Shown here one piece after another: positions 1-64,000 of a DNA stretch of 64,000 bases. This stretch comes from Geosiphon pyriformis (Eukaryota > Glomeromycota > Glomeromycetes > Archaeosporales > Geosiphonaceae): assembly GCA_016748015.1 (NCBI GenBank), contig JAAOMT010000577.1, forward strand, positions 125,881 through 189,880, given 5' to 3'. A model generated the notes under the pieces. It was given only the letters and a program-made list of their open reading frames with translations, had not been told where the DNA came from and made no database searches. The stretch's first letter is position 1. Every line of letters begins with the position of its first letter. Both the position numbers and the translations under genes were made by a program.

Positions 1-1103
1 TTTCCCTTAAAACTTGAAATTTGGGCTTCACAATTGAAGGCCTGTAGAAGTTTTTGACAGTTTTTAGAATTTAGCTTAAAATTACTACCTCGAACCTTAG
101 TAAAATCACGAACTAAGTTTTGCAAATTTTCAATATCTTTGGTAAGCTGAACCGTGTTATTAGGATCATCATCTTTCCAACTGATAGGGGTTGCGTTTGA
201 AGAAGCTTCCTTAGATTTCAAGTCCAAAGAGTGCACTTTTTTTTGAAGATTTTCAATTTCAGATCGAGCTTTGATAGAACTCTCTGAAATATTTTCTGAT
301 TGTTTAGATTCTTGAACAAAATTACTTTTGTTAAATATATTGGTGGTGGCAGGATGCAATAAATCCAGATCATTAACACCATCATCATAATCTTTAATAT
401 CTTTAAACTCATTTAGGATAGATTTTGACTTTTTTTTTCCCTTCAAAACGTGACCAAAGGAGCGAAAAGCGAGAATGCGTTGAAGACATATCCAGCGTAG
501 GCAGCGAGTTTCTGAAATGCGAACTTTGCTTAAATAATCGTTATGAAAACTTTTCCAGTTTTTGATTACACCAAAGACTCTCAAATTCTGAAAAATATAT
601 TCCATTATTTGGTTCCTTTTATTCTCATCGTTTTGTTTTCGAGCTTTAGCATATGACTGGAGTAGATCTTTCATGAGTTTGTTGGATTCCATCTCTATAT
701 AGCCCTCTTGACAACACTCATCTAGTATATCTCGGATTGTAAAGAATTTGGGTAATTGCGCAGGTTCCTCAACATCTGCAACCATAATGAAGAGTAATAC
801 ATATTCCTCAATAGTTTGCGCGATTCCATAAGTGTTGAAAATTATACTATAATGGTCTTGAACGCAAATGTCACCGTTCCCTTCAGGAAGGGGATGTTGA
901 GGGCGAGTGTGATCGCGATTGTAATAATATCCAGAATTTTTTCTCGAGTTAGAGGGCTGAGTTTGAGACCGGTGGCTTGAACGGTTTTGATGAGTCTTCT
1001 CTGGCTTGTGTACTAATTCATACTCTTGTTCACCTCCTGTGAAATTTTGATTTTGGTTCAAATTTTCAGGGGCGTACTTGCGAAGTGGGTCAGTTTGAGC
1101 CAT
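1..1103 (-). CDS. Uncharacterised protein with coiled-coil/DDD-NN domain, 3' end outside window
   Basis: One open frame of 367 codons runs from an ATG at 1103 down to base 1 without a stop, so the C-terminus lies outside the window. The N-terminus (about residues 1-75) is polar and low in complexity. The middle (about 80-230) looks helical and I do not recognise it. Residues from about 303 onward (NATPISWKDDDPNNTVQL and following) match a segment of the gene at 51015-52964 nearly motif for motif, so the two are paralogous at least in this domain. A nine-A run near 431-439 is read in frame without disruption. The frame stays open a little upstream of the ATG to a possible acceptor, so an earlier exon is possible. 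Function unknown. Confidence 0.7.
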   Translation of the reverse strand, partial: MAQTDPLRKYAPENLNQNQNFTGGEQEYELVHKPEKTHQNRSSHRSQTQPSNSRKNSGYYYNRDHTRPQHPLPEGNGDICVQDHYSIIFNTYGIAQTIEEYVLLFIMVADVEEPAQLPKFFTIRDILDECCQEGYIEMESNKLMKDLLQSYAKARKQNDENKRNQIMEYIFQNLRVFGVIKNWKSFHNDYLSKVRISETRCLRWICLQRILAFRSFGHVLKGKKKSKSILNEFKDIKDYDDGVNDLDLLHPATTNIFNKSNFVQESKQSENISESSIKARSEIENLQKKVHSLDLKSKEASSNATPISWKDDDPNNTVQLTKDIENLQNLVRDFTKVRGSNFKLNSKNCQKLLQAFNCEAQISSFKG

Positions 1104-1545
1104 TTTGGAGAGAATATCCAAGACCTAAAAAAGCCAAATGATTTATTGATGACTAGATGTTAAATCAACATTATTGCAATCAAAATCAAGCAAATAAGTA
1201 ATCTCCGCATTTGGGTGTTTATGGCCACAGATTCCGTTATATTTGCTGTTATTAAGATATCTTATAGGAGATTATTATTTGAGATAATTGTAAGATGATT
1301 AGTTGGCATTTCACATGACCACTAGTCAATTAGAAATTGAGAAACTTCATCTGATAATCAAAAAGAAATTAACAGGGGAAATGTTATTTTATTTTTATTC
1401 TATATACACAATTATTATATTTTGGGATCTTTTTACAAAGATTCTGTATCTAATAAGGAATTCTAGTGACATTTTGGATAAAGTACAAGAATTTGTAAAA
1501 TTTGCTAACTTCAAAATTGTACTTGCATATTATGGGGAGGATAAA

Positions 1546-3473
1546 TTATGGATATCTTAATGCTGCGGCAAAATCAACTCCATCTCGTGTTTCAAATCTT
1601 AGTTTGATTTTGTCTAAATCCGCAATTTCAGCATCCAGGTTGATTTTCATTGGTTTACTTGTGTGCGAGTCGATATCTGGTTCTATTTTAAAAAGGGCGA
1701 GAGTATAGCCAGTAATCATAAACATTTCTCGGTAGGCAAGATTGATTCCGGGACAACCTCGGCGACCTTTGCCAAAAGTCTAAGCAAATGCAATGATAAA
1801 TTTTCAGACAATTATTGGATCACTAATAGGATAAAATATTGAAGATTAACTTACCCAAGGATCGAGATTATCGTCATGGGCGATGTAATGGCCTTGTTCA
1901 TCAAGATATCTTTCTGGCCAGAATTTTTCGGGATTTTGATAAACCAAAGGATTTTTATTGATTGGTCCAAGATTAAGTACGATGGAGGCATCGGCTGGGA
2001 TGTGATAACCACGATATATATTATCGTATGTTGCTTTATGAGGGAAACCAAATGGCGCGATCGGTCTGTTGAAAATCATAAATCCAGTTTAAAAACGAAA
2101 TAAGGGTTTTATGGTGAAGTCAATAGTTTTTGAAACTTCAAAATTTACTCACTTGAATCTTATTACTTCTTTGATTACAGCTCTCATATAGTGTAAATCA
2201 GACTCTTGCTCTAAGGTATACAGTTTTCCTTTTCCGGCTACCTTGTCTAATTCGTCTTGTATACGTTTTTGCACTTCAGGAAATGCTGCCATAAAGAGAA
2301 GCACACGATATTGGGAGGACATGGTGCTGCGAGTGGCGGCAAACATAAAAGTGTTACAAAGATCTGACGCGTCTTTGAGGCCATTCTCACTATTACTTGT
2401 TGAATATTGATCGTCTTTTTTGACATTTTTGAGCATTTGAGCTGCGAAACAAGTTTCCGTGGTCGGACCATTTTTTTCCATTCGCTTCTGAGTCTCGTTG
2501 AAAAGTTGTTCAGTAATGTCTCGGTAGTCTTGTCTGGCTGCAATGACTTTTCGCTCAAATTCTTTGGAACTTGGAAGATAACGAAGTAACGGGAAATAAT
2601 CAAGTAAAGTGGCTCGAATTCCAAAGATGAAGTTAAATTTTTCCGCTGCTTGATTGTATTTTACGAGTAAAGGATCATTTTGACCAAGCTTTACTCTATA
2701 ACCGTAAACAATTATAGCAAAAGTGTTTGTTAACATGAGTCCAAGGTCTTGTTTTATATTCACGGCGGGGTCTTCATTGATTGTTTTTGCTTGAAGTCGG
2801 CGTAAAAATAATCGAATTTGGTCATCAATTATAGGTTGATAAGCTGTATCAATGATATTTTGTCGAACTCCCAGCGAAATAGAGCTTCGCATTCTTTTCC
2901 AGCTGCTACCATACTTTAAAAAAAAGAGGATTTATGAACTTCAATTTTTTTTGATTAATGACAAAGTTTTAAAAAAAAAAAAAAAAAAAAAGTAATCAGT
3001 CATTACCGGAGCTACTAAAACACTTTTAGAGTCTTTTAACCAAACATCAGTCAAGATATGACTTCTCTGGAAGGGAAAAATCATAGTTAGTTTCATCTAT
3101 TGAAAGCTTGAAAAAAAGGATAAGCATTAATTTCATTTCAATATCTTACCATTCTCGAAGAATAAATAGATCCAGCAGATATGAATAAGTCTTGAGCGAC
3201 TTCTGTATCACTAATTACAATCAAAGTTCTTGTTCCTATTTTAACTTTGTAAATTGGACCATATTGTTTGGCCCAGCGTGTAAAAGTATTTTCCATAGGT
3301 TCTGTTAACTTATGCAGACTACCAATTATTGGAATTGGAGTTGGTCCGGGCAGAGGAATGGCACCATCAAGTAATAAATTTTTCAATTTTTTACTCGTAA
3401 ACAATTGCCATATTGATAACATGAGGAAACTAATAAAACAAAAGTCAAAAAAGAAATTCATTGTATAGATCAT
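1546..3473 (-). CDS. Cytochrome P450 monooxygenase
   Basis: Five exons (3473-3150, 3066-3007, 2913-2153, 2065-1855, 1779-1546) join in phase into 529 residues, the usual P450 length. Visible landmarks are an N-terminal membrane anchor (about residues 5-24), a proline-rich PLPGPTPIPIIGSL segment after it, the K-helix ExxR (E377-R380), a PERF-like FWPERY motif, and the haem loop FGKGRRGCPG with ligand Cys461. The product should be an ER-anchored haem-thiolate oxygenase; the substrate cannot be told. Odd point: the I-helix reads AATRST at about 320-325, so the usual acid before the conserved Thr is Arg. Intron 2 holds a run of 21 A (plus strand). The fold assignment is very secure and the exon edges are good. 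Confidence 0.93.
2971..2991. repeat. A21 homopolymer in P450 intron 2
   Basis: Twenty-one consecutive A on the plus strand (T on the coding strand) lie between the second and third P450 exons, close to the acceptor side. The tract may serve as the polypyrimidine tract, and its length is error-prone in assembly. Confidence 0.9.
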
Positions 3474-3694
3474 ATTTTACAAAGATTTCTTTAAGATGAA
3501 GTTTTAGCTACAAGTATTTTCTTTCAAGACAAAAGTTAAAAATTTGATGAAGTAGTTTTTCTTTTTCTAATTTTTATCAGTTTCTCTTTGTCAACTTATA
3601 TATCTGGGACAAAAAATTAAATCGAACATGTGGATAAACGATCGAATACCCTTTTTGTCAATTGATTTTGGGATTTTAAAGTTGATATTTACGT

Positions 3695-3915
3695 CTATTG
3701 AACGTCATAATTTGTGAACTTATGGTCATATCTGATTACAGCAGTTAGCGGTCCATCGATTTTTACTACACCAGTCTGTGGAAATTGGTAAAATTCAAAT
3801 GAAAGCCGAAACGATACATGATTTGAAAGGGATCTTCGAACTTTATCTGAAGAGGTAAAAACCAACAATGGATAGGGAACTGTCTGACTCAAGAATAATG
3901 TCAAGATAAATGAAG
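3695..3915 (-). other. Orphan exon-like ORF, no recognised family
   Basis: A frame of about 72 codons begins just after a good acceptor-like TTTTGTTTTAG and ends in TAG at about 3695. Its composition (for example QTGVVKIDGPLTAVIRYDHK) is more protein-like than the A+T-rich surroundings. No partner exon was recognised upstream. It could be the last exon of a small gene, a gene remnant, or chance. Confidence 0.25.
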
Positions 3916-6204
3916 GCTAAAACAAAACCAGTGGAAATGATTTTTTTTCCCGATTAGAAACGGCTCAAAGGAAATGATTATTTTTAGGCTGAAAATAATT
4001 TAATCTTTTGAGTAAAAGATCGAATTTAACATCTCTAAATTTGAGGCTATCTTGAATGCCTTACTTGAAATACGATCCAAAACTGAATTAAAAAGATGCT
4101 GATTTCTAATCATTGAGAGAAATCCACAATTGAGCTAAATATGCTGATTTTTAATCATCGACTAAATATGTTGATTTTTAATGATTTAGAGAATCCACAA
4201 TTGACTAAATACGTTAATTTTTAATCATTGAGAGAACTCAAAGGATCGTGCACCAAAATGCTTAAAATAGGAAAGTTTTTTCTCGCAAGATCAGATTACC
4301 CCGATTCCCCTCCCTACAAATAAATCTCCCTTTATATATTTTAACTCCAAATGTTCTTTAACAAAAAATTATTATATCTTTTTGGAATATGATATTCACA
4401 ATAAAAATTCATCATTTCAGAATTGAGTTTTTAAAACAATACAAGGAGAAATGTTTTCATTTATCAAAATTATTGTTTCAATAGAGTATAAAATGTAGTA
4501 AATTTAGAAATCTAATTTTTTTTTAGTTCAAATTAAAGCTGAAAATTTAAGCCATTATAGCAAAAAGAACTTCAATAATGAATTTTGAAAATAGTTATTA
4601 AGTTTAAATTTTTTTCTTTATTGTTTTAAATTTAATTTTTTTTTGACAAAAAACTATTAACTAACTTGATCTAAAAATCGCCAAAATTTTAAGAACTTGA
4701 TACAACATTCATTTACATGGATAGTCCATTTAAATTTTTCATTATTTATTCCCTATCTTTAAAAAAAAAGCTACTTTGTTATATAAATTCAAAAATATCA
4801 AGAATGAAAAAACTCCTTATTACCCCAGTGTACAAAATATTTAATGTCAATCACTGAACCGAATCTTTGAAATTTACATGTCTCACTTTGACTAAGAATC
4901 TTTGTTTTTGCCTAAGAGTGGTTTCACTCGATCTATAGAATGACAAATGAGCCATGATTTCAGTTATTAAAACTTTGAAATTAATTTATCTAAACAACGT
5001 GACATATCTGATAATTTGAAAAAGCTTTTACTTTTAATAATGAATGTAAAAATGAACTCATATTCATTAATTTTCCCAAATTACTCAACTTTTTTTATCC
5101 CTTAAACTATCATAATTAATAATATTATATCAGTTTTTTATTGATAACGGGAACCTCAAATAACTGATTTCTATTTTTAGAGGATCCAAACAATTTGTGA
5201 ATCAGCTGTTTCATGCATAATTGACATTTAATGAGATCCCTTCTTTTAAAATTAAATTCCAAATACAATTTAATTTGAATAAATACTTTGTTTTTTGTTA
5301 TTCAACTTTAGAAAAATCCAAATAAAGAAACTCATTTTGCAAAAATTTAAATTTCTATCTAGTTAAAATCTGGACAAAATTTTTACTCTGTTCACTGAGT
5401 ATTCAATTAAAGACAAAAATATCATTGGGACAGATATTATGAAAATTATTGCCCATAAAATTAAATGTTACTATATTGTCAAATATTTTTTATTCATGAA
5501 AAGTGAAATTATAAATTTTTACATTCTTTTCACATTAAAATTTGACCTCCTTTTACTTTAAAGTTGGAGATAACTTTAAATATTTGAAGACAACCAGGAT
5601 TTTTTCAAACCCTCTTGAATATTTGATAAAATGTTATTTGGAGTCTGGGAGAGAGAATTTATTTAAAAAATTAATCGAAAAATTATTCAAAATATATGAG
5701 ATTTATTGTTTTAATGCTCCCAACTAATTTTATTGCCACTATTGTGGTATAATTTTAATTTCCTGATAGTAAAGGTAACAGGGAGATATTTATCTTTTTG
5801 CGCGCAAATTTTATCGGAATATTAAAAACTATAAAACAGCTAACGTTTCATGATCAAAATATTACGCATTGCATGAAAGATGAGCAAATCACAAATGATA
5901 AAAATAGTGTGACAATTATAACATTTAGTATGAGAGTATTTCATATCTCAACCAGTCTGAAACCTGTTCATCAGCTTGGTCACCACATAAATAGATTTCA
6001 AGGGTTGATGTTTTACCAGCTATCTCGAATTTTACAAAGAATTTTCATTTATCAGGAGACTTTTTTTTTGCCTGTTTTATCATTTCATTTTGCCCCGTTT
6101 AACGATAGACATTTTCCAAGCTATCTTTCCATTCCTGAATACTTGATTCAAATAAGCTATACCCTGCTCTTCACTGACAAGATATATATAGAAATTTAAA
6201 GGGA
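3916..6204. other. Gene-free A+T-rich interval
   Basis: No convincing coding region is visible apart from the tandem repeat at 4096-4240. The open frames at 5542-5727 and 5798-6199 lack family signatures and start from non-ATG codons or in low-complexity sequence. The stretch just upstream of 6205 should hold the promoter of the Sel1 gene, but I see no distinct element. Confidence 0.5.
4096..4240. repeat. Degenerate tandem repeat, about four units
   Basis: Four imperfect units start at 4096, 4141, 4168 and 4211. Each begins with a variant of ATGCTGATTTTTAATCAT. Three of them (the first, third and fourth) continue with a GAGA motif, of which the first and third also carry a CCACAATTGA block. 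The second unit is shorter because the middle part is missing, so unit lengths are about 45, 27, 43 and 30 bases. There is no obvious function. Confidence 0.7.
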
Positions 6205-7512
6205 ATGGATCAAGGCAATTTTCAAACAACAAACGATGAATGGGTTGGTTCCATTATGCCAATGCTATTCTCATTTGAAGATAATTCACCTGAAGATGAA
6301 GGAAATAGCGTTGAAATTATGAAGGAACCGCAAGACCATCCTATCATTATTGAAATTTTAACGCGTACAGAATTTTCAGTATTCGATATATCAAAAATCT
6401 CTCCATTATTTCAAAATCTATCAGAGCAAAATTCAAAGATATTGGCCGATTTTCTCAGTTATTATTATCAATTATCATATGTTACTGGAGATGATGTCGA
6501 TGTAGTCTGTCGTATGAGACGATGGCTTTCTGAGGAAAGACAGTCGGCTGAATTTCTCTTTGAATTGGTGAAAAGTCAATCAAAATTATCCCAATGTGCT
6601 TCATTACTTGGTTATCTTTACAATTTCGGGATAGGAACAAAAGTTGACGAAGCAAAAGCATTAGAGTGGTATGAAATTGCGGCCAAATGTGATGATTCTT
6701 TTGCTGCAAATCAAGCTGGTAAGTCTTATTTCAGCTACAATTCCTTTGAAAGTTAATCGTATTATATTCTTTTTCTGCCGATCTCGAGAATACTAACAAT
6801 CACTTGTTCTTCCCTCCCCCNNNNNNNNNNNNNNNNNNNNCCCCCCCCCCCCCCCCCTCAAAGGTTATTTGTATTGTTGGGGAATTGGAACAAAGAAAAA
6901 TTTACCACGAGCGTTAATGTATTTTGAGCAATCAGCTCAATTGGGAGACCCTCAGGGTCATGGAAACCTTGCATATGCTTATTTGAAAGGTTGGATTATT
7001 ACAACATTCACCTGAAACAGTCAATTATTATCTCAGCTGTTAAAAGACCTTCATACTTTTATATTCCAGGAGCTGGGGTACCACAAGACCAACAAAAAGC
7101 TTTTTTAATTTATCAAAAAGCAGCTGAAAGTGATGCACCTGTGACATTTCTTGATTTGGCTGGATGTTACCGACAAGGTCTTGGTGTAGGAAAAGACGAA
7201 TCAAAGGCCGTCTTCTGGTACCATAAAGCGGCTTATGGTGGGAATCTTTTAGCCCAGAATGAACTCGGCTTTTGTTACTTGAACAGCATTGGTATTCCCA
7301 AAAATTATAGATGGGCGAAATATTGGTTTACGAAATCAGGTGAAGGTGGACATATGACTGGTCAGTTCAATGTTGGATACTGCTATGAGAATAGAGTGGG
7401 GACAATGCATGATATGCACGCTGCTTTTCAGTGGTATAAAAAGGCCACCCAAAATAATCATAATGGCGCCTCGCTGGCTATTTCTAGAATTTTTGATGAA
7501 TATCATGTTTAG
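6205..7512 (+). CDS. Sel1-repeat protein
   Basis: Exons 6205-6718, 6864-6989 and 7070-7512 join in phase into 360 residues. Residues 1-130 are non-repeat and end in a helical linker (WLSEERQSAEFLFELV). About six Sel1 repeats follow, with the usual G-x-G, K-A-x-x-W-Y and A-A motifs (for example YNFGIGTKVDEAKALEWYEI). Sel1 solenoids act as adaptors for protein complexes; no enzyme domain is present. Intron 1 contains an assembly gap (20 N) beside a run of C, so its true length is unknown. The same linker precedes the repeats in the neighbouring Sel1 genes at 8773, 13647 and 24018, which points to local duplication. Confidence 0.88.
6816..6857. other. Assembly gap inside a poly-C tract
   Basis: Twenty N (6821-6840) sit between five C on the left and seventeen C on the right, inside intron 1 of the Sel1 gene. 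A long C run is striking in such A+T-rich DNA and probably caused the gap. The gap length is a placeholder. Confidence 0.9.
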
Positions 7513-7816
7513 AATTTACATTGGTTTAGCCTATAAATACGAACTTTTTAATGCAATATTTATTGTTAATAATAAAGTTACTTCCAAGTGTATTGTTTCA
7601 TCTAGCAGAAAAATGAAACTTGATTTTCCTCATTCTGATTAAAATTCAGTCAATAGCAAGGAAAATGAATCCATGAATTCATTTTCCTAAATCGGCTGTC
7701 GCTCAAAGCCAAAATTTACCAATTTAGCTTCCCAATGAAGATAAGGCTCTAATTTGATTCGGCATATCTGTATTAAAAACACTTGGGATTAAATTTTTTT
7801 CAACCATTCTAAACAG
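7513..7816. other. Short intergenic stretch
   Basis: Interval between the Sel1 gene and the GNAT remnant. It contains 3' flank of the former. No initiating exon for the GNAT frame could be identified here, although its first visible exon starts after a good acceptor at 7816. Confidence 0.4.
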
Positions 7817-8489
7817 AATCTTCCAAAGACAATAACCGAACTCAACCAATTAATTGGTCATGATCACGGAGCCTCTACCCATAATTCAACGAATGAGCAC
7901 GAAATACGTTTCATAGGGCCTTTTAGTTTAACAGTTCCTCAAAAAGGGGATTACGCTGATCCTTTAAATATTTTGATATCACAATTCCAGGAAACAGACT
8001 GTAAAGATATTTACAATCTTCTTCGCCCAGAAAACCCATATTCGAGCTACATTCACAAATGGACGCTTCGAATCCCAAATCCCTATACTCTTGACAATGC
8101 TAAAGAATTCATTTCATTGTGTTACAAATTCAAAAGATGGTCAATTTATTGATTCAATTGGCCTCTTGCCAGTTTCAGAAATCAATGGTAATATCATCCA
8201 AGAAAGTAAATACAGTGATATTGAAAATATGATTGAAATAGGTTACTACATTTCTGGTCAGTATCAAAATCGAGGAATTATGACAGCAGCTGTCAAATTT
8301 ATTTCTGATGAGATTGCGTTCAATGGAATGGGAAAAAGTGTGGTCAGGGCCATTATTTTTGATGGGAATATTGGCAGTGCAAAGGTTTTGGAAAAGGCTG
8401 GGTTTGTTAAGGAGGCTTTTTTGCCAGGTGCTTATCTCAAAAATGGGGAAAGGTTGGATGTTATTAAGTATTTAAAAAAATTTTATTAG
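7817..8489 (+). pseudogene. GNAT-family N-acetyltransferase, frameshifted and lacking a start
   Basis: The first part (from 7817, after an acceptor-like AACAG) encodes EIRFIGPFSLTVPQKGDYAD and, further on, PNPYTLDNAKEFIS, then meets a stop at 8150-8152. The second part, in another frame and ending at 8489, encodes NSKDGQFIDSIGLLPVSE, the acetyl-CoA loop region GYYISGQYQNRGIM, and the C-terminal block VLEKAGFVKEAFLPGAYLKN. Both halves belong to one GNAT domain, so a one- or two-base indel near 8120-8130 separates them. The first frame has no in-frame ATG, so a 5' exon is missing or undetected. It is a pseudogene or, less likely, a sequencing error. The substrate is unknown; family members acetylate small molecules or protein N-termini. 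Confidence 0.8.
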
Positions 8490-8772
8490 GTTTGAAAGCT
8501 TGGAAATATCTCTTAAAACAAAGACTGAAACCCATTTTTTGTATTTCTCATTTAACTTTAAATAAAGCAGCTCAAGGGAAATTAAAAATTTGATTTAACT
8601 TTATATTTGTATGAAAAAATTTTTTTTTTTTTTTGAGTATTCAAGAAAAAGTTATCTCACCAAGATACCTATTTCTACTCAAGTTCTAATTGACTTGTTT
8701 ATCTCGACTCGTAGAAATATCCATAAAAGACTTTGCATTGCCGTCTGGCCAAACTAGGTCATTTTGAATATG

Positions 8773-9858
8773 TTACAAATTCTGTAATTTGAATATAATG
8801 TGCAATTGACTATAGGCTCCGGAATATCCCTCATGGCATGCACGTTTGTACCATTTTATAGAATTATGAAGATCTATTACTCCTCCAAATCCAGCCTGGA
8901 AGGCATAGCCCAAATTATGCTGCCCAACGGTATTTCCTCCAAGTGCTGCTAATTCATAACAATTCATGGCCTTGTTTTTATCAGATTTGACCCCAATTCC
9001 AAGTTGAAAACAATATCCAAGTTCACAACGTGCATTAATATCCCCAAGTTCAGCTGCGGTTTTATACCAACCAAAAGCCTGCAATAAATTTTTTTCAACC
9101 CCTCGACCTTCCCGATACATTCCCGCCATTTGAAACTGAGAATCGGTATTGCCAAGTTTGGCCGATTCTTGATATAGTTCAAAGGCTGTCTCCTCAGATT
9201 GCCTCAGTCCTTGCCCGTTCTGATAACAATAAGCTAAATTATAAAGTCCATAACCATGTTTCTTGGCTGCAGCCTTTTTATAGTAAGAAATCGCCATTTC
9301 AATATTCTTTTCAACCCCATCTCCGTTGCGATAACAGTTACCCAAATTGCACATTGAACCGGCATCACCTCCCTCAGCAGCCTGCATATAAAATTTTATG
9401 GCTTTTGCGACATCTCGTTTCGTACCAACACCTTTTTCGTAACATTGACCAAGCCAGCCAAGTCCCATGGCGTATCCCAAATCAGCGGATCTTTGAAACC
9501 AATAAAATGCTTTATCCGGATCTCTTCTTATCCCAACAGCTTCATGATAAGACCATCCAACTTGATTTGCTGCGACACGGTCTCCAGCTACAGCAGCCAT
9601 TTTATAGTAATGAACCATTTGCACCTTATCAACTTCAGTTCCAATTCCGCAACAAAGAAGAAATGCATATAGGGTGGTGTATTTCAAGTCATTGCGTCTT
9701 TTATGAACCATTTCAAATATTATTTCTGCTGATTGATCATGGGATTTCAACCATTCTGAAACTTTCTCCACGATTATTAGGTCATCTTCATAATCGTCAC
9801 AGCCTTTGTTGAATATTGCAAGAAGTTCTTCGATTAGTGATCTCTCAGGTTCGCTCAT
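8773..9858 (-). CDS. Sel1-repeat protein, intronless
   Basis: A single open frame of 361 residues runs from the ATG at 9858. Residues 1-60 form an acidic helical segment with the linker WLKSHDQSAEIIFEMV seen in the neighbouring Sel1 genes. Eight Sel1 repeats fill the rest (about 61-355), each with the G-x-G and A-x-x-Y/W-Y pattern; examples are YEKGVGTKRDVAKAIKFY and YRNGDGVEKNIEMAISYY. No kinase or other catalytic domain is attached. It is likely an adaptor solenoid. The opposite-strand frames in this span are shadows. Confidence 0.92.
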   Translation of the reverse strand: MSEPERSLIEELLAIFNKGCDDYEDDLIIVEKVSEWLKSHDQSAEIIFEMVHKRRNDLKYTTLYAFLLCCGIGTEVDKVQMVHYYKMAAVAGDRVAANQVGWSYHEAVGIRRDPDKAFYWFQRSADLGYAMGLGWLGQCYEKGVGTKRDVAKAIKFYMQAAEGGDAGSMCNLGNCYRNGDGVEKNIEMAISYYKKAAAKKHGYGLYNLAYCYQNGQGLRQSEETAFELYQESAKLGNTDSQFQMAGMYREGRGVEKNLLQAFGWYKTAAELGDINARCELGYCFQLGIGVKSDKNKAMNCYELAALGGNTVGQHNLGYAFQAGFGGVIDLHNSIKWYKRACHEGYSGAYSQLHIIFKLQNL

Positions 9859-10329
9859 ATTTTCACAGCACTGAATGATTTTCGAAAAACCAAATCAAAC
9901 ACGAAGTCGAATCGTCACCAGAGAATCAGAGCTGTAAATCATAGAATGACCATTCAAAACTTAGAAAATCTAAGCTCAGTAATTATTTACCTCTTTTAGT
10001 TGCATTGGCAAAATTGATTTATACTTTATGTATTACAAATTTAAATGTAACGATTTCCCAGAGTTACGTTTCACCAATAACCTGAGGAACTTATATAAAT
10101 ATATTCTCCTCTTGTGAAAGGCCAAAACCTGGGAGCATTAAAACTTCTGATATCCAATTAAATCCGTTCCTTAATGTCTTATTTCACATGATATTTCAGG
10201 CTATAGCACCAGGACTTTAAATTCGCAGCTTCTTTTCTATTTCCAGCTCGGTTTCCAATAACCTTTACCTTATACTTGTGATAAACCAATGATAAAAGAA
10301 CTTGAGTCAAACACAGTGTGACTATAAGA
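9859..10329. other. Intergenic, with weak dehydrogenase trace
   Basis: Upstream flank of the intronless Sel1 gene. Around 10198-10220 on the plus strand a stretch after an acceptor-like TTTCAG reads A-I-A-P-G-L, which matches the exon of the dehydrogenase at 17.4 kb, so the remnant at 10330 may begin here. Nothing else is recognisable. Confidence 0.4.
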
Positions 10330-10735
10330 ATATGTTCAAACTCCCCAGGGAATCATTAACCTACTAAACTTTTTAGCATTCTGATTCATTTTTAGATTTA
10401 AAAATTTTCTTCCTTTTGTTATATATAAATAGAATTCGCCAAATTCGTAATTCATTTGATAGAGAATCGTAAGAATTGATGCAGGAGTCTGGGTTGGAAA
10501 ACTTTGAAATTTTTCACTTATAAATTAAAATTAGCTTCTTTTTATGCTAGATTTTAAAGCTCATTTTGTTCGACTAATTTTTAAAGAGCCAAGAACTTGA
10601 ATTTTGCTAAGAGTTTTCATGACTAGCTTTAAAATTCTCTAACATTGAGGTTCAAGACAAAAAAGCAAATTAAGTAGGCTATTGGAAAAATATACAAGTT
10701 AAAGGGAATAAATTCAATAGTTATGGTTACCATAT
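10330..10735 (+). pseudogene. Fragment of short-chain dehydrogenase gene (3' exons plus flank)
   Basis: This stretch is similar, in inverted orientation, to 16785-17265. It includes the last coding exon: after an acceptor-like AATAG it reads EFAKFVIHLIEN, then a deletion breaks the frame before the bases for IDAG. The homology continues about 200 bases beyond the stop into 3' flank (shared blocks include GTAGGCTATTGGAAAA and AGCCAAGAACTTGAAT). It is a dead inverted partial copy of the gene at 17-18.6 kb. Confidence 0.75.
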
Positions 10736-11279
10736 TTAAATTTTTGAAACGTTTTCTAATGCATCTTAGATAATAATTTTAATTTTAAGAGTTTCACAAA
10801 ATACTAAGGGCAGATTGCTATTATTTACTACTTATCAACCGTTAAAGCATTAATGTTTGTGAACAATATAATAAAGAATTGACAACATTACGAAAGTGCA
10901 AAATCCTCTACTTGGTTTAGGTTCGGATTTTTTGGGTTTTAAATCAATTTAAGAGTAATACAATACTTTTCATGTTTCAATATATCTTAGAAATTATTAG
11001 GAAGTTCAAATTATTTGTATTTCATTCTCTGTCAGCTAAAATAATTAACAATAAACTTACAGTGGGCTTAAACTCTAGAACAACTTTGAAACCATTCTTT
11101 GGGGACTTAAAAGAAGGGGTAGCCAATAATCATCCCAAAAATGATATACCATATAAATTATTGAAACATATTCAGTTGCATTAAAATTTTTAATCGGTAC
11201 AGAAAAATCTGATATTAGATTTTGGATTATTATTTATTTTGAAAGCATTCAAAATTTCCAAAGAACTAATTTTGTCCAA
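10736..11279. other. Intergenic, nothing recognised
   Basis: A+T-rich sequence. The small plus-strand frame at 10972-11184 has no family features and no supporting context. Confidence 0.4.
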
Positions 11280-11420
11280 AGTAAGATTACTATTTCCTGC
11301 ATAACCCTCAGAAGGAAATCAAGGTTCTATCAAGCAATGGTCAGAGGAGGATTCCCAAAGCACTATTTTCATCTCTGTCCATTAAAGTTCTGTAATTCTG
11401 GCAGTTTTAAACTTTGGATG
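11280..11420 (-). pseudogene. Fragment of TnpB/Fanzor-like transposase
   Basis: On the minus strand this reads RDENSALGILL and matches the C-terminal part of the transposase remnant at 19.7-20.25 kb. Nucleotide similarity is clear, for example the plus-strand block GCACTATTTTCATCTCT here against GCGGCATTTTCATCTCT there. In the TnpB/Fanzor family the corresponding motif is D-x-N-x-A-R-G, part of RuvC-III. It is short and dead. Confidence 0.5.
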
Positions 11421-11569
11421 CTCCAATACTCTTTAGGTCACCACACCAGCTACAAGTTTTAGATGTATAGGCCTCAATTTGGATGATAATTCAGACTCCT
11501 AATTGGTGGTAGTGGTGGTTATAACGACGACTGGATTTTGGAGAATCAGTTTAAAGAACCTGATATGCA

Positions 11570-11765
11570 TTACTAAATAGTTTTATTGATAAGCATTTTT
11601 ATGACGAGATTAGCAAGTACCATCTTCTTTGGGTCTTTCTTGATTAGAAAGACTGCTACTCGACTTACAACATTGTTGGTCCCAGATCCACATTGAGTGC
11701 AGGAATTCTTAGGTTTACTTAGCAATCCTTAGTGGTGTTAAAAAGATATTTATTGTTTACACTTG
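11570..11765 (-). pseudogene. Second fragment of short-chain dehydrogenase
   Basis: The minus strand resembles the exon at about 17772-17842 that encodes INVASQVAALLIKQEP. The plus-strand blocks TACCATCTTCTT and ACTGCTACTCGACTTACAACATT correspond to TACCATCTTCTT and GCTGCTACTTGACTTGCAACATT near 17.8 kb. The frame is destroyed. Together with 10330-10735 it shows that the dehydrogenase locus was copied in pieces. Confidence 0.55.
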
Positions 11766-12239
11766 GAAAAAGCTTTAGAAAATGATGAAATAAAAGATTT
11801 AATATATTCTATACTATATTCAAAAAAGTGTTCACGTTCGTGCTAAATTTTTAAAAGCGTATAGCAATCATTCTAAACAAATAAATATTCTTTCTATTCC
11901 TCGAATTCTGAATTCAAGTGAAATTTTTTCTTTCAAGATAAACCCCCCGAGCTTTTGAATATTATTCAGGATTAGTTTCACACACTATTTTATTTGTTTC
12001 GCATAAAATTATAATCTAGCCTTATATTCTTGTGATATGTTAATTTGAACAATAGAAAATAAGACCAACTATAACCCTAATTCATAGCTTTTTATCTATC
12101 TATAATTGAAATAAGATTTTTTCACCTGTCAAATTCTTTATTGCAATTCCTAATGATCAACTGCATCTGGATCTCTAGAATTTTCGATCATTTTCTTGAT
12201 GGCTGAAAGTCTAAAATTGCAAGCTGCTACAATTTTTCA
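11766..12239. other. Intergenic, nothing recognised
   Basis: A+T-rich sequence without a supportable gene. Confidence 0.4.
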
Positions 12240-12690
12240 AATTTGCAGAAAATTTTCGATACTTTGAACAATTTGGATTTTCAACGCAGGCTAATCCTGA
12301 GTTTGTTTTTGAACATAATAAAGCTCTGGATTTTTGCTCTTGAAACTCATGAACTTAGACTTATTTTGAAAAATCTCCAGCAGCTAAAAACCCTTAATAT
12401 AGGTGACTGTCCTCAATGCGGGAAAGATGTTCCTCAATATAATAAACTACTTTGTACTATCTTCATAAAGCTGCCGAAATTGAAGCACCTGTTGCGTGCT
12501 ACTGCCTTAGCGCTAGATATGTGCATGGGTTCATTCTAAAAACTGATAGGCCACAGAATTTCCATTGGTTCTTGAAAGCAGCTCAAGGAGGCAATTTCTA
12601 GGCACAATTCGCAGTGTTTAAGTAAATTTACTAAATTTTGATGTGCCAAGAATAAGAAAATTGAGTAATATATGGTCCCAAATCCATCTA
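12240..12690 (+). pseudogene. Decayed Sel1-repeat gene
   Basis: Sel1 features survive across two frames and a stop. GKDVPQYNK lies in one frame at about 12420-12450. In another frame it continues YYLHKAAEIEAPVACY, and then NFHWFLKAAQGGNF followed by TAG (about 12597) and AQFAV. The order K-A-A then F-H-W-F-L-K-A-A-x-G-G-N is typical of consecutive Sel1 units. An upstream trace (NPEFVFE) may be the linker. At least one frameshift and one nonsense codon are present. Confidence 0.7.
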
Positions 12691-13646
12691 GGGATTAATT
12701 GCGCGAGCTAAGCCGAGATCCCCATGAAGCTTTTAAGCGTTCACAAGGTCGCACATCACTCCAGGAAGAAGTCTACTTGTTTGAAGTAAATTTCTTTGAT
12801 GCTACAACCAATCTATAAGCTTGAGATTTACTTTCGAGAATTTGGTGATTTAATGGACCAAAATAATTAGAAAATCATAATTAAAAAATCGTTTTAGACT
12901 TACTGTACTTTAAAATTGGACATTTTTTATTGATTTATAAAAAAAATTGGCCATGTACCAGAAAACTTTTAAATATTTGAAGATATTTTAGAAAGAAGGG
13001 ATCAATAAATAATTCATATGAAAATAAATACGCAAAAATTCTATATTTCATGATGGGAAAGAAAAGTAATCCGGGGGATGCTGGACCCTTGTTCGGGCAA
13101 AAAAATATTAAACTAATTTCCCCAGCCTCAAAATAATACGACACCTTGACATATGCTGATACTGAGATAGGTTAGGGTGGTTTGCGTCAACTAAAATTTT
13201 ATAATTTTATTGAAAAGTTTCTCTATATTAAACAAGAAAGCGTGCTGGTGACTACATCCAGAACATCGTCGCCCAACTGATCATGCACAGTCGCAGATGA
13301 AGAGGTACGCCAATTTCCGGATTAAAAATTAAAAAGCCTTAATTCTTAAAATTATTCCTTTCAATCGTTGTCTTGTGCATGATACCAGCATTCAAGTTTT
13401 CAACCCCCGCATGGTCTCATCATACGATGTGGTACTTGGATACAATCCTTAACTTTACTCCAATGTGAACACTAATAGAGCATTATTTTGAGCTTGCAAT
13501 GAGTAGTGTGCGTCCTTTATTCGTGAATCCTTATTGTTTTATAAATATTACGGTTAGATAAAGGCCAAGGATTAAATTTTAAGAAACCATTTCTCTTAAC
13601 TGTACGGAAAGTGCAATCAAATTACTGCAAAAATATTTCAAGAATT
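12691..13646. other. Intergenic, nothing firm
   Basis: No supportable gene. The minus-strand frame at 12935-13144 has no family signature. The part just before 13647 should include the promoter of the next Sel1 gene. Confidence 0.4.
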
Positions 13647-14980
13647 ATGGATCATATTGATGAGTCACCATATAAATCAACCAGTGCCAAGAGTATTAAA
13701 AGTGAGCCAGGATTTTCGCGGGATTTAATCTCTATTAATTCCACAAGTAGCAGAAAACATAATGAAAATGCACTGAAAAAATCAACGTCAAGGTTTTACT
13801 CTTTCAAAAGTTTGATTCCCTATAGTCTATTCTCTTCTTCGTCGATATACTTTAGACTATGCAACATAATACTGAACAGACAACGTCCTCTGGCGACAAA
13901 GCTCTTGAAAATCTTTCAAGAGGGTATCGCCCGTGGTGAAAAAGATAAAATCCTTGTAACAAACATGAAACGATTTCTCCAAGACGATAATCATGATTAC
14001 GGAGCTATTATCTCGTTCATCCAGAATGAAGAAGCAATTGGTAACATACAATACACCTGTATGATAGCCTATTGTTACGAGTTTGGGATTGGGATTGCCA
14101 TTGATGCAAAGAAAGCTTTTTATTTTTATAAAAAGGCTGCATTTTCCAATGACCCGATAGGACAATTCTCTCTGGGCTTATGCTACTATCAAGAAAAGGG
14201 TGTCGCAAAACCCGACACCAAATCTTCATATCACAAAGACGACAACGAATGTTTTTTCTGGATGCAAAAATCGGCAGAATCTGGGTTTGCACGTGGACAA
14301 TGTTCTCTAGGATATTGTTATGTTCGAGGAATTGGGACATTGCGAGACGAAAAGAAATCTCTTTATTGGTTTCAGCGATCGGCCGAAGCTGGGTGTGCAC
14401 TTGGTCAGGCTAATCTTGGATTATCATATGAGAAAGGAATTGGTACGGAAAAAAATTTTGAAAATTCGTTTTATTGGTATATCAAATCTGCGAATGGCGG
14501 AAATTCCAAAGGACAATGTTGTCTGGTAGGTTTTGCTTTTTGAAATTAAATAGTATTTTATGTAATTGACTAACTTAAATTCGAAATATTAATCTTCTGT
14601 TCTTTTAAAATGTTTTTTTTTAAATCACTAAGGGTTTATGTTATGACGAGGGTATAGGCGTAAACCAAGATCGAGACGCAGCTTTCCATTGGTTTTATAA
14701 ATCAGCATATGGTGGAAACACTGATGGACAATATTACGCAGCTAACTGCTATTTAAATGGACGAGGTACGCCAAAAGATGAACGAGCTGCAATTTATTGG
14801 TATCGAAGATCCGCCGAAGAAGGAGACGCAGATGGGGAATCTATGGTTGCCTATTGTCATAGATTTAACTGGGGAACCAGCAAAGACATTCACGAGGCAA
14901 TCAGGTGGTTTAGACTGGCAGCAAATAATGGAAATATCACTGCTAGAGAAGCAATAACGACTTTGTTTTATACATGGTAA
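13647..14980 (+). CDS. Sel1-repeat protein with basic/serine-rich N-terminus
   Basis: Exons 13647-14525 and 14633-14980 join in phase into 408 residues. I chose the ATG at 13647; the frame is open back to a GTG at 13611 but that has no support. Residues 1-90 are Ser/Lys-rich with a short hydrophobic patch (SLIPYSLFSSSSIYF), about 90-135 are the helical linker, and about 135-400 hold seven Sel1 repeats such as YVRGIGTLRDEKKSLYWF and YEKGIGTEKNFENSFYWY. Repeat 2 carries an insertion of about ten residues with KPDTKSSYHKDD. It is likely an adaptor protein; no catalytic domain is present. Confidence 0.9.
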
Positions 14981-17081
14981 ATTTCGTTCTTTTCTTCTGA
15001 CATGTATTAGATTTCGCTCATGAGTCCCTGATATTCACTGATATTTTCCTAAATTTTCTTTAGATATATTAACATTTAAATTGTAATAACATTATACATA
15101 TTGACACAACTAGTAGACTTATAAGTTGAGAAAAGCTTTGGATGAAATTTCCATTTTATGTATATTTTTGTAATAAAGGTGGTGGTATATAATTATAGAA
15201 AAGAAAAGGTTATTTTGATTTCTCCGAACTTCTCAATGTAAAATATAAATATAGAAACGATCACATTGATAAAACATGAAATATTTGAAGTCAAAGTTCT
15301 CGTCTTGCAGTTTGGCCTCATTTCAATCAAATCTACAATACATGATTAATTTCTTTCGTTCAATTATTATTGTAATTGTAAACCTTTATATGTCAAACTC
15401 TTTTCCCATTGTAATTCGAAATTCCCAATTATCACATTTCCCAGCGAAATATTTATTCAGAGTGGCCATCTTCGTGAAGAAATTGGATGTTGGCTAAATA
15501 CAGTTAAGTTGAATATTTGGTATTAATATTCTACGATCGAATGAGCTAGAAATTGCTTTCGAGAATTTAAGAGCCTAAGAAACATCACATTTTTAAGTTA
15601 GTCAAAAATTTTATTTTCTTTACCGGGCACCTGCGTACAATTATTTTCTTTCTTAACTTTTAGAAGTAGATTCTAAAAAAATTGAATGTTTTTATATCTG
15701 TAAATGGAACAGCGGAAATGGAAAAAAATTCATAAAAATTATCCCACATTCTCAAAATAACAGAGCTTGCCTTGTTTCTTAATAACTTAATAGTAAAAAC
15801 GATCATATTTGATAAATGGCCTTTTCTATCACCCGAGGAGTTGAAGAGGTTGTTTTTTTTAGCTTACATTCAAATGAGAAAAATGACCAAAGAAAAACAG
15901 TTAATCAACGATAATCTTTTAAAGTTATCTATTTTAATTAGATTTTAGGCGTATACAAAGATTTCATCAAGATTTCACAACTTTAACAAGTACAAGAGGC
16001 TTTTTTTGATTATAATAATAAAATAAATTAATTTCAAGAATCACAAAAGAGGTTTTTAATGATTTATATGTTTCAATTAAAAAATTTTTAGAATTATTTT
16101 CAACAATTTTTTAACTTAGTTTTTTTTAATTTGAAAAATATATTTGTACATATACATCAAAAAAAGTCAATAATCGAGTTTAACAATTTTTTTATATAAA
16201 ATTCTTAATAAGCAATATTAAGTTAATTCCTAAATAATTTATTTTTAAATATGATAAAAAATTGAGTATTAAATTTTTGTTTCAATATATATCATTAAGT
16301 TTAATCTAAACAAAATTTCAATTTTTAAAATTACATGTATGATTATAATACCAAATTTCTCAAATACAATATTCTGTTTAAATAAGTTCCTCGTTCCATA
16401 TTTATTATCCAATTCTTAGATACCGTATTCAAAAAGTCTTTCAGACCACTGAAGGCTAACTCTTTACGGTCGAGTATCATTTTTTTGAAATATTCTATGA
16501 TAACTATTTTTTTAGTTTGCAATCATTTTTAATTTGAAATTATGAAACTAATATAAATCTTTTCACACATTTAGAAATTCTTCATCTGTCAATTTTGTGA
16601 ACGTATATATTATCGATTTGGGTTATATTAGTTTAAAATATCATCATTTTTTTTCAAGTACATTATACTTTAGATAAAACAAATGAGAATTTAAAATTCA
16701 TCTCAAAGCTAATCGTACAGCCATTTACTTTTTCAGGATTTTTCATATCTAAAACACATTTTGAGGATAAAGATGGGAAAAATAGCTATCGAATTTATTC
16801 CCTTAACTTGTTTATGTTTTCCAATAGCCTACTTCATTTGCTTTTTATTCTTGAACCCCAATTTTAGAGATTTTATTAACCAATCTTGAGCAGTTGAAAG
16901 TTGGCGGCGAAAACTCTTAAACAGATTCAAGTTCTTGGCCTTCTAAAAATAGGTCGAACAAAAATGAACTTCATTAGTATTCTGTGCTTTAATTCTTTAT
17001 TTTTATCCCAGGCACAGTTAGCATCGAAAGAAGCTGATTTTAATTTGTAAACGAAAAGTTTCAAAGGAAGATTGAAAGGGA
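14981..17081. other. Gene-free A+T-rich interval
   Basis: Nothing coding is supported. The plus-strand frame 15276-15497 looks like chance. The last 300 bases (about 16785-17081) are 3' flank of the dehydrogenase pseudogene and pair with 10530-10735 in inverted orientation. Confidence 0.5.
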
Positions 17082-18575
17082 TCAAAGTTTTCCAAGCCGG
17101 ACTCCTGCATCAATTCTTACGATCTCGCCATTCATATAAGTATTCTCGATCAAATGAATTACGAGTTTGGCAAATTCTATTTACATATAGCAAAGGAAAT
17201 TTATTTTAACATAAAAAGAAATCAGAATGTTAAAGAGTTAGCAGGTTAATAATTACCTGATGGTTTTCCAAACCTCTGAGGAAATTCTACGATATTTTTG
17301 AGTTTGATCAGTGCTTCATCCCGAAGTAATTCGATTAAAGGTGTATCTGAATTAAGAGGAAAAGATTTTTCGAACCCAAATTGGTGAAAATATAAATAAA
17401 GCTGTGAATTTTAACCCGCATAAAAACTTACCGAAGCCTCCTAGTGCGATAGCGAGAACCCTAATCCCATATATAGAAACGTCACGTGCCATTGGGACTT
17501 TAGGGAATAGAATTATTTAAATATCAAATTCTTTAAAGTGTTTATTATTTCAATTCTAAGAATCAAACGAAAAGTCCAATGCTCACGCGTAATCCCGGCA
17601 ATGCCACCCTTTGATGCAGAGTATGCAACTAGTCCAGGTTGCCTTCATAATATGCGATTGAGGAAAAGTTAATGATAGCACCACGCTCATCTTTACGAGA
17701 GGAGAATATATTTAATAAGTTTTCAGATAAACCGGAATTTAGCAAGTGGGGTGAAAAATATTTTAAAATCTACCATCTTCTTCGGGCTCTTGTTTAATAA
17801 GAAGGGCTGCTACTTGACTTGCAACATTAATTGTCCCAATCTAAGGAAATAAAATTTTGTTTGTATTCAGTTAAAAAAAGCCTAATAATTAAACTAACGG
17901 GTGAAACTTACCAGATTCACATTGACTACTTTTTTTGACCTGCTCTAAATCTATTGCTGTTCCATCATCCACGGTCTATTTCATAACAAAATCCAATATA
18001 GGTGAGAAATAGAGGATCACTAGTTAATGCAAAGAAGGATACAAACTTTCCCTGGAATAAGTACCCCAGCGCAGTTGATCACTCCGCCAAATGTTAAGCC
18101 AAACTTTGCGACCCCTTCTTCAATTGCTTTTTGGAATTCTTCCTATTATTAAGATTGATTCTTTAGATACAAATTTAGAAGAAAAGCCTTTTTATATAAA
18201 GATAAAGAATGCTTATTTCTTCTCAAGTTACCGTAGAAGTAGCATCAGCCTTTACATATAAGATCTGTGATTGTTTTTCAGCAAAATCCTTAGAAATTTT
18301 CGGAGGTTGTGTATCGATTATCTGATTTGAAGATTTAGTATGAAGTTAGTGTCTTGCCAAAAAAATAAATTATAACCACTCTGAGCTTGGAATATTATTT
18401 TTCAGAATCTGACCACCACGTTTGCCTCAAGTTCCAAAAGCATAATCACAGTGGCTTCGCCTAAACCACTTGATCTGCATAGATAGCGATGTAAAAGATT
18501 AGAATATATGTGGGGAAAACACCACTCTCAGTTGCAAAATGTCGAATCTGTCAAATGCGCCTAAAAAGGGAAACA
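17082..18575 (-). pseudogene. Short-chain dehydrogenase/reductase (HSD10-like), broken
   Basis: About ten small exons read in order along the minus strand: cofactor loop SSGLGEATVIMLLE (about 18395-18472); KISKDFAEKQSQILYVKADA; AIEEGVAKFGLTFGGVINCA with N-C-A-G; INVASQVAALLIKQEP; IINFSSIAYYEG; YSASKGGIAGITR with the catalytic Y-x-x-x-K; PMARDVSIYGIRVLAIALGG; then ELLRDEALIKLKNIVEFPQR; and finally FAKLVIHLIENTYMNGEIVR with stop at 17082. The layout fits type-2 3-hydroxyacyl-CoA dehydrogenase relatives, NAD-dependent enzymes often mitochondrial. A seven-A run near 17932-17938 adds a base, and a base is missing before the Y-x-x-x-K exon part (about 17638). These frameshifts argue for a pseudogene. 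Confidence 0.75.
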
Positions 18576-19079
18576 AACGAGACTTTGGATGGATTAGAAA
18601 AATCGAAATTTAAATTTCTTACCCTCCCTTAATGAAAAAGGACTTTTCTTTAATTTTTATTTTAAAAAATTTTATTTTTGAGAAATCAAAATTTGTAAGC
18701 AGGAGTTATTGATTCTTAACTGTTTTTATAAATGCATAGTTTGCATTTTGGAATTAATAAAGATCTCTTAAGATAGCGCACTATTTTAAAAATGAAAATT
18801 TTATTTCGAGAGAAAAGATTTTGTTTTATTTTAAATAATTTTAGAACTTTAAAAAACTATTGCATATAATTTAATTGCATTTTATGAAAAATCTAAATTA
18901 GGAAATGTTTGATCCTACAAAAAACATCTTATCTTGCGAATTTATTCTCACATATGAAGGCAATCCATCAGCGAGCTACATTCCCGCTCTCAGTAAAATA
19001 CCCTCGAAAATTTTATATTTTAGCGATCTTCGAATATACTTGATTGCTTGATATAAATTTTGTGGGAGACAAACGCATT
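18576..19079. other. Intergenic, nothing recognised
   Basis: A+T-rich sequence between two minus-strand remnants; no gene seen. Confidence 0.4.
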
Positions 19080-19460
19080 TTCTTAGGCATCGCCCAAGCG
19101 GCTTATTTTCGGAATACGTGCCAGTTTCAAATCTTTGTTCAGCATTAATGCCAGTCGTACGGAAGAATCTAAATCAATGGCCCCAAATTGATGGGCTCCT
19201 TTAGTTGCTCTTTTATACCACATAATTGTTTTATCCAAATTCCAACCCAACCCGAATCCGACATCATAAAATGAGGTAAGATTATACTGCCCTTATACAC
19301 GCAGATTTCTCAAAACACCTGATAGCAGAAAATTTATCCTGTCAATGTCTTTCTTCCATCAAGTAATAAAATCCAAGCGTGACTACCACCAATGTCAGCA
19401 GTATATTTGTAGAGCGTAAAAGTATATTTCTTGTCCATAATGGTGCAAATCCTGTGTTAA
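19080..19460 (-). pseudogene. Decayed Sel1-repeat gene, C-terminal part
   Basis: Reading the minus strand, about 19380-19440 gives MDKKYTFTLYKYTADIGGSH, a degenerate Sel1 unit. After a stop, about 19080-19290 gives YNLTSFYDVGFGLGWNLDKT, then IMWYKRATKGAHQFG, a terminal Sel1 unit. The units are separated by stops and a frame change. It is the only decayed Sel1 copy on the minus strand in this neighbourhood. Confidence 0.65.
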
Positions 19461-19719
19461 GAAAAAAAGGCAAGCATATGTCTCATATTTTATTTCTTCA
19501 GAAAATTCGTAAATTCGGTTGACTAAAGTAAAGATTCTTTTTGGGATATTCTTTTTTTGTGAACCAAAGTTTCATACTATTAACCAATGTTGAATTATCT
19601 TCCTTAACTTGATTTGCGTCAAAAAGTCTAATGATAATCTCTTTCTTGAATGGACTGTAACACATCAATAATAGACAATATTAAGCTGTGCTATTATTTC
19701 CTGCATGGTTACTATAGGA

Positions 19720-20246
19720 CCAAGCCTTTATCAACCAATGCCAGGAAGAAGATCCTCGAGCGGCATTTTCATCTCTTGTCTTGCGGATTCACCATGTCCG
19801 ATACCTCAAAAGGAGGAATGACAATAGCATCCAAAAAATGCGATAGCCTTTCTGTATATTTCTGTCTGCAAGTGTAAGATCTTTTGATGCATCCACCCAA
19901 TCCCCTTTTCTAATCTTCCGGTTTTAGCTTTCTTACATTTTGAGATGTTTAATTTTTCTTTCTTTTAGCAAAGGTCATCCATAAATTTGCAGAGGCGAAC
20001 AATACGATTAGTCAATTTTGCCTACATATTTTGCTGGGTAAATGGAGTGCGAATACCAGAATCTATGGAGACTGCGTGAACAAAGCCATCCACTTGGGTT
20101 TCGCCGAGCTGTGTTTGCTTCTCGTATACTCGGGCAAGATTCCAATCCTTAGTCTTACGATAGTAAGTGAGCTTGCCATCACATGTGATTTTGTGTGGAT
20201 TGGGCCAATTTTTATTTTTTATGCTTTTTTCGAATGGAGAGGCCAT
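19720..20246 (-). pseudogene. TnpB/Fanzor-like (IS607-type) transposase remnant
   Basis: The minus-strand frame from 20246 ends with DGFVHAVSIDSGIRTPFT, which corresponds to the RuvC-I motif D-P-G-V-R-T-x-x-T of TnpB/Fanzor nucleases with the Asp kept. Shifted frames downstream give TNRIVRLCKFMDDLC (19985-20020), then AIVIPPFEVSDMV (about 19795-19835) and NAARG with FFLALVD (about 19735-19770), the RuvC-III region. The family encodes RNA-guided nucleases spread with transposons. Several frameshifts and stops and loss of the zinc-finger region make it dead. The assignment rests on the order of four family motifs. Confidence 0.65.
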
Positions 20247-22685
20247 AGTACATGTTTATCCTTAAAACATAAAGAATAAAAAATGGCATGCAAACGACAT
20301 GAATAATTTAAAAAAAACCGAAAACTTTAAAAATTTATTATCTTTACATTGTGTCGATGTGCATATGCATATATTGCTGAGTATGAGGGTAAGATAGATA
20401 AAAGCAATTCCAAGAAAATTCTGAGCACAAATTGTTATGATATAATCCAGTGCCTTCCGAGATTGAAAAGAAAGAAAGATGATGTGTTGAAACACCTTTT
20501 TATCGCTGTACATTACGTTTAAAAACTTCCTTTCGCTTGTCCAAATCACTTGGTCTATGATGTTGGCAAGAGCTGAGCCTAAGCAATCTCTTAAGACGAA
20601 CGATCTCTTAAGTAGCGAGCAGCTCTTCTTCCCTGCATGCGGTAGATGAAGACTGTATTAATGGCAAGAATGTCTTGTGCCCGTCAGAGGTCGCATCGTC
20701 GAAGAGAACCACGATTTTGCAATACAAGTTCCTAGGAACTCTCCCAGATCTACTTGGAATTTTAAGAAATCAGTCTTTTACCATATTGGGTAGTTTTGAG
20801 CTTTCATACTCAGTGACAAAAATTTGATGACGAATTTCTCTTATTCGACTCCAGAAAAGTAAAAATTCAGCTTCATTTTGATGGCATGGTAGAATAATTA
20901 TGAATTTTTGATTTTTTAAATTAATTGCTTAATTACTATGTTTGTATATCTCTATTAACGATTGCTTTTATAAAATTTTTTAGCCTTCTTTTTTGATAAA
21001 ACCGAATAAGATAATTTTCTATTTAATTTAAAAATTTATTTCAATATTATTATTTCTTTTTGTTAAAAAATTTTATAATAAACCTTAAAAACCAATTTAA
21101 TATGTTTCAATTAAGTTATTATATGTTTAAGGCTGATTGCTTAAAACTTACTTGGTATCATAAAAACTCTAAACTAATGTGAGGATATCTTTTAAAAGAC
21201 ATGGATTAATGTTAGAAAAATATCGAAAAAACATTTTGTTCTCACGATATTTGTTTTAGGATTTAGCCCAATATTTCGCATTAAAATATATTTTCAATTA
21301 AGCGACTATTATTTGGAAAAAAAACTCAATTTTATTGGCAAATACATTTTTTAATAGATTATAATTGATATTTATACAGCTTTTTCTATACTTGTCAATT
21401 GAATTAATTGCTGTTTAATTAATATTTTGTAATAATATTATTATTGTCAATAAAAATAAAAGTTAAATATAGCTAAATCAATTGATACTTCCAAAGTTGC
21501 AAAGAAAACATTATTTCAAATTTGACTAAATCCAAACATGAATTGTAATACAATAAATAATTTTGAATTATTTTTTATATTAAATAATTATTAATAAACA
21601 AAAAAGTTTATGGTCAAGCGTATTTTTATTATCTAAACAAAACAGTAATCAATAAAATAAATTATTTTAATTGAATACAAAATAACTTAATTTTTATTTT
21701 AAAACTTTAAAATTAAATTTAATATACATTTCAAAAAAAAATTGTAAAAGCACCACGTACAACTTGAAAGAAGACTGTTGTCACTTACTTTTTTTCAAGA
21801 TTTTGTATCAAGAGAGACTTATATAGAACTTTTTTCAGAAATCGGAATGAAATGCTCTTTTAAAGCTGCGATCTGATTTTTTTTAGAGGCAATATGAGTT
21901 TAGAGCAAAAAATTGAGAGGATTCTCAATAAATTATCCTAAATCTTTGAATTGGATACCTAATTTTGAATACTTTTTCAAGTTCTTTTTCTTAAGGTGAA
22001 AATAAATTAATTTTAGAAATGAGTTTGACTAAATGCAAAAAAAAAACACGTGAATTAATGACAGTTGAAAGAAAGGGCCTGAATATAAATTTATTGAAAA
22101 TTATATTGTGAATCCTCTAGTTTCATGGCGCTGATCCAGTCAATTCTTCTTTAGAGCTCTTAAACTCAAGATTGAACTGAATAGAAGGTCATTCAAAACT
22201 TTTTTTTTTAAAACTATGAATTCTTCAATCATTTCACAAGGAAATAAATTGTAATTGCGACCACATTCCAAATCTCGATTCAACATTAAGGTTCTTATCA
22301 TTACTGAATGGTAATTAATAAAGTTTGTTATGTATTACATGTCTATACTACTATAGTTAGGCCAAATCGTATTGATCATTGATTACTTATATAAAGAACG
22401 ATTTCAAAAAGTGTGACAATAAATTATAAAGAGAAAGATTGAATAATTTCTTTCCCCATTTATGAAAAATTGTAGTTGAATTTCCACAGTCCAGATTCAC
22501 CACGGTATTTTCAGAAAAATCGTCATCTTAATATGGACATTAGTAAAATCGGGACTTGTCACTCGAAAATAGAACCACTTTCCGAGAGACTTATATCTGT
22601 AAAAAACTTTGGTATATTAAATTATAACCTGCATATCAAATTAAAATAAATCAATATCACACATAATAAAAATTATCAATAAACT
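20247..22685. other. Gene-free interval, strongly A+T-rich from about 20.9 kb
   Basis: The segment 20550-20760 is less A+T-rich and could be the upstream end of the transposase remnant, but I cannot read a domain in it. The remainder is A+T-rich and non-coding as far as I can see. Confidence 0.4.
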
Positions 22686-22709
22686 AATCAAAAAAAAAAA
22701 CACCCAAAC

Positions 22710-23286
22710 TTCCCTATAAATTTGCTACTTTGCTTCCGTTTTATTATAATATAGGTTTGGAAACCTCAGAAGATGAAGGGAAGCCAATTTGGTGGTATCG
22801 AAAACCTACAAATACTGAAGAAGCATTCGGTTTAAATCAAGTGGGAATGTGTTACAAGAATTATTTTGGAACTCCCAAGAAGAATCAATTAACATTTGAT
22901 TATTATCGAAAAGCAACTGAATCTGGCGCTTCTCATGGACAGATGAATATGGAAAGAGGTTATTTGTTGGGAAAAGGACCTATGAGTGACCCTAGGAAAT
23001 CAGTAAATTGGCTTCAAAAAGCAGCAGAAAATAAAAATTCATTTAGCCAGTGGTATCTTGGTATGAATGACTCATGAATTTTTGATTTTTGATTTTTTTT
23101 ATAAATTGAGAATAATTTTTATGGAGAGTTTTTATTAATTTGACTCTAATATTAGGCTTGTCATACCGTTCCGGTTCAGGAATTTCAAAAGATTTCCACG
23201 CATCTATATATTGGTTTCGAAAAGCATTAGAAAATGGAGACAGAGATGCGTTTTTTAGTCTACAAGAAACATTCCTTTTGGTTTGA
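22710..23286 (+). pseudogene. Sel1-repeat gene fragment, 5' part missing
   Basis: The first visible exon runs to 23060 and the second from 23156 to a stop at 23284-23286; they join in phase. Together they hold about four Sel1 units: YYNIGLETSEDEGKPIWWYR, YKNYFGTPKKNQLTFDYYRK, YLLGKGPMSDPRKSVNWLQK and YRSGSGISKDFHASIYWFRK. The frame starts inside the first unit after a stop at 22685, and no linker or initiating exon was found. It is probably a truncated copy, although an undetected 5' exon cannot be excluded. Confidence 0.7.
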
Positions 23287-24017
23287 ATTATTTTCTTTAT
23301 CTTTAAATTTCTCTTAAATTTCGCAATATTTTTCAGGGCCTGATTACTGAAACATCTATTTATATTTACACAATAATAGGAATCTGAAGTATTTATAATA
23401 TGATTTTTCTAATATCTGGAAATCTTTGGTATTTGATTATGAATAATTAGTAAGCTTATTCTTGTTATAAATGGTTATAAATGGTTATATACCTACTAAA
23501 AATGAACATTAACCCAATTCCCACTGTTAAATTATCAAGTTTCCAACTATGTCTACTGAAAAAATATCGAAATTTTTTCGAATTACATGCTTCATTTCAA
23601 GACACAATAATTTCTTCTTTTATTCAGAATTATTTTTATTTTATCAAAAATTCAATCAGGATATTAATAATAATTACATGGAATATAATAAATAATCAAG
23701 ATCAAATAAGACTAATATGTAATATCAAGCAATATAACCTTTCAATAGAACCCCCTTCCAATTTAAAATAATCCTTTATAGATTTTATTGCCAAGAAAAA
23801 GCTCCTGTAAAATTACGGGTTTAAACTAAGGTTTCCAAAATCTAGGGAATGTCTAAAAATAATTCTAAGTGACGCGTAAATACTATTTTGCATTTTACAA
23901 TGACGTAATTGTCCGTCCTATCCTCATAATAGAAAAAGAATAAGTCTAGCATTGTCCCACCGTTTACAAATAAAATCGGTAACAACTTCCTTTTTCAAAG
24001 TTTAACCCTTTCAAAAT
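23287..24017. other. Intergenic between two Sel1 loci
   Basis: No gene recognised; the plus-strand frame 23481-23771 is A+T-driven. The right end should contain the promoter of the pseudokinase-Sel1 gene. Confidence 0.4.
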
Positions 24018-26221
24018 ATGAAAGTCCAAAACCTGTCAATTGAACTTTTGGAGTTTGAGGGTTTGGAAGAAATCAATAATAATTTTGCATTTGAAGCATC
24101 CATCAAAGGAAAATGGATTAAAGAGGATCTTGATGTTATGTTGGAACCTATCCCTGATCGATCCCTAAAAAAGGTATTTCTTCAATATTTATTATGGTCA
24201 TTGCAAAAACGTTTTCCTCGATTATTCTCAAATTCAAAATATTAATATTATATTTATTATCAGGCGAATAAACTATGCAGCTTAGAATATCACCCAAGCT
24301 TGGTTCAAATCTATGCTCTCAAGAAAAATGAAACCACCTTATCTGGTGTGTTTTGTAGCTCTTCAAATTTCTTTGTTTGAAATATGTGAAAAATTCGTAT
24401 AATCCTAATTTTTGAGTTTTCAGGTACCGTGAACATCCCTCGACACTTGTTGGTTTGCGAATATATTCCTAGAAATTTGCAAGAATATTTGCACTTTGAT
24501 CATCAGACCTTAAACGAATACCAAATAATTGAATTGGCTAAACAAGTCGCAAATGGGCTCTTGTATCTTCATAGCAATAATATCTTTCATGGAAATTTGG
24601 TACGGAACATCAATAAAATATCCCTGAATTAATGTCTTGCTCGCTAAAATTTAATATCATTGACTTTTTTTAGAGTGATCAAAATATAATGTTTGATGGA
24701 ATATTTTGTAAAATTCGATATACTTGGGAAGAAAATGGAGAGAAATATGACGCTCAAGAACCCTCAAATTCATTAATGGACAAAGAATTATTACTGGATA
24801 TTTCAGATTTCGGCAAAGTACTCTCAAAAATATGCTTGGGAACTTTATTCTCTCCCTTAAAAGAAACCATTCAAGAATTGAATTCGCGTTTAGCTTCATT
24901 GCAGAATTGGGATCCGACACAAGAAACTCTGCTTGCCCTTTTAAATCTAAGTTTGGATTGTCAGTCGAGCAATGGAGAATCATTTTCTTCAATGGAACAA
25001 ATCTTGCAAAGACTGGAAGATATTAAATGGTTCGCGGGGTCGGATAAGAAAAAATTTTTAAAATCTTGGGCACTTACGATTGCTGGTGGAAAGCCGGAAA
25101 GTAAATATACGTCCAATCCATCAATTGAAGAGGAAGTCCTTCATGACAAAGATATGTTAGGAGAACGTCTAAACTTAATATTTCAACGAGCAAACGATCG
25201 TAACGAGGATCGCGATGATGAGCACATTTCACAGAAATTGCAGTCCTGGCTGAGAATTCACGACGTTGCACCAAAAACTGTTTTAAAAGTAATTCTCGAA
25301 CACCAGGATAAACCAGGTTACCATTCACTCATTGGGTTTTTTTACCATCAAGGGGTAGGAATTCCAGTTGATAATACCAAGGCATATCAATTTTATAAAA
25401 TCGCAGCCGAAAATGGAGATGCCTTTGGAAAAAACCAAGTTGGTTGGTGTTATTCAAAAGGTATTGGGGTCAAGTCAGATCCGAAAGATGCCGCAGAATG
25501 GTACAAAAAATCTGCTGAAAGTGGCAATTATAGTGGAAAATCGAATTTAGCTGAATGCTATCTCGAAAGCGATGGAATTGAAGCAAATCGTGACGAAGCA
25601 ATTCGATTGCTTACTGAAACGGCAAATGTGGGTTATGTTGGATCAATATTTAAACTTGGGTACTGTTATGAAGAGGCGACTGAAACCAAGGACGAGAAGA
25701 AAGCTTTTCGTCTTTACTTAGAATCCGCTTCCCAGGGCTATATTTACGGCCAATATTATGTTGGTAAATGCTATGAATCCGACAGAGGGACGAAAAAAGA
25801 CGACAAACGAGCTTTTTATTGGTACAAAAAAGCCGCTGAGGCTGATTTTGATGAAGCAAAACTCGAAATGGCAAAATGTTATGTTGAAGGTGTCGGGGTG
25901 GAAAAGGATCAAGAAAAGGGATTTCAAATTTGTTTAAAATCTGCTCAGAACGGATGTCTCGGTGCAGCAAATTGGGTTGGTCATTATTTTGAGAACGGTA
26001 TAGGTACACGGAAAAATCTCCTCAAGGCTTTTTACTGGTATCACTTATCTGCGTTAAAAGGTGGGTCATTCGGACAATTCAGGGCCGGTTTTTTTTATTT
26101 AAATGGTATGGGTGCAAATTATGATCTTCATCAGGGGATTAAGTGGTTTGTTCTTGCCCATAATAATTCTGAGAATGGGGCTTATGACTATTTAAATTTT
26201 CAAATTTTCAAATTGGAATAG
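24018..26221 (+). CDS. Pseudokinase-Sel1 fusion protein
   Basis: Exons 24018-24173, 24264-24345, 24424-24599 and 24674-26221 join in phase into 653 residues. Residues 1 to about 290 have the layout of a TKL-type kinase: LDVMLEPI at the beta-3 strand, HLLVCEYIPRNLQEYL at the hinge, and LLYLHSNNIFHGNLSDQNIM at the catalytic loop. Every catalytic landmark is altered. The beta-3 Lys is Glu43, the HRD Asp is Asn137, no DFG is found (CKIRY instead) and there is no glycine loop. Residues about 354-645 carry eight Sel1 repeats preceded by the linker WLRIHDVAPKTVLKV. It is likely a non-catalytic scaffold; ATP binding is doubtful. The intact frame over four exons argues that it is maintained. Confidence 0.88.
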
Positions 26222-29200
26222 TAAATTATTTATAGTTTTGTCTCAATTAGTGACAGCAGCAAATTTGAAGAGGATGCAGTGCAGAAATCTAGATCATTAA
26301 ATACGCGCTCCTATAGTCAGACATCTTAATTAGCTTTGTTGTAGTGATAATTATGGATCAATGAATTAAACATTTTTCAATGAATAATTGAGAACATTAC
26401 TACAGAAAACCTGAATATAGCATTTATAAAAAGCAATATTCTCTGGATCCTGTTGCCTTTCTTAAGGTTAAAATGAGCCACACTTGATAATCCTTTTTAA
26501 AGCACCTCTGTAAATGGAGAATAAATTTTACTTTATTAGATGTGTGAAACCCACCAATTATCAAGCGTTTCACCACAAAATGAAATAAGTCGATTAAGTT
26601 AATCATTTTACTAGTATTTTTGGCCGTCTCATTGTCCTTGTTTTCCTTCTTCCCCTCAACACCATTCAATCGCCGCCTTGATCTGACATAATTAAAAAAG
26701 GTGTAAAAGTATTTATCGTCTCATTATTCTTTTCTTTTGTCTCGCTGTTTTATTCTTTCTTTTTTCTCCTTTTTTGCTGCTAATTTCTGTTATTATCTTT
26801 ATGCTTTTGTCTTTAATGCAAAACAAAAAAAAGATCTTAACAAAAGCAACTTTTTCTTTTTTGATTTTTATTTATGAATTCCTTAATATTGCAAATAATA
26901 GAAAAAAGAAAATATTTTTAACTGTACATTATTAATTAAAATATATTTAAAAATAGCTATTAAAATAATTGATAAACTTGACAAAATTTTTTTACAATAC
27001 TAATGTCTGTTAAAATTAATAATGCCATTTATATATTCAAAATTTTCTATAGTAATTAATTACAATAAACTTGAATAAAATCTCCAATAAATTTTATATA
27101 TATATTCAAACAATAAAATATTAATAAACATGAAAATAAAAGCTTTGATAAGAAATAAACATGATATTTAAATGGTAACAAGTTTTGCATTAATAATAAG
27201 TATGGTTTTTATATTCTTTTTTTAAATCCATACTAAAAACCGAATAAATAAAAGTTTTAATTCAATTTTTTTCGGTTATTTGAATAACATTCTAAATAAC
27301 ACAATAAATTTGCATAGATTTCAAATAAAGTAAAAAATAAAACAAAATATTTTGTTTTACTTGGAAAAACAAATTGCATTAAAAAATGTAATTAAATTAA
27401 TATAGCTAATGAAAAAAGAGTTTATAACAAATTTTTGAGAAAATTAAAAAAAAAACTATTTACAATAGTATTTAATAAAATGAATTGTTATTTTTATAAT
27501 TTAAAAACTAATTTATAAATTAATAATGTTTTTCTAAACAAATAAAAGAAGCAAAATACATTAATTTTATTTTAAAAATGCAAATTATAATTTTTGAATA
27601 AAGCAAAAAATTTATTGCAAAATATCCAATTATTACTATTTATCCAAAAAAAATAACAAATCCAAATAATTAAAGAAAATATCAATTCAATTTTATCAAA
27701 AATTTATTATTCTTTGTAATAACCAATAGTGTTTAAAATATTCTTAATATATTATTGTTTATTAAAAACATAAAAATTGAATTGAATTTGAAAAAATAAA
27801 AAAATACTAATTATACCAATTTTTTCTAACAGAAATTATTTTATTCAAAAAAAGCTTATATAATTAATGCTGAATATAATTTTAAAATTGTTTTTAAAAT
27901 ATTATTAAAATTGCTTTCAGATTATTATTATTATTATTAAAAAATTACAACAAAATAATAATTTAAGATACAATTAATACTTATTTACAATTAAACCAAA
28001 TAAAAAATTGTCTAAACTATTTATAGAATTATTTTTCTTAAAATAAATTACTTTAAAACATTGTTAATTGCAAAAATTATTAAATTTTTTTTGAAAAATA
28101 ATTATTTTTAAAGTGAAAAATTATTCCATATTAACATAAATTACATTAATAACGATAACTTAAGCAGCTAATTTTTAAGTATATTAATATTTTTGTTTAA
28201 GGTAATAATAATAATTTTGAAAAACTCAATTTAATTCAATACTGCATATATTTTATAAATGTTTAATTTATTAAAGAACGAATATAAAAAGTATTATTTA
28301 CTAATTACCAATTTATAAAAAATACAAGTTTATTAATAAAATATATTTAATTTTTAAGGAGTTTTTGAATTTTATCAGTTTGTTTTGTCAAAAAAAATAG
28401 AAAATTCAAATTTTGTATTAACTACAAAAAATTAAATCAATAATTATTTTTTAAATAATATTAATATTAATTTTTTAACTTTTAAAGCTTATTTATACTA
28501 CTCATAAAAAGAAAGCAAAATAAAAAGTAAATATTAAAAAATACCATTTAAAAAAAGTTTGCTATTTTTGGAACATATTATCAGCCAATATAGCATTAAA
28601 CCAAATCTTAAAAAAATTAAAAGAATACAATATTTTTTAATTTTTTAAAACACTATTAATTTTTAGATTTAACTTCTCATTATAAAAGATTTATTAAAAA
28701 TTTTTAAGTAGATATTCACAATATTTTTTTACTTAATCTTTCATTACAGAAATTTGTTTTATAAGTTTTTCAATGTTATTAATGTTAATTATAAACATTT
28801 TATAAGTAATATGCTAGTTTATTATAAGTTATTACTAAAAGTTGACTTTTAAAAAAAAATTATATTAAAATTATTTTGACCTTGAGTTAAATAAATACAT
28901 TATTTATTGTAAAATTTTAAATCCTTGTTTTTTTAAATTTAACAAGTAAAAAAAATTGCTTTTTATGTATATATGAATATGCATAATAAAACTGATAGAA
29001 AGTGAGATCCATTAAAATATTTCTTAAATCCAAAGAAATATGAAAAAATTTATAGCATCTCAAAGTAGGAAATTTGTTTTAATAAATAAAAGTTGATTCA
29101 ATTTTTTAAAATTAAATTTCAAGCATTTAATTTCATATCTGAATATTAATAATAGTTCACAATTAAATAAAAAGGCATTTTTAACCACATTCTAAATATA

Positions 29201-29329
29201 CTTTGTTATGAAGACTATAATTTCTATTTTAAAAATGATATTTAAAAATTAAAAATAAAATTAAGTTTAGCTTATCAAATTAACCAATAGATTATTTATT
29301 TATAAAGTTTATCACTTATAAATTATAAA
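26222..29329. other. Extremely A+T-rich gene desert
   Basis: From about 26.85 kb the sequence is almost entirely A and T with no readable protein motif. The minus-strand frame 26424-26669 has no family signature. It may be the end state of decayed transposons (see findings), but nothing is directly recognisable. Confidence 0.5.
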
Positions 29330-29408
29330 CTAACCTTTTGTTTCTTCAATCATTTGCAAACTTAAAACATGACTTGTATAAAATGCTTCTGGGTGAATGC
29401 GCGTTGGC

Positions 29409-29439
<31 letters not shown>
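29409..29439. repeat. Trinucleotide repeat coding poly-Thr
   Basis: About ten TTG/GTT units on the plus strand (ACA on the coding strand) give a run of about ten Thr in the kinase frame. Confidence 0.85.
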
Positions 29440-30272
29440 CCGAGTCGTTCTTTAACATTTCTTTTACGTATTTCTCTGATTCTAAAAACTGTATTCTTTC
29501 AGGACTCTCAGTTTTAAACTCTCCTGTAAATAGAATATATATAGAATAAAGTTCCTCCAACTTGTTGTCAACTTCCTTGGCAGTAGGACGATTCTCAGGA
29601 TTAGTATCCCAACACTTTTCGATTATTTCGGCAATACAAGGTGGAATTAGGGGAGAGGTAGTTTCAGGTCTTTGACCATTTAAAATATCCATTATAAGAA
29701 GGTGATCATGAGAACGACCATGAAAAGGAGGCTTCCCTGTTGCTAATTCCTATAATAACATGGCAAAGCTATAAATATCACCAGCTGTTGTAAACTTTTC
29801 TCCTTTTAAAACTTCTGGTGGAATGTATGGAATCACTCCATATATCTTTTTTTCCTCTGTTGTTGTTGCTTCATTATTTACTGGTTGACTCAATCCAAGG
29901 TCTCCAATTTGTATCTGTTGTTGACTAAGTTGTAGAATGTTGCCTGAGTGTAGGTCACGATGAACCATACAAGAAGAATGAATTGAATCAAGCCCAGAAG
30001 CTATAGAATACGCGTTGAACAATTTTTCCAACCAACTCGTAGAATGAAAATAGCTTGTTAAATATTTTCGCATGTCTCCATGTTCGGCAAATTCCATCAC
30101 AAATCCATACTCGAGTGTTTCAGAGTTTTTGCGTAATCCCATATATTGAAGAGATATCACCCAAAAACGCATTTTTAATAAACATAGCTCTTTGAATGTT
30201 TAACTATCAAACACAGTGTAAAAATGTTAGATTAAATAATAAATAAATAATAGGTAAATATGAATTAAACAC

Positions 30273-30301
30273 AAATAATAATAATAATAATAATAATAAT
30301 A
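30273..30301. repeat. (AAT)n microsatellite in kinase intron
   Basis: Nine AAT units on the plus strand, just downstream of the donor site at 30311. Confidence 0.85.
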
Positions 30302-30779
30302 GTTTGTTTACCTCTTTAAACACTTCTGAACTGTTCGTTTTTATAACTTTTATTGCTACTTTATCAATCTTCTTTCCAAACTCATCAGTTCTTTCTATTT
30401 TATATTCCATTTCACCATGATGTTTTATCCTCAAGTTATCAATTAATCCATCAATTAGGGTTGCTTTATAAATTATACCGAACCCTCCTCTACCAATTTC
30501 GTTGATATTCGATAAACCCTCCCATGGAATCCATTCATAGGACTTTAATCTACCATTATAATCATATTTATTTTTAGGTGGAAGATATATTAGATTCTTA
30601 ATTATTTCATCAACTATTTTATTGCCGCTTGAAAAATCGCAGTAGAGTTTTTCAAAAAATATGAACTGGCATGCAACGTAGCAATTCTGTTTATTTTTAA
30701 TGCTTCTCTGACACACTTCACACTCGTTGCAATCATGAGCATATGGACGAATTGTTCTTTTAATTTCTTTGTTTTCCAT

Positions 30780-32740
30780 GGTGTGAATAAAGGATAAAAA
30801 GTTAATAGGTTATTATTCGAAGAGGGTTTCGCTATAAATCATACTAAATAGGTTTAAAACAAAGAGGCCAAACAAGTTTGTCCAAATAAGCAGTTAAACT
30901 TAACATCAAATCTAAATGGCAGAGCCCATCACTACCATACAGAGAATTCGTAGATTTTAACAGTAAATGTGTATTAATAAAATAATAAAAATAAAAAGCA
31001 AATTTATAAGCATTAAAATGCTTTTTTAAAATAAAATTAGTGTAATAATATTTAATATATATACTAAAATAATATGTGTAAAAAATATTAGTTAAAACAC
31101 AATAACTTTATAATAACTAAGATATAAATAAATACATACATGTAATTGTAAGTGAAAATCTTAATAAAACTTTAAATAAAAAAGCCAATATATCTTATAT
31201 TGAAATATAAGCATAATTAACATAACAGCTGGAAAATTTGCAAAGAACAATTGAATTAATAAAATTTCTAAAAACATAATAAGAACAATTAATTATATTT
31301 TTGTTAAAAAATTTATAATTAAGCTAAAAATATTAAATATTAATAAGTTTTTTAATAATAATTACAAAATGTGTTTATATAATTCAAAATTAAAACATTA
31401 GTTAACATTGATATTCAGATTTTTTAAATGTATTATTATTTTCTTTTTTATTTAATTAAATATATTATTACTTTAAATTTCAATAATTATATATTGTTTT
31501 TAAATTTTTTATTATTATAATATAACTTTAAAATCCAAATAATTGTAATTAAATACTGCAGGCTTATTTTTAATTTAAAATTGAAATATAATAATTAACA
31601 ATTGCTTTTTGTTGTCTTTAAATAGTTTTTACCAGTAAAAATTTTTCGATATAATAACTTATTTTTTGAAAATCAAAAATAATATGTTTAATTTTTAAAT
31701 AGTCAAAATTAATTTTTTGTAAACAATTATAATAGTTTTTTATTCTGAATTTAATAATCTAAAAATAAATTAATATATTTCAAATTAATAATTAAGCAAT
31801 TTTAAAATTATTAATTTTTAGTAAATAAAAATAAATTTTTTTGTTAATTATAATTTGGTTAAAAAGATTTGTTTTAATAAATTGTATTTATTATAAAATA
31901 CATTTTTTTTGTTAAAATAAATATAATTTAGTAAACTATTTATTATTTTAGTAAATATTTTTACAAATTCTAATATAAATAAATTAAACTTTATTTAAAT
32001 TTTAACTTATATTGTTTAAAATTTGTTAAATTACTTAAATATTAGTAAACTACTTAAAAATTTTATTATTACATATTTTAAAATTCTGTATAATCTAATT
32101 ATAAGATTTTATTATATTTTTAATTAATACAAATTGTTTATATTAAATTAATATAAAAATTGAAATATTATATTATTAATAATTAAAATATTGTTTAAGA
32201 TATAATATAAAAATTTTTTATAAAAATTAATAACTTGTTTTTTCATATATTTATAATTATATTTAAAGAAAAAATAATAAAAAATATTATCTTTTTTTAT
32301 TTTTACTTATTTAATATATAACAAGTTTTTTTAAAAGTAAAAACAATTAAACATTATTTTTTTAAAGTATATTTCTTAAATAATATAAATATAAATCAGT
32401 TTTTAACTGTTTAAAAACATTTTTTTTTAGTTTTAAATATGAATTTTTTATATAAAGTTTTTTTAAATTAGTTTTAATATAATAATTACTAATATAAAAA
32501 AAACTTTTATTATTATTATTTAAATAACCAAAAAAAACAAAAATAAAATATTAATTTTTTTTGTTTTTTAATAGTTTTAATAATTTTATTATAACTATAC
32601 TAATTATAATATTTAATTTTAATTGGTTTTACTAATTATAAAAACAAAACAAGTTATATTTTAATATATAATTATAATTAATTAATCTTTTAAATTATTT
32701 AATTTTAAAAATTTTTTTTTTATTAAAGATTTAATAAATA
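30780..32740. other. Extremely A+T-rich gene desert
   Basis: Upstream of the kinase, and then low-complexity A+T sequence up to the 3' end of the LINE. No reading frame with protein character. Confidence 0.5.
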
Positions 32741-32847
32741 AAGTCCAACTGCTATCTAGTACAGAGAACCAAACTAAGTGGATTAAACTAAATACAATTC
32801 ACACATTTTTTACATGTAGCCAGCCACTTGGACTGGTCAAAGCAACA

Positions 32848-35800
32848 CTATGTGTCTATCTTAATACACAAATCACCATCCAAACCAGAAAAAAAATGGC
32901 ACAACTTACACTTACTAAAACTAACAGCAAATGACTCTATTACACTGAGCATATAAACCACCCTATCTGACAATAAAGACCCCATACAACAAGACAAGTC
33001 CAATATCACATTATTATCATTAACCAAACTGGTTTTCTTTATATCTACTCTATGTTTAGATTTAACAAGCCATACTCTAGTGCAATACAACTCTACCACA
33101 TACCTAACAAAACCCATCAAAGCTAAAACAGCCTTTTTTCTACTCTCAAAAACCAGAGTGGTCTTAATGAGCCAACTTTTTAACACAAAACTCTTACAAA
33201 TTACAGCATATAAACTCATATCCAAAGAACACAATAAAAGTGAATGTAGAACAATTGAGCCAGGTGAGTGAAAAGAACTAGTTAAAAATGTCTACTTATT
33301 AGCAGCTTCTACCAAGATCTTCTCTTGGAAAACAGTGTTTTCAGAACAAGTAAAAACATAATTAGGCAACTCTACCTCACTGCACAGCAAGCACAAAACT
33401 CCAAGATAATTCTTGTTATACAATCTCTTTTTGACTGCCACTAACAGCTGTCTATGCACCACTTTCATTAAATATGTGCACAGATTAGCCAACTTCCTAC
33501 TAATAAATCCAAAAAGCATGCATAAATCAGGATGTCAAACATTAACAGTTACTACCCAGTCTACTTCCTTAAGCATAACACTCGGAATTACATCATAACC
33601 AGGACCAGCCTCTCAATGAGCATGGCAAATTAAATAGTATATATTACAGACAAAATGTCAAACATTACCAAACACAACAGTGCCTTCAGCAACCAGAAAC
33701 TGCTCTTGAATCCCAACTGGCAAAGTGAAAGAAGAGGCAATGGCCTTATTGACTAATTCATTAGTCTTAACATTGCCTAGAACCCCTGAATGTTCTTTAA
33801 CCTTTATTCACTTAACTAAGATATCCTTTTTTTTGATGAGATTGGCAACATGCAATTGCTTAATCCAACACTGATTATGAAAATCAGGCATAGATAAAGA
33901 AGCCTCAGACACACAAGCATTAATTGTGGATTAACTGTCTGAATACAGAGCCACATCACATGAAGCTAGAACACACTTTAAAGCCAAAACAATGGCCTGT
34001 AATTCAGCTAAAGTAGAAGACAGTAAACCAAACACTCTGACCCCAATGCTCACATTAGCTACTGGAAAGTAAGCTGCAGCTCCACAAGTTACTTTAGCAG
34101 AACCAGCACCCTTTAAAGACCCATCTGTGTAGACTTCAACATAATCTAACCAGACATCCAACAAACTATTATGCATATCTGAGAAATTATTAAAATCCAA
34201 AACATCTAACACAGACAGACCAGAACTAATAGCAGACCCAAGTGCCAGAATAATAACATTGTTCATAAACTCAAACACCAATATAAACCAGTGAAGAACA
34301 GGGTCTTTGAAATCCAGTCTCTTCCACTGCTGAAATGTTTTTCAATCCATCACCACACCTTTTTTGTCCAAAAGTTTGTTACCAAATGCAACATCAAAAT
34401 GCTTCAAAGAAAGAACAGAGTCATAATACATTGAATTCCCCAAAATATTGAATATTAGAAACCTACAAGACTCACAAAAAGCATTGGGCAGATTGTTCAT
34501 TAAAGACAACTCATTCTCCAAAAAAATTTTTACAATTCCAGCCAAAAAATTGTTTACAAAACTGACATGCAACTTGACAGGATACTGCAAAAAGTTTAGA
34601 GAAGACCACCCCAGAACTTGTAAATCCAAGAATCTATGCTCGAAAAAACGTCCAAGAATACCATGTTTATTGGAAAAGAAGATCAGAAAAGCTAGCTTCC
34701 CTTCAGACTGGATTTGTTCAAAAGACTTCAAACCATATAAAAATGGATGATGTAAGATCTCATTGGGGAAGTCACATAACAAAACAGCCTTGGCTTTGAG
34801 ACCCTTCCAAATCATAACATCCCATTTACGATAAACACCTAATGAAACAAAACTAAACTGTATCTGATAGCCAACAATGAGTTACAAGACAGCTAAAACC
34901 AAATAAGAAAATTGTTTATCCATAATAGCTTTTCTCAACACTACATTAGAAAAGAACTTGACATCCCTATAAGCCTGAGCCAAACTGGGCTTAGAAAGAC
35001 TCTTTATAAACAGAAATATGCCCAAGTACTTATAAGATTCACCCTTCTTAGCAATTGAGATTGGCAGACCATTAATCAAAAGTGAGACATCCTTGACATC
35101 TCAATTGATAAGAATAACCACTGTTTTATCATTATTAATTGAGATATTATTGATAATAAAGAACTTACTGGCAATGTTTAAAATGTACTGTGTCGATGCT
35201 TGACTACTCCCAACCCAAATTGTGTCATCAACAAATACATCAGCAGCCAAAAAAGAAGTCCTTCCTCCAATAGTCTCAACTCTGCCAGTCCTAGCTAAAA
35301 ACCAGGTATTAATACAATAACTACACAAATGTTCATGTCTTTTGACTTCACACAAAAGTAGATCATAAAAAATTCTCCAAAGAAGTAGGGAAAAAACCTT
35401 GCCTTGATCCAAACTATCATGCACTTTATAACCATTTGAAAGACCAAAATTCATCATCATCTTATTAATTTGATCTTTATGAATGCCACCAAAGAAGCTG
35501 ATAAACTGACTACACATTTTAATTTGGTGCAAACTGGCTTGTAAATGATGCCAGTCCACTGAGTCATAAGCTTTGCACATGTCTTGCAACACCAGTCAAA
35601 GTTATCTATTCTTTTCCAAAGCATCCTCCACCACTGATCCAACAGCAAAAATTGAGTTGAAGTGTCTTTCAACACTGAAAAGTTATTACCATGAAGAACA
35701 TTAAATTTACTACAAGCTGATGAAATTCGGTTAGACAAGATCTTAGACAGAATTTTCTGAGCTGTTTTAATCAAAGCAATAGGTTTAGTATTTATTAACA

Positions 35801-38128
35801 CACCATTCTATTTATAAAACTTGGGAATTATTAATACTCACACTCTTTTCTAAGATGCAGAAATCACACCCATTATTAAACACAAATTTAACAGCTTCAA
35901 GAAAAAAGCCAAAACCTTCAAACCACAATGTTTTCAAAGCTTATTAAGTATTCTTGATAACCTGGCAGTCTTTTCATTCAGCAGATTGCCAACAACTAAG
36001 GATAATTTCTCCATATCAATCTTCTTCATCACACCAGTAAAAGCATTATTGTCAACATAGTCCAAAAGCATATATTGGTGAAACCAAAGATTGGGCATCT
36101 GCAAGAGCATTGACCACTTTTTCATCCACTCTTTCATAATTTTATTAATCNNNNNNNNNNNNNNNNNNNNATGCCAGTCCACTGAGTCATAAGCTTTGCA
36201 CATGTCTTGCAACACCAGTCAAAGTTATCTATTCTTTTCCAAAGCATCCTCCACCACTGATCCAACAGCAAAAATTGAGTTGAAGTGTCTTTCAACACTG
36301 AAAAGTTATTACCATGAAGAACATTAAATTTACTACAAGCTGATGAAATTCGGTTAGACAAGATCTTAGACAGAATTTTCTGAGCTGTTTTAATCAAAGC
36401 AATAGGTTTAGTATTTATTAACACACCATTCTATTTATAAAACTTGGGAATTATTAATACTCACACTCTTTTCTAAGATGCAGAAATCACACCCATTATT
36501 AAACACAAATTTAACAGCTTCAAGAAAAAAGCCAAAACCTTCAAACCACAATGTTTTCAAAGCTTATTAAGTATTCTTGATAACCTGGCAGTCTTTTCAT
36601 TCAGCAGATTGCCAACAACTAAGGATAATTTCTCCATATCAATCTTCTTCATCACACCAGTAAAAGCATTATTGTCAACATAGTCCAAAAGCATATATTG
36701 GTGAAACCAAAGATTGGGCATCTGCAAGAGCATTGACCACTTTTTCATCCACTCTTTCATAATTTTATTAATCTTAAGTTTAACCTTACCAGACTTAAAT
36801 ACTAACTTATTATTCATCACTAAGTAATCTAAAATAACCTTGCAAAATGGACACTCCAAAACACTCTTTATTATTCTTCCTTTATCAGAACAGAAATTTT
36901 CTATATAACAGTCAATAGTCTTTTTAATAACAGTATTTTCAGATGCTTTTAACTTATAATATTTAAACTTCCAGTATTCTTTCTTTACAATTGACAAATG
37001 CTTTAATAACTCTAATAGACCAATGCCACTTAGAACCAATCCAGAAAACTTAGAAGCCTCTTTAATATCAACAATCAACCAAATTTTGACAAGCTTGTCA
37101 GATTCCAAAAGATCCCCAGAACTAAAAGTCTTTACAATTCTTGAGACAAGCCACTCAAGTTTGAAAAATTTTGAAGACTGTCTGTTTTTTGAGCAATCAT
37201 ATTCATTAAATTAATGTCTAGAAAACACCACATCAGCAGCATGCACTAAGGTTTTACTCAACACCTTCCACATTGCATTCAGGTTACTGTTGTCTTTTAC
37301 TTCTTGAAACTTATTTGAATACATCAGCAATCCAGCCAAAGAAAGCTCCTTAAAGTGCATCTATTGCACTTTATTGGCATTTCCCAACTTAAATTTCCAC
37401 TGGTTTTTATTGGCTTGTTTGCAAGCACTATTAAGACAAGTGTTTAGAAGTCCATCCAAACCAACCGAAACCGAAATTGATTTATGATTTGTATTAAAAA
37501 ATTCTGATACATCATCAACAAAATGCGATGCCACTGCAGATGCCAGATTATTACTTACAAAAATGAAGTCAATAACTTTTAAAGTGCCCTTAGAATTGTC
37601 TCAAGTAAGAGTTTTGACTAAAGAATGTTTTTAAAATGAGTTAACCAACTCTATGTCCAAACAAAACTTGTAACTGGTACTTTTTTTAGATCTATTCTTA
37701 TTAAAGTCCTCACCCAAAACAACAAAACTGCTAGAATTAACTGCCTTGGCTATAAGAGAGTTGATCTTTAAGACCAGCCCAAATCTAATCTCAGCAGATA
37801 CACCAGCATATAAATCCACAAATGTAACTGAAAGTTTGCTTTTAAAGAAAAGCCAAACCAAAATAAGACAACCAGGAACTTCTTCTACTTTAGAAACATG
37901 ACAAGCTAAAGAATTGTTCATAATAACTGTCATCCCAGCTCTAAGAAAACCTTTATCCAAACCAGATAAGAAAATCCGAATTCTCTCAAACTTATTTATG
38001 ATCCAAGGCCTAGTGTTAAGTTTTAACTTTGTTTCCATAATAAACAAAATTATATTCTCAGATTTTTTATGTCAATGTATAACATCTTCTTGTTTAGCAG
38101 GGATATTGATATCTCGAACATTACACAT
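32848..38128 (-). pseudogene. LINE ORF2: endonuclease-RT-RNase H polyprotein, broken
   Basis: The start is the ATG at 38128 (MCNVRDINIPAKQEDVIH, then a stop where Trp is expected). Endonuclease: METKLKL at about 38037 and VVLGEDFNKN, the G-D-F-N-type motif changed to E-D-F-N. RT: palm motif DMCKAYDSVDW (about 35580), HDSLDQGKVFSLLLWRIFYD and FVDDTIWVGSS (about 35215). RNase H: VEVYTDGSLKG, STLAELQAI and LYSDS (33931-34281). The tail has LCLLCSEVELPNYVFTC and CHFFSGL. The frame is constant except for one shift near 35670 (36290 in the duplicate). The interruptions are nonsense codons at several places. Confidence 0.88.
35548..36170. repeat. False duplication at assembly gap
   Basis: Bases 35548-36150 (603 bases) recur exactly as 36171-36773, and the two copies are separated only by 20 N (36151-36170). 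The left piece stops exactly where the gap begins and the right piece begins at the matching base. This is what overlapping contig ends produce when they are scaffolded without merging. The duplicated segment is part of the RT region of the LINE. Confidence 0.9.
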
Positions 38129-38151
38129 AGCAACCTTCTAAACAAAATCAC

Positions 38152-40043
38152 TCATTGAAATAAAAAAAATTTCTGGAAACCTGAGCTGGCACACAACAGA
38201 TCTAACTTCCCCAAAACAGAACCAACAGAAGCCTTAAGAACCACCAATTTTGACTTAAGACTGCCAACCTTGGAAGTTAACACTCTCGTGCTACTTGAAC
38301 TAAGAACTAAGACATCATCAGTAGCAGGAGAAGAAGGTGCAGAATAAGCATCAGGAATATTCAAAACCATATCCAAATCCACACTAGAATCTACAACTGC
38401 AGACAGAACTGGAATAAGAGATTGAAAAACAGAAGTTAAGGGGCTCTGTTCAGAAATGGGTGCCAAAAGCACTAATACAATACCATTCAACTATTTTACA
38501 ATGTTCGACACCTAATCAGATAAAAGCTCAAGAGAACACATCAACATTAACAAATGTGCATCTAAAGAAGAGTTCAATAAAGTAATAGAGAGACATTTGC
38601 CATCAGAATCCATACTAACAATAGGAAAAAAACCAGAGCCTGCTTCGGCAGAGTGATTATGAGAGGTGGATACAGCCAGAACTACTTGAGCCCAAGACCT
38701 GCCACCAAAAGCAGCCAGACGAGAGATGAGAACATTTTTCTTGACATACAATTTAGCTAAATGAAAATGAATAACCTCTGAAGTGTCTTTTTTAAATAGT
38801 TTGACTGGTCTAAGAAAAGATGTAATTGTGGCATCACACTTTAAAACAGAATAACCAAATTTTCTACAATGTTCATACTAAACCAGATCTATTCTTGCCC
38901 AAGAAAGTTTGACACCACTAAATATTGGCTCAATGTAATAAGCAGACTCCAGATCTTCCTCAGATTCAAAGCCAATCACAGCACAATAGATTCTATTGCC
39001 AGTATTAACAGAACAATTAATCATACATGTTTTTCCACCAGTCTTATCCAAGAGAGTACCAAGATCATGTGCCATTGTTCTCACTGGTAAAGTAAACAAA
39101 AGTGCTCTAAACCAATTTTTAGAAGCCTATGTCTTGTAATCTCTCACAGCCATAGCCACATTCACAGAATTTTTCCCAATGAGGAAGGACCATCTAGATG
39201 CCAGTTGCTCAGCCTGATCTGAACTAGCAAATTCTACTATGGTCTTTTGCCACATGTCAATTAATTAAACTCTGATCGACTTAATATCACCAAATTCAGA
39301 TACTGCAGTAATGATTATTTCCTTAGGCGTATCCATGGGAATTTCCTTTATGATCACAGCCCAATCTGAATGGATACTTTGTTTTTTGAGATTGGTATTT
39401 ACAGAGATACCTTTTTCTCTGGCCAATGAAGTGGCCATATTCATGCTTTTTTCTGAAGTGAAGGTAGATCTAATGATCTTCTCAAATTTTGAGGGAGTAG
39501 TGGCCCTCCCAAAACCATTGATAGTTGAAAATTTTTTTCTAACAAGCTGAGTTTTTGCTGTGACTAATTTGTTTTCTACTGCAGAAATATCAATATCCAA
39601 AGCAAATGATTTTTTGACTGACACTTCTATTGGAGTTTTGATGATCTTTGGATCAATTCACTTTTTTTCCAAAGAGATAGACAAGTGAAAAGGAAGCACA
39701 ATTTCATCATCATCCATAGTAAAATCAGGAGAGCCAAATACTGCACCAATATTAATACATTTTGCCTTGAGAGTGGTTGCAGCCAAATCCAGGAGAGACC
39801 TATCATGTATACCAGCCATGCTTACATTCTCATCATCACCAGACAGACTATTCACATCAGAATACACACTATTATCAGGCCCAGAATTACTCAAGGAGAT
39901 ATCTTTCTCATCACTAAAGTGTTTAATATTCCCAAGAACTACTTTTTTTTTTAAGTGAAAGAACCACCAGTAGAACCATGAAAAGCTTCTTTGAGTGTCT
40001 TCTTTTTTGACATATTACCACCTGAAGCAGTCTTTAAATCCAT
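38152..40043 (-). pseudogene. LINE ORF1 (gag-like, nucleic-acid-binding), broken
   Basis: It starts MDLKTASGGNMSKKKTLKEA at 40043. After a ten-A run the frame shifts and continues to 38152. Readable blocks include SDWAVIIKEIPMDTPKEIII, the R-x-L-like segment FTLPVRTMAHDLGTLLDKTG and GGKTCMINCSVNTGNRIYCA. A degenerate zinc knuckle (YEHCRKFGYSVLKC, first Cys lost) is followed by FGGRSWAQVV. Several stops interrupt it, for example at 39265-39267 before LIDMWQK. Such proteins coat LINE RNA. The ORF2 start lies just downstream. Confidence 0.8.
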
Positions 40044-40070
40044 AACAAAAGGGTTATTATTTAAAAAAAT

Positions 40071-42339
40071 GTTGAAAAAACTAGCAAGAAAAAATTAGAA
40101 AACTTTTTTATTAGAAAATGCACTTTTTAAGGATTGTTGGAAGTAAGAGAGAAAGAAGTTTTTATTTATCAAATTTTATTTTAAAAATTAAGTTAATAAA
40201 ATAAAACCTAAACTATTTTTTTTATTTTTTAAAAATATTATTAATTTTAATAATATTTAAAAAATAATTACAATTTATTAAAAGTTTTTTAAATTGTTTT
40301 TATTTTAATACTTAATAAAATTAAATATTATTAAATTTGTTAAATTTTTGTTTATTATTATTTTTAAAATTACAAAATTTTTAATAATATTTGTTTTATT
40401 CTGTTTTTGCTATTGTAATATTATTTATTATTTTTTTAGATGTTTTTTTCATAAAATTAAAATATTTTAAGTATTTTTAATAAAGTTTTTAATATTAAAT
40501 TTAAGCTTATTGGTTTATAATAATATATTAATTTGTATTTTAAGTTTTTTAAGCTATTAAAGCTGTTTTTGCTTGTTAATATTATTGATAAAAAAATAGC
40601 AAAGTTATAAATAGTTAAAAAATAACCAATCTTACAAATTAACAAAATAATAATCTTAAAACTGAAAAAATTGACATAATAACAAATATTAACTATAGTA
40701 ATAATAATTATTTATTAATAATAACAGCAATTATTATTTTAAAATAATAAAAATAATATATTATTTTATAGAATTTTAATTATATATTTATATAATAGTT
40801 TTTAATATTAAAAAACAATAATTAAAGAATTATTAAAAAAAATTTCAAAAAAATTTCAAATAATAAATAAAAGTTTAATTTAATCTATAAAAAAATTTAT
40901 TAATAATATTATAAAAAAAACTATTATAAAATTAATTATAATTTAAATCAAAATTTTAAATATTACAATATTTAAAAATTATTTTTTTTAATACTAATAA
41001 GTTTTAGTAATAAAAAATAGTAAAATTATTGTTTTTATAATGTGTTTAAAACCAAATTAATTAATTTTTTTTGGCCATATAGTTTTAAAATTAATAATTT
41101 AATTTTTTATAATAATTAATATTAATAATTTATTATTATTACTTTAAATTTAAAAACGTTCTTAATAATATAATTATTAAGTTTAATATTTTGTGTAAAA
41201 GTTGTATTTAATAAAAAATTCTTAAATTAGTGTTATTATAAGTATTAAAGTTTAATTTATTTAATTTTAATTATACTATTTGGTTTTTTATGATGTTTTT
41301 TTAAGTTTTTATTGTATTTAAAGTTTTTGTTAATTAGTTTATTAATTTAATGTTTTATATTAAAATTGCTGTTTTTTAATATATATATTTATTAATAAAA
41401 TTATTAAATTTAAATTTGTTTTATTTAAATTTATTGTTATAAAAATTGGTTTATTAATAAATTTAGTTGTTTTATTTAAAAAAATTTATTTATAAATATC
41501 AAAAAAAACTTATCAATTAATTGTATTAATAACAGAAAAAAAGTTATATTTTATATAAAAAACTAAAAAATAAATAAAAAGTTACAAATTACTTAAATAA
41601 ATTTAAAATATTATGTGCTTTTAATTTAAATAATAAACTATATATAAATAATATATAAATTGTATTTATTGTAAAATATTTTATATAAATAATAATAAAA
41701 TTATACTTTATAATAATTAATGCCAAATAAATTTTTTGATAATAAAAACAAAATTAAAAAAAAATCTATATTTATATATTATACAAATTAAATTATTAAT
41801 TAATAATTAATTTAAAATTGTATTTATTAAAAATAAAGAAATTCCATTAAAAAAATTAAATATCTAAAAAAGTTTTAGAAATTTAACAAATTAAAATTAA
41901 TTAAACACAATTTAAAAATAAAGTTATAATAAATATTACTTAAATAATTTTAATAATAAAACTTTTATTATTAAAAATATGTTAAATAGTTTTTTAAAAA
42001 AATAAAAAAATAAATTTATGTTAAAAATAATATATTTTAAAAAATAGTATTATTTATTATAATAAATAAATTTAAAAATAAATAAATATTTTTTTTAAAA
42101 ACAAATTATTAATTTAAATAAAATAAAAAATTACTTAAAAATTAAAAAAACATAAATAATTATAATATTAATATAAAAACATATTAATAAATATTAAATT
42201 TTTTGTATTAATTAATATTATAAAAAACACTTTTAAAAGTTTTAGTTTAATATATGTAAAATTTATAAGTTTAGAAATAATATTTTTTAAGAATATTTTA
42301 ATACAATATATAGATTATTAACTTTCTATAAAAAAATAT
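40071..42339. other. Extremely A+T-rich gene desert
   Basis: Low-complexity A+T sequence upstream of the LINE. No protein-like frame; the minus-strand frame 40457-40645 is compositional. Confidence 0.5.
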
Positions 42340-42640
42340 GATAAAAAAATCTTTTGATTTTGCAAAATATAATAAAGCTTATAATTCAATAAACTGAAAA
42401 AAAGTATAAAATGCATTAAAATATAATAAGTTTACATATTTCTTGGTCATTTATATAATAAATGTAAAAACAAAATTATGAATTTTTAGCTTACTAATGA
42501 ATTTAAGAAAAAAAGTTTTAAATTTTTATACAAAATCAAAAAACATGAAAACTTTGAAATTACAGAATATATTTTAATCTATTGGAAAAAATGGATGAAT
42601 AAGAAAATCACATTATTTTTTGCCATTTTGCTTTGTAGGT
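42340..42640 (+). pseudogene. Possible decayed reverse-transcriptase fragment
   Basis: The plus strand reads FDFAKYNKAYNSIN, then a stop and KKV, stop, NALKYNKFT, which resembles the RT palm start K-A-Y-D-S-x-x-W. It continues with IINVKTKL and, in other frames, KKHENFEITEYILIYWKK. It is strongly A+T-shifted and full of stops. If real, it is a LINE-like relic on the opposite strand from the other copies. Confidence 0.3.
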
Positions 42641-42671
42641 AAATTTGAACAAATAATAATTATTTTATAGT

Positions 42672-42905
42672 TTGTTACATAATTAAAGTCTTATGAATGG
42701 TGAACGAGAAAATAGAGGATAAACTTTCCTTGGTTTGTTTGATTAATTGTAAATCTAGTGTTGTCATTGAATATGCCAATTCGGCCAGCCCAAAAAGAAA
42801 CTTTGGGTAATCTGTGATCGCTTCAGAAAATAAAATATTCTTACAATCCGTGTTAATAAATTCAATAGCCACGTAGGATATGAAAGCAGGATAATTTTCT
42901 AAATA
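42672..42905 (-). other. Possible additional 3' exon of the zinc-finger gene
   Basis: After an acceptor-like CAACCTAG (about 42905) a frame reads SFIKYLENYPAFISYVAIEF and on to IHKTLIM and a stop near 42675. Its composition is protein-like (FLFGLAELAYSMTTLDLQLI). It could be a last exon of the gene at 43113-44548 joined from a donor GTGAGA near 43130, which would replace the C-terminus given there. The phase would fit. No other parent gene is apparent. Confidence 0.35.
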
Positions 42906-43112
42906 TTTTATAAAACTTTCTAGGTTGTAAAAATAATTATTATAATTTACTCATAAATAAAAGAATGATAATCTATTAATAAGAAATAATATATTATACT
43001 ACAATATGATGTGGATCTAGAGATGTTTTTGATGTAAATACCTGATATTGCTACCCGGAATTTCCCCTCTCCTCTGGCAAATTGCCGTTTAATCCCAGGA
43101 AGCCTCGTCTTT

Positions 43113-44548
43113 TTAAAAATTATTCTCACGATTGCCATCCGATAGATAATTATGCTCTTCTTGTTCAACCCAGTTATCGTCACGTGTACTATAGGGTTTT
43201 TCTGACCAATTCGTTCTGAAATCATATGGGTTTTCATCATTATACCTATCGTCACGAGTTATCTTTCGATCACCTTCAATAAAAGGCTGAATGACACCAA
43301 AGGAAGGGCCCGAAGCATGACTATTAGAAGAAAAAGCAGCATTATTTGTAGCAACAGCTTTTTCATCAACCATTCTACGTGCTTGTGCATCAGTTAAATC
43401 AGGATACCGTGTATATGGTGGGGGAAGTTCATCTTCCAGAAATTGGGCAACATTATTAGATATTTGAGCTTGATTGGGTTCAGCAAAGCTTGTTATTCGT
43501 GGCGGAATGTTCAATGAAGGCCCAACTGGACCAACCGGGACAATGGGTAGATGTTGAAGAGTTGCATGAACAGGTGATTGGCCAGGTTGTGGATTGTAAT
43601 TATGCCCCAATACTATTTGAATATTTGGTAAACTTTGTTGTGGATGAATAGGTAATTGAGGGGCTACTATGGTTTGAGATGGTGATGCTGGAACCGATAT
43701 TGGTGGTGCTGATGGTGTATGTGGCAATAATGTGCCACCTGGAGGAGTTGTCGGGGGAGATATTTGTTGTCTTGGTGGAGCTGTCGTTTTTGGCGACGTT
43801 ATAGTTATATTAGGTGGGTCTATTAGTGGTGATTTTGTAGGTCCATTTGGTGTTGGAGGTTGTTGAGGTGGGCTTGGTTTCGAAGACAAAGTTGCTAAAG
43901 TAGCAATCGGAGGTGGTCGAGACACTTGACGCGCTATTTGAATGGATTCAAAAATTAAATCTGATATATGCAGAAAAAAAAATCCAACGAAAACAATAAA
44001 ATTGGTCACAAAATTTGAAAAAGAGATTACCATTATCTTTACAAGTTCGAGAACAATAAGGCGAATTTAGAAAGCATGGTTTAGCCTGACAGTATTGACA
44101 AATGTTGAGAGTATTTCCTTGACGGTTGGAACCTGAACCACTTGCAACGAATACACCCGGCATTTTTCCTCCTTGTCCAGAAACAATCATGTATGAACCT
44201 TTATGAGGTGAATGCCGAAATCCCGTTTGCCCATTACGTACTGGAGCTTTTCCTTTTGGATTTAAAGCTTCGGCTTCATTTTTACAAGTTTTTCCACAAT
44301 AATTGATCCTCTGTCCTCCTATCAAAGCCCTAGGCATTAGGTTACAATTTATGCAAGGCTCCACCATACCTTTAATAAGATTGATTATAAAAATACAATC
44401 AAATTGATTTAATAAAGGTTCCTCCAATTCCTATACCTTTGTCAACCGCGGCCCTTCTACATTTATTCGAACAAAATTCCGCAATTTCTCCTGATAAATT
44501 ATCCACATAAACAGAGCCGGAACGGCAAGCAGCGCAAAGTTGAGCCAT
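43113..44548 (-). CDS. Triple zinc-finger protein with proline-rich tail
   Basis: Exons 44548-44437, 44369-44031 and 43933-43113 join in phase into 423 residues. Three similar Cys4 modules of the form C-x2-C ... [FY]-C-x3-C lie at C5/C8/C26/C30, C43/C46/C62/C66 and C128/C131/C143/C147. Residues about 152-330 are Pro/Thr/Ser-rich, followed by ELPPPYTRYPDLTDAQARRM and a charged tail. The modules match those in the N-terminus of the PARP-like gene at 46739-48132, but no ADP-ribosyltransferase domain is attached here. It is divergent from the PARP-like gene at 44803 with 254 bases between start codons. Function unknown; the fingers suggest protein or nucleic-acid binding. An alternative 3' exon is noted at 42672. 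Confidence 0.78.
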
Positions 44549-44802
44549 GGTGTCAAATGATTTGACCAAGAATGAAGCCTTTATATTCCTACTATGTGAA
44601 GCCGTGAAACCATTCGATTGGAATAAATTATTTTTTTGTTTGTAAGTACAAATTACCAAGTTTAGACTTGGTAATACCTCAGAATTAGACTTCGAATGAG
44701 TATTTTTAGAACTACTAGTTTTAATTACCAGTTGACCCGTGTAACTTCTAAAAGTCTCATCTTTCTTTAACCCTGCTGTTGATTTTCCTTTTATTCAATT
44801 TC
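44549..44802. promoter_or_regulatory. Candidate bidirectional promoter
   Basis: Only 254 bases separate the start codons of the divergent zinc-finger and PARP-like genes, so both promoters and 5' untranslated regions must lie here. The arrangement is seen in the sequence; co-regulation is inference. No specific binding site is recognised. Confidence 0.45.
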
Positions 44803-46069
44803 ATGCCTTTACCACACAAGAAGGCGCCGAAAAGTTTAGTAAATTTGTTCGATGACTTGGAGTCTTCCGACGAAGACGAACAAGTTGAAACTACGAATAG
44901 TGATTCTTGGAAACCTTTCCCAAAAGAAGAAAATTCAATAGGTCTTGTACTGACACGAGAAACTTGTACATGTGAAGATTGTGAAAGGGGTAGGTGTTTT
45001 TTACTTGGGGCAGTGAAATGTGAGATACAGATAAATTTGTCTGATCCAGTGAATCACCAGCAATATCACCCAGGTATCGGCCCGATTTTGAAACATTACG
45101 AGAAATATTTATATCAGAAAAATTACTTCGTCATGCGGCTACATTCGCCGGCACCCGAAAAATTACCGAAAAAATCATTGATCATTTCCATAATACATGG
45201 GGACATCCATTACACATGGGGGTAATAAAATATTTCAACTTTCCTACTTTTAGAAATTCAGAAAATTAGGTATTAACAAAAATCATAAAAAAAAGTCTCC
45301 GGATGTGCAATATGTATCCTTCATGAAATGTGACCGAAATCTCTGTAAACGTTGGGATGAGTATATGTCAGAGTTGACACTGGTGTGTAATAACCCCAAT
45401 GTGAAACCATTATGGCATGGGACTGGCGTTAAGTGCAAGATTGAGGAGGGAAAAGGCCCGTGTGACCCGGATTCAGAAGATAGTTGTGCTTCATGTAGTA
45501 TACTGACAACGGGATTCGATATAAAGAAAAGTGGCTCAGCTAACCTGTTCAAACGGTATGAAAATTTCAAATTTAGACTGGTCTAATATTTCGTCTTTTG
45601 ATGAATTGAATTTTTAACTTCTAAATGTTTTGCATCTCATCGGGCAGGTTTGGAACCGGTATTTATTTTGCTCCTAATTCATCAAAAGCGCATAGTTATG
45701 CAACACCACGAGCAAAAGATGATTCATACACAATTTTATTCTGTTTCGTCGCCTTGGGGAGGTAAAATTGTAATGAAACTTTTATTTTCCTGATATTTCA
45801 TTAATATTTCCTAATTTAATTAATATAGATGTCATAGAACAAAAGATGACCTGCCCAAATTAATCGGTAATGAAATATTTAAGGAAAAATGTTCAAAATT
45901 TAAAAAGCCCCAATTCTCATTAGTTTGATTATCAGAACCACCTTATCCATGTCATTCTGTACATGGGCTTGTCGGCTCACGGCTAAACTATGAAGAATTC
46001 GTAGTTTATAGTGGGGACGCAGTGATTCCTTTTGCTGCTGTAAGCTACAAGATGAGGAATGTGAGATAA
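44803..46069 (+). CDS. PARP-like ADP-ribosyltransferase
   Basis: Six exons (44803-44989, 45061-45221, 45254-45555, 45648-45761, 45829-45866, 45936-46069) join in phase into 311 residues. Residues 1-62 are acidic and contain TCTCEDCER. The catalytic domain follows: LWHGTG with His171, FGTGIYFAPNSSKAHSYA with Tyr223, and NYEEFVVYSGD with Glu288. This is the H-Y-E triad of PARP-type enzymes that transfer ADP-ribose from NAD. An insertion between H and Y carries C177, C186, C194 and C197 and looks metal-binding. The first acceptor (45060) is the least certain junction. It is convergent with the second PARP-like gene. Whether it makes mono- or poly-ADP-ribose is not visible; Glu at the third position permits either. 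Confidence 0.85.
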
Positions 46070-46738
46070 CAAAATATTCTTCTCGTTTGAAAGCAAGACA
46101 ACATTTATTTATCGATAATGGTGGATATAGAACCTGCTGATTGTTTGAATATCTTGAACATTATTTAAGTAGTCTCACCAAGATTTATCGATGAGTATAT
46201 TGTTCATTTTCCTGCCATCATTATGCTTTGGCCCACTTCTATATTTAATTTATTGAATGGCACAAATTTTTCTTTTGATATTTGTATATTTAGATCAGCG
46301 CGTAAATTTTGTATTCGAAAATTGTCTACATAAAATGGCGAGGGAACGGAAGTTTGAAGAATATACAAAGACTAGTACAAATATTTATAAGTGTTGATAT
46401 ATATATATATTAGCTACCAACTAAATGTAACATATTTTTTCAGACATAGATTATGATGATAATCATACATCCACGAAAAATTTGTAGAACCTTTACTAAG
46501 AATAGTGAGTTCTCGTTAACAAATGAAAAAAGAATAAATATTATATTATTCAAAATAGAAGGGGAGATGGGATTGGAAAATCTAGACCGCTTTCTCGAGA
46601 TTATGTTACAAAACTTGAAGAATCGTATTGCCGCAAAATTAATCTTCAACTAATTAACTTTCTTTCATTGATGAGGATGGGTCCAAAATTTGAGATTCCT
46701 CGTAGATAACAACATATCGCCAGAATGAACTCCCTCAA
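46070..46738. other. Shared 3' region of convergent PARP-like genes
   Basis: About 670 bases between two stop codons. A TA repeat lies near 46400. The small frames here have no family features. Confidence 0.5.
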
Positions 46739-48132
46739 TCACGCCCGATATATGATTAGATACTGGGGCAAACAAGCAGCTTCATTATACACAACAATCT
46801 CATCATAATTTAAATTCCCGGTATCACTTGGCTCCCCTAATATCGAATCATATCCATTCGGAGGCCGAATGAGATGCGTATCATCAGTTGTCTGGGGGAA
46901 TCCTTTACCTACAATCACCCGATTCAGTAACATAGCTTTATATCTCAATCCATTAAAATTTTTCAAAGATTTCTCGTTATAGTCATCGGATTTCGACGAA
47001 GTACCCGAGAAATAAAGACCACGACCGAAACGTTGAAACGCTAGGCTAATTTCACCGGTACCGACAAACCTTAATTTGTACCCTTCTTTAATGATGCAGC
47101 ATATGGCACAAGTAATGTCGGAGCAAAGTGTTGCGGTTCCTAATAGGCCTATTAAACAGCTCCTAGGAAAATAATATGTTTATTTTAAATTCAAGAAAAA
47201 GTCATAATATTATATTCTCGAAATTTACATTTTCGTGCCATGAAACCGCCGTTGCTCGTTACCGGCAGTCATTGTTCGTCTCCTTAGACCATCACCTTTT
47301 GGGAACGGTTTTCCCCACAATTGCTGTGCTTGTTCTACGGCATCCCTATATTGGTTATAACGTTTGATTAATGTCTCGCTACAATAAATTTTCCATATGG
47401 CAGTAACTTCAGGGATAGGTTTGTGCGAGTGACGCCAAGATTTTACAAACTGGTTGGAAATATCTTTGAATTTTTGGCCACTCGTTGGTAGATTGAGAAG
47501 ACAAGGAGCTAGGAAATTCCCAAGATAAACTTTTGAATACTATTTGATTCGCATAACTATATAAATCTTTGCATGAAAGAATGAAACATACCAATGCGCT
47601 TTACATGTTGTTCACATGCATCACGACAAAAATCTTTGCCTTGTAATGAATTCTCTTTTGCGCACATCAGGCATAACTGACTACTGCGCTCAACTACCAT
47701 CGATTGCCAATTTGGCGTCTCATCACGACACTTTCTCGAACACCATAATGATCCCTTATGGAGTGGTTTCTCCTAAAAATATTTAAGTAAAATTTTGGAT
47801 CAAAAACTGTTGTAAAAAGATTAACTAAGCTCGATTATCTCTTTAAAATTTACCACCTTACAATGCATACACTTTGGCAGGTTACGACACCTCGTCCACC
47901 CACAATAAAGTGAGTTGGTGATCTGTGGAAAGGTCTTGCATTTTGTACAAGGTGGGTTCGCTAGACCAGCTACCGAGGCTTCTTGACGACACTCGTCACT
48001 GCAATATTCACTTGGATAACCGTCAGGGTCAGTGTCAACTTCGTTGCTAGTACAGTAAAGGCATATATTGACACTGGAGGCGTGGTGGAGATGCTGATTA
48101 TATGTCGAATGCCGAGCGGTTTTTACATCCAT
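46739..48132 (-). CDS. PARP-like ADP-ribosyltransferase with four zinc fingers
   Basis: Exons 48132-47857, 47772-47592, 47508-47229 and 47162-46739 join in phase into 386 residues. Four Cys4 modules occupy residues 24-145 (C24/C27/C44/C48, C62/C65/C77/C82, C88/C91/C103/C107, C126/C129/C141/C145). After a helical segment with QFVKSWRHSHKP, the catalytic domain has RRFHGTKMSC (His242), FGRGLYFSGTSSKSDDY (Tyr296) and NLNYDEIVVYNEA (Glu367), so the H-Y-E triad is complete. A Cys4 insertion (C248, C259, C264, C267) sits where it does in the neighbour at 44803. The fingers probably direct the enzyme to a target. It is head-to-head, about 1 kb apart, with the NADAR gene. Confidence 0.87.
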
Positions 48133-49174
48133 TTTACTTTGTGAATATTAGACGAAAGCTTAAAAGTTCAAGTGCAAACCAAATTTGGAAAAGCAGCTTT
48201 GCTGGAAAAGAATAAGGTTACCGAAAAAATGAAAGTTATATTTTTCAAATTAAAAGAAAAAGTGTGCTTCCGAGGTTTAAAAAGAATAATTATTATGAAG
48301 CATATAACGACGGATACTAAAATTAAAGTGTGCTTCAAATTGAATCTTGTAAATGGCTTCTCCTGAATCGGCAAATTTGTAACGCATTTTTTTAAGAAAT
48401 TTAACAAAGAACATAGGTCAAATTTTAGTACACAACAGTACGGCTGTTGATAATGTCTTATCCGATTCTATTGCTTTTAAGTTAAGTAGTATAAATGCTT
48501 ACTAATAAAAAATAAAAATGAATTTTTTGGGAAATTCAATATTTAATAAATATATATTTTTAATATTGTCGCCCTATTTTTAGATAATGGTCATTGACCT
48601 AGCCAACATTTTTTATTCTTTTTTATATTGCTTATTTTCTTTACTTGTTTTTTATATTAGGTATTTAAACATTATTTGTAATAAAAGATTATTTGTTAAC
48701 ATTTACATATATATTTTTTCTTTTTAAATTAAAAAGCATAATAATCTTTGTTATTAATTTTAAAAACTGTCAAGTAAGACATAAAATAATAACAGTAATA
48801 ACAATTATGAATTATTTCTTTTACTTTTAAATTGTGATTTTATAAAATTAATTTGCTTTTATATTTTGGCGAATGGCGAATTGCGAAAGATGACATGTCG
48901 ACCAAGTCCATAACCTGCTAATTTTTATAAGACATATTTAGTTAATCTAGTCTTTTCTCTTTTTATATGTAAATATTTTAATAGCATAATTAATTGTTAT
49001 CTAAATAGAGAAAAATTATCGCTCAACAAGATTGTTCTTGCGCATATTACACATTATCCTATTCGGGTAAGTTTCGATATTGTGTCACTTCGACCATTTA
49101 AACCACTCTTCGTTTGCTTAAAATTTGGAAATAACATAAAGCTAACATTAATTTATACCATTTCACTATTTCAA
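48133..49174. other. Divergent intergenic region, PARP-like and NADAR genes
   Basis: About 1 kb of A+T-rich DNA between the starts of two divergent genes; it must hold both promoters. A less A+T-rich patch lies near 48870-48910 (GGCGAATGGCGAATTGCGAA). No coding region is supported. Confidence 0.45.
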
Positions 49175-50609
49175 ATGGCGACACTTCAACCTAACTCAAG
49201 TAAGACTGAAATTTCCGCACAACTTCAACACAAGCAACAAGTTGTTTACAATAACCAAATAAACCAAGGCACAAATGACGAAGGCATCACATTAATCCCC
49301 TGTAAGGTGTTAGATTGTAACTGTGCACACTTTGCAAGGGATCGCTCAGACAAGTTAAGTTGTTGTGAGTGTGAGCATCACATTAAAAAACATCTTCAAC
49401 CTGGTAAGCATCGGTTCAAGGTGGTTTTAATTTTCTCAGCTCAGCTTGATTCCTATTTTTTGAGAGTTTTGTCTAGTAGAAGGCGCAAATTTGAATTCCT
49501 TAGGCCTTAAGCATTCGATTATTATAAAAACATGGATCATGCGTAAACATACCATAATCCTTTCTTTTCTCGTACAAAATAATATCCTGAAAGAGTTCAT
49601 TGAAATCGCAGTTAAACGCGCCCAACTAAATCTTTTCTCATCAATTAGACCAATTAATAACAGACGAGACCATTAGTGAATTTGCAGTACAAGGAGCTAC
49701 ACCGCAAACCCCTCCTAAGATAGAAACATTGACTGGTATTTGACGCGTTCACCAAATTTAGTGAACTCTCGATAAATTTAGACGTTAATTATTTTTTACT
49801 GACTGAAAAAATTCTCAAAAGAACCTCCAGAAGGTGAAATTTGGTTTTATAATCGGGATAACCCTTTCTTTTTCTTGACAAATTTCATTGAGGGTTATCC
49901 AATCAAAGCTGCCTTACCTGACAATATATTTGATGGAGATATGGCACAGAATCCAAACACAACACGGCATCCATATTACTCGCAAGAAAAACTTTGGCCA
50001 ACCAGCGAACATCTTTTCCAAGCAATGAAATTTAAAGACACTAATCCTGATGTCTCTGAGAGAATTCGAAGATGTCGAAGTGCGCGTGATGCATTGAATA
50101 TGGCACGAAGACATCAGGAATTTGTTGATCCAAAATGGCAAGAAAGAAACGTTGATGCAATGTTATGGGTTGTTAAACAAAAGTTTTGTCAACATCCCGC
50201 TCTTGGGCAAGGATTATTAGAGACTGGTGACCATCATTTAGTCGAACATACTGAGATGGATAAATTTTGGGGGGATGGTGGAGACGGGAATGGAAAAAAC
50301 AACTTGGGAAAAGTGTTGATGAAAGTACGAGAATTACTTCGGGAGAAATGGGATAAAAAAAGGCAACAATCTCCCCCTCAACGGGCTCCATCACCGAATA
50401 ATAATGGAAGCGTAAATCAAAATTTTTATCCATCTGGTCCGCCACCTCCCATACCTCCAAAACCCCATCACCATTATCAGCAACATCGCCATAATAATCA
50501 GCCATACATACATTTTTCTCAACCAGCAAGTCCTCATCAAATCCAAAATCAACAACACCAAATGATGATTGACGCTACTAATGGTGAATGGCATAATTAT
50601 CATGGATGA
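49175..50609 (+). CDS. NADAR-domain protein (YbiA/DUF1768-like)
   Basis: Exons 49175-49403, 49649-49735 and 49822-50609 join in phase into 367 residues. Residues 43-73 form a Cys/His-rich module (C43, C48, C50, C63, C64, C66, H68, H69, H73). The NADAR domain spans about 110-285: WFYNRDNPFFFLTNF, WPTSEHLFQAMKF with Glu168 and Gln172, and DKFWGDGGDGNGKNNLGKVL with Asp252 and Trp255-Gly256. Family members bind NAD/ADP-ribose-type ligands; some cleave N-glycosidic bonds and remove ADP-ribose from nucleobases. The C-terminal 80 residues are Pro/His/Gln-rich and probably disordered. The placement beside two PARP-like genes suggests a role in ADP-ribose metabolism. Confidence 0.9.
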
Positions 50610-51014
50610 TGCTGACGCGAGTTGCTATTTATGTAAATATTAATGTACCTGATGAAAATTCCCGGGCAAGACATCTGAGATGTTAATATTTATTTCAATT
50701 TGAACGCATCGCATTTATTTTTGTATAGTTTATTAGCATATTTTTATTTAAATAGTATGATTTTTCTACAATTCAGAAAAATACAAATATATATAAAGCG
50801 ATTGAAACGAAAACAGATGAAGTAAACGATAAAGTGATAATTTAACAATTTTTTTCAGAATTGCCTTAAACGGCAGATTCTCAAACCAATAAATACTATT
50901 AACAAATGACCCAAAATACAAAGCTCGTCTCAGCAGTTAAATTAATATAAAACAGTTTTGATCATTTTCTTACCGTTGTACAAGGGGATCTCCCAACCTC
51001 ATCATGTAAAAAAT
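50610..51014. other. 3' region between convergent genes
   Basis: About 400 bases between the stop codons of the NADAR gene and the coiled-coil gene. No gene seen. Confidence 0.5.
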
Positions 51015-52964
51015 TCAAGTTCTTTTCCATAATACTCTATTGTTCTGCACAAGCCGAGTTTCTACTTGAGCTTTACATAACACTCTGTTACCGTGACTTG
51101 ATATCAATGGAAACGAACAAATTTCGACTTCAAGTTCACCAGAATTTTCATCGGCAATCTCAGGTCCACTCATAACAGTTCCTCTTACTGGTTCTCCACT
51201 AGCAAAGAACTCTCTGAATTCAGGAATAGGTTCTTGAGCTTGGAGACGCATGTACAAGTGCACAACTTCCTGCACCATTGTGACTGCCTCATCACGATAC
51301 TGTTGATTCATCTTTGCATCGTATTTAATGTCACGATGATTTGTCATGATGTTCATACATTTTTTAACTAGTGAATGGATAAAAAAATGGGTTCGTGATA
51401 ACTCATCAAACAATGGAGGTGTTTGAACTAAATCATCATTATTTGGGTTATCAGTAGAAGATGGGGTTGGTTGTTGAGTTTCTTTAGATTTCTTGCAAAA
51501 CGCGCGTGCGCCTAGGACTGCATAAACTTGTTGTCGAATTTTAACTGGAGTTATTCTCGTGAGATCATCGTTCCCTTGCCGATGTTCCCGTAAAAGTTCA
51601 ATCAGCGTGCTAAGGCGCCGTGTAGTTGTTACAATGTCATATTCAATATGATCATATGGCTCGGAAACCTTAGGCTTACTTTCATTGATTGTCTCATCAT
51701 TTCCATCAGCGTTTTTATTATTTTCGTTAATTTGTTTTCCATTATTACTTCCAGAGGCATTTTCCTCCTTTTGTTTTGTTGCTTTACTCTTAAAGTAGGA
51801 TTCAATATCACGAAATAATGTCTCTAATGTAAGACGTTGAAGCGCTGCACTTAATATTTTCTTTGCATTTTTGTGAGTAATTTGTGTGCGACAATTATAG
51901 TGAGCTAAAAGTTTCCCTCCTTCAACCTCGTTAATTTTGATTCCATATTTTTTACCTTTCAATGTGGTAAAGTTTGCCAACATTTGTTGCAATTCTTCGA
52001 TCGATCGTTTGAGCTGAACTGAATTGTTCGAATCATCATCACCCCAACGCACATTTGTTGCATTACCAAGAGCTGACTGATAGTGTGATGACTCCTCCTT
52101 CAACCTCCGCACTTCTCTCTCTAAATGCTGAATATTAAGATCCTTTTCATCACGCAATTTCTGCATTCCTCGTCTTTCCTGTTCGAAGCGTCCAGCCATA
52201 GCATCTCTTTCCTGTAACAGAAAATCACATTCTTGTGTTTTTTCTTCCATCTTTTTAATTTGCATCTTTCTATCCTTTTCCAATAAAATTATTTTCTTAC
52301 GATCTTCCTTGCTTATATTTTGAAACCTGAATAATTCATGTACAAGGTGGACGTTATATTCTTCCACGCTTAGATCCTTACTACTAATTGAGATCTCGTA
52401 TCCATCTTCGTTGTCCTCTGAATCTTCTACCGAATGATTATTCTCTTTGTTAGATGGAGGTTGAGCATTTCGTTTGCTCCCGGGATTGTTTCCTGAATGA
52501 ATATATTGATATCAATCTAAAAGTGATTCATGTAAAGAATAAAGTGATAATAACTCTAAAAACCATTTATTACCCGTTATGCTCGAAAAGAAATTGGGCA
52601 AGACGAATGTTTTGCCTTCATTTCGTGTTGTCTTGGGCGATTTTGGATGTTGGGAAGTGATTGAATTTTGATGTACTTGTTGTTTTGTGGCTCGAGATCC
52701 CATAATACTGGCACTACGAGTTACAGCGGTTGAAGGACTTTTACCTTTGCGTGAGAAATCACGAGGATCTCTGTGGGTGGGCGAGTCAGCCATTACAAGT
52801 GATGGTGGACGTTGAGTTTTTGATTTTTGCTGTTCTTCAATGTCATTTTGTTGAGCTGGACGAGGGGGCGATGAATTAGAAGTTCCTGTTCCGCCTGAAT
52901 CATTAGCTTCATTAGATTTGTCTAGCTGAGCTTCGTTTGTCAATTCCTGATTGACAGTAGACAT
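51015..52964 (-). CDS. Coiled-coil protein with DDD-NN domain, uncharacterised
   Basis: Exons 52964-52574 and 52492-51015 join in phase into 622 residues. Residues 1-170 are polar and probably disordered. About 200-270 form a strong coiled coil (LEKDRKMQIKKMEEKTQECD and following heptads). About 274-345 hold the domain NATNVRWGDDDSNNSVQL, then LANFTTLKGKKYGIKINE, shared with the gene at 1-1103. About 370-415 is a Lys/Asn/Glu-rich linker, and the C-terminal 210 residues look helical (LSRTHFFIHSLVKKCMNIMT) ending in a beta-rich tail. I do not recognise the family. Two copies in one window suggest a multigene family. Confidence 0.85.
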
Positions 52965-53769
52965 TTTAGAACAAAAGTTTTAAGTTGAGCATGCTGCTGC
53001 TTTTGGGTTGAATATAATTGGCTATCAGTGTGGCTGACTATTATTGAATGTCTTTTATTTACTAATATAAAAATATTATGTTTTTTACTAAACTTGAAAC
53101 CACTTTTTAAACCATAATAAATATATTAATTTTGCTATAATTTATATAATACAATAAATAAGTGTATTCAAACCAATTTTATAAAATTAGCTTCTATAAT
53201 TACTATTTTTATTATTTCATTAAAAAATATTAGAATATTTTATTTATTTAGCAGCCTTCGGGTGAATATACTATATACGTTGACAGCAATTTTATATAAA
53301 AAAAGCAATTTACCAATTTTAACATTTTAAACAGTTTTTATAATGTTTTTGCTTAATTATCAGAATTAAAACACTTTCAGTAATTTTAATAATTGTTATA
53401 TTAATTTTATTTTTAAACAAAAATTTAAATTTCAGTAATTTGTCTTTAATTTTTTTAATTTAAACACATGTTTTATTAATTGCTATTAAGTAAAACAGAA
53501 ATTTCAAATCTTACATGTCTCATATTTTTATTTAAACTTTATTTTAAATACATAACTTAATATTATTTTTCAGTTTTGCTTTTATATTATTAATATTATA
53601 TATATATTTATTATATGCTTTTTTACAATATTTTTTGAGTTGTAAAATTGTTTATATTATATGTAATTATTTAAAAAAAAAAATTTTTATAACTTTTATA
53701 AGATCTTAAAATTTAAATATTAACAATAATAAAATTAAATTTTTATTTTTATTTTTTTATTAATGCTTT
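52965..53769. other. A+T-rich intergenic
   Basis: Upstream flank of the coiled-coil gene and then low-complexity A+T sequence up to the 3' tail of the next LINE. Nothing coding. Confidence 0.5.
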
Positions 53770-56525
53770 ACAAGTGAGATTCAAACACTACCTAACATAA
53801 TACATCAAATAAATAACCTAAACTAGGTGTAAATCATGTATTTTCTACATGTGACCAGCCACTTAGACTGATCAAGACACTACTAAGCAACTATGTGAAC
53901 TGAAATATTATTACCAATACCAGAAAAAAATAAACATAATCTACGAAAACCAAAGTAAACACTAAAAGCATTACCAATACTAAACAACCTAATAACACCA
54001 GCAGACAACTCTGATAATAGTCCAGAAATTAAAAAAGGAATTGAACCATCAAGTAGAATTGATCTATTTTTTTTCATAAAAACTCAATGTTTAGCATGAA
54101 CTAACCAGATGCAATCTTTGAAAAGAGACATAAATATAGAAACATTAGAAGCATAAGATGACAATAGCTGAAACACACAAGAAGAAGAATAAGAGAGACC
54201 AGAAATCAGTTTTCAAGAAGCCATGTGGGTATTTAACAACTGACAATGGGTAGGAAAGTCAATTTTGCAAGAGAAAACATGATCAGAAACCTCCACATTA
54301 CTACAGAACAAACATAATACACTAGAGTAATGTCTAAAGTAAAGTCATTTCTAAACAGCAATAGACAGCTAATGATGTAAGATCTTTATAAAATATGTAC
54401 ACAAACTAGCAGAGAGTTTGTTCATAAAACCTGCAGCCATATGCAAATTAAGATGGCATACCAAGAAAAAACTTAACTAATCAATGTCCAATATCAAATC
54501 ATCTGCTAGAACCTTAGAACCAAAACCAACTTCTCAATACACATAATAAACAGATCTAAATATATTTCAAACAAAATGCCTAGAATTACCAAAAACAAAA
54601 TTACCATTAGCCAAAAGGCAATGTCTCTTCAAATGGAGGGGAAAAAACCAATTAGAGTTGGAAGTAACAGCAGCAAGGACATTTGCACAATCATTTTTCA
54701 TGACACCTGAGTGATCTTTTATCTTAATTCACTCTACTTTCAAATTATTGCAACAAATAATGTCCACAATATGCTGATGTTTTATCCAATATTGAATGCA
54801 AAAATCCAGACAAATTAGATGCAGTTTCAACCTATACACATTCAAAGCAGTCTGACTATCAAAATGTAAACATACTGAACTAAAAGAAAGAACACATTCT
54901 AATACCAGAGCTATTGCCTGTAGCTCTGCCAAAATAGAAGACAACAAACCAAAAATCCTTATGTCCAAATCTAAACCAATGTCTTCAAAAAAGACAGCAG
55001 CACCAGTCTTTTTTTATATGGTGCCCAAATCTCTTAGAAAACTATCTGTATAGACAGACAGACAACCAGCACTAACATGATACAACTGATCACATACCAA
55101 CTTAAATTTTTGAAACTTTAGAATGGTCAAAAGACTACCAACATCCTTAAGAATAGATGGACAAACAGAAAAAAAAATCACATTATTAAGGAAGATAACA
55201 AAAAGATTAAACCAATCAGAAACTGAACCATGAGGATCCAATTTCTTCTAGTGCTTAAAAGTTTTCTAATCAAAAATAGCACCATGACAATTACAGAACT
55301 GATCCACAAAGGCAACATCATACTGACATAGAGAAGAGAGACATGCATAGAACTTAACTTCTCTAAGAACCACTGACATAGGAACCCCATCCTGACAATG
55401 AAAAAGATCGCCCAAAGATCCACTCAGAGACAGATTATATTTTGCAAAAATATGGACCATACCAGCTAAAAAGTTATTTAAAAAACTGACATGAATATGA
55501 ACCAGAGAACTCAGGGGGTGAATGGAATACCAACACAAAACTTGCAAGTTATAAGATCTATAGAAGAATATACAACCTAAAATCCCATCAGAGTTTGCAA
55601 AATTTACAAGTAACACTATTTTGCCTTTGGATTGCACCTGTTCAAAAAACTTCAAACCATAAAAGGAAGGGTGGTGGATCATATCATTTGGAAAATCAAG
55701 AGGAAGACCAGATTTTATTTTAAGACTTTTTTGAATCAGAGTATTCTATTTGTTGCACACATCAAAAGAAATAAAGCTGAACTGAGTCCTATAGTTCACA
55801 ATAGAATAGAGAATAGCTGAAACCAAGTACAAAAATTGCTTATCTGAAATGGTTTTTCTTAGCACAAAATTAGAAAAAAACCGAACATCTGACTGTGCTT
55901 TGGCCAAGCTAGGCTTTAAGAGACCCTCAGTTGAAAAAAAAATGCTCAGGTAATGATGTGATTCCCCTTTTTTTGCAATAGCAATAGGTGAACCACTGAT
56001 AAATAAAGAAGAATAACTAACTCTGCAATTAATAGGGATGACAACAGTCTTGTTTATATTAATAAAAATATCATTGACCCAGAAAAATTTACTGGCAACA
56101 TTAAGAATATGCTGAGTAACACTCTGACTGCTGCCAACTCAAATTGTATTATTGATGAAAGCTCCAACAGCAAAAAAAGAAGACAACCAGTATTAAGTTC
56201 TAGATGACCATTTTTTAATATGAAATAAGAATTTAATTTATACCTACATATACTTTCCTGTCTTTTAATCTTGCAAAGAAGAGGATCATAGAATATATGC
56301 CAGAAAAGTGGCAAGAAAACCTCCCTCTGATCCAAGCTATCATGAATGCAATACTTATTAGTTAAGCTGAAGTCAATTATAACCTTGTTGACACGATTGC
56401 AATAAATACTACCAAAAAAACATATGAACTTGTTACATATTTTAATCCTAATTAAACTCTTTCTAAGATGCTTCCAACTAACAAAATCATATGTCTTTTA
56501 CATATCCTGCAAAACAAACCAATTT
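53770..56525 (-). mobile_element. LINE, 5'-truncated copy (RT to 3' tail)
   Basis: The minus strand carries the last part of ORF2 in a largely constant frame. It has a palm start with stop (LVLQDM, stop, KTYDFVSW, about 56500), SLDQREVFLPLFWHIFYDPL, then LSVYTDSFLRD (the usual G of the RNase H Y-T-D-G-S is S), LSSILAELQAIAL, SSVLCLFCSNVEVSDHVFSC and CLFFSGIGNNISVHIVA at the C-terminus. It shares its 3' tail (53830-53870) with the LINE at 32.7 kb. The copy ends abruptly at the palm motif, as in incomplete reverse transcription. It has many nonsense codons. Confidence 0.88.
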
Positions 56526-56560
56526 TTTTTTATAATAAATTTTTTTTTAATACATAAAGA

Positions 56561-56593
<33 letters not shown>

Positions 56594-57004
56594 AAAACAA
56601 TTTATATTTGTAATAAAATAAAAAAATAGTATTAATATTTTATAATTATAATTTTAAGATCAATTTAATTTTTTGAGTTTTGTAATATATATTTTAATAT
56701 TATTTGTTATTATTATTTTTTTAATATTTTTTGTTAAATTAAAATATTAAAAAAGCTATATTTTCGATTTTTTTGGTTTTTAAACTTAATAAAAAAGAGT
56801 TTTTATTAGTTATTTGCATTTATATAATACTAATAAAATATATTAAAATAGTTAATAAATTTTTATATATATAATTAAACATAATTTTATTAATTATATT
56901 AAATTTTTTTGGTTTTAAATATATTTATTATTTATAATTTTAATTATTTATATAATATTGTTATTTTTTTTAATTTTAACAAATATAACCCAATTACTAT
57001 CTAA
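56526..57004. other. A+T-rich spacer with (ATT)n
   Basis: Low-complexity A+T sequence. An (ATT/TTA)n microsatellite lies at about 56562-56590. No gene. Confidence 0.5.
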
Positions 57005-59230
57005 AAGTTAAAAACAAACTAAATATTCCAAGACTAAATGTAATTTATATGTTTTCTATATATAATTAGCTATTTAAGCCAGTTTAGACTATACTATATT
57101 AATACAACAGAAGAAAACTTATTTAAAAAAAACATTCTTTAAATTATATCAAACAAAATAACACTACAAAAAACCAATCTAATCAGTTATTTAGCTGTCT
57201 TTAAAAGATTAGTTTTAACATTAGCAGATTTATAAATCCAAAATAATATTAATTTAGAAAACATCTTATTATTAACAATAATTTAATTTTTTGAATTACC
57301 AAATATGTCAACATCTTTTATATAATATTTTTTTTTAATAAAATTACCTCTCTTTCTAACTTATTAACAATTTTGTTAAAAACATCCAAATATATTATAA
57401 GCTTATTAATCTTAAAGTTAAGAATACTATTTAAAACAAAATTATTCTTAATAAATTGTTTAAATATAGTTATTAAAAAACCAATAGACTTAATAATAAA
57501 TTTAATCAAAGTGGTTAACTTGACCAAATCAGACTTTAAAATAACTAATTGAAAAAAAACCAAAAAATTATTAATAACTACAAAGAAAAAAGCAAAAACT
57601 ACCAAAGAAAAAAATTTGAAAAAGCTTACAAAAGTAAAAACCTTAACATAAAATTTAATGCTTATAAAACAGGATATAACATCTTGGAAATCTTAAAAAA
57701 AAATAGAAACATCTTACAATTTACAGCCAGATGACTTATATTTTAATACTTAAAACAATATTAATAATTAGGAGTTTTTTATTAAATACAGCACTTTTTT
57801 AATGTACTAATCTTAACTATTATAAAATTTAAGTCTATTTAAAAACTAAATATAATTAACACAAACCAAGAACAATAACCAAAATCAAGAAAACAAAGAA
57901 TAAAACAGAACTGATTATTAATTTGCAAAATCATATTATTGATTTTAAAGACAGTACAATTAAGAAAAAGATTGACTAACTTGGTTTAAATCTATCTTAA
58001 AACAAAATAGTCTTATTTTAATTAAATAAAAAAAATTCCAATATTATTTTTGTTTACTAAAACTAATTAATAATTCAAAGTAAATACAGCAGTATTTAGT
58101 TTTTTAAAATAAATAATTATATATTACTAAATATTAGTAAACTTTAATACAACACAAACAATCTTACTAAAAACACCAAGTACTGTTTTAATATTAGCAA
58201 CAAACACATTCAAAGACATATTATGTAGTGTAATAGCAACAAAAAAGGAACTAAACTCAGAAATTACCAAAAATTTGGCAATTTTAAGAGTAATTAAGTA
58301 AACAGAACTTGTAAATTCGACCAAAAATACAGTTTCAAGAGACTTTTAAGAAGTAAACTCTATATAAAAAAGCTTTATATTGTTTTTTAACATTAATTTT
58401 ACACCCAAAAAATTATGTACAAATTGAAAAACAGTCTTAACATAAGCCAATTTGATCTTAAAAAAAATATTAAATACCAAAGTAAAGATCACTTATTTAA
58501 CAAATTTTTAATAATTAAATATAATTTTCTAAGTATTATTAGTAATAATACCAAAAATCAATAAAAAAAATGTTTTAATTTCTATTTAATTAATCCAGTT
58601 TCCAAAAACAAATAATCCAATAGGAAACTGTTATTTTGCTTTTAAAATTAGCAATAATTTGTTAAAAAACATTATATTTGACAATACAACCAGTAATTAA
58701 TTTTAATCTTTCTTAAATAATAAACCAGATAATACAATAAAAATTTTATTTAAGATTTTATTAGGAACCATAAAGAAATTTAATGTAACAATAATAAAAA
58801 TAAATAACTGCTTTTACTTTTTTGAATTTTTGGTTTTTTTGATTATTTTTTTGAAAAAATAGTATTAGTAGTATCAAATATAAAAACTATAATAAAAAAG
58901 ACCAGTTTATTAATTAATTTATTGTTGAATATTTTTGGGCTCTTTGAAAAGATAGAAACAACACTAAAACTAATTTAGATGTGTTTTTTGAATAAATTTT
59001 GACTAATAAAAAACCAGTTAAAAATAAAAAAAATGCTTTAGTGACCACCAAAAGCAGTTTTTTACTATTATTAATTAAAAAAAAAGCTTCTAAGATATTC
59101 TGTTTAGCTGCTTTTATAACAAAAAAAACTTCTTTACTTAAAACTTTGTAAAATATTAAAAAAAATATTAGTTAAAGTTTTTTTACTTTTTGCTTTGGTT
59201 GTGGTCATAAAATTAAAAAAGCAAAGAGTA
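57005..59230 (-). mobile_element. ORF1-only LINE-type copy, heavily A+T-shifted
   Basis: The minus strand from the ATG at 59208 reads MTTTKAKSKKTLTNIFFNIL. Further on come VEFTSSVYLITLKIAKFLVI and SSFFVAITLHNMSLNVFVAN (58127-58324). YIIIYFKKLNTAVFTLNY, a stop, then LVLVNKNN follow, and then KLVNLFLNCTVFKINNM. The C-terminal part is VNKLEREVILLKK (57318-57605) and FGNSKN up to about 57130. From memory these blocks match ORF1 proteins of Glomeromycotina LINEs, with Pro, Ala, Arg and Gly replaced by residues one transition away. Directly after it comes the 3' tail shared with the RT-bearing LINE (57005-57095). No ORF2 is present. Confidence 0.6.
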
Positions 59231-60054
59231 GAATTTTTTGTATATTATTATCAGATAAAAAAATAACAAAATAAATTATTTAACTATTAGTATTTAATAA
59301 TTAATTATATAAATTAGCACAAAAATTATTTTATTTAGAAAAAATTAATAATAAATAATTATGAAACAATATTAACTTACAATAATAAGCAATAAAAATT
59401 TGCAAAAATATTAATTAATATTAATATTAAATATTTTATAATAATAAAAAAATATAAACTATTAAAATAATTAGTTAAAAAATTTTAATATAGTAAAAAA
59501 TAATGTATTATAATATGCTAATTTATATTACTATAATTATATATATATAGTAATTTTTAATTTAAAAAAAATATAGTTTAAAAAATTAGTTTAAAATTAA
59601 TTTATTATAAAATAATTAATATTAAAATAATAATTTTTATTTGCTTAAAAATATTATTATTAAATTTTAAGTTTTTAAAATTCAAAACAAATAATTAATA
59701 TTTAGTTAAATTATTATTTAATATAATTTAATTAATATAAATTAATATATAGTAATTGAAAGTATTCTATAAAAGTTTTTTTTAATAATATTAAATAAAT
59801 CAGTTTTTTGTTAATTTTGAGTATTTTTTTAAATAATATACTAAAAATAGTCTCAGTATAATTACTATTAACTTAAAATTTTTCAAAGTTTTTAATTATA
59901 AACTAATAATTAAGTTGGTTTTTTCTGTTATTTTTATTAATATTTTTGGTGTTTTTAATAATATTTTAATTATAAATAAAAATTTTCTGTTTTTTTAATT
60001 TTATAGTATTAATACTAATTATGCTTAATTTTATTTTATTAATGTTTTAACAAA
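59231..60054. other. A+T-rich, nothing recognised
   Basis: Low-complexity A+T sequence between two LINE-type copies. Confidence 0.45.
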
Positions 60055-60835
60055 GTATAGTTTTTTTACAATCTATAAAATAAAACACATATTTTTTATA
60101 TATGATTAATTATTTAAATTTATAATAAAAATATATTAAACTAAAACATAAAAAGTTAAAAGTAAATTTAATTTAATTATTTTATTAAGTTAATTATTTA
60201 AATTATAATTATTAAAAATAAATTAACTTAAAAACAATTTAGTTTTTTCTATATTATTTTTAATATTAAAAAAGTATTTATTAAAATAATACATATTTAA
60301 AAGTTAAATTATTTAAAAAAACATCTTAGTAATATTTATTTTATTATTATTTATTTAATCAAAATCTATTTTAATCTTAAAATTAGCAAAGTTTTTAAAC
60401 AAATTAACCAAAATTAATATAAATTTTTAGTAATATTATTTATTTTAACTAATTTAACATTTAATTTAAAACTTAATTAACTATTTGCAACCAAAAAAAT
60501 AACCAAAACAACTAAAAAACTAATTGATTTAATAACAAATTTTATTAATACAATTAGATTAAAAATTTTAAATTTTAAATTTTAAAAAATTTAATTTAGA
60601 ATTAATTATAAAATTAATAATAATAATAAAAGTAATCAAAAATATGTTAACAAAAAACAAAAGTTTTAATATAAAACTTTGAAACTATTAAAAAACTTAA
60701 AAAAAATTTTAAATAAAACAATAATATTTTATAAATAATAATTAAATAATTTAAACTCTAATATTTAAAACAATATTAAGAATTAAAAGTTTTTTTTTAA
60801 TTTTGAATAAAGCTCAAATATTATTTAGCATAATA
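60055..60835 (-). mobile_element. Second ORF1-tail LINE-type remnant
   Basis: The 3' tail (about 60060-60130, ACATATTTTTTATATATGAT) aligns with the tail of the LINE at 32.8 kb after C-to-T and G-to-A changes. Upstream of it the minus strand gives FIKFVIKSISFLVVLVIFLV, resembling FIIKSIGFLITIFKQFIKNN of the copy at 57 kb. It is a 5'-truncated, very decayed copy of the same ORF1-only arrangement. Confidence 0.4.
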
Positions 60836-63800
60836 TATTAGATTAAGTAATCTAAACTAGATGTGAATCATGTATTTTTTATATGTGATCAGTTATTTAA
60901 GCCAATTAAAGCAATATTATAAATCTATATTAACAAAAACCATATAATTTATAGCTAAAAAAAACTATAAAGCTTATGTAAACCAAAATTAATATTATAT
61001 GTCTTTGTAATTCTAAGTAATCTAATAATACTATTAAAGAACAAAGAAAATAAACCATAAATTATTGAAGATACAAAACTATTATGTACAATTAATCATT
61101 TTTTTTCATAATTGTTTTATATTTAAATTTTACTAATTACACTTTAACATAATAGATTATTTCCAAGTCTTATACAAAGTCAATAATTTTCTTACTTACA
61201 ACTTTGGCACAACCAAAAACAGAAACAGTTTCCAAATACTACTTCTTAAACACAAAATCTTTGCATAAAACAGTATAAATAATATTATTAAATATATATA
61301 AAAAAAGCATTTACAAGATACAAAATAATAATAAACTCAAATCTGATATGGAATTTTTACCAAATCAAATATGATCCAAGTAAATTTTTATAAACAATAA
61401 AATTTATTCTGCACATAAAAAAATAATCAGAAAGTTCTATCTTTTTACAATAAAAACACAATACATTAGAGTATTTCTTATTATATAGGCACTTATAAAC
61501 AGTAATAAATAAATGATAATACAAAGTCTTTATAAAATATGAATATAAACCAACAATAAATTTACTTATGAAACCAGATATTATATATAAGTCAGAATAC
61601 CAAACTAACAATATCCAAATTCAGTTTATATCTCTAATTATGTTTTTATTAATAATATTAAATCCAAATTCAATCTTTTAATAAACATGACAAACAGTTT
61701 TAAAAACATTTTAAGCAAAATAATGAGCATTTTCAAATATTATCTTCTTACCAACTCTAATATATCTTTTTTTAACTAAAACAAAAAACACCAATTTAAA
61801 TATACAGTTATGTTAACCAGCTTATTAGCATGTTTATTACTCAAAATATTTGAATGGTTTTTAATTTTACACTAAACAATACCCAGATTCTTACACCTAA
61901 TAAAATTTACAATATAATATCTCTTAAGTTAACAATAATTGTAAAAGTCCGATACAAAAAATTCAATTTTACAGTATAAGTCTTCAAAGTAATCTGGCTG
62001 TCTAAATACATTATTATTGCATTAAAAACAGGAACATATTCCAAGATTAAAGCAATTATCTATAATTTTGCCAAGATAGAAAAAACCAAACTTCTAACTT
62101 TAACATTTGTACTTAGATTTAAGATAAAAAAAATACAGCTATTCCATATCTTATGACATTTGTATTTAAATTTTTCAAAAACTTATCCATATAAAAATTA
62201 ATAAAATCTAAATTAACATTAAAAAGACAATACTTTACTACAGAAAAACAACTGAAATCAAGAACATTTAAAAGTTAAAAGCCACTAATAAGTAATTGAT
62301 TAGCTAGATAAAAACCAGTATTAACCAATAATTATATGCTAATTTAAACCAAACAGGAACTAGGCTTTTAGGATTAAGTCTTTTCCAATAATAAAAACTT
62401 TTTTAATAAAAAATCAACTCTTTTTTGTTATATAGCTGTTCAATAAAAGCAATACCAAATTTTCTAAGTAAATAAGAAATATTATAAAACATTAAACTTT
62501 TTAAAATAGAAAACATTAAAGTACTACCAAAAAAATAAAATGCAAAGAATAAATTGTTCATAAAAAAAACATTATAATTTAATAAATTCTTATTATATTA
62601 GCTAAAAAATTGTTAATTAGACTGATTTCTAACTTTACAGAATACTGCAAAAAATAATTAGGAGATCAATTCAGCACTTGTAAATTTAAAGACCTATAAT
62701 TAAACAAATAACTAAAAATATTATTAATATTAACAAAACTTAATACAAAGGCCACTTTACTCTCTATTTGGATTTGTTTAAATATTTTCAAGTCATACAA
62801 AGATGAATAATAAAGAGTTTCATTGGAAAAATTTCTTGACAAATCAGTTTTTGTCTTCAAACTCCTCTTAATTAGCATATTTTATTTGTTGTTTATACTC
62901 TTAAAAACAAAACTAAACTGGATTTTATAACTAATTATGAGATACAATACAACCAAGACCAAATAAAAAAACTGTTTATTTAAAATAATCTTCTTCAAAA
63001 TTATATTAACAAAAAACTTAAAATCCAAATAAGTTTTTATTAAACTGGACTTGAACAAACTTTTAGATGACAAAAAAATACTCAAATATCTATAAAACTC
63101 TCTTTTTTGTGTAATAAAAATTGGCCAGCCACTTATTAATAATAAAGCATTTTTGATTTTTTAATTAATTAAAATAATCACTATTTTTTTATTGTTAATA
63201 AAAATATTATTAATATTAAAAATTTACTTACAATGTTCAAAATACACTAAATAGCAGTCTAACTATTTTTTATTCAAATTATGTTATTAATAAAAGCACT
63301 AGTTATTAGGTAAAAATTTAACTTAACTTGGCTTTTAACTTTGCTAGTTTTAACAATAAACTAAGTATTAATACAATAATCATACAAACTTTTATGTTTT
63401 TTTACTTCACATAAGAGAGAATTATAAAAAAATTTTCAAAGCAGAGAAAAAAAAAATTTCTTTTAGTTTAAACTATTATGTATCTAATACCCATCAATAA
63501 AATCATAATTTATTATAACTTAATTAATTTTGTTATTGTAAATACTACCAAAAAACTTATATATTTTTATTTAAAACAAACTGTTTTTTAAATAATGTTA
63601 CCTAACAAAATCATAAGCCTTGTGTATATTTTGCAAAACCAGCTAAAGTTCACAATTCTTTTTTAATACATTTTTTATTACTAAGCCCATCATAAAAATA
63701 AAAAATTAAGTAGTAATATCTTTTAATACAGAAAAATTGTTATTGTAAAGAATATTAAATCTGTTACAAACCAATAAAATCTTATTAGAAAGTATTTTGA

Positions 63801-64000
63801 AAAGAATTTTTTGAGCAGTTTTGATTAATATAATTGGCTTAATATTAGTTAAAACATTTTTCCATTCATAAAATTTAAAAATTATTAATATTTGTATTTT
63901 TTTTCAGAATTAAGATACAGATTTACATATTAAACAGAAATTCAAAAAATCTGTAAGCATTGTGAAAACAAAAGCATTGTAATGTTTTTAAAGTTTATTG
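60836..64000 (-). mobile_element. LINE ORF2 copy, extremely A+T-shifted, continues past window
   Basis: The 3' tail at 60845-60910 (ATGTGAATCATGTATTTTTT) matches the copy at 53.8 kb. Going up the minus strand: YSNVLCFYCKKIELSDYFFM (about 61450), the middle region YSSLYDLKIFKQIQIESKVA (about 62800), MSIFLSSKSLFKSSLIKTYL (63085) and a palm trace near 63620. These correspond to blocks of the LINE at 32.7 kb, for example ESYKYLGIFLFIKSLSKPSL, with Pro to Ser, Gly to Ser/stop and Arg to Lys changes. It is riddled with stops. The 5' end lies outside the window. Confidence 0.7.

What the first reader, a model, noticed from the sequence alone, without database searches (positions are those of the whole stretch)
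43113..50609. Possible ADP-ribosylation writer/eraser gene cluster
Two PARP-like genes with complete H-Y-E residues (44803-46069 and 46739-48132), a zinc-finger gene sharing modules with one of them (43113-44548) and a NADAR gene (49175-50609) lie side by side. PARPs attach ADP-ribose. NADAR proteins bind or hydrolyse NAD/ADP-ribose derivatives, and members of the family can remove ADP-ribose from nucleobases. Clustering of transferase and hydrolase in a fungal genome suggests a linked function, perhaps DNA/RNA ADP-ribosylation or a self-protection pair. The domains are seen; the functional link is inference.
Basis: partly seen in the sequence, partly recalled or inferred. Interest (0 to 1): 0.82.

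Follow-up and report, generated by a model that had tools for sequence, protein, structure and literature searches.

The report
Fungal PARP genes beside NADAR genes
In one fungal genome, genes for enzymes that attach ADP-ribose (PARPs) sit back-to-back with genes for enzymes likely to remove it (NADARs), not once but at two separate places, which suggests a eukaryotic write-and-erase pair like one known from bacterial toxin-antitoxin systems; the chemistry is untested.

Summary
Window 43113-50609 holds four intact predicted genes: a zinc-finger gene (C), two PARPs with complete H-Y-E (A, B) and a YbiA-family NADAR (D) with the catalytic Glu/Lys/Glu and a predicted fold matching E. coli YbiA and the ADP-ribose-bound Phytophthora NADAR. 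B and D are divergent (head-to-head), as are C and A. The new evidence is a second, independent pair. The 124.7-Mb genome yields only four NADAR matches (three intact). Another NADAR, on contig C354, is head-to-head with another PARP (377 bp between start codons); the two loci share no other genes. The macro, PARG and ARH erasers found lie on other contigs. The chance of finding a second pair is about 0.004-0.03. The two PARPs are only ~29% identical and the two NADARs ~39% and not sisters, so this is not a recent segmental duplication. I judge functional coupling somewhat more likely than not (0.55). That the mark is on guanine, or that the pair works as toxin and antitoxin, is not shown. NADAR D also passes the model for riboflavin-intermediate N-glycosidases, the main rival. 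No other Glomeromycotina genome could be searched. Verdict: new variant of a known kind (ART + NADAR pair).

The parts
43113..44548 (-). Gene C: zinc-finger protein (423 aa), three CX2C...[YF]CX3C modules plus a Pro-rich tail; exons 44437-44548, 44031-44369, 43113-43933
   Evidence: Spliced open frame; modules shared only with gene B in the window; one paralogue at C342:39018
44803..46069 (+). Gene A: PARP-fold ADP-ribosyltransferase, 294 aa, H154-Y206-E271; exons 44803-44993, 45074-45221, 45296-45555, 45648-45761, 45829-45866, 45936-46069
   Evidence: intron positions shared with the C342 paralogue; PDB best match tankyrase 8e-7
46739..48132 (-). Gene B: PARP-fold ADP-ribosyltransferase, 386 aa, four N-terminal Cys modules, H242-Y296-E367; exons 47857-48132, 47592-47772, 47229-47508, 46739-47162
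   Evidence: paralogue with the same fingers at C200; PDB best match tankyrase 3.4e-7
48133..49174 (.). 1042-bp AT-rich spacer (24.7% GC) between the divergent starts of B and D; candidate shared promoter region
49175..50609 (+). Gene D: NADAR protein, 367 aa, N-terminal Cys/His-rich module, YbiA-family NADAR domain (E168, K175, E247), Pro/His-rich tail; exons 49175-49403, 49649-49735, 49822-50609
   Evidence: model pLDDT 83, Z 16.6 to E. coli YbiA and 15.5 to Phytophthora nicotianae NADAR
51015..52979 (-). Neighbouring coiled-coil gene (not ADP-ribose related); a paralogue lies beside the A-type PARP on C342

Best explanation
The cluster is a eukaryotic ADP-ribosylation writer/eraser module. 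PARP B (and perhaps A) transfers ADP-ribose from NAD+ to a target chosen through its Cys-rich fingers, and the divergently transcribed NADAR D, kept next to it and probably co-regulated, cleaves an N-glycosidic ADP-ribose bond and so limits or reverses the mark. Shown by sequence: two intact H-Y-E PARP domains, one intact NADAR active site and fold, the head-to-head arrangement, and a second such pair elsewhere in the genome. Inferred: activity, shared regulation, and that the NADAR acts on the PARP's own product. A nucleobase (guanine in DNA or RNA) is the most likely NADAR-cleavable target because that is the activity known for NADARs, but I give that step alone only about 0.3.
For: The domains and catalytic residues are intact. 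D's fold matches the ADP-ribose-bound P. nicotianae NADAR, Z 15.5, an enzyme shown to remove ADP-ribose from guanine (PMC11543638). The genome yields four NADAR matches with two different queries: C387 (this one), C354, C381 (standalone) and C108 (degenerate). Two of the three intact ones are head-to-head with a PARP: here, and on C354 with about 377 bp between start codons. The two loci share only the PARP and the NADAR. The PARPs are of different subfamilies, 29% identical, and the C354 NADAR is closer to the standalone one (48%) than to D (39%), so a recent segmental duplication does not explain the second pair. With 16-40 PARP loci, a second pair within 5 kb has chance probability about 0.004-0.03 and two pairs 1e-5 to 7e-4. 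The macro, ARH and PARG genes found lie on other contigs, none beside a PARP. Bacterial precedents: DarT1-NADAR (PMC11543638) and YarT-YbiA (PMC11125620).
Against: Most PARPs in this genome (C200, C299, C342, C312 and at least ten C114-type matches) have no NADAR beside them, so NADAR is not an obligate partner. D scores above the cut-off for riboflavin-intermediate N-glycosidases. The B-D spacer is 1 kb, longer than a classic bidirectional promoter. NADAR activity on protein-linked ADP-ribose is not established, and no PARP of this fungal type has a known substrate. The chance test rests on one extra pair. No other fungal genome was searchable.
Confidence: 0.55

Rival explanations
1. Chance neighbours. 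The genome has many PARP genes, and PARPs ended up beside NADARs twice without functional meaning; tandem PARP expansion and repeat-driven rearrangement put them together.
For: PARP-like genes are numerous here, at least 16 loci, and most have no NADAR neighbour. The window is repeat-rich.
Against: A second head-to-head pair is expected with probability only about 0.004-0.03. NADAR and PARP are not homologous, so tandem duplication cannot pair them. The macro, ARH and PARG genes found are not paired with PARPs.
Confidence: 0.27
2. D is a metabolic enzyme that destroys reactive riboflavin-synthesis intermediates (YbiA-type N-glycosidase), and its PARP neighbours are irrelevant to it.
For: D scores 99.9 bits on TIGR02464 against a cut-off of 73.7. 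Schuller et al. say plant and fungal NADARs relate to flavin-biosynthetic ones (PMC11543638).
Against: The genome already has a standalone NADAR on C381 that fits this model far better, 145 bits. D has an extra N-terminal Cys/His module, an insertion in the NADAR domain and a long tail, unlike a housekeeping enzyme. TIGR02464 cannot tell the two activities apart: YbiA itself, the riboflavin enzyme, also removes guanine-linked ADP-ribose (PMC11125620, PMC11833690).
Confidence: 0.25
3. A protective module of toxin-antitoxin type: B is harmful when active (for example modifying nucleic acid of viruses or transposons) and D protects the host, the eukaryotic counterpart of DarT1-NADAR. This is a special case of the best explanation.
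For: It works like DarTG1 in layout and enzyme types. PARP subfamilies are expanded and fast-evolving, including a probably dead copy on C342 (H to R, no GxG before the Tyr), as is common in conflict genes. NADARs occur in anti-phage models.
Against: No DarT is present; B is a true PARP. D is of the orphan YbiA type, not the BC4488/DarT1 type (Z 15.5 to P. nicotianae against 7.7 to G. lovleyi NADAR). Other PARPs survive without a NADAR neighbour, so there is no sign of addiction. Toxicity is untested.
Confidence: 0.15

Closest known systems
DarT1-NADAR (DarTG1) bacterial toxin-antitoxin system (PMC11543638)
   Same: An ADP-ribosyltransferase gene lies next to a NADAR hydrolase gene; the NADAR catalytic Glu and Lys are conserved
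   Different: Transferase is a PARP (PF00644) with Cys fingers, not DarT; NADAR is YbiA-type (Glu in the last strand), not the Asp-type BC4488 family; divergent spliced eukaryotic genes instead of an operon
YarT-YbiA pair of myxobacteria (PMC11125620)
   Same: YbiA-family NADAR beside an ADP-ribosyltransferase
   Different: YarT is a Tre23/HYD1-like toxin, not a PARP; bacterial operon
Phytophthora nicotianae NADAR (PDB 8bau)
   Same: Eukaryotic YbiA-type NADAR; the same Glu/Lys/Glu and fold (Z 15.5)
   Different: Schuller et al. describe it as not linked with DarT; D has an added N-terminal Cys/His module, an insertion and a tail
PARP6/8-type (Clade 6) PARPs with a Cys-rich region (PMC4245714)
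   Same: Cys-rich motif before the PARP domain; one finger of B fits CX2CX9-19CX4C
   Different: No tree including PARP6/8 was built here; the PDB sequence matches rank tankyrase first

Membership tests
PARP catalytic domain (PF00644) | Pfam score above the curated cut-off (26.7 bits) | tested here: met
   A 49.4 bits, B 47.2 bits
PARP catalytic domain (PF00644) | H-Y-E triad | tested here: met
   A H154/Y206/E271, B H242/Y296/E367
PARP catalytic domain (PF00644) | ADP-ribosyltransferase activity | not testable with these tools
   Needs a biochemical assay
NADAR (PF08719), YbiA subfamily | Pfam score above the cut-off (35.1 bits) and YbiA fold | tested here: met
   111.9 bits; Z 16.6 to YbiA 2b3w and 15.5 to 8bau
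NADAR (PF08719), YbiA subfamily | Catalytic Glu and Lys after WPT, and Glu (not Asp or His) in the last strand | tested here: met
   E168, K175, E247; both Glu invariant and the Lys over 90% conserved among 26 NADARs; residues defined in PMC11543638
DarT1-NADAR (DarTG1) | Transferase of the DarT family | tested here: not met
   A and B match PARP PF00644 and no DarT model
DarT1-NADAR (DarTG1) | NADAR of the BC4488 type with catalytic Asp | tested here: not met
   Glu at that position; G. lovleyi NADAR is reached only at Z 7.7 against 15.5 for the YbiA-type P. nicotianae NADAR
Riboflavin-intermediate N-glycosidase (TIGR02464) | Score above the curated cut-off (73.7 bits) | tested here: met
   D 99.9, C354 97.1, C381 145.2 bits; does not separate the two activities
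PARP6/8 (Clade 6) | Cys-rich region CX2CX9-19CX4C before the PARP domain | tested here: inconclusive
   B's second finger fits, but no phylogeny with PARP6/8 was made

The most novel reading that the evidence does not exclude
A eukaryotic reversible nucleic-acid ADP-ribosylation system in which a Cys-finger PARP marks guanine bases of DNA or RNA and a dedicated, co-regulated YbiA-type NADAR erases the mark, kept as paired genes at two loci of a fungal genome.
Probability: 0.2. Interest if true: 0.88.

Novelty: new variant of a known kind. Interest (0 to 1): 0.62.

Why it matters
Schuller et al. and Cihlova et al. state that the roles of eukaryotic NADARs are unknown (PMC11543638, PMC11125620). 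Two PARP/NADAR pairs in one genome name a candidate writer for a eukaryotic NADAR, so the question can be tested with two purified proteins. If the product is ADP-ribosyl-guanine, it would be a reversible base ADP-ribosylation system native to a eukaryote, with writer and eraser encoded side by side.

Tried and rejected
1) A frameshift or pseudogene in PARP A: an apparent frame change near 45070 is explained by an 80-nt intron whose position is shared with the C342 paralogue. An earlier model with 44-nt and 48-nt introns gave stops and was dropped.

2) Second pair by recent segmental duplication: rejected, no shared flanking genes and non-sister NADARs.

3) Similar PARPs in viral contigs: none confirmed. 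The 33 viral NADAR loci have no PARP of this kind within 5 kb. The bacterial collection could not be scanned with the PARP alignment, which was too diverse.

4) Single-sequence fold of D: useless, pLDDT 42; repeated with 25 viral NADARs, pLDDT 83.

5) The extra domain before the C354 NADAR has no recognisable PDB relative by sequence and no Pfam match above cut-off; it was not folded, as it is not window sequence.

6) First chance estimate with 7 PARP loci was too optimistic; replaced by 16-40 loci after a further PARP subfamily turned up.

7) No paper in the held library was found that describes PARP-NADAR pairing in fungi.

Full report
WHAT IS THERE. The window is C387:125881-189880 of a 124.7-Mb, 406-contig genome. 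Four genes lie in 43113-50609. Reading exons by GT-AG sites, frame and homology gives complete open frames for all four. Their order is C (-), A (+), B (-), D (+). C and A start 254 bp apart, A and B are tail to tail, and B and D start 1042 bp apart. Exon GC is 40-43%, intron GC 23-33%.

THE PARPS. A and B pass the Pfam PARP cut-off and keep H-Y-E. Their nearest solved relatives by sequence are tankyrase catalytic domains, but neither has ankyrin repeats. A, B and three more PARPs of this genome share HGT-x3-C ... C-x2-C just after the catalytic His, probably a metal site (inference). B carries four Cys modules. Gene C carries three of the same kind and no catalytic domain, and no other ORF in the window has them. 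C could be a targeting or partner protein; that is inference.

THE NADAR. D matches NADAR at 4.8e-32. Its Glu168, Lys175 and Glu247 align with the residues shown to matter in NADARs (PMC11543638) and are invariant or over 90% conserved among 26 NADARs. A model made with 25 viral relatives (pLDDT 83) superposes on E. coli YbiA (Z 16.6) and on the ADP-ribose-bound P. nicotianae NADAR (Z 15.5), but only weakly on the DarT1-linked G. lovleyi NADAR (Z 7.7). D is therefore a YbiA-type, not a DarT1-antitoxin-type, NADAR.

A SECOND PAIR. The same genome was searched with PF08719 and PF00644 and with the proteins themselves. Four NADAR regions were found: this one, C354, C381 and C108; C108 has lost the Glu/Gly-rich active-site strand. 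On C354 a NADAR gene and a PARP gene diverge from start codons about 377 bp apart. Both are complete by sequence, though the splice models were assembled by eye. That locus shares nothing else with the window beyond PARP, NADAR and repeat-like pieces. The two PARPs are 29% identical and belong to different pairs in the tree, (B, C200) and (C354, C299), with moderate support. The C354 NADAR is closer to the standalone C381 NADAR than to D. So either the pairing arose twice, or one very old pairing was kept while everything around it changed. Both favour a link in function.

CHANCE. PARPs are common here: besides the seven loci first found, a C114-type subfamily has ten matches, several in tandem. 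For 16-40 PARP loci and gene space of one third to the whole genome, a second pair within 5 kb has probability 0.004-0.03, and two pairs 1e-5 to 7e-4. Only the first range is a fair test, because the window pair prompted the search. As a control, the macro, ARH and PARG genes found are on contigs without any PARP found.

HOW IT MIGHT WORK. Known NADARs cut ADP-ribose from guanine in DNA and RNA (PMC11543638, PMC11833690) or cut riboflavin intermediates. The simplest reading is that B writes a mark and D erases it. Guanine is the best-grounded target, but no PARP of this kind has a known substrate, and erasing protein marks is not established for NADARs. The metabolic rival is serious: D is over the TIGR02464 cut-off. 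However, C381 fits that model much better and is the likelier housekeeping copy.

WHAT IT IS LIKE, AND WHAT IT IS NOT. In layout and enzyme types it works like bacterial DarT1-NADAR and YarT-YbiA pairs (PMC11543638, PMC11125620). It is not a DarTG1 system: the transferase is a PARP, not DarT, and the NADAR has Glu rather than the DarT1-type Asp. I found no description of a PARP-NADAR pairing in fungi in the held literature, which does not prove that none exists.

LIMITS. Other fungal genomes, expression data and assays were out of reach. Splice models are predictions. Six-frame searches of the genome may miss divergent genes, so the PARP and NADAR counts are lower bounds.

Noticed in passing
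C354:1981264-1983680 (L011:5264-7680): The PARP-paired NADAR on C354 has a long disordered N-terminus and a ~150-aa domain of unknown fold before the NADAR; a similar domain (25% identity) precedes the degenerate NADAR on C108. No Pfam match above cut-off and no significant PDB match.
   Followed up: partly
C114:253.9k, 285.9k, 303.0k, 304.6k; C95:69k; C318:797k, 814k, 866k; C304:158k; C360:738k: An expanded PARP-like subfamily with repeated N-terminal Cys modules (HGT..C..C..CGMCGI), in tandem on C114; at least one member (C318:814k) looks truncated.
   Followed up: partly
C342:96043-96828 (L039:4707-5837): A paralogue of PARP A with the catalytic His changed to Arg and the GxG before the Tyr lost: probably a dead or decayed enzyme.
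   Followed up: partly
window 51015-52979 (-) and 3-1124 (-); C342:79k, 89k, 94k, 545k; C366; C360: A coiled-coil protein family of about ten members that shares contigs with PARPs (C342, C387, C360); on C342 one sits directly beside the A-type PARP.
   Followed up: partly
window 40001-42000: A 2-kb stretch of only 9.9% GC upstream of the cluster.
   Followed up: no
window 49301-49390: The Cys/His module at the N-terminus of NADAR D has only one weak relative elsewhere in the genome (C355:92216, 36% identity, E 0.009).
   Followed up: partly
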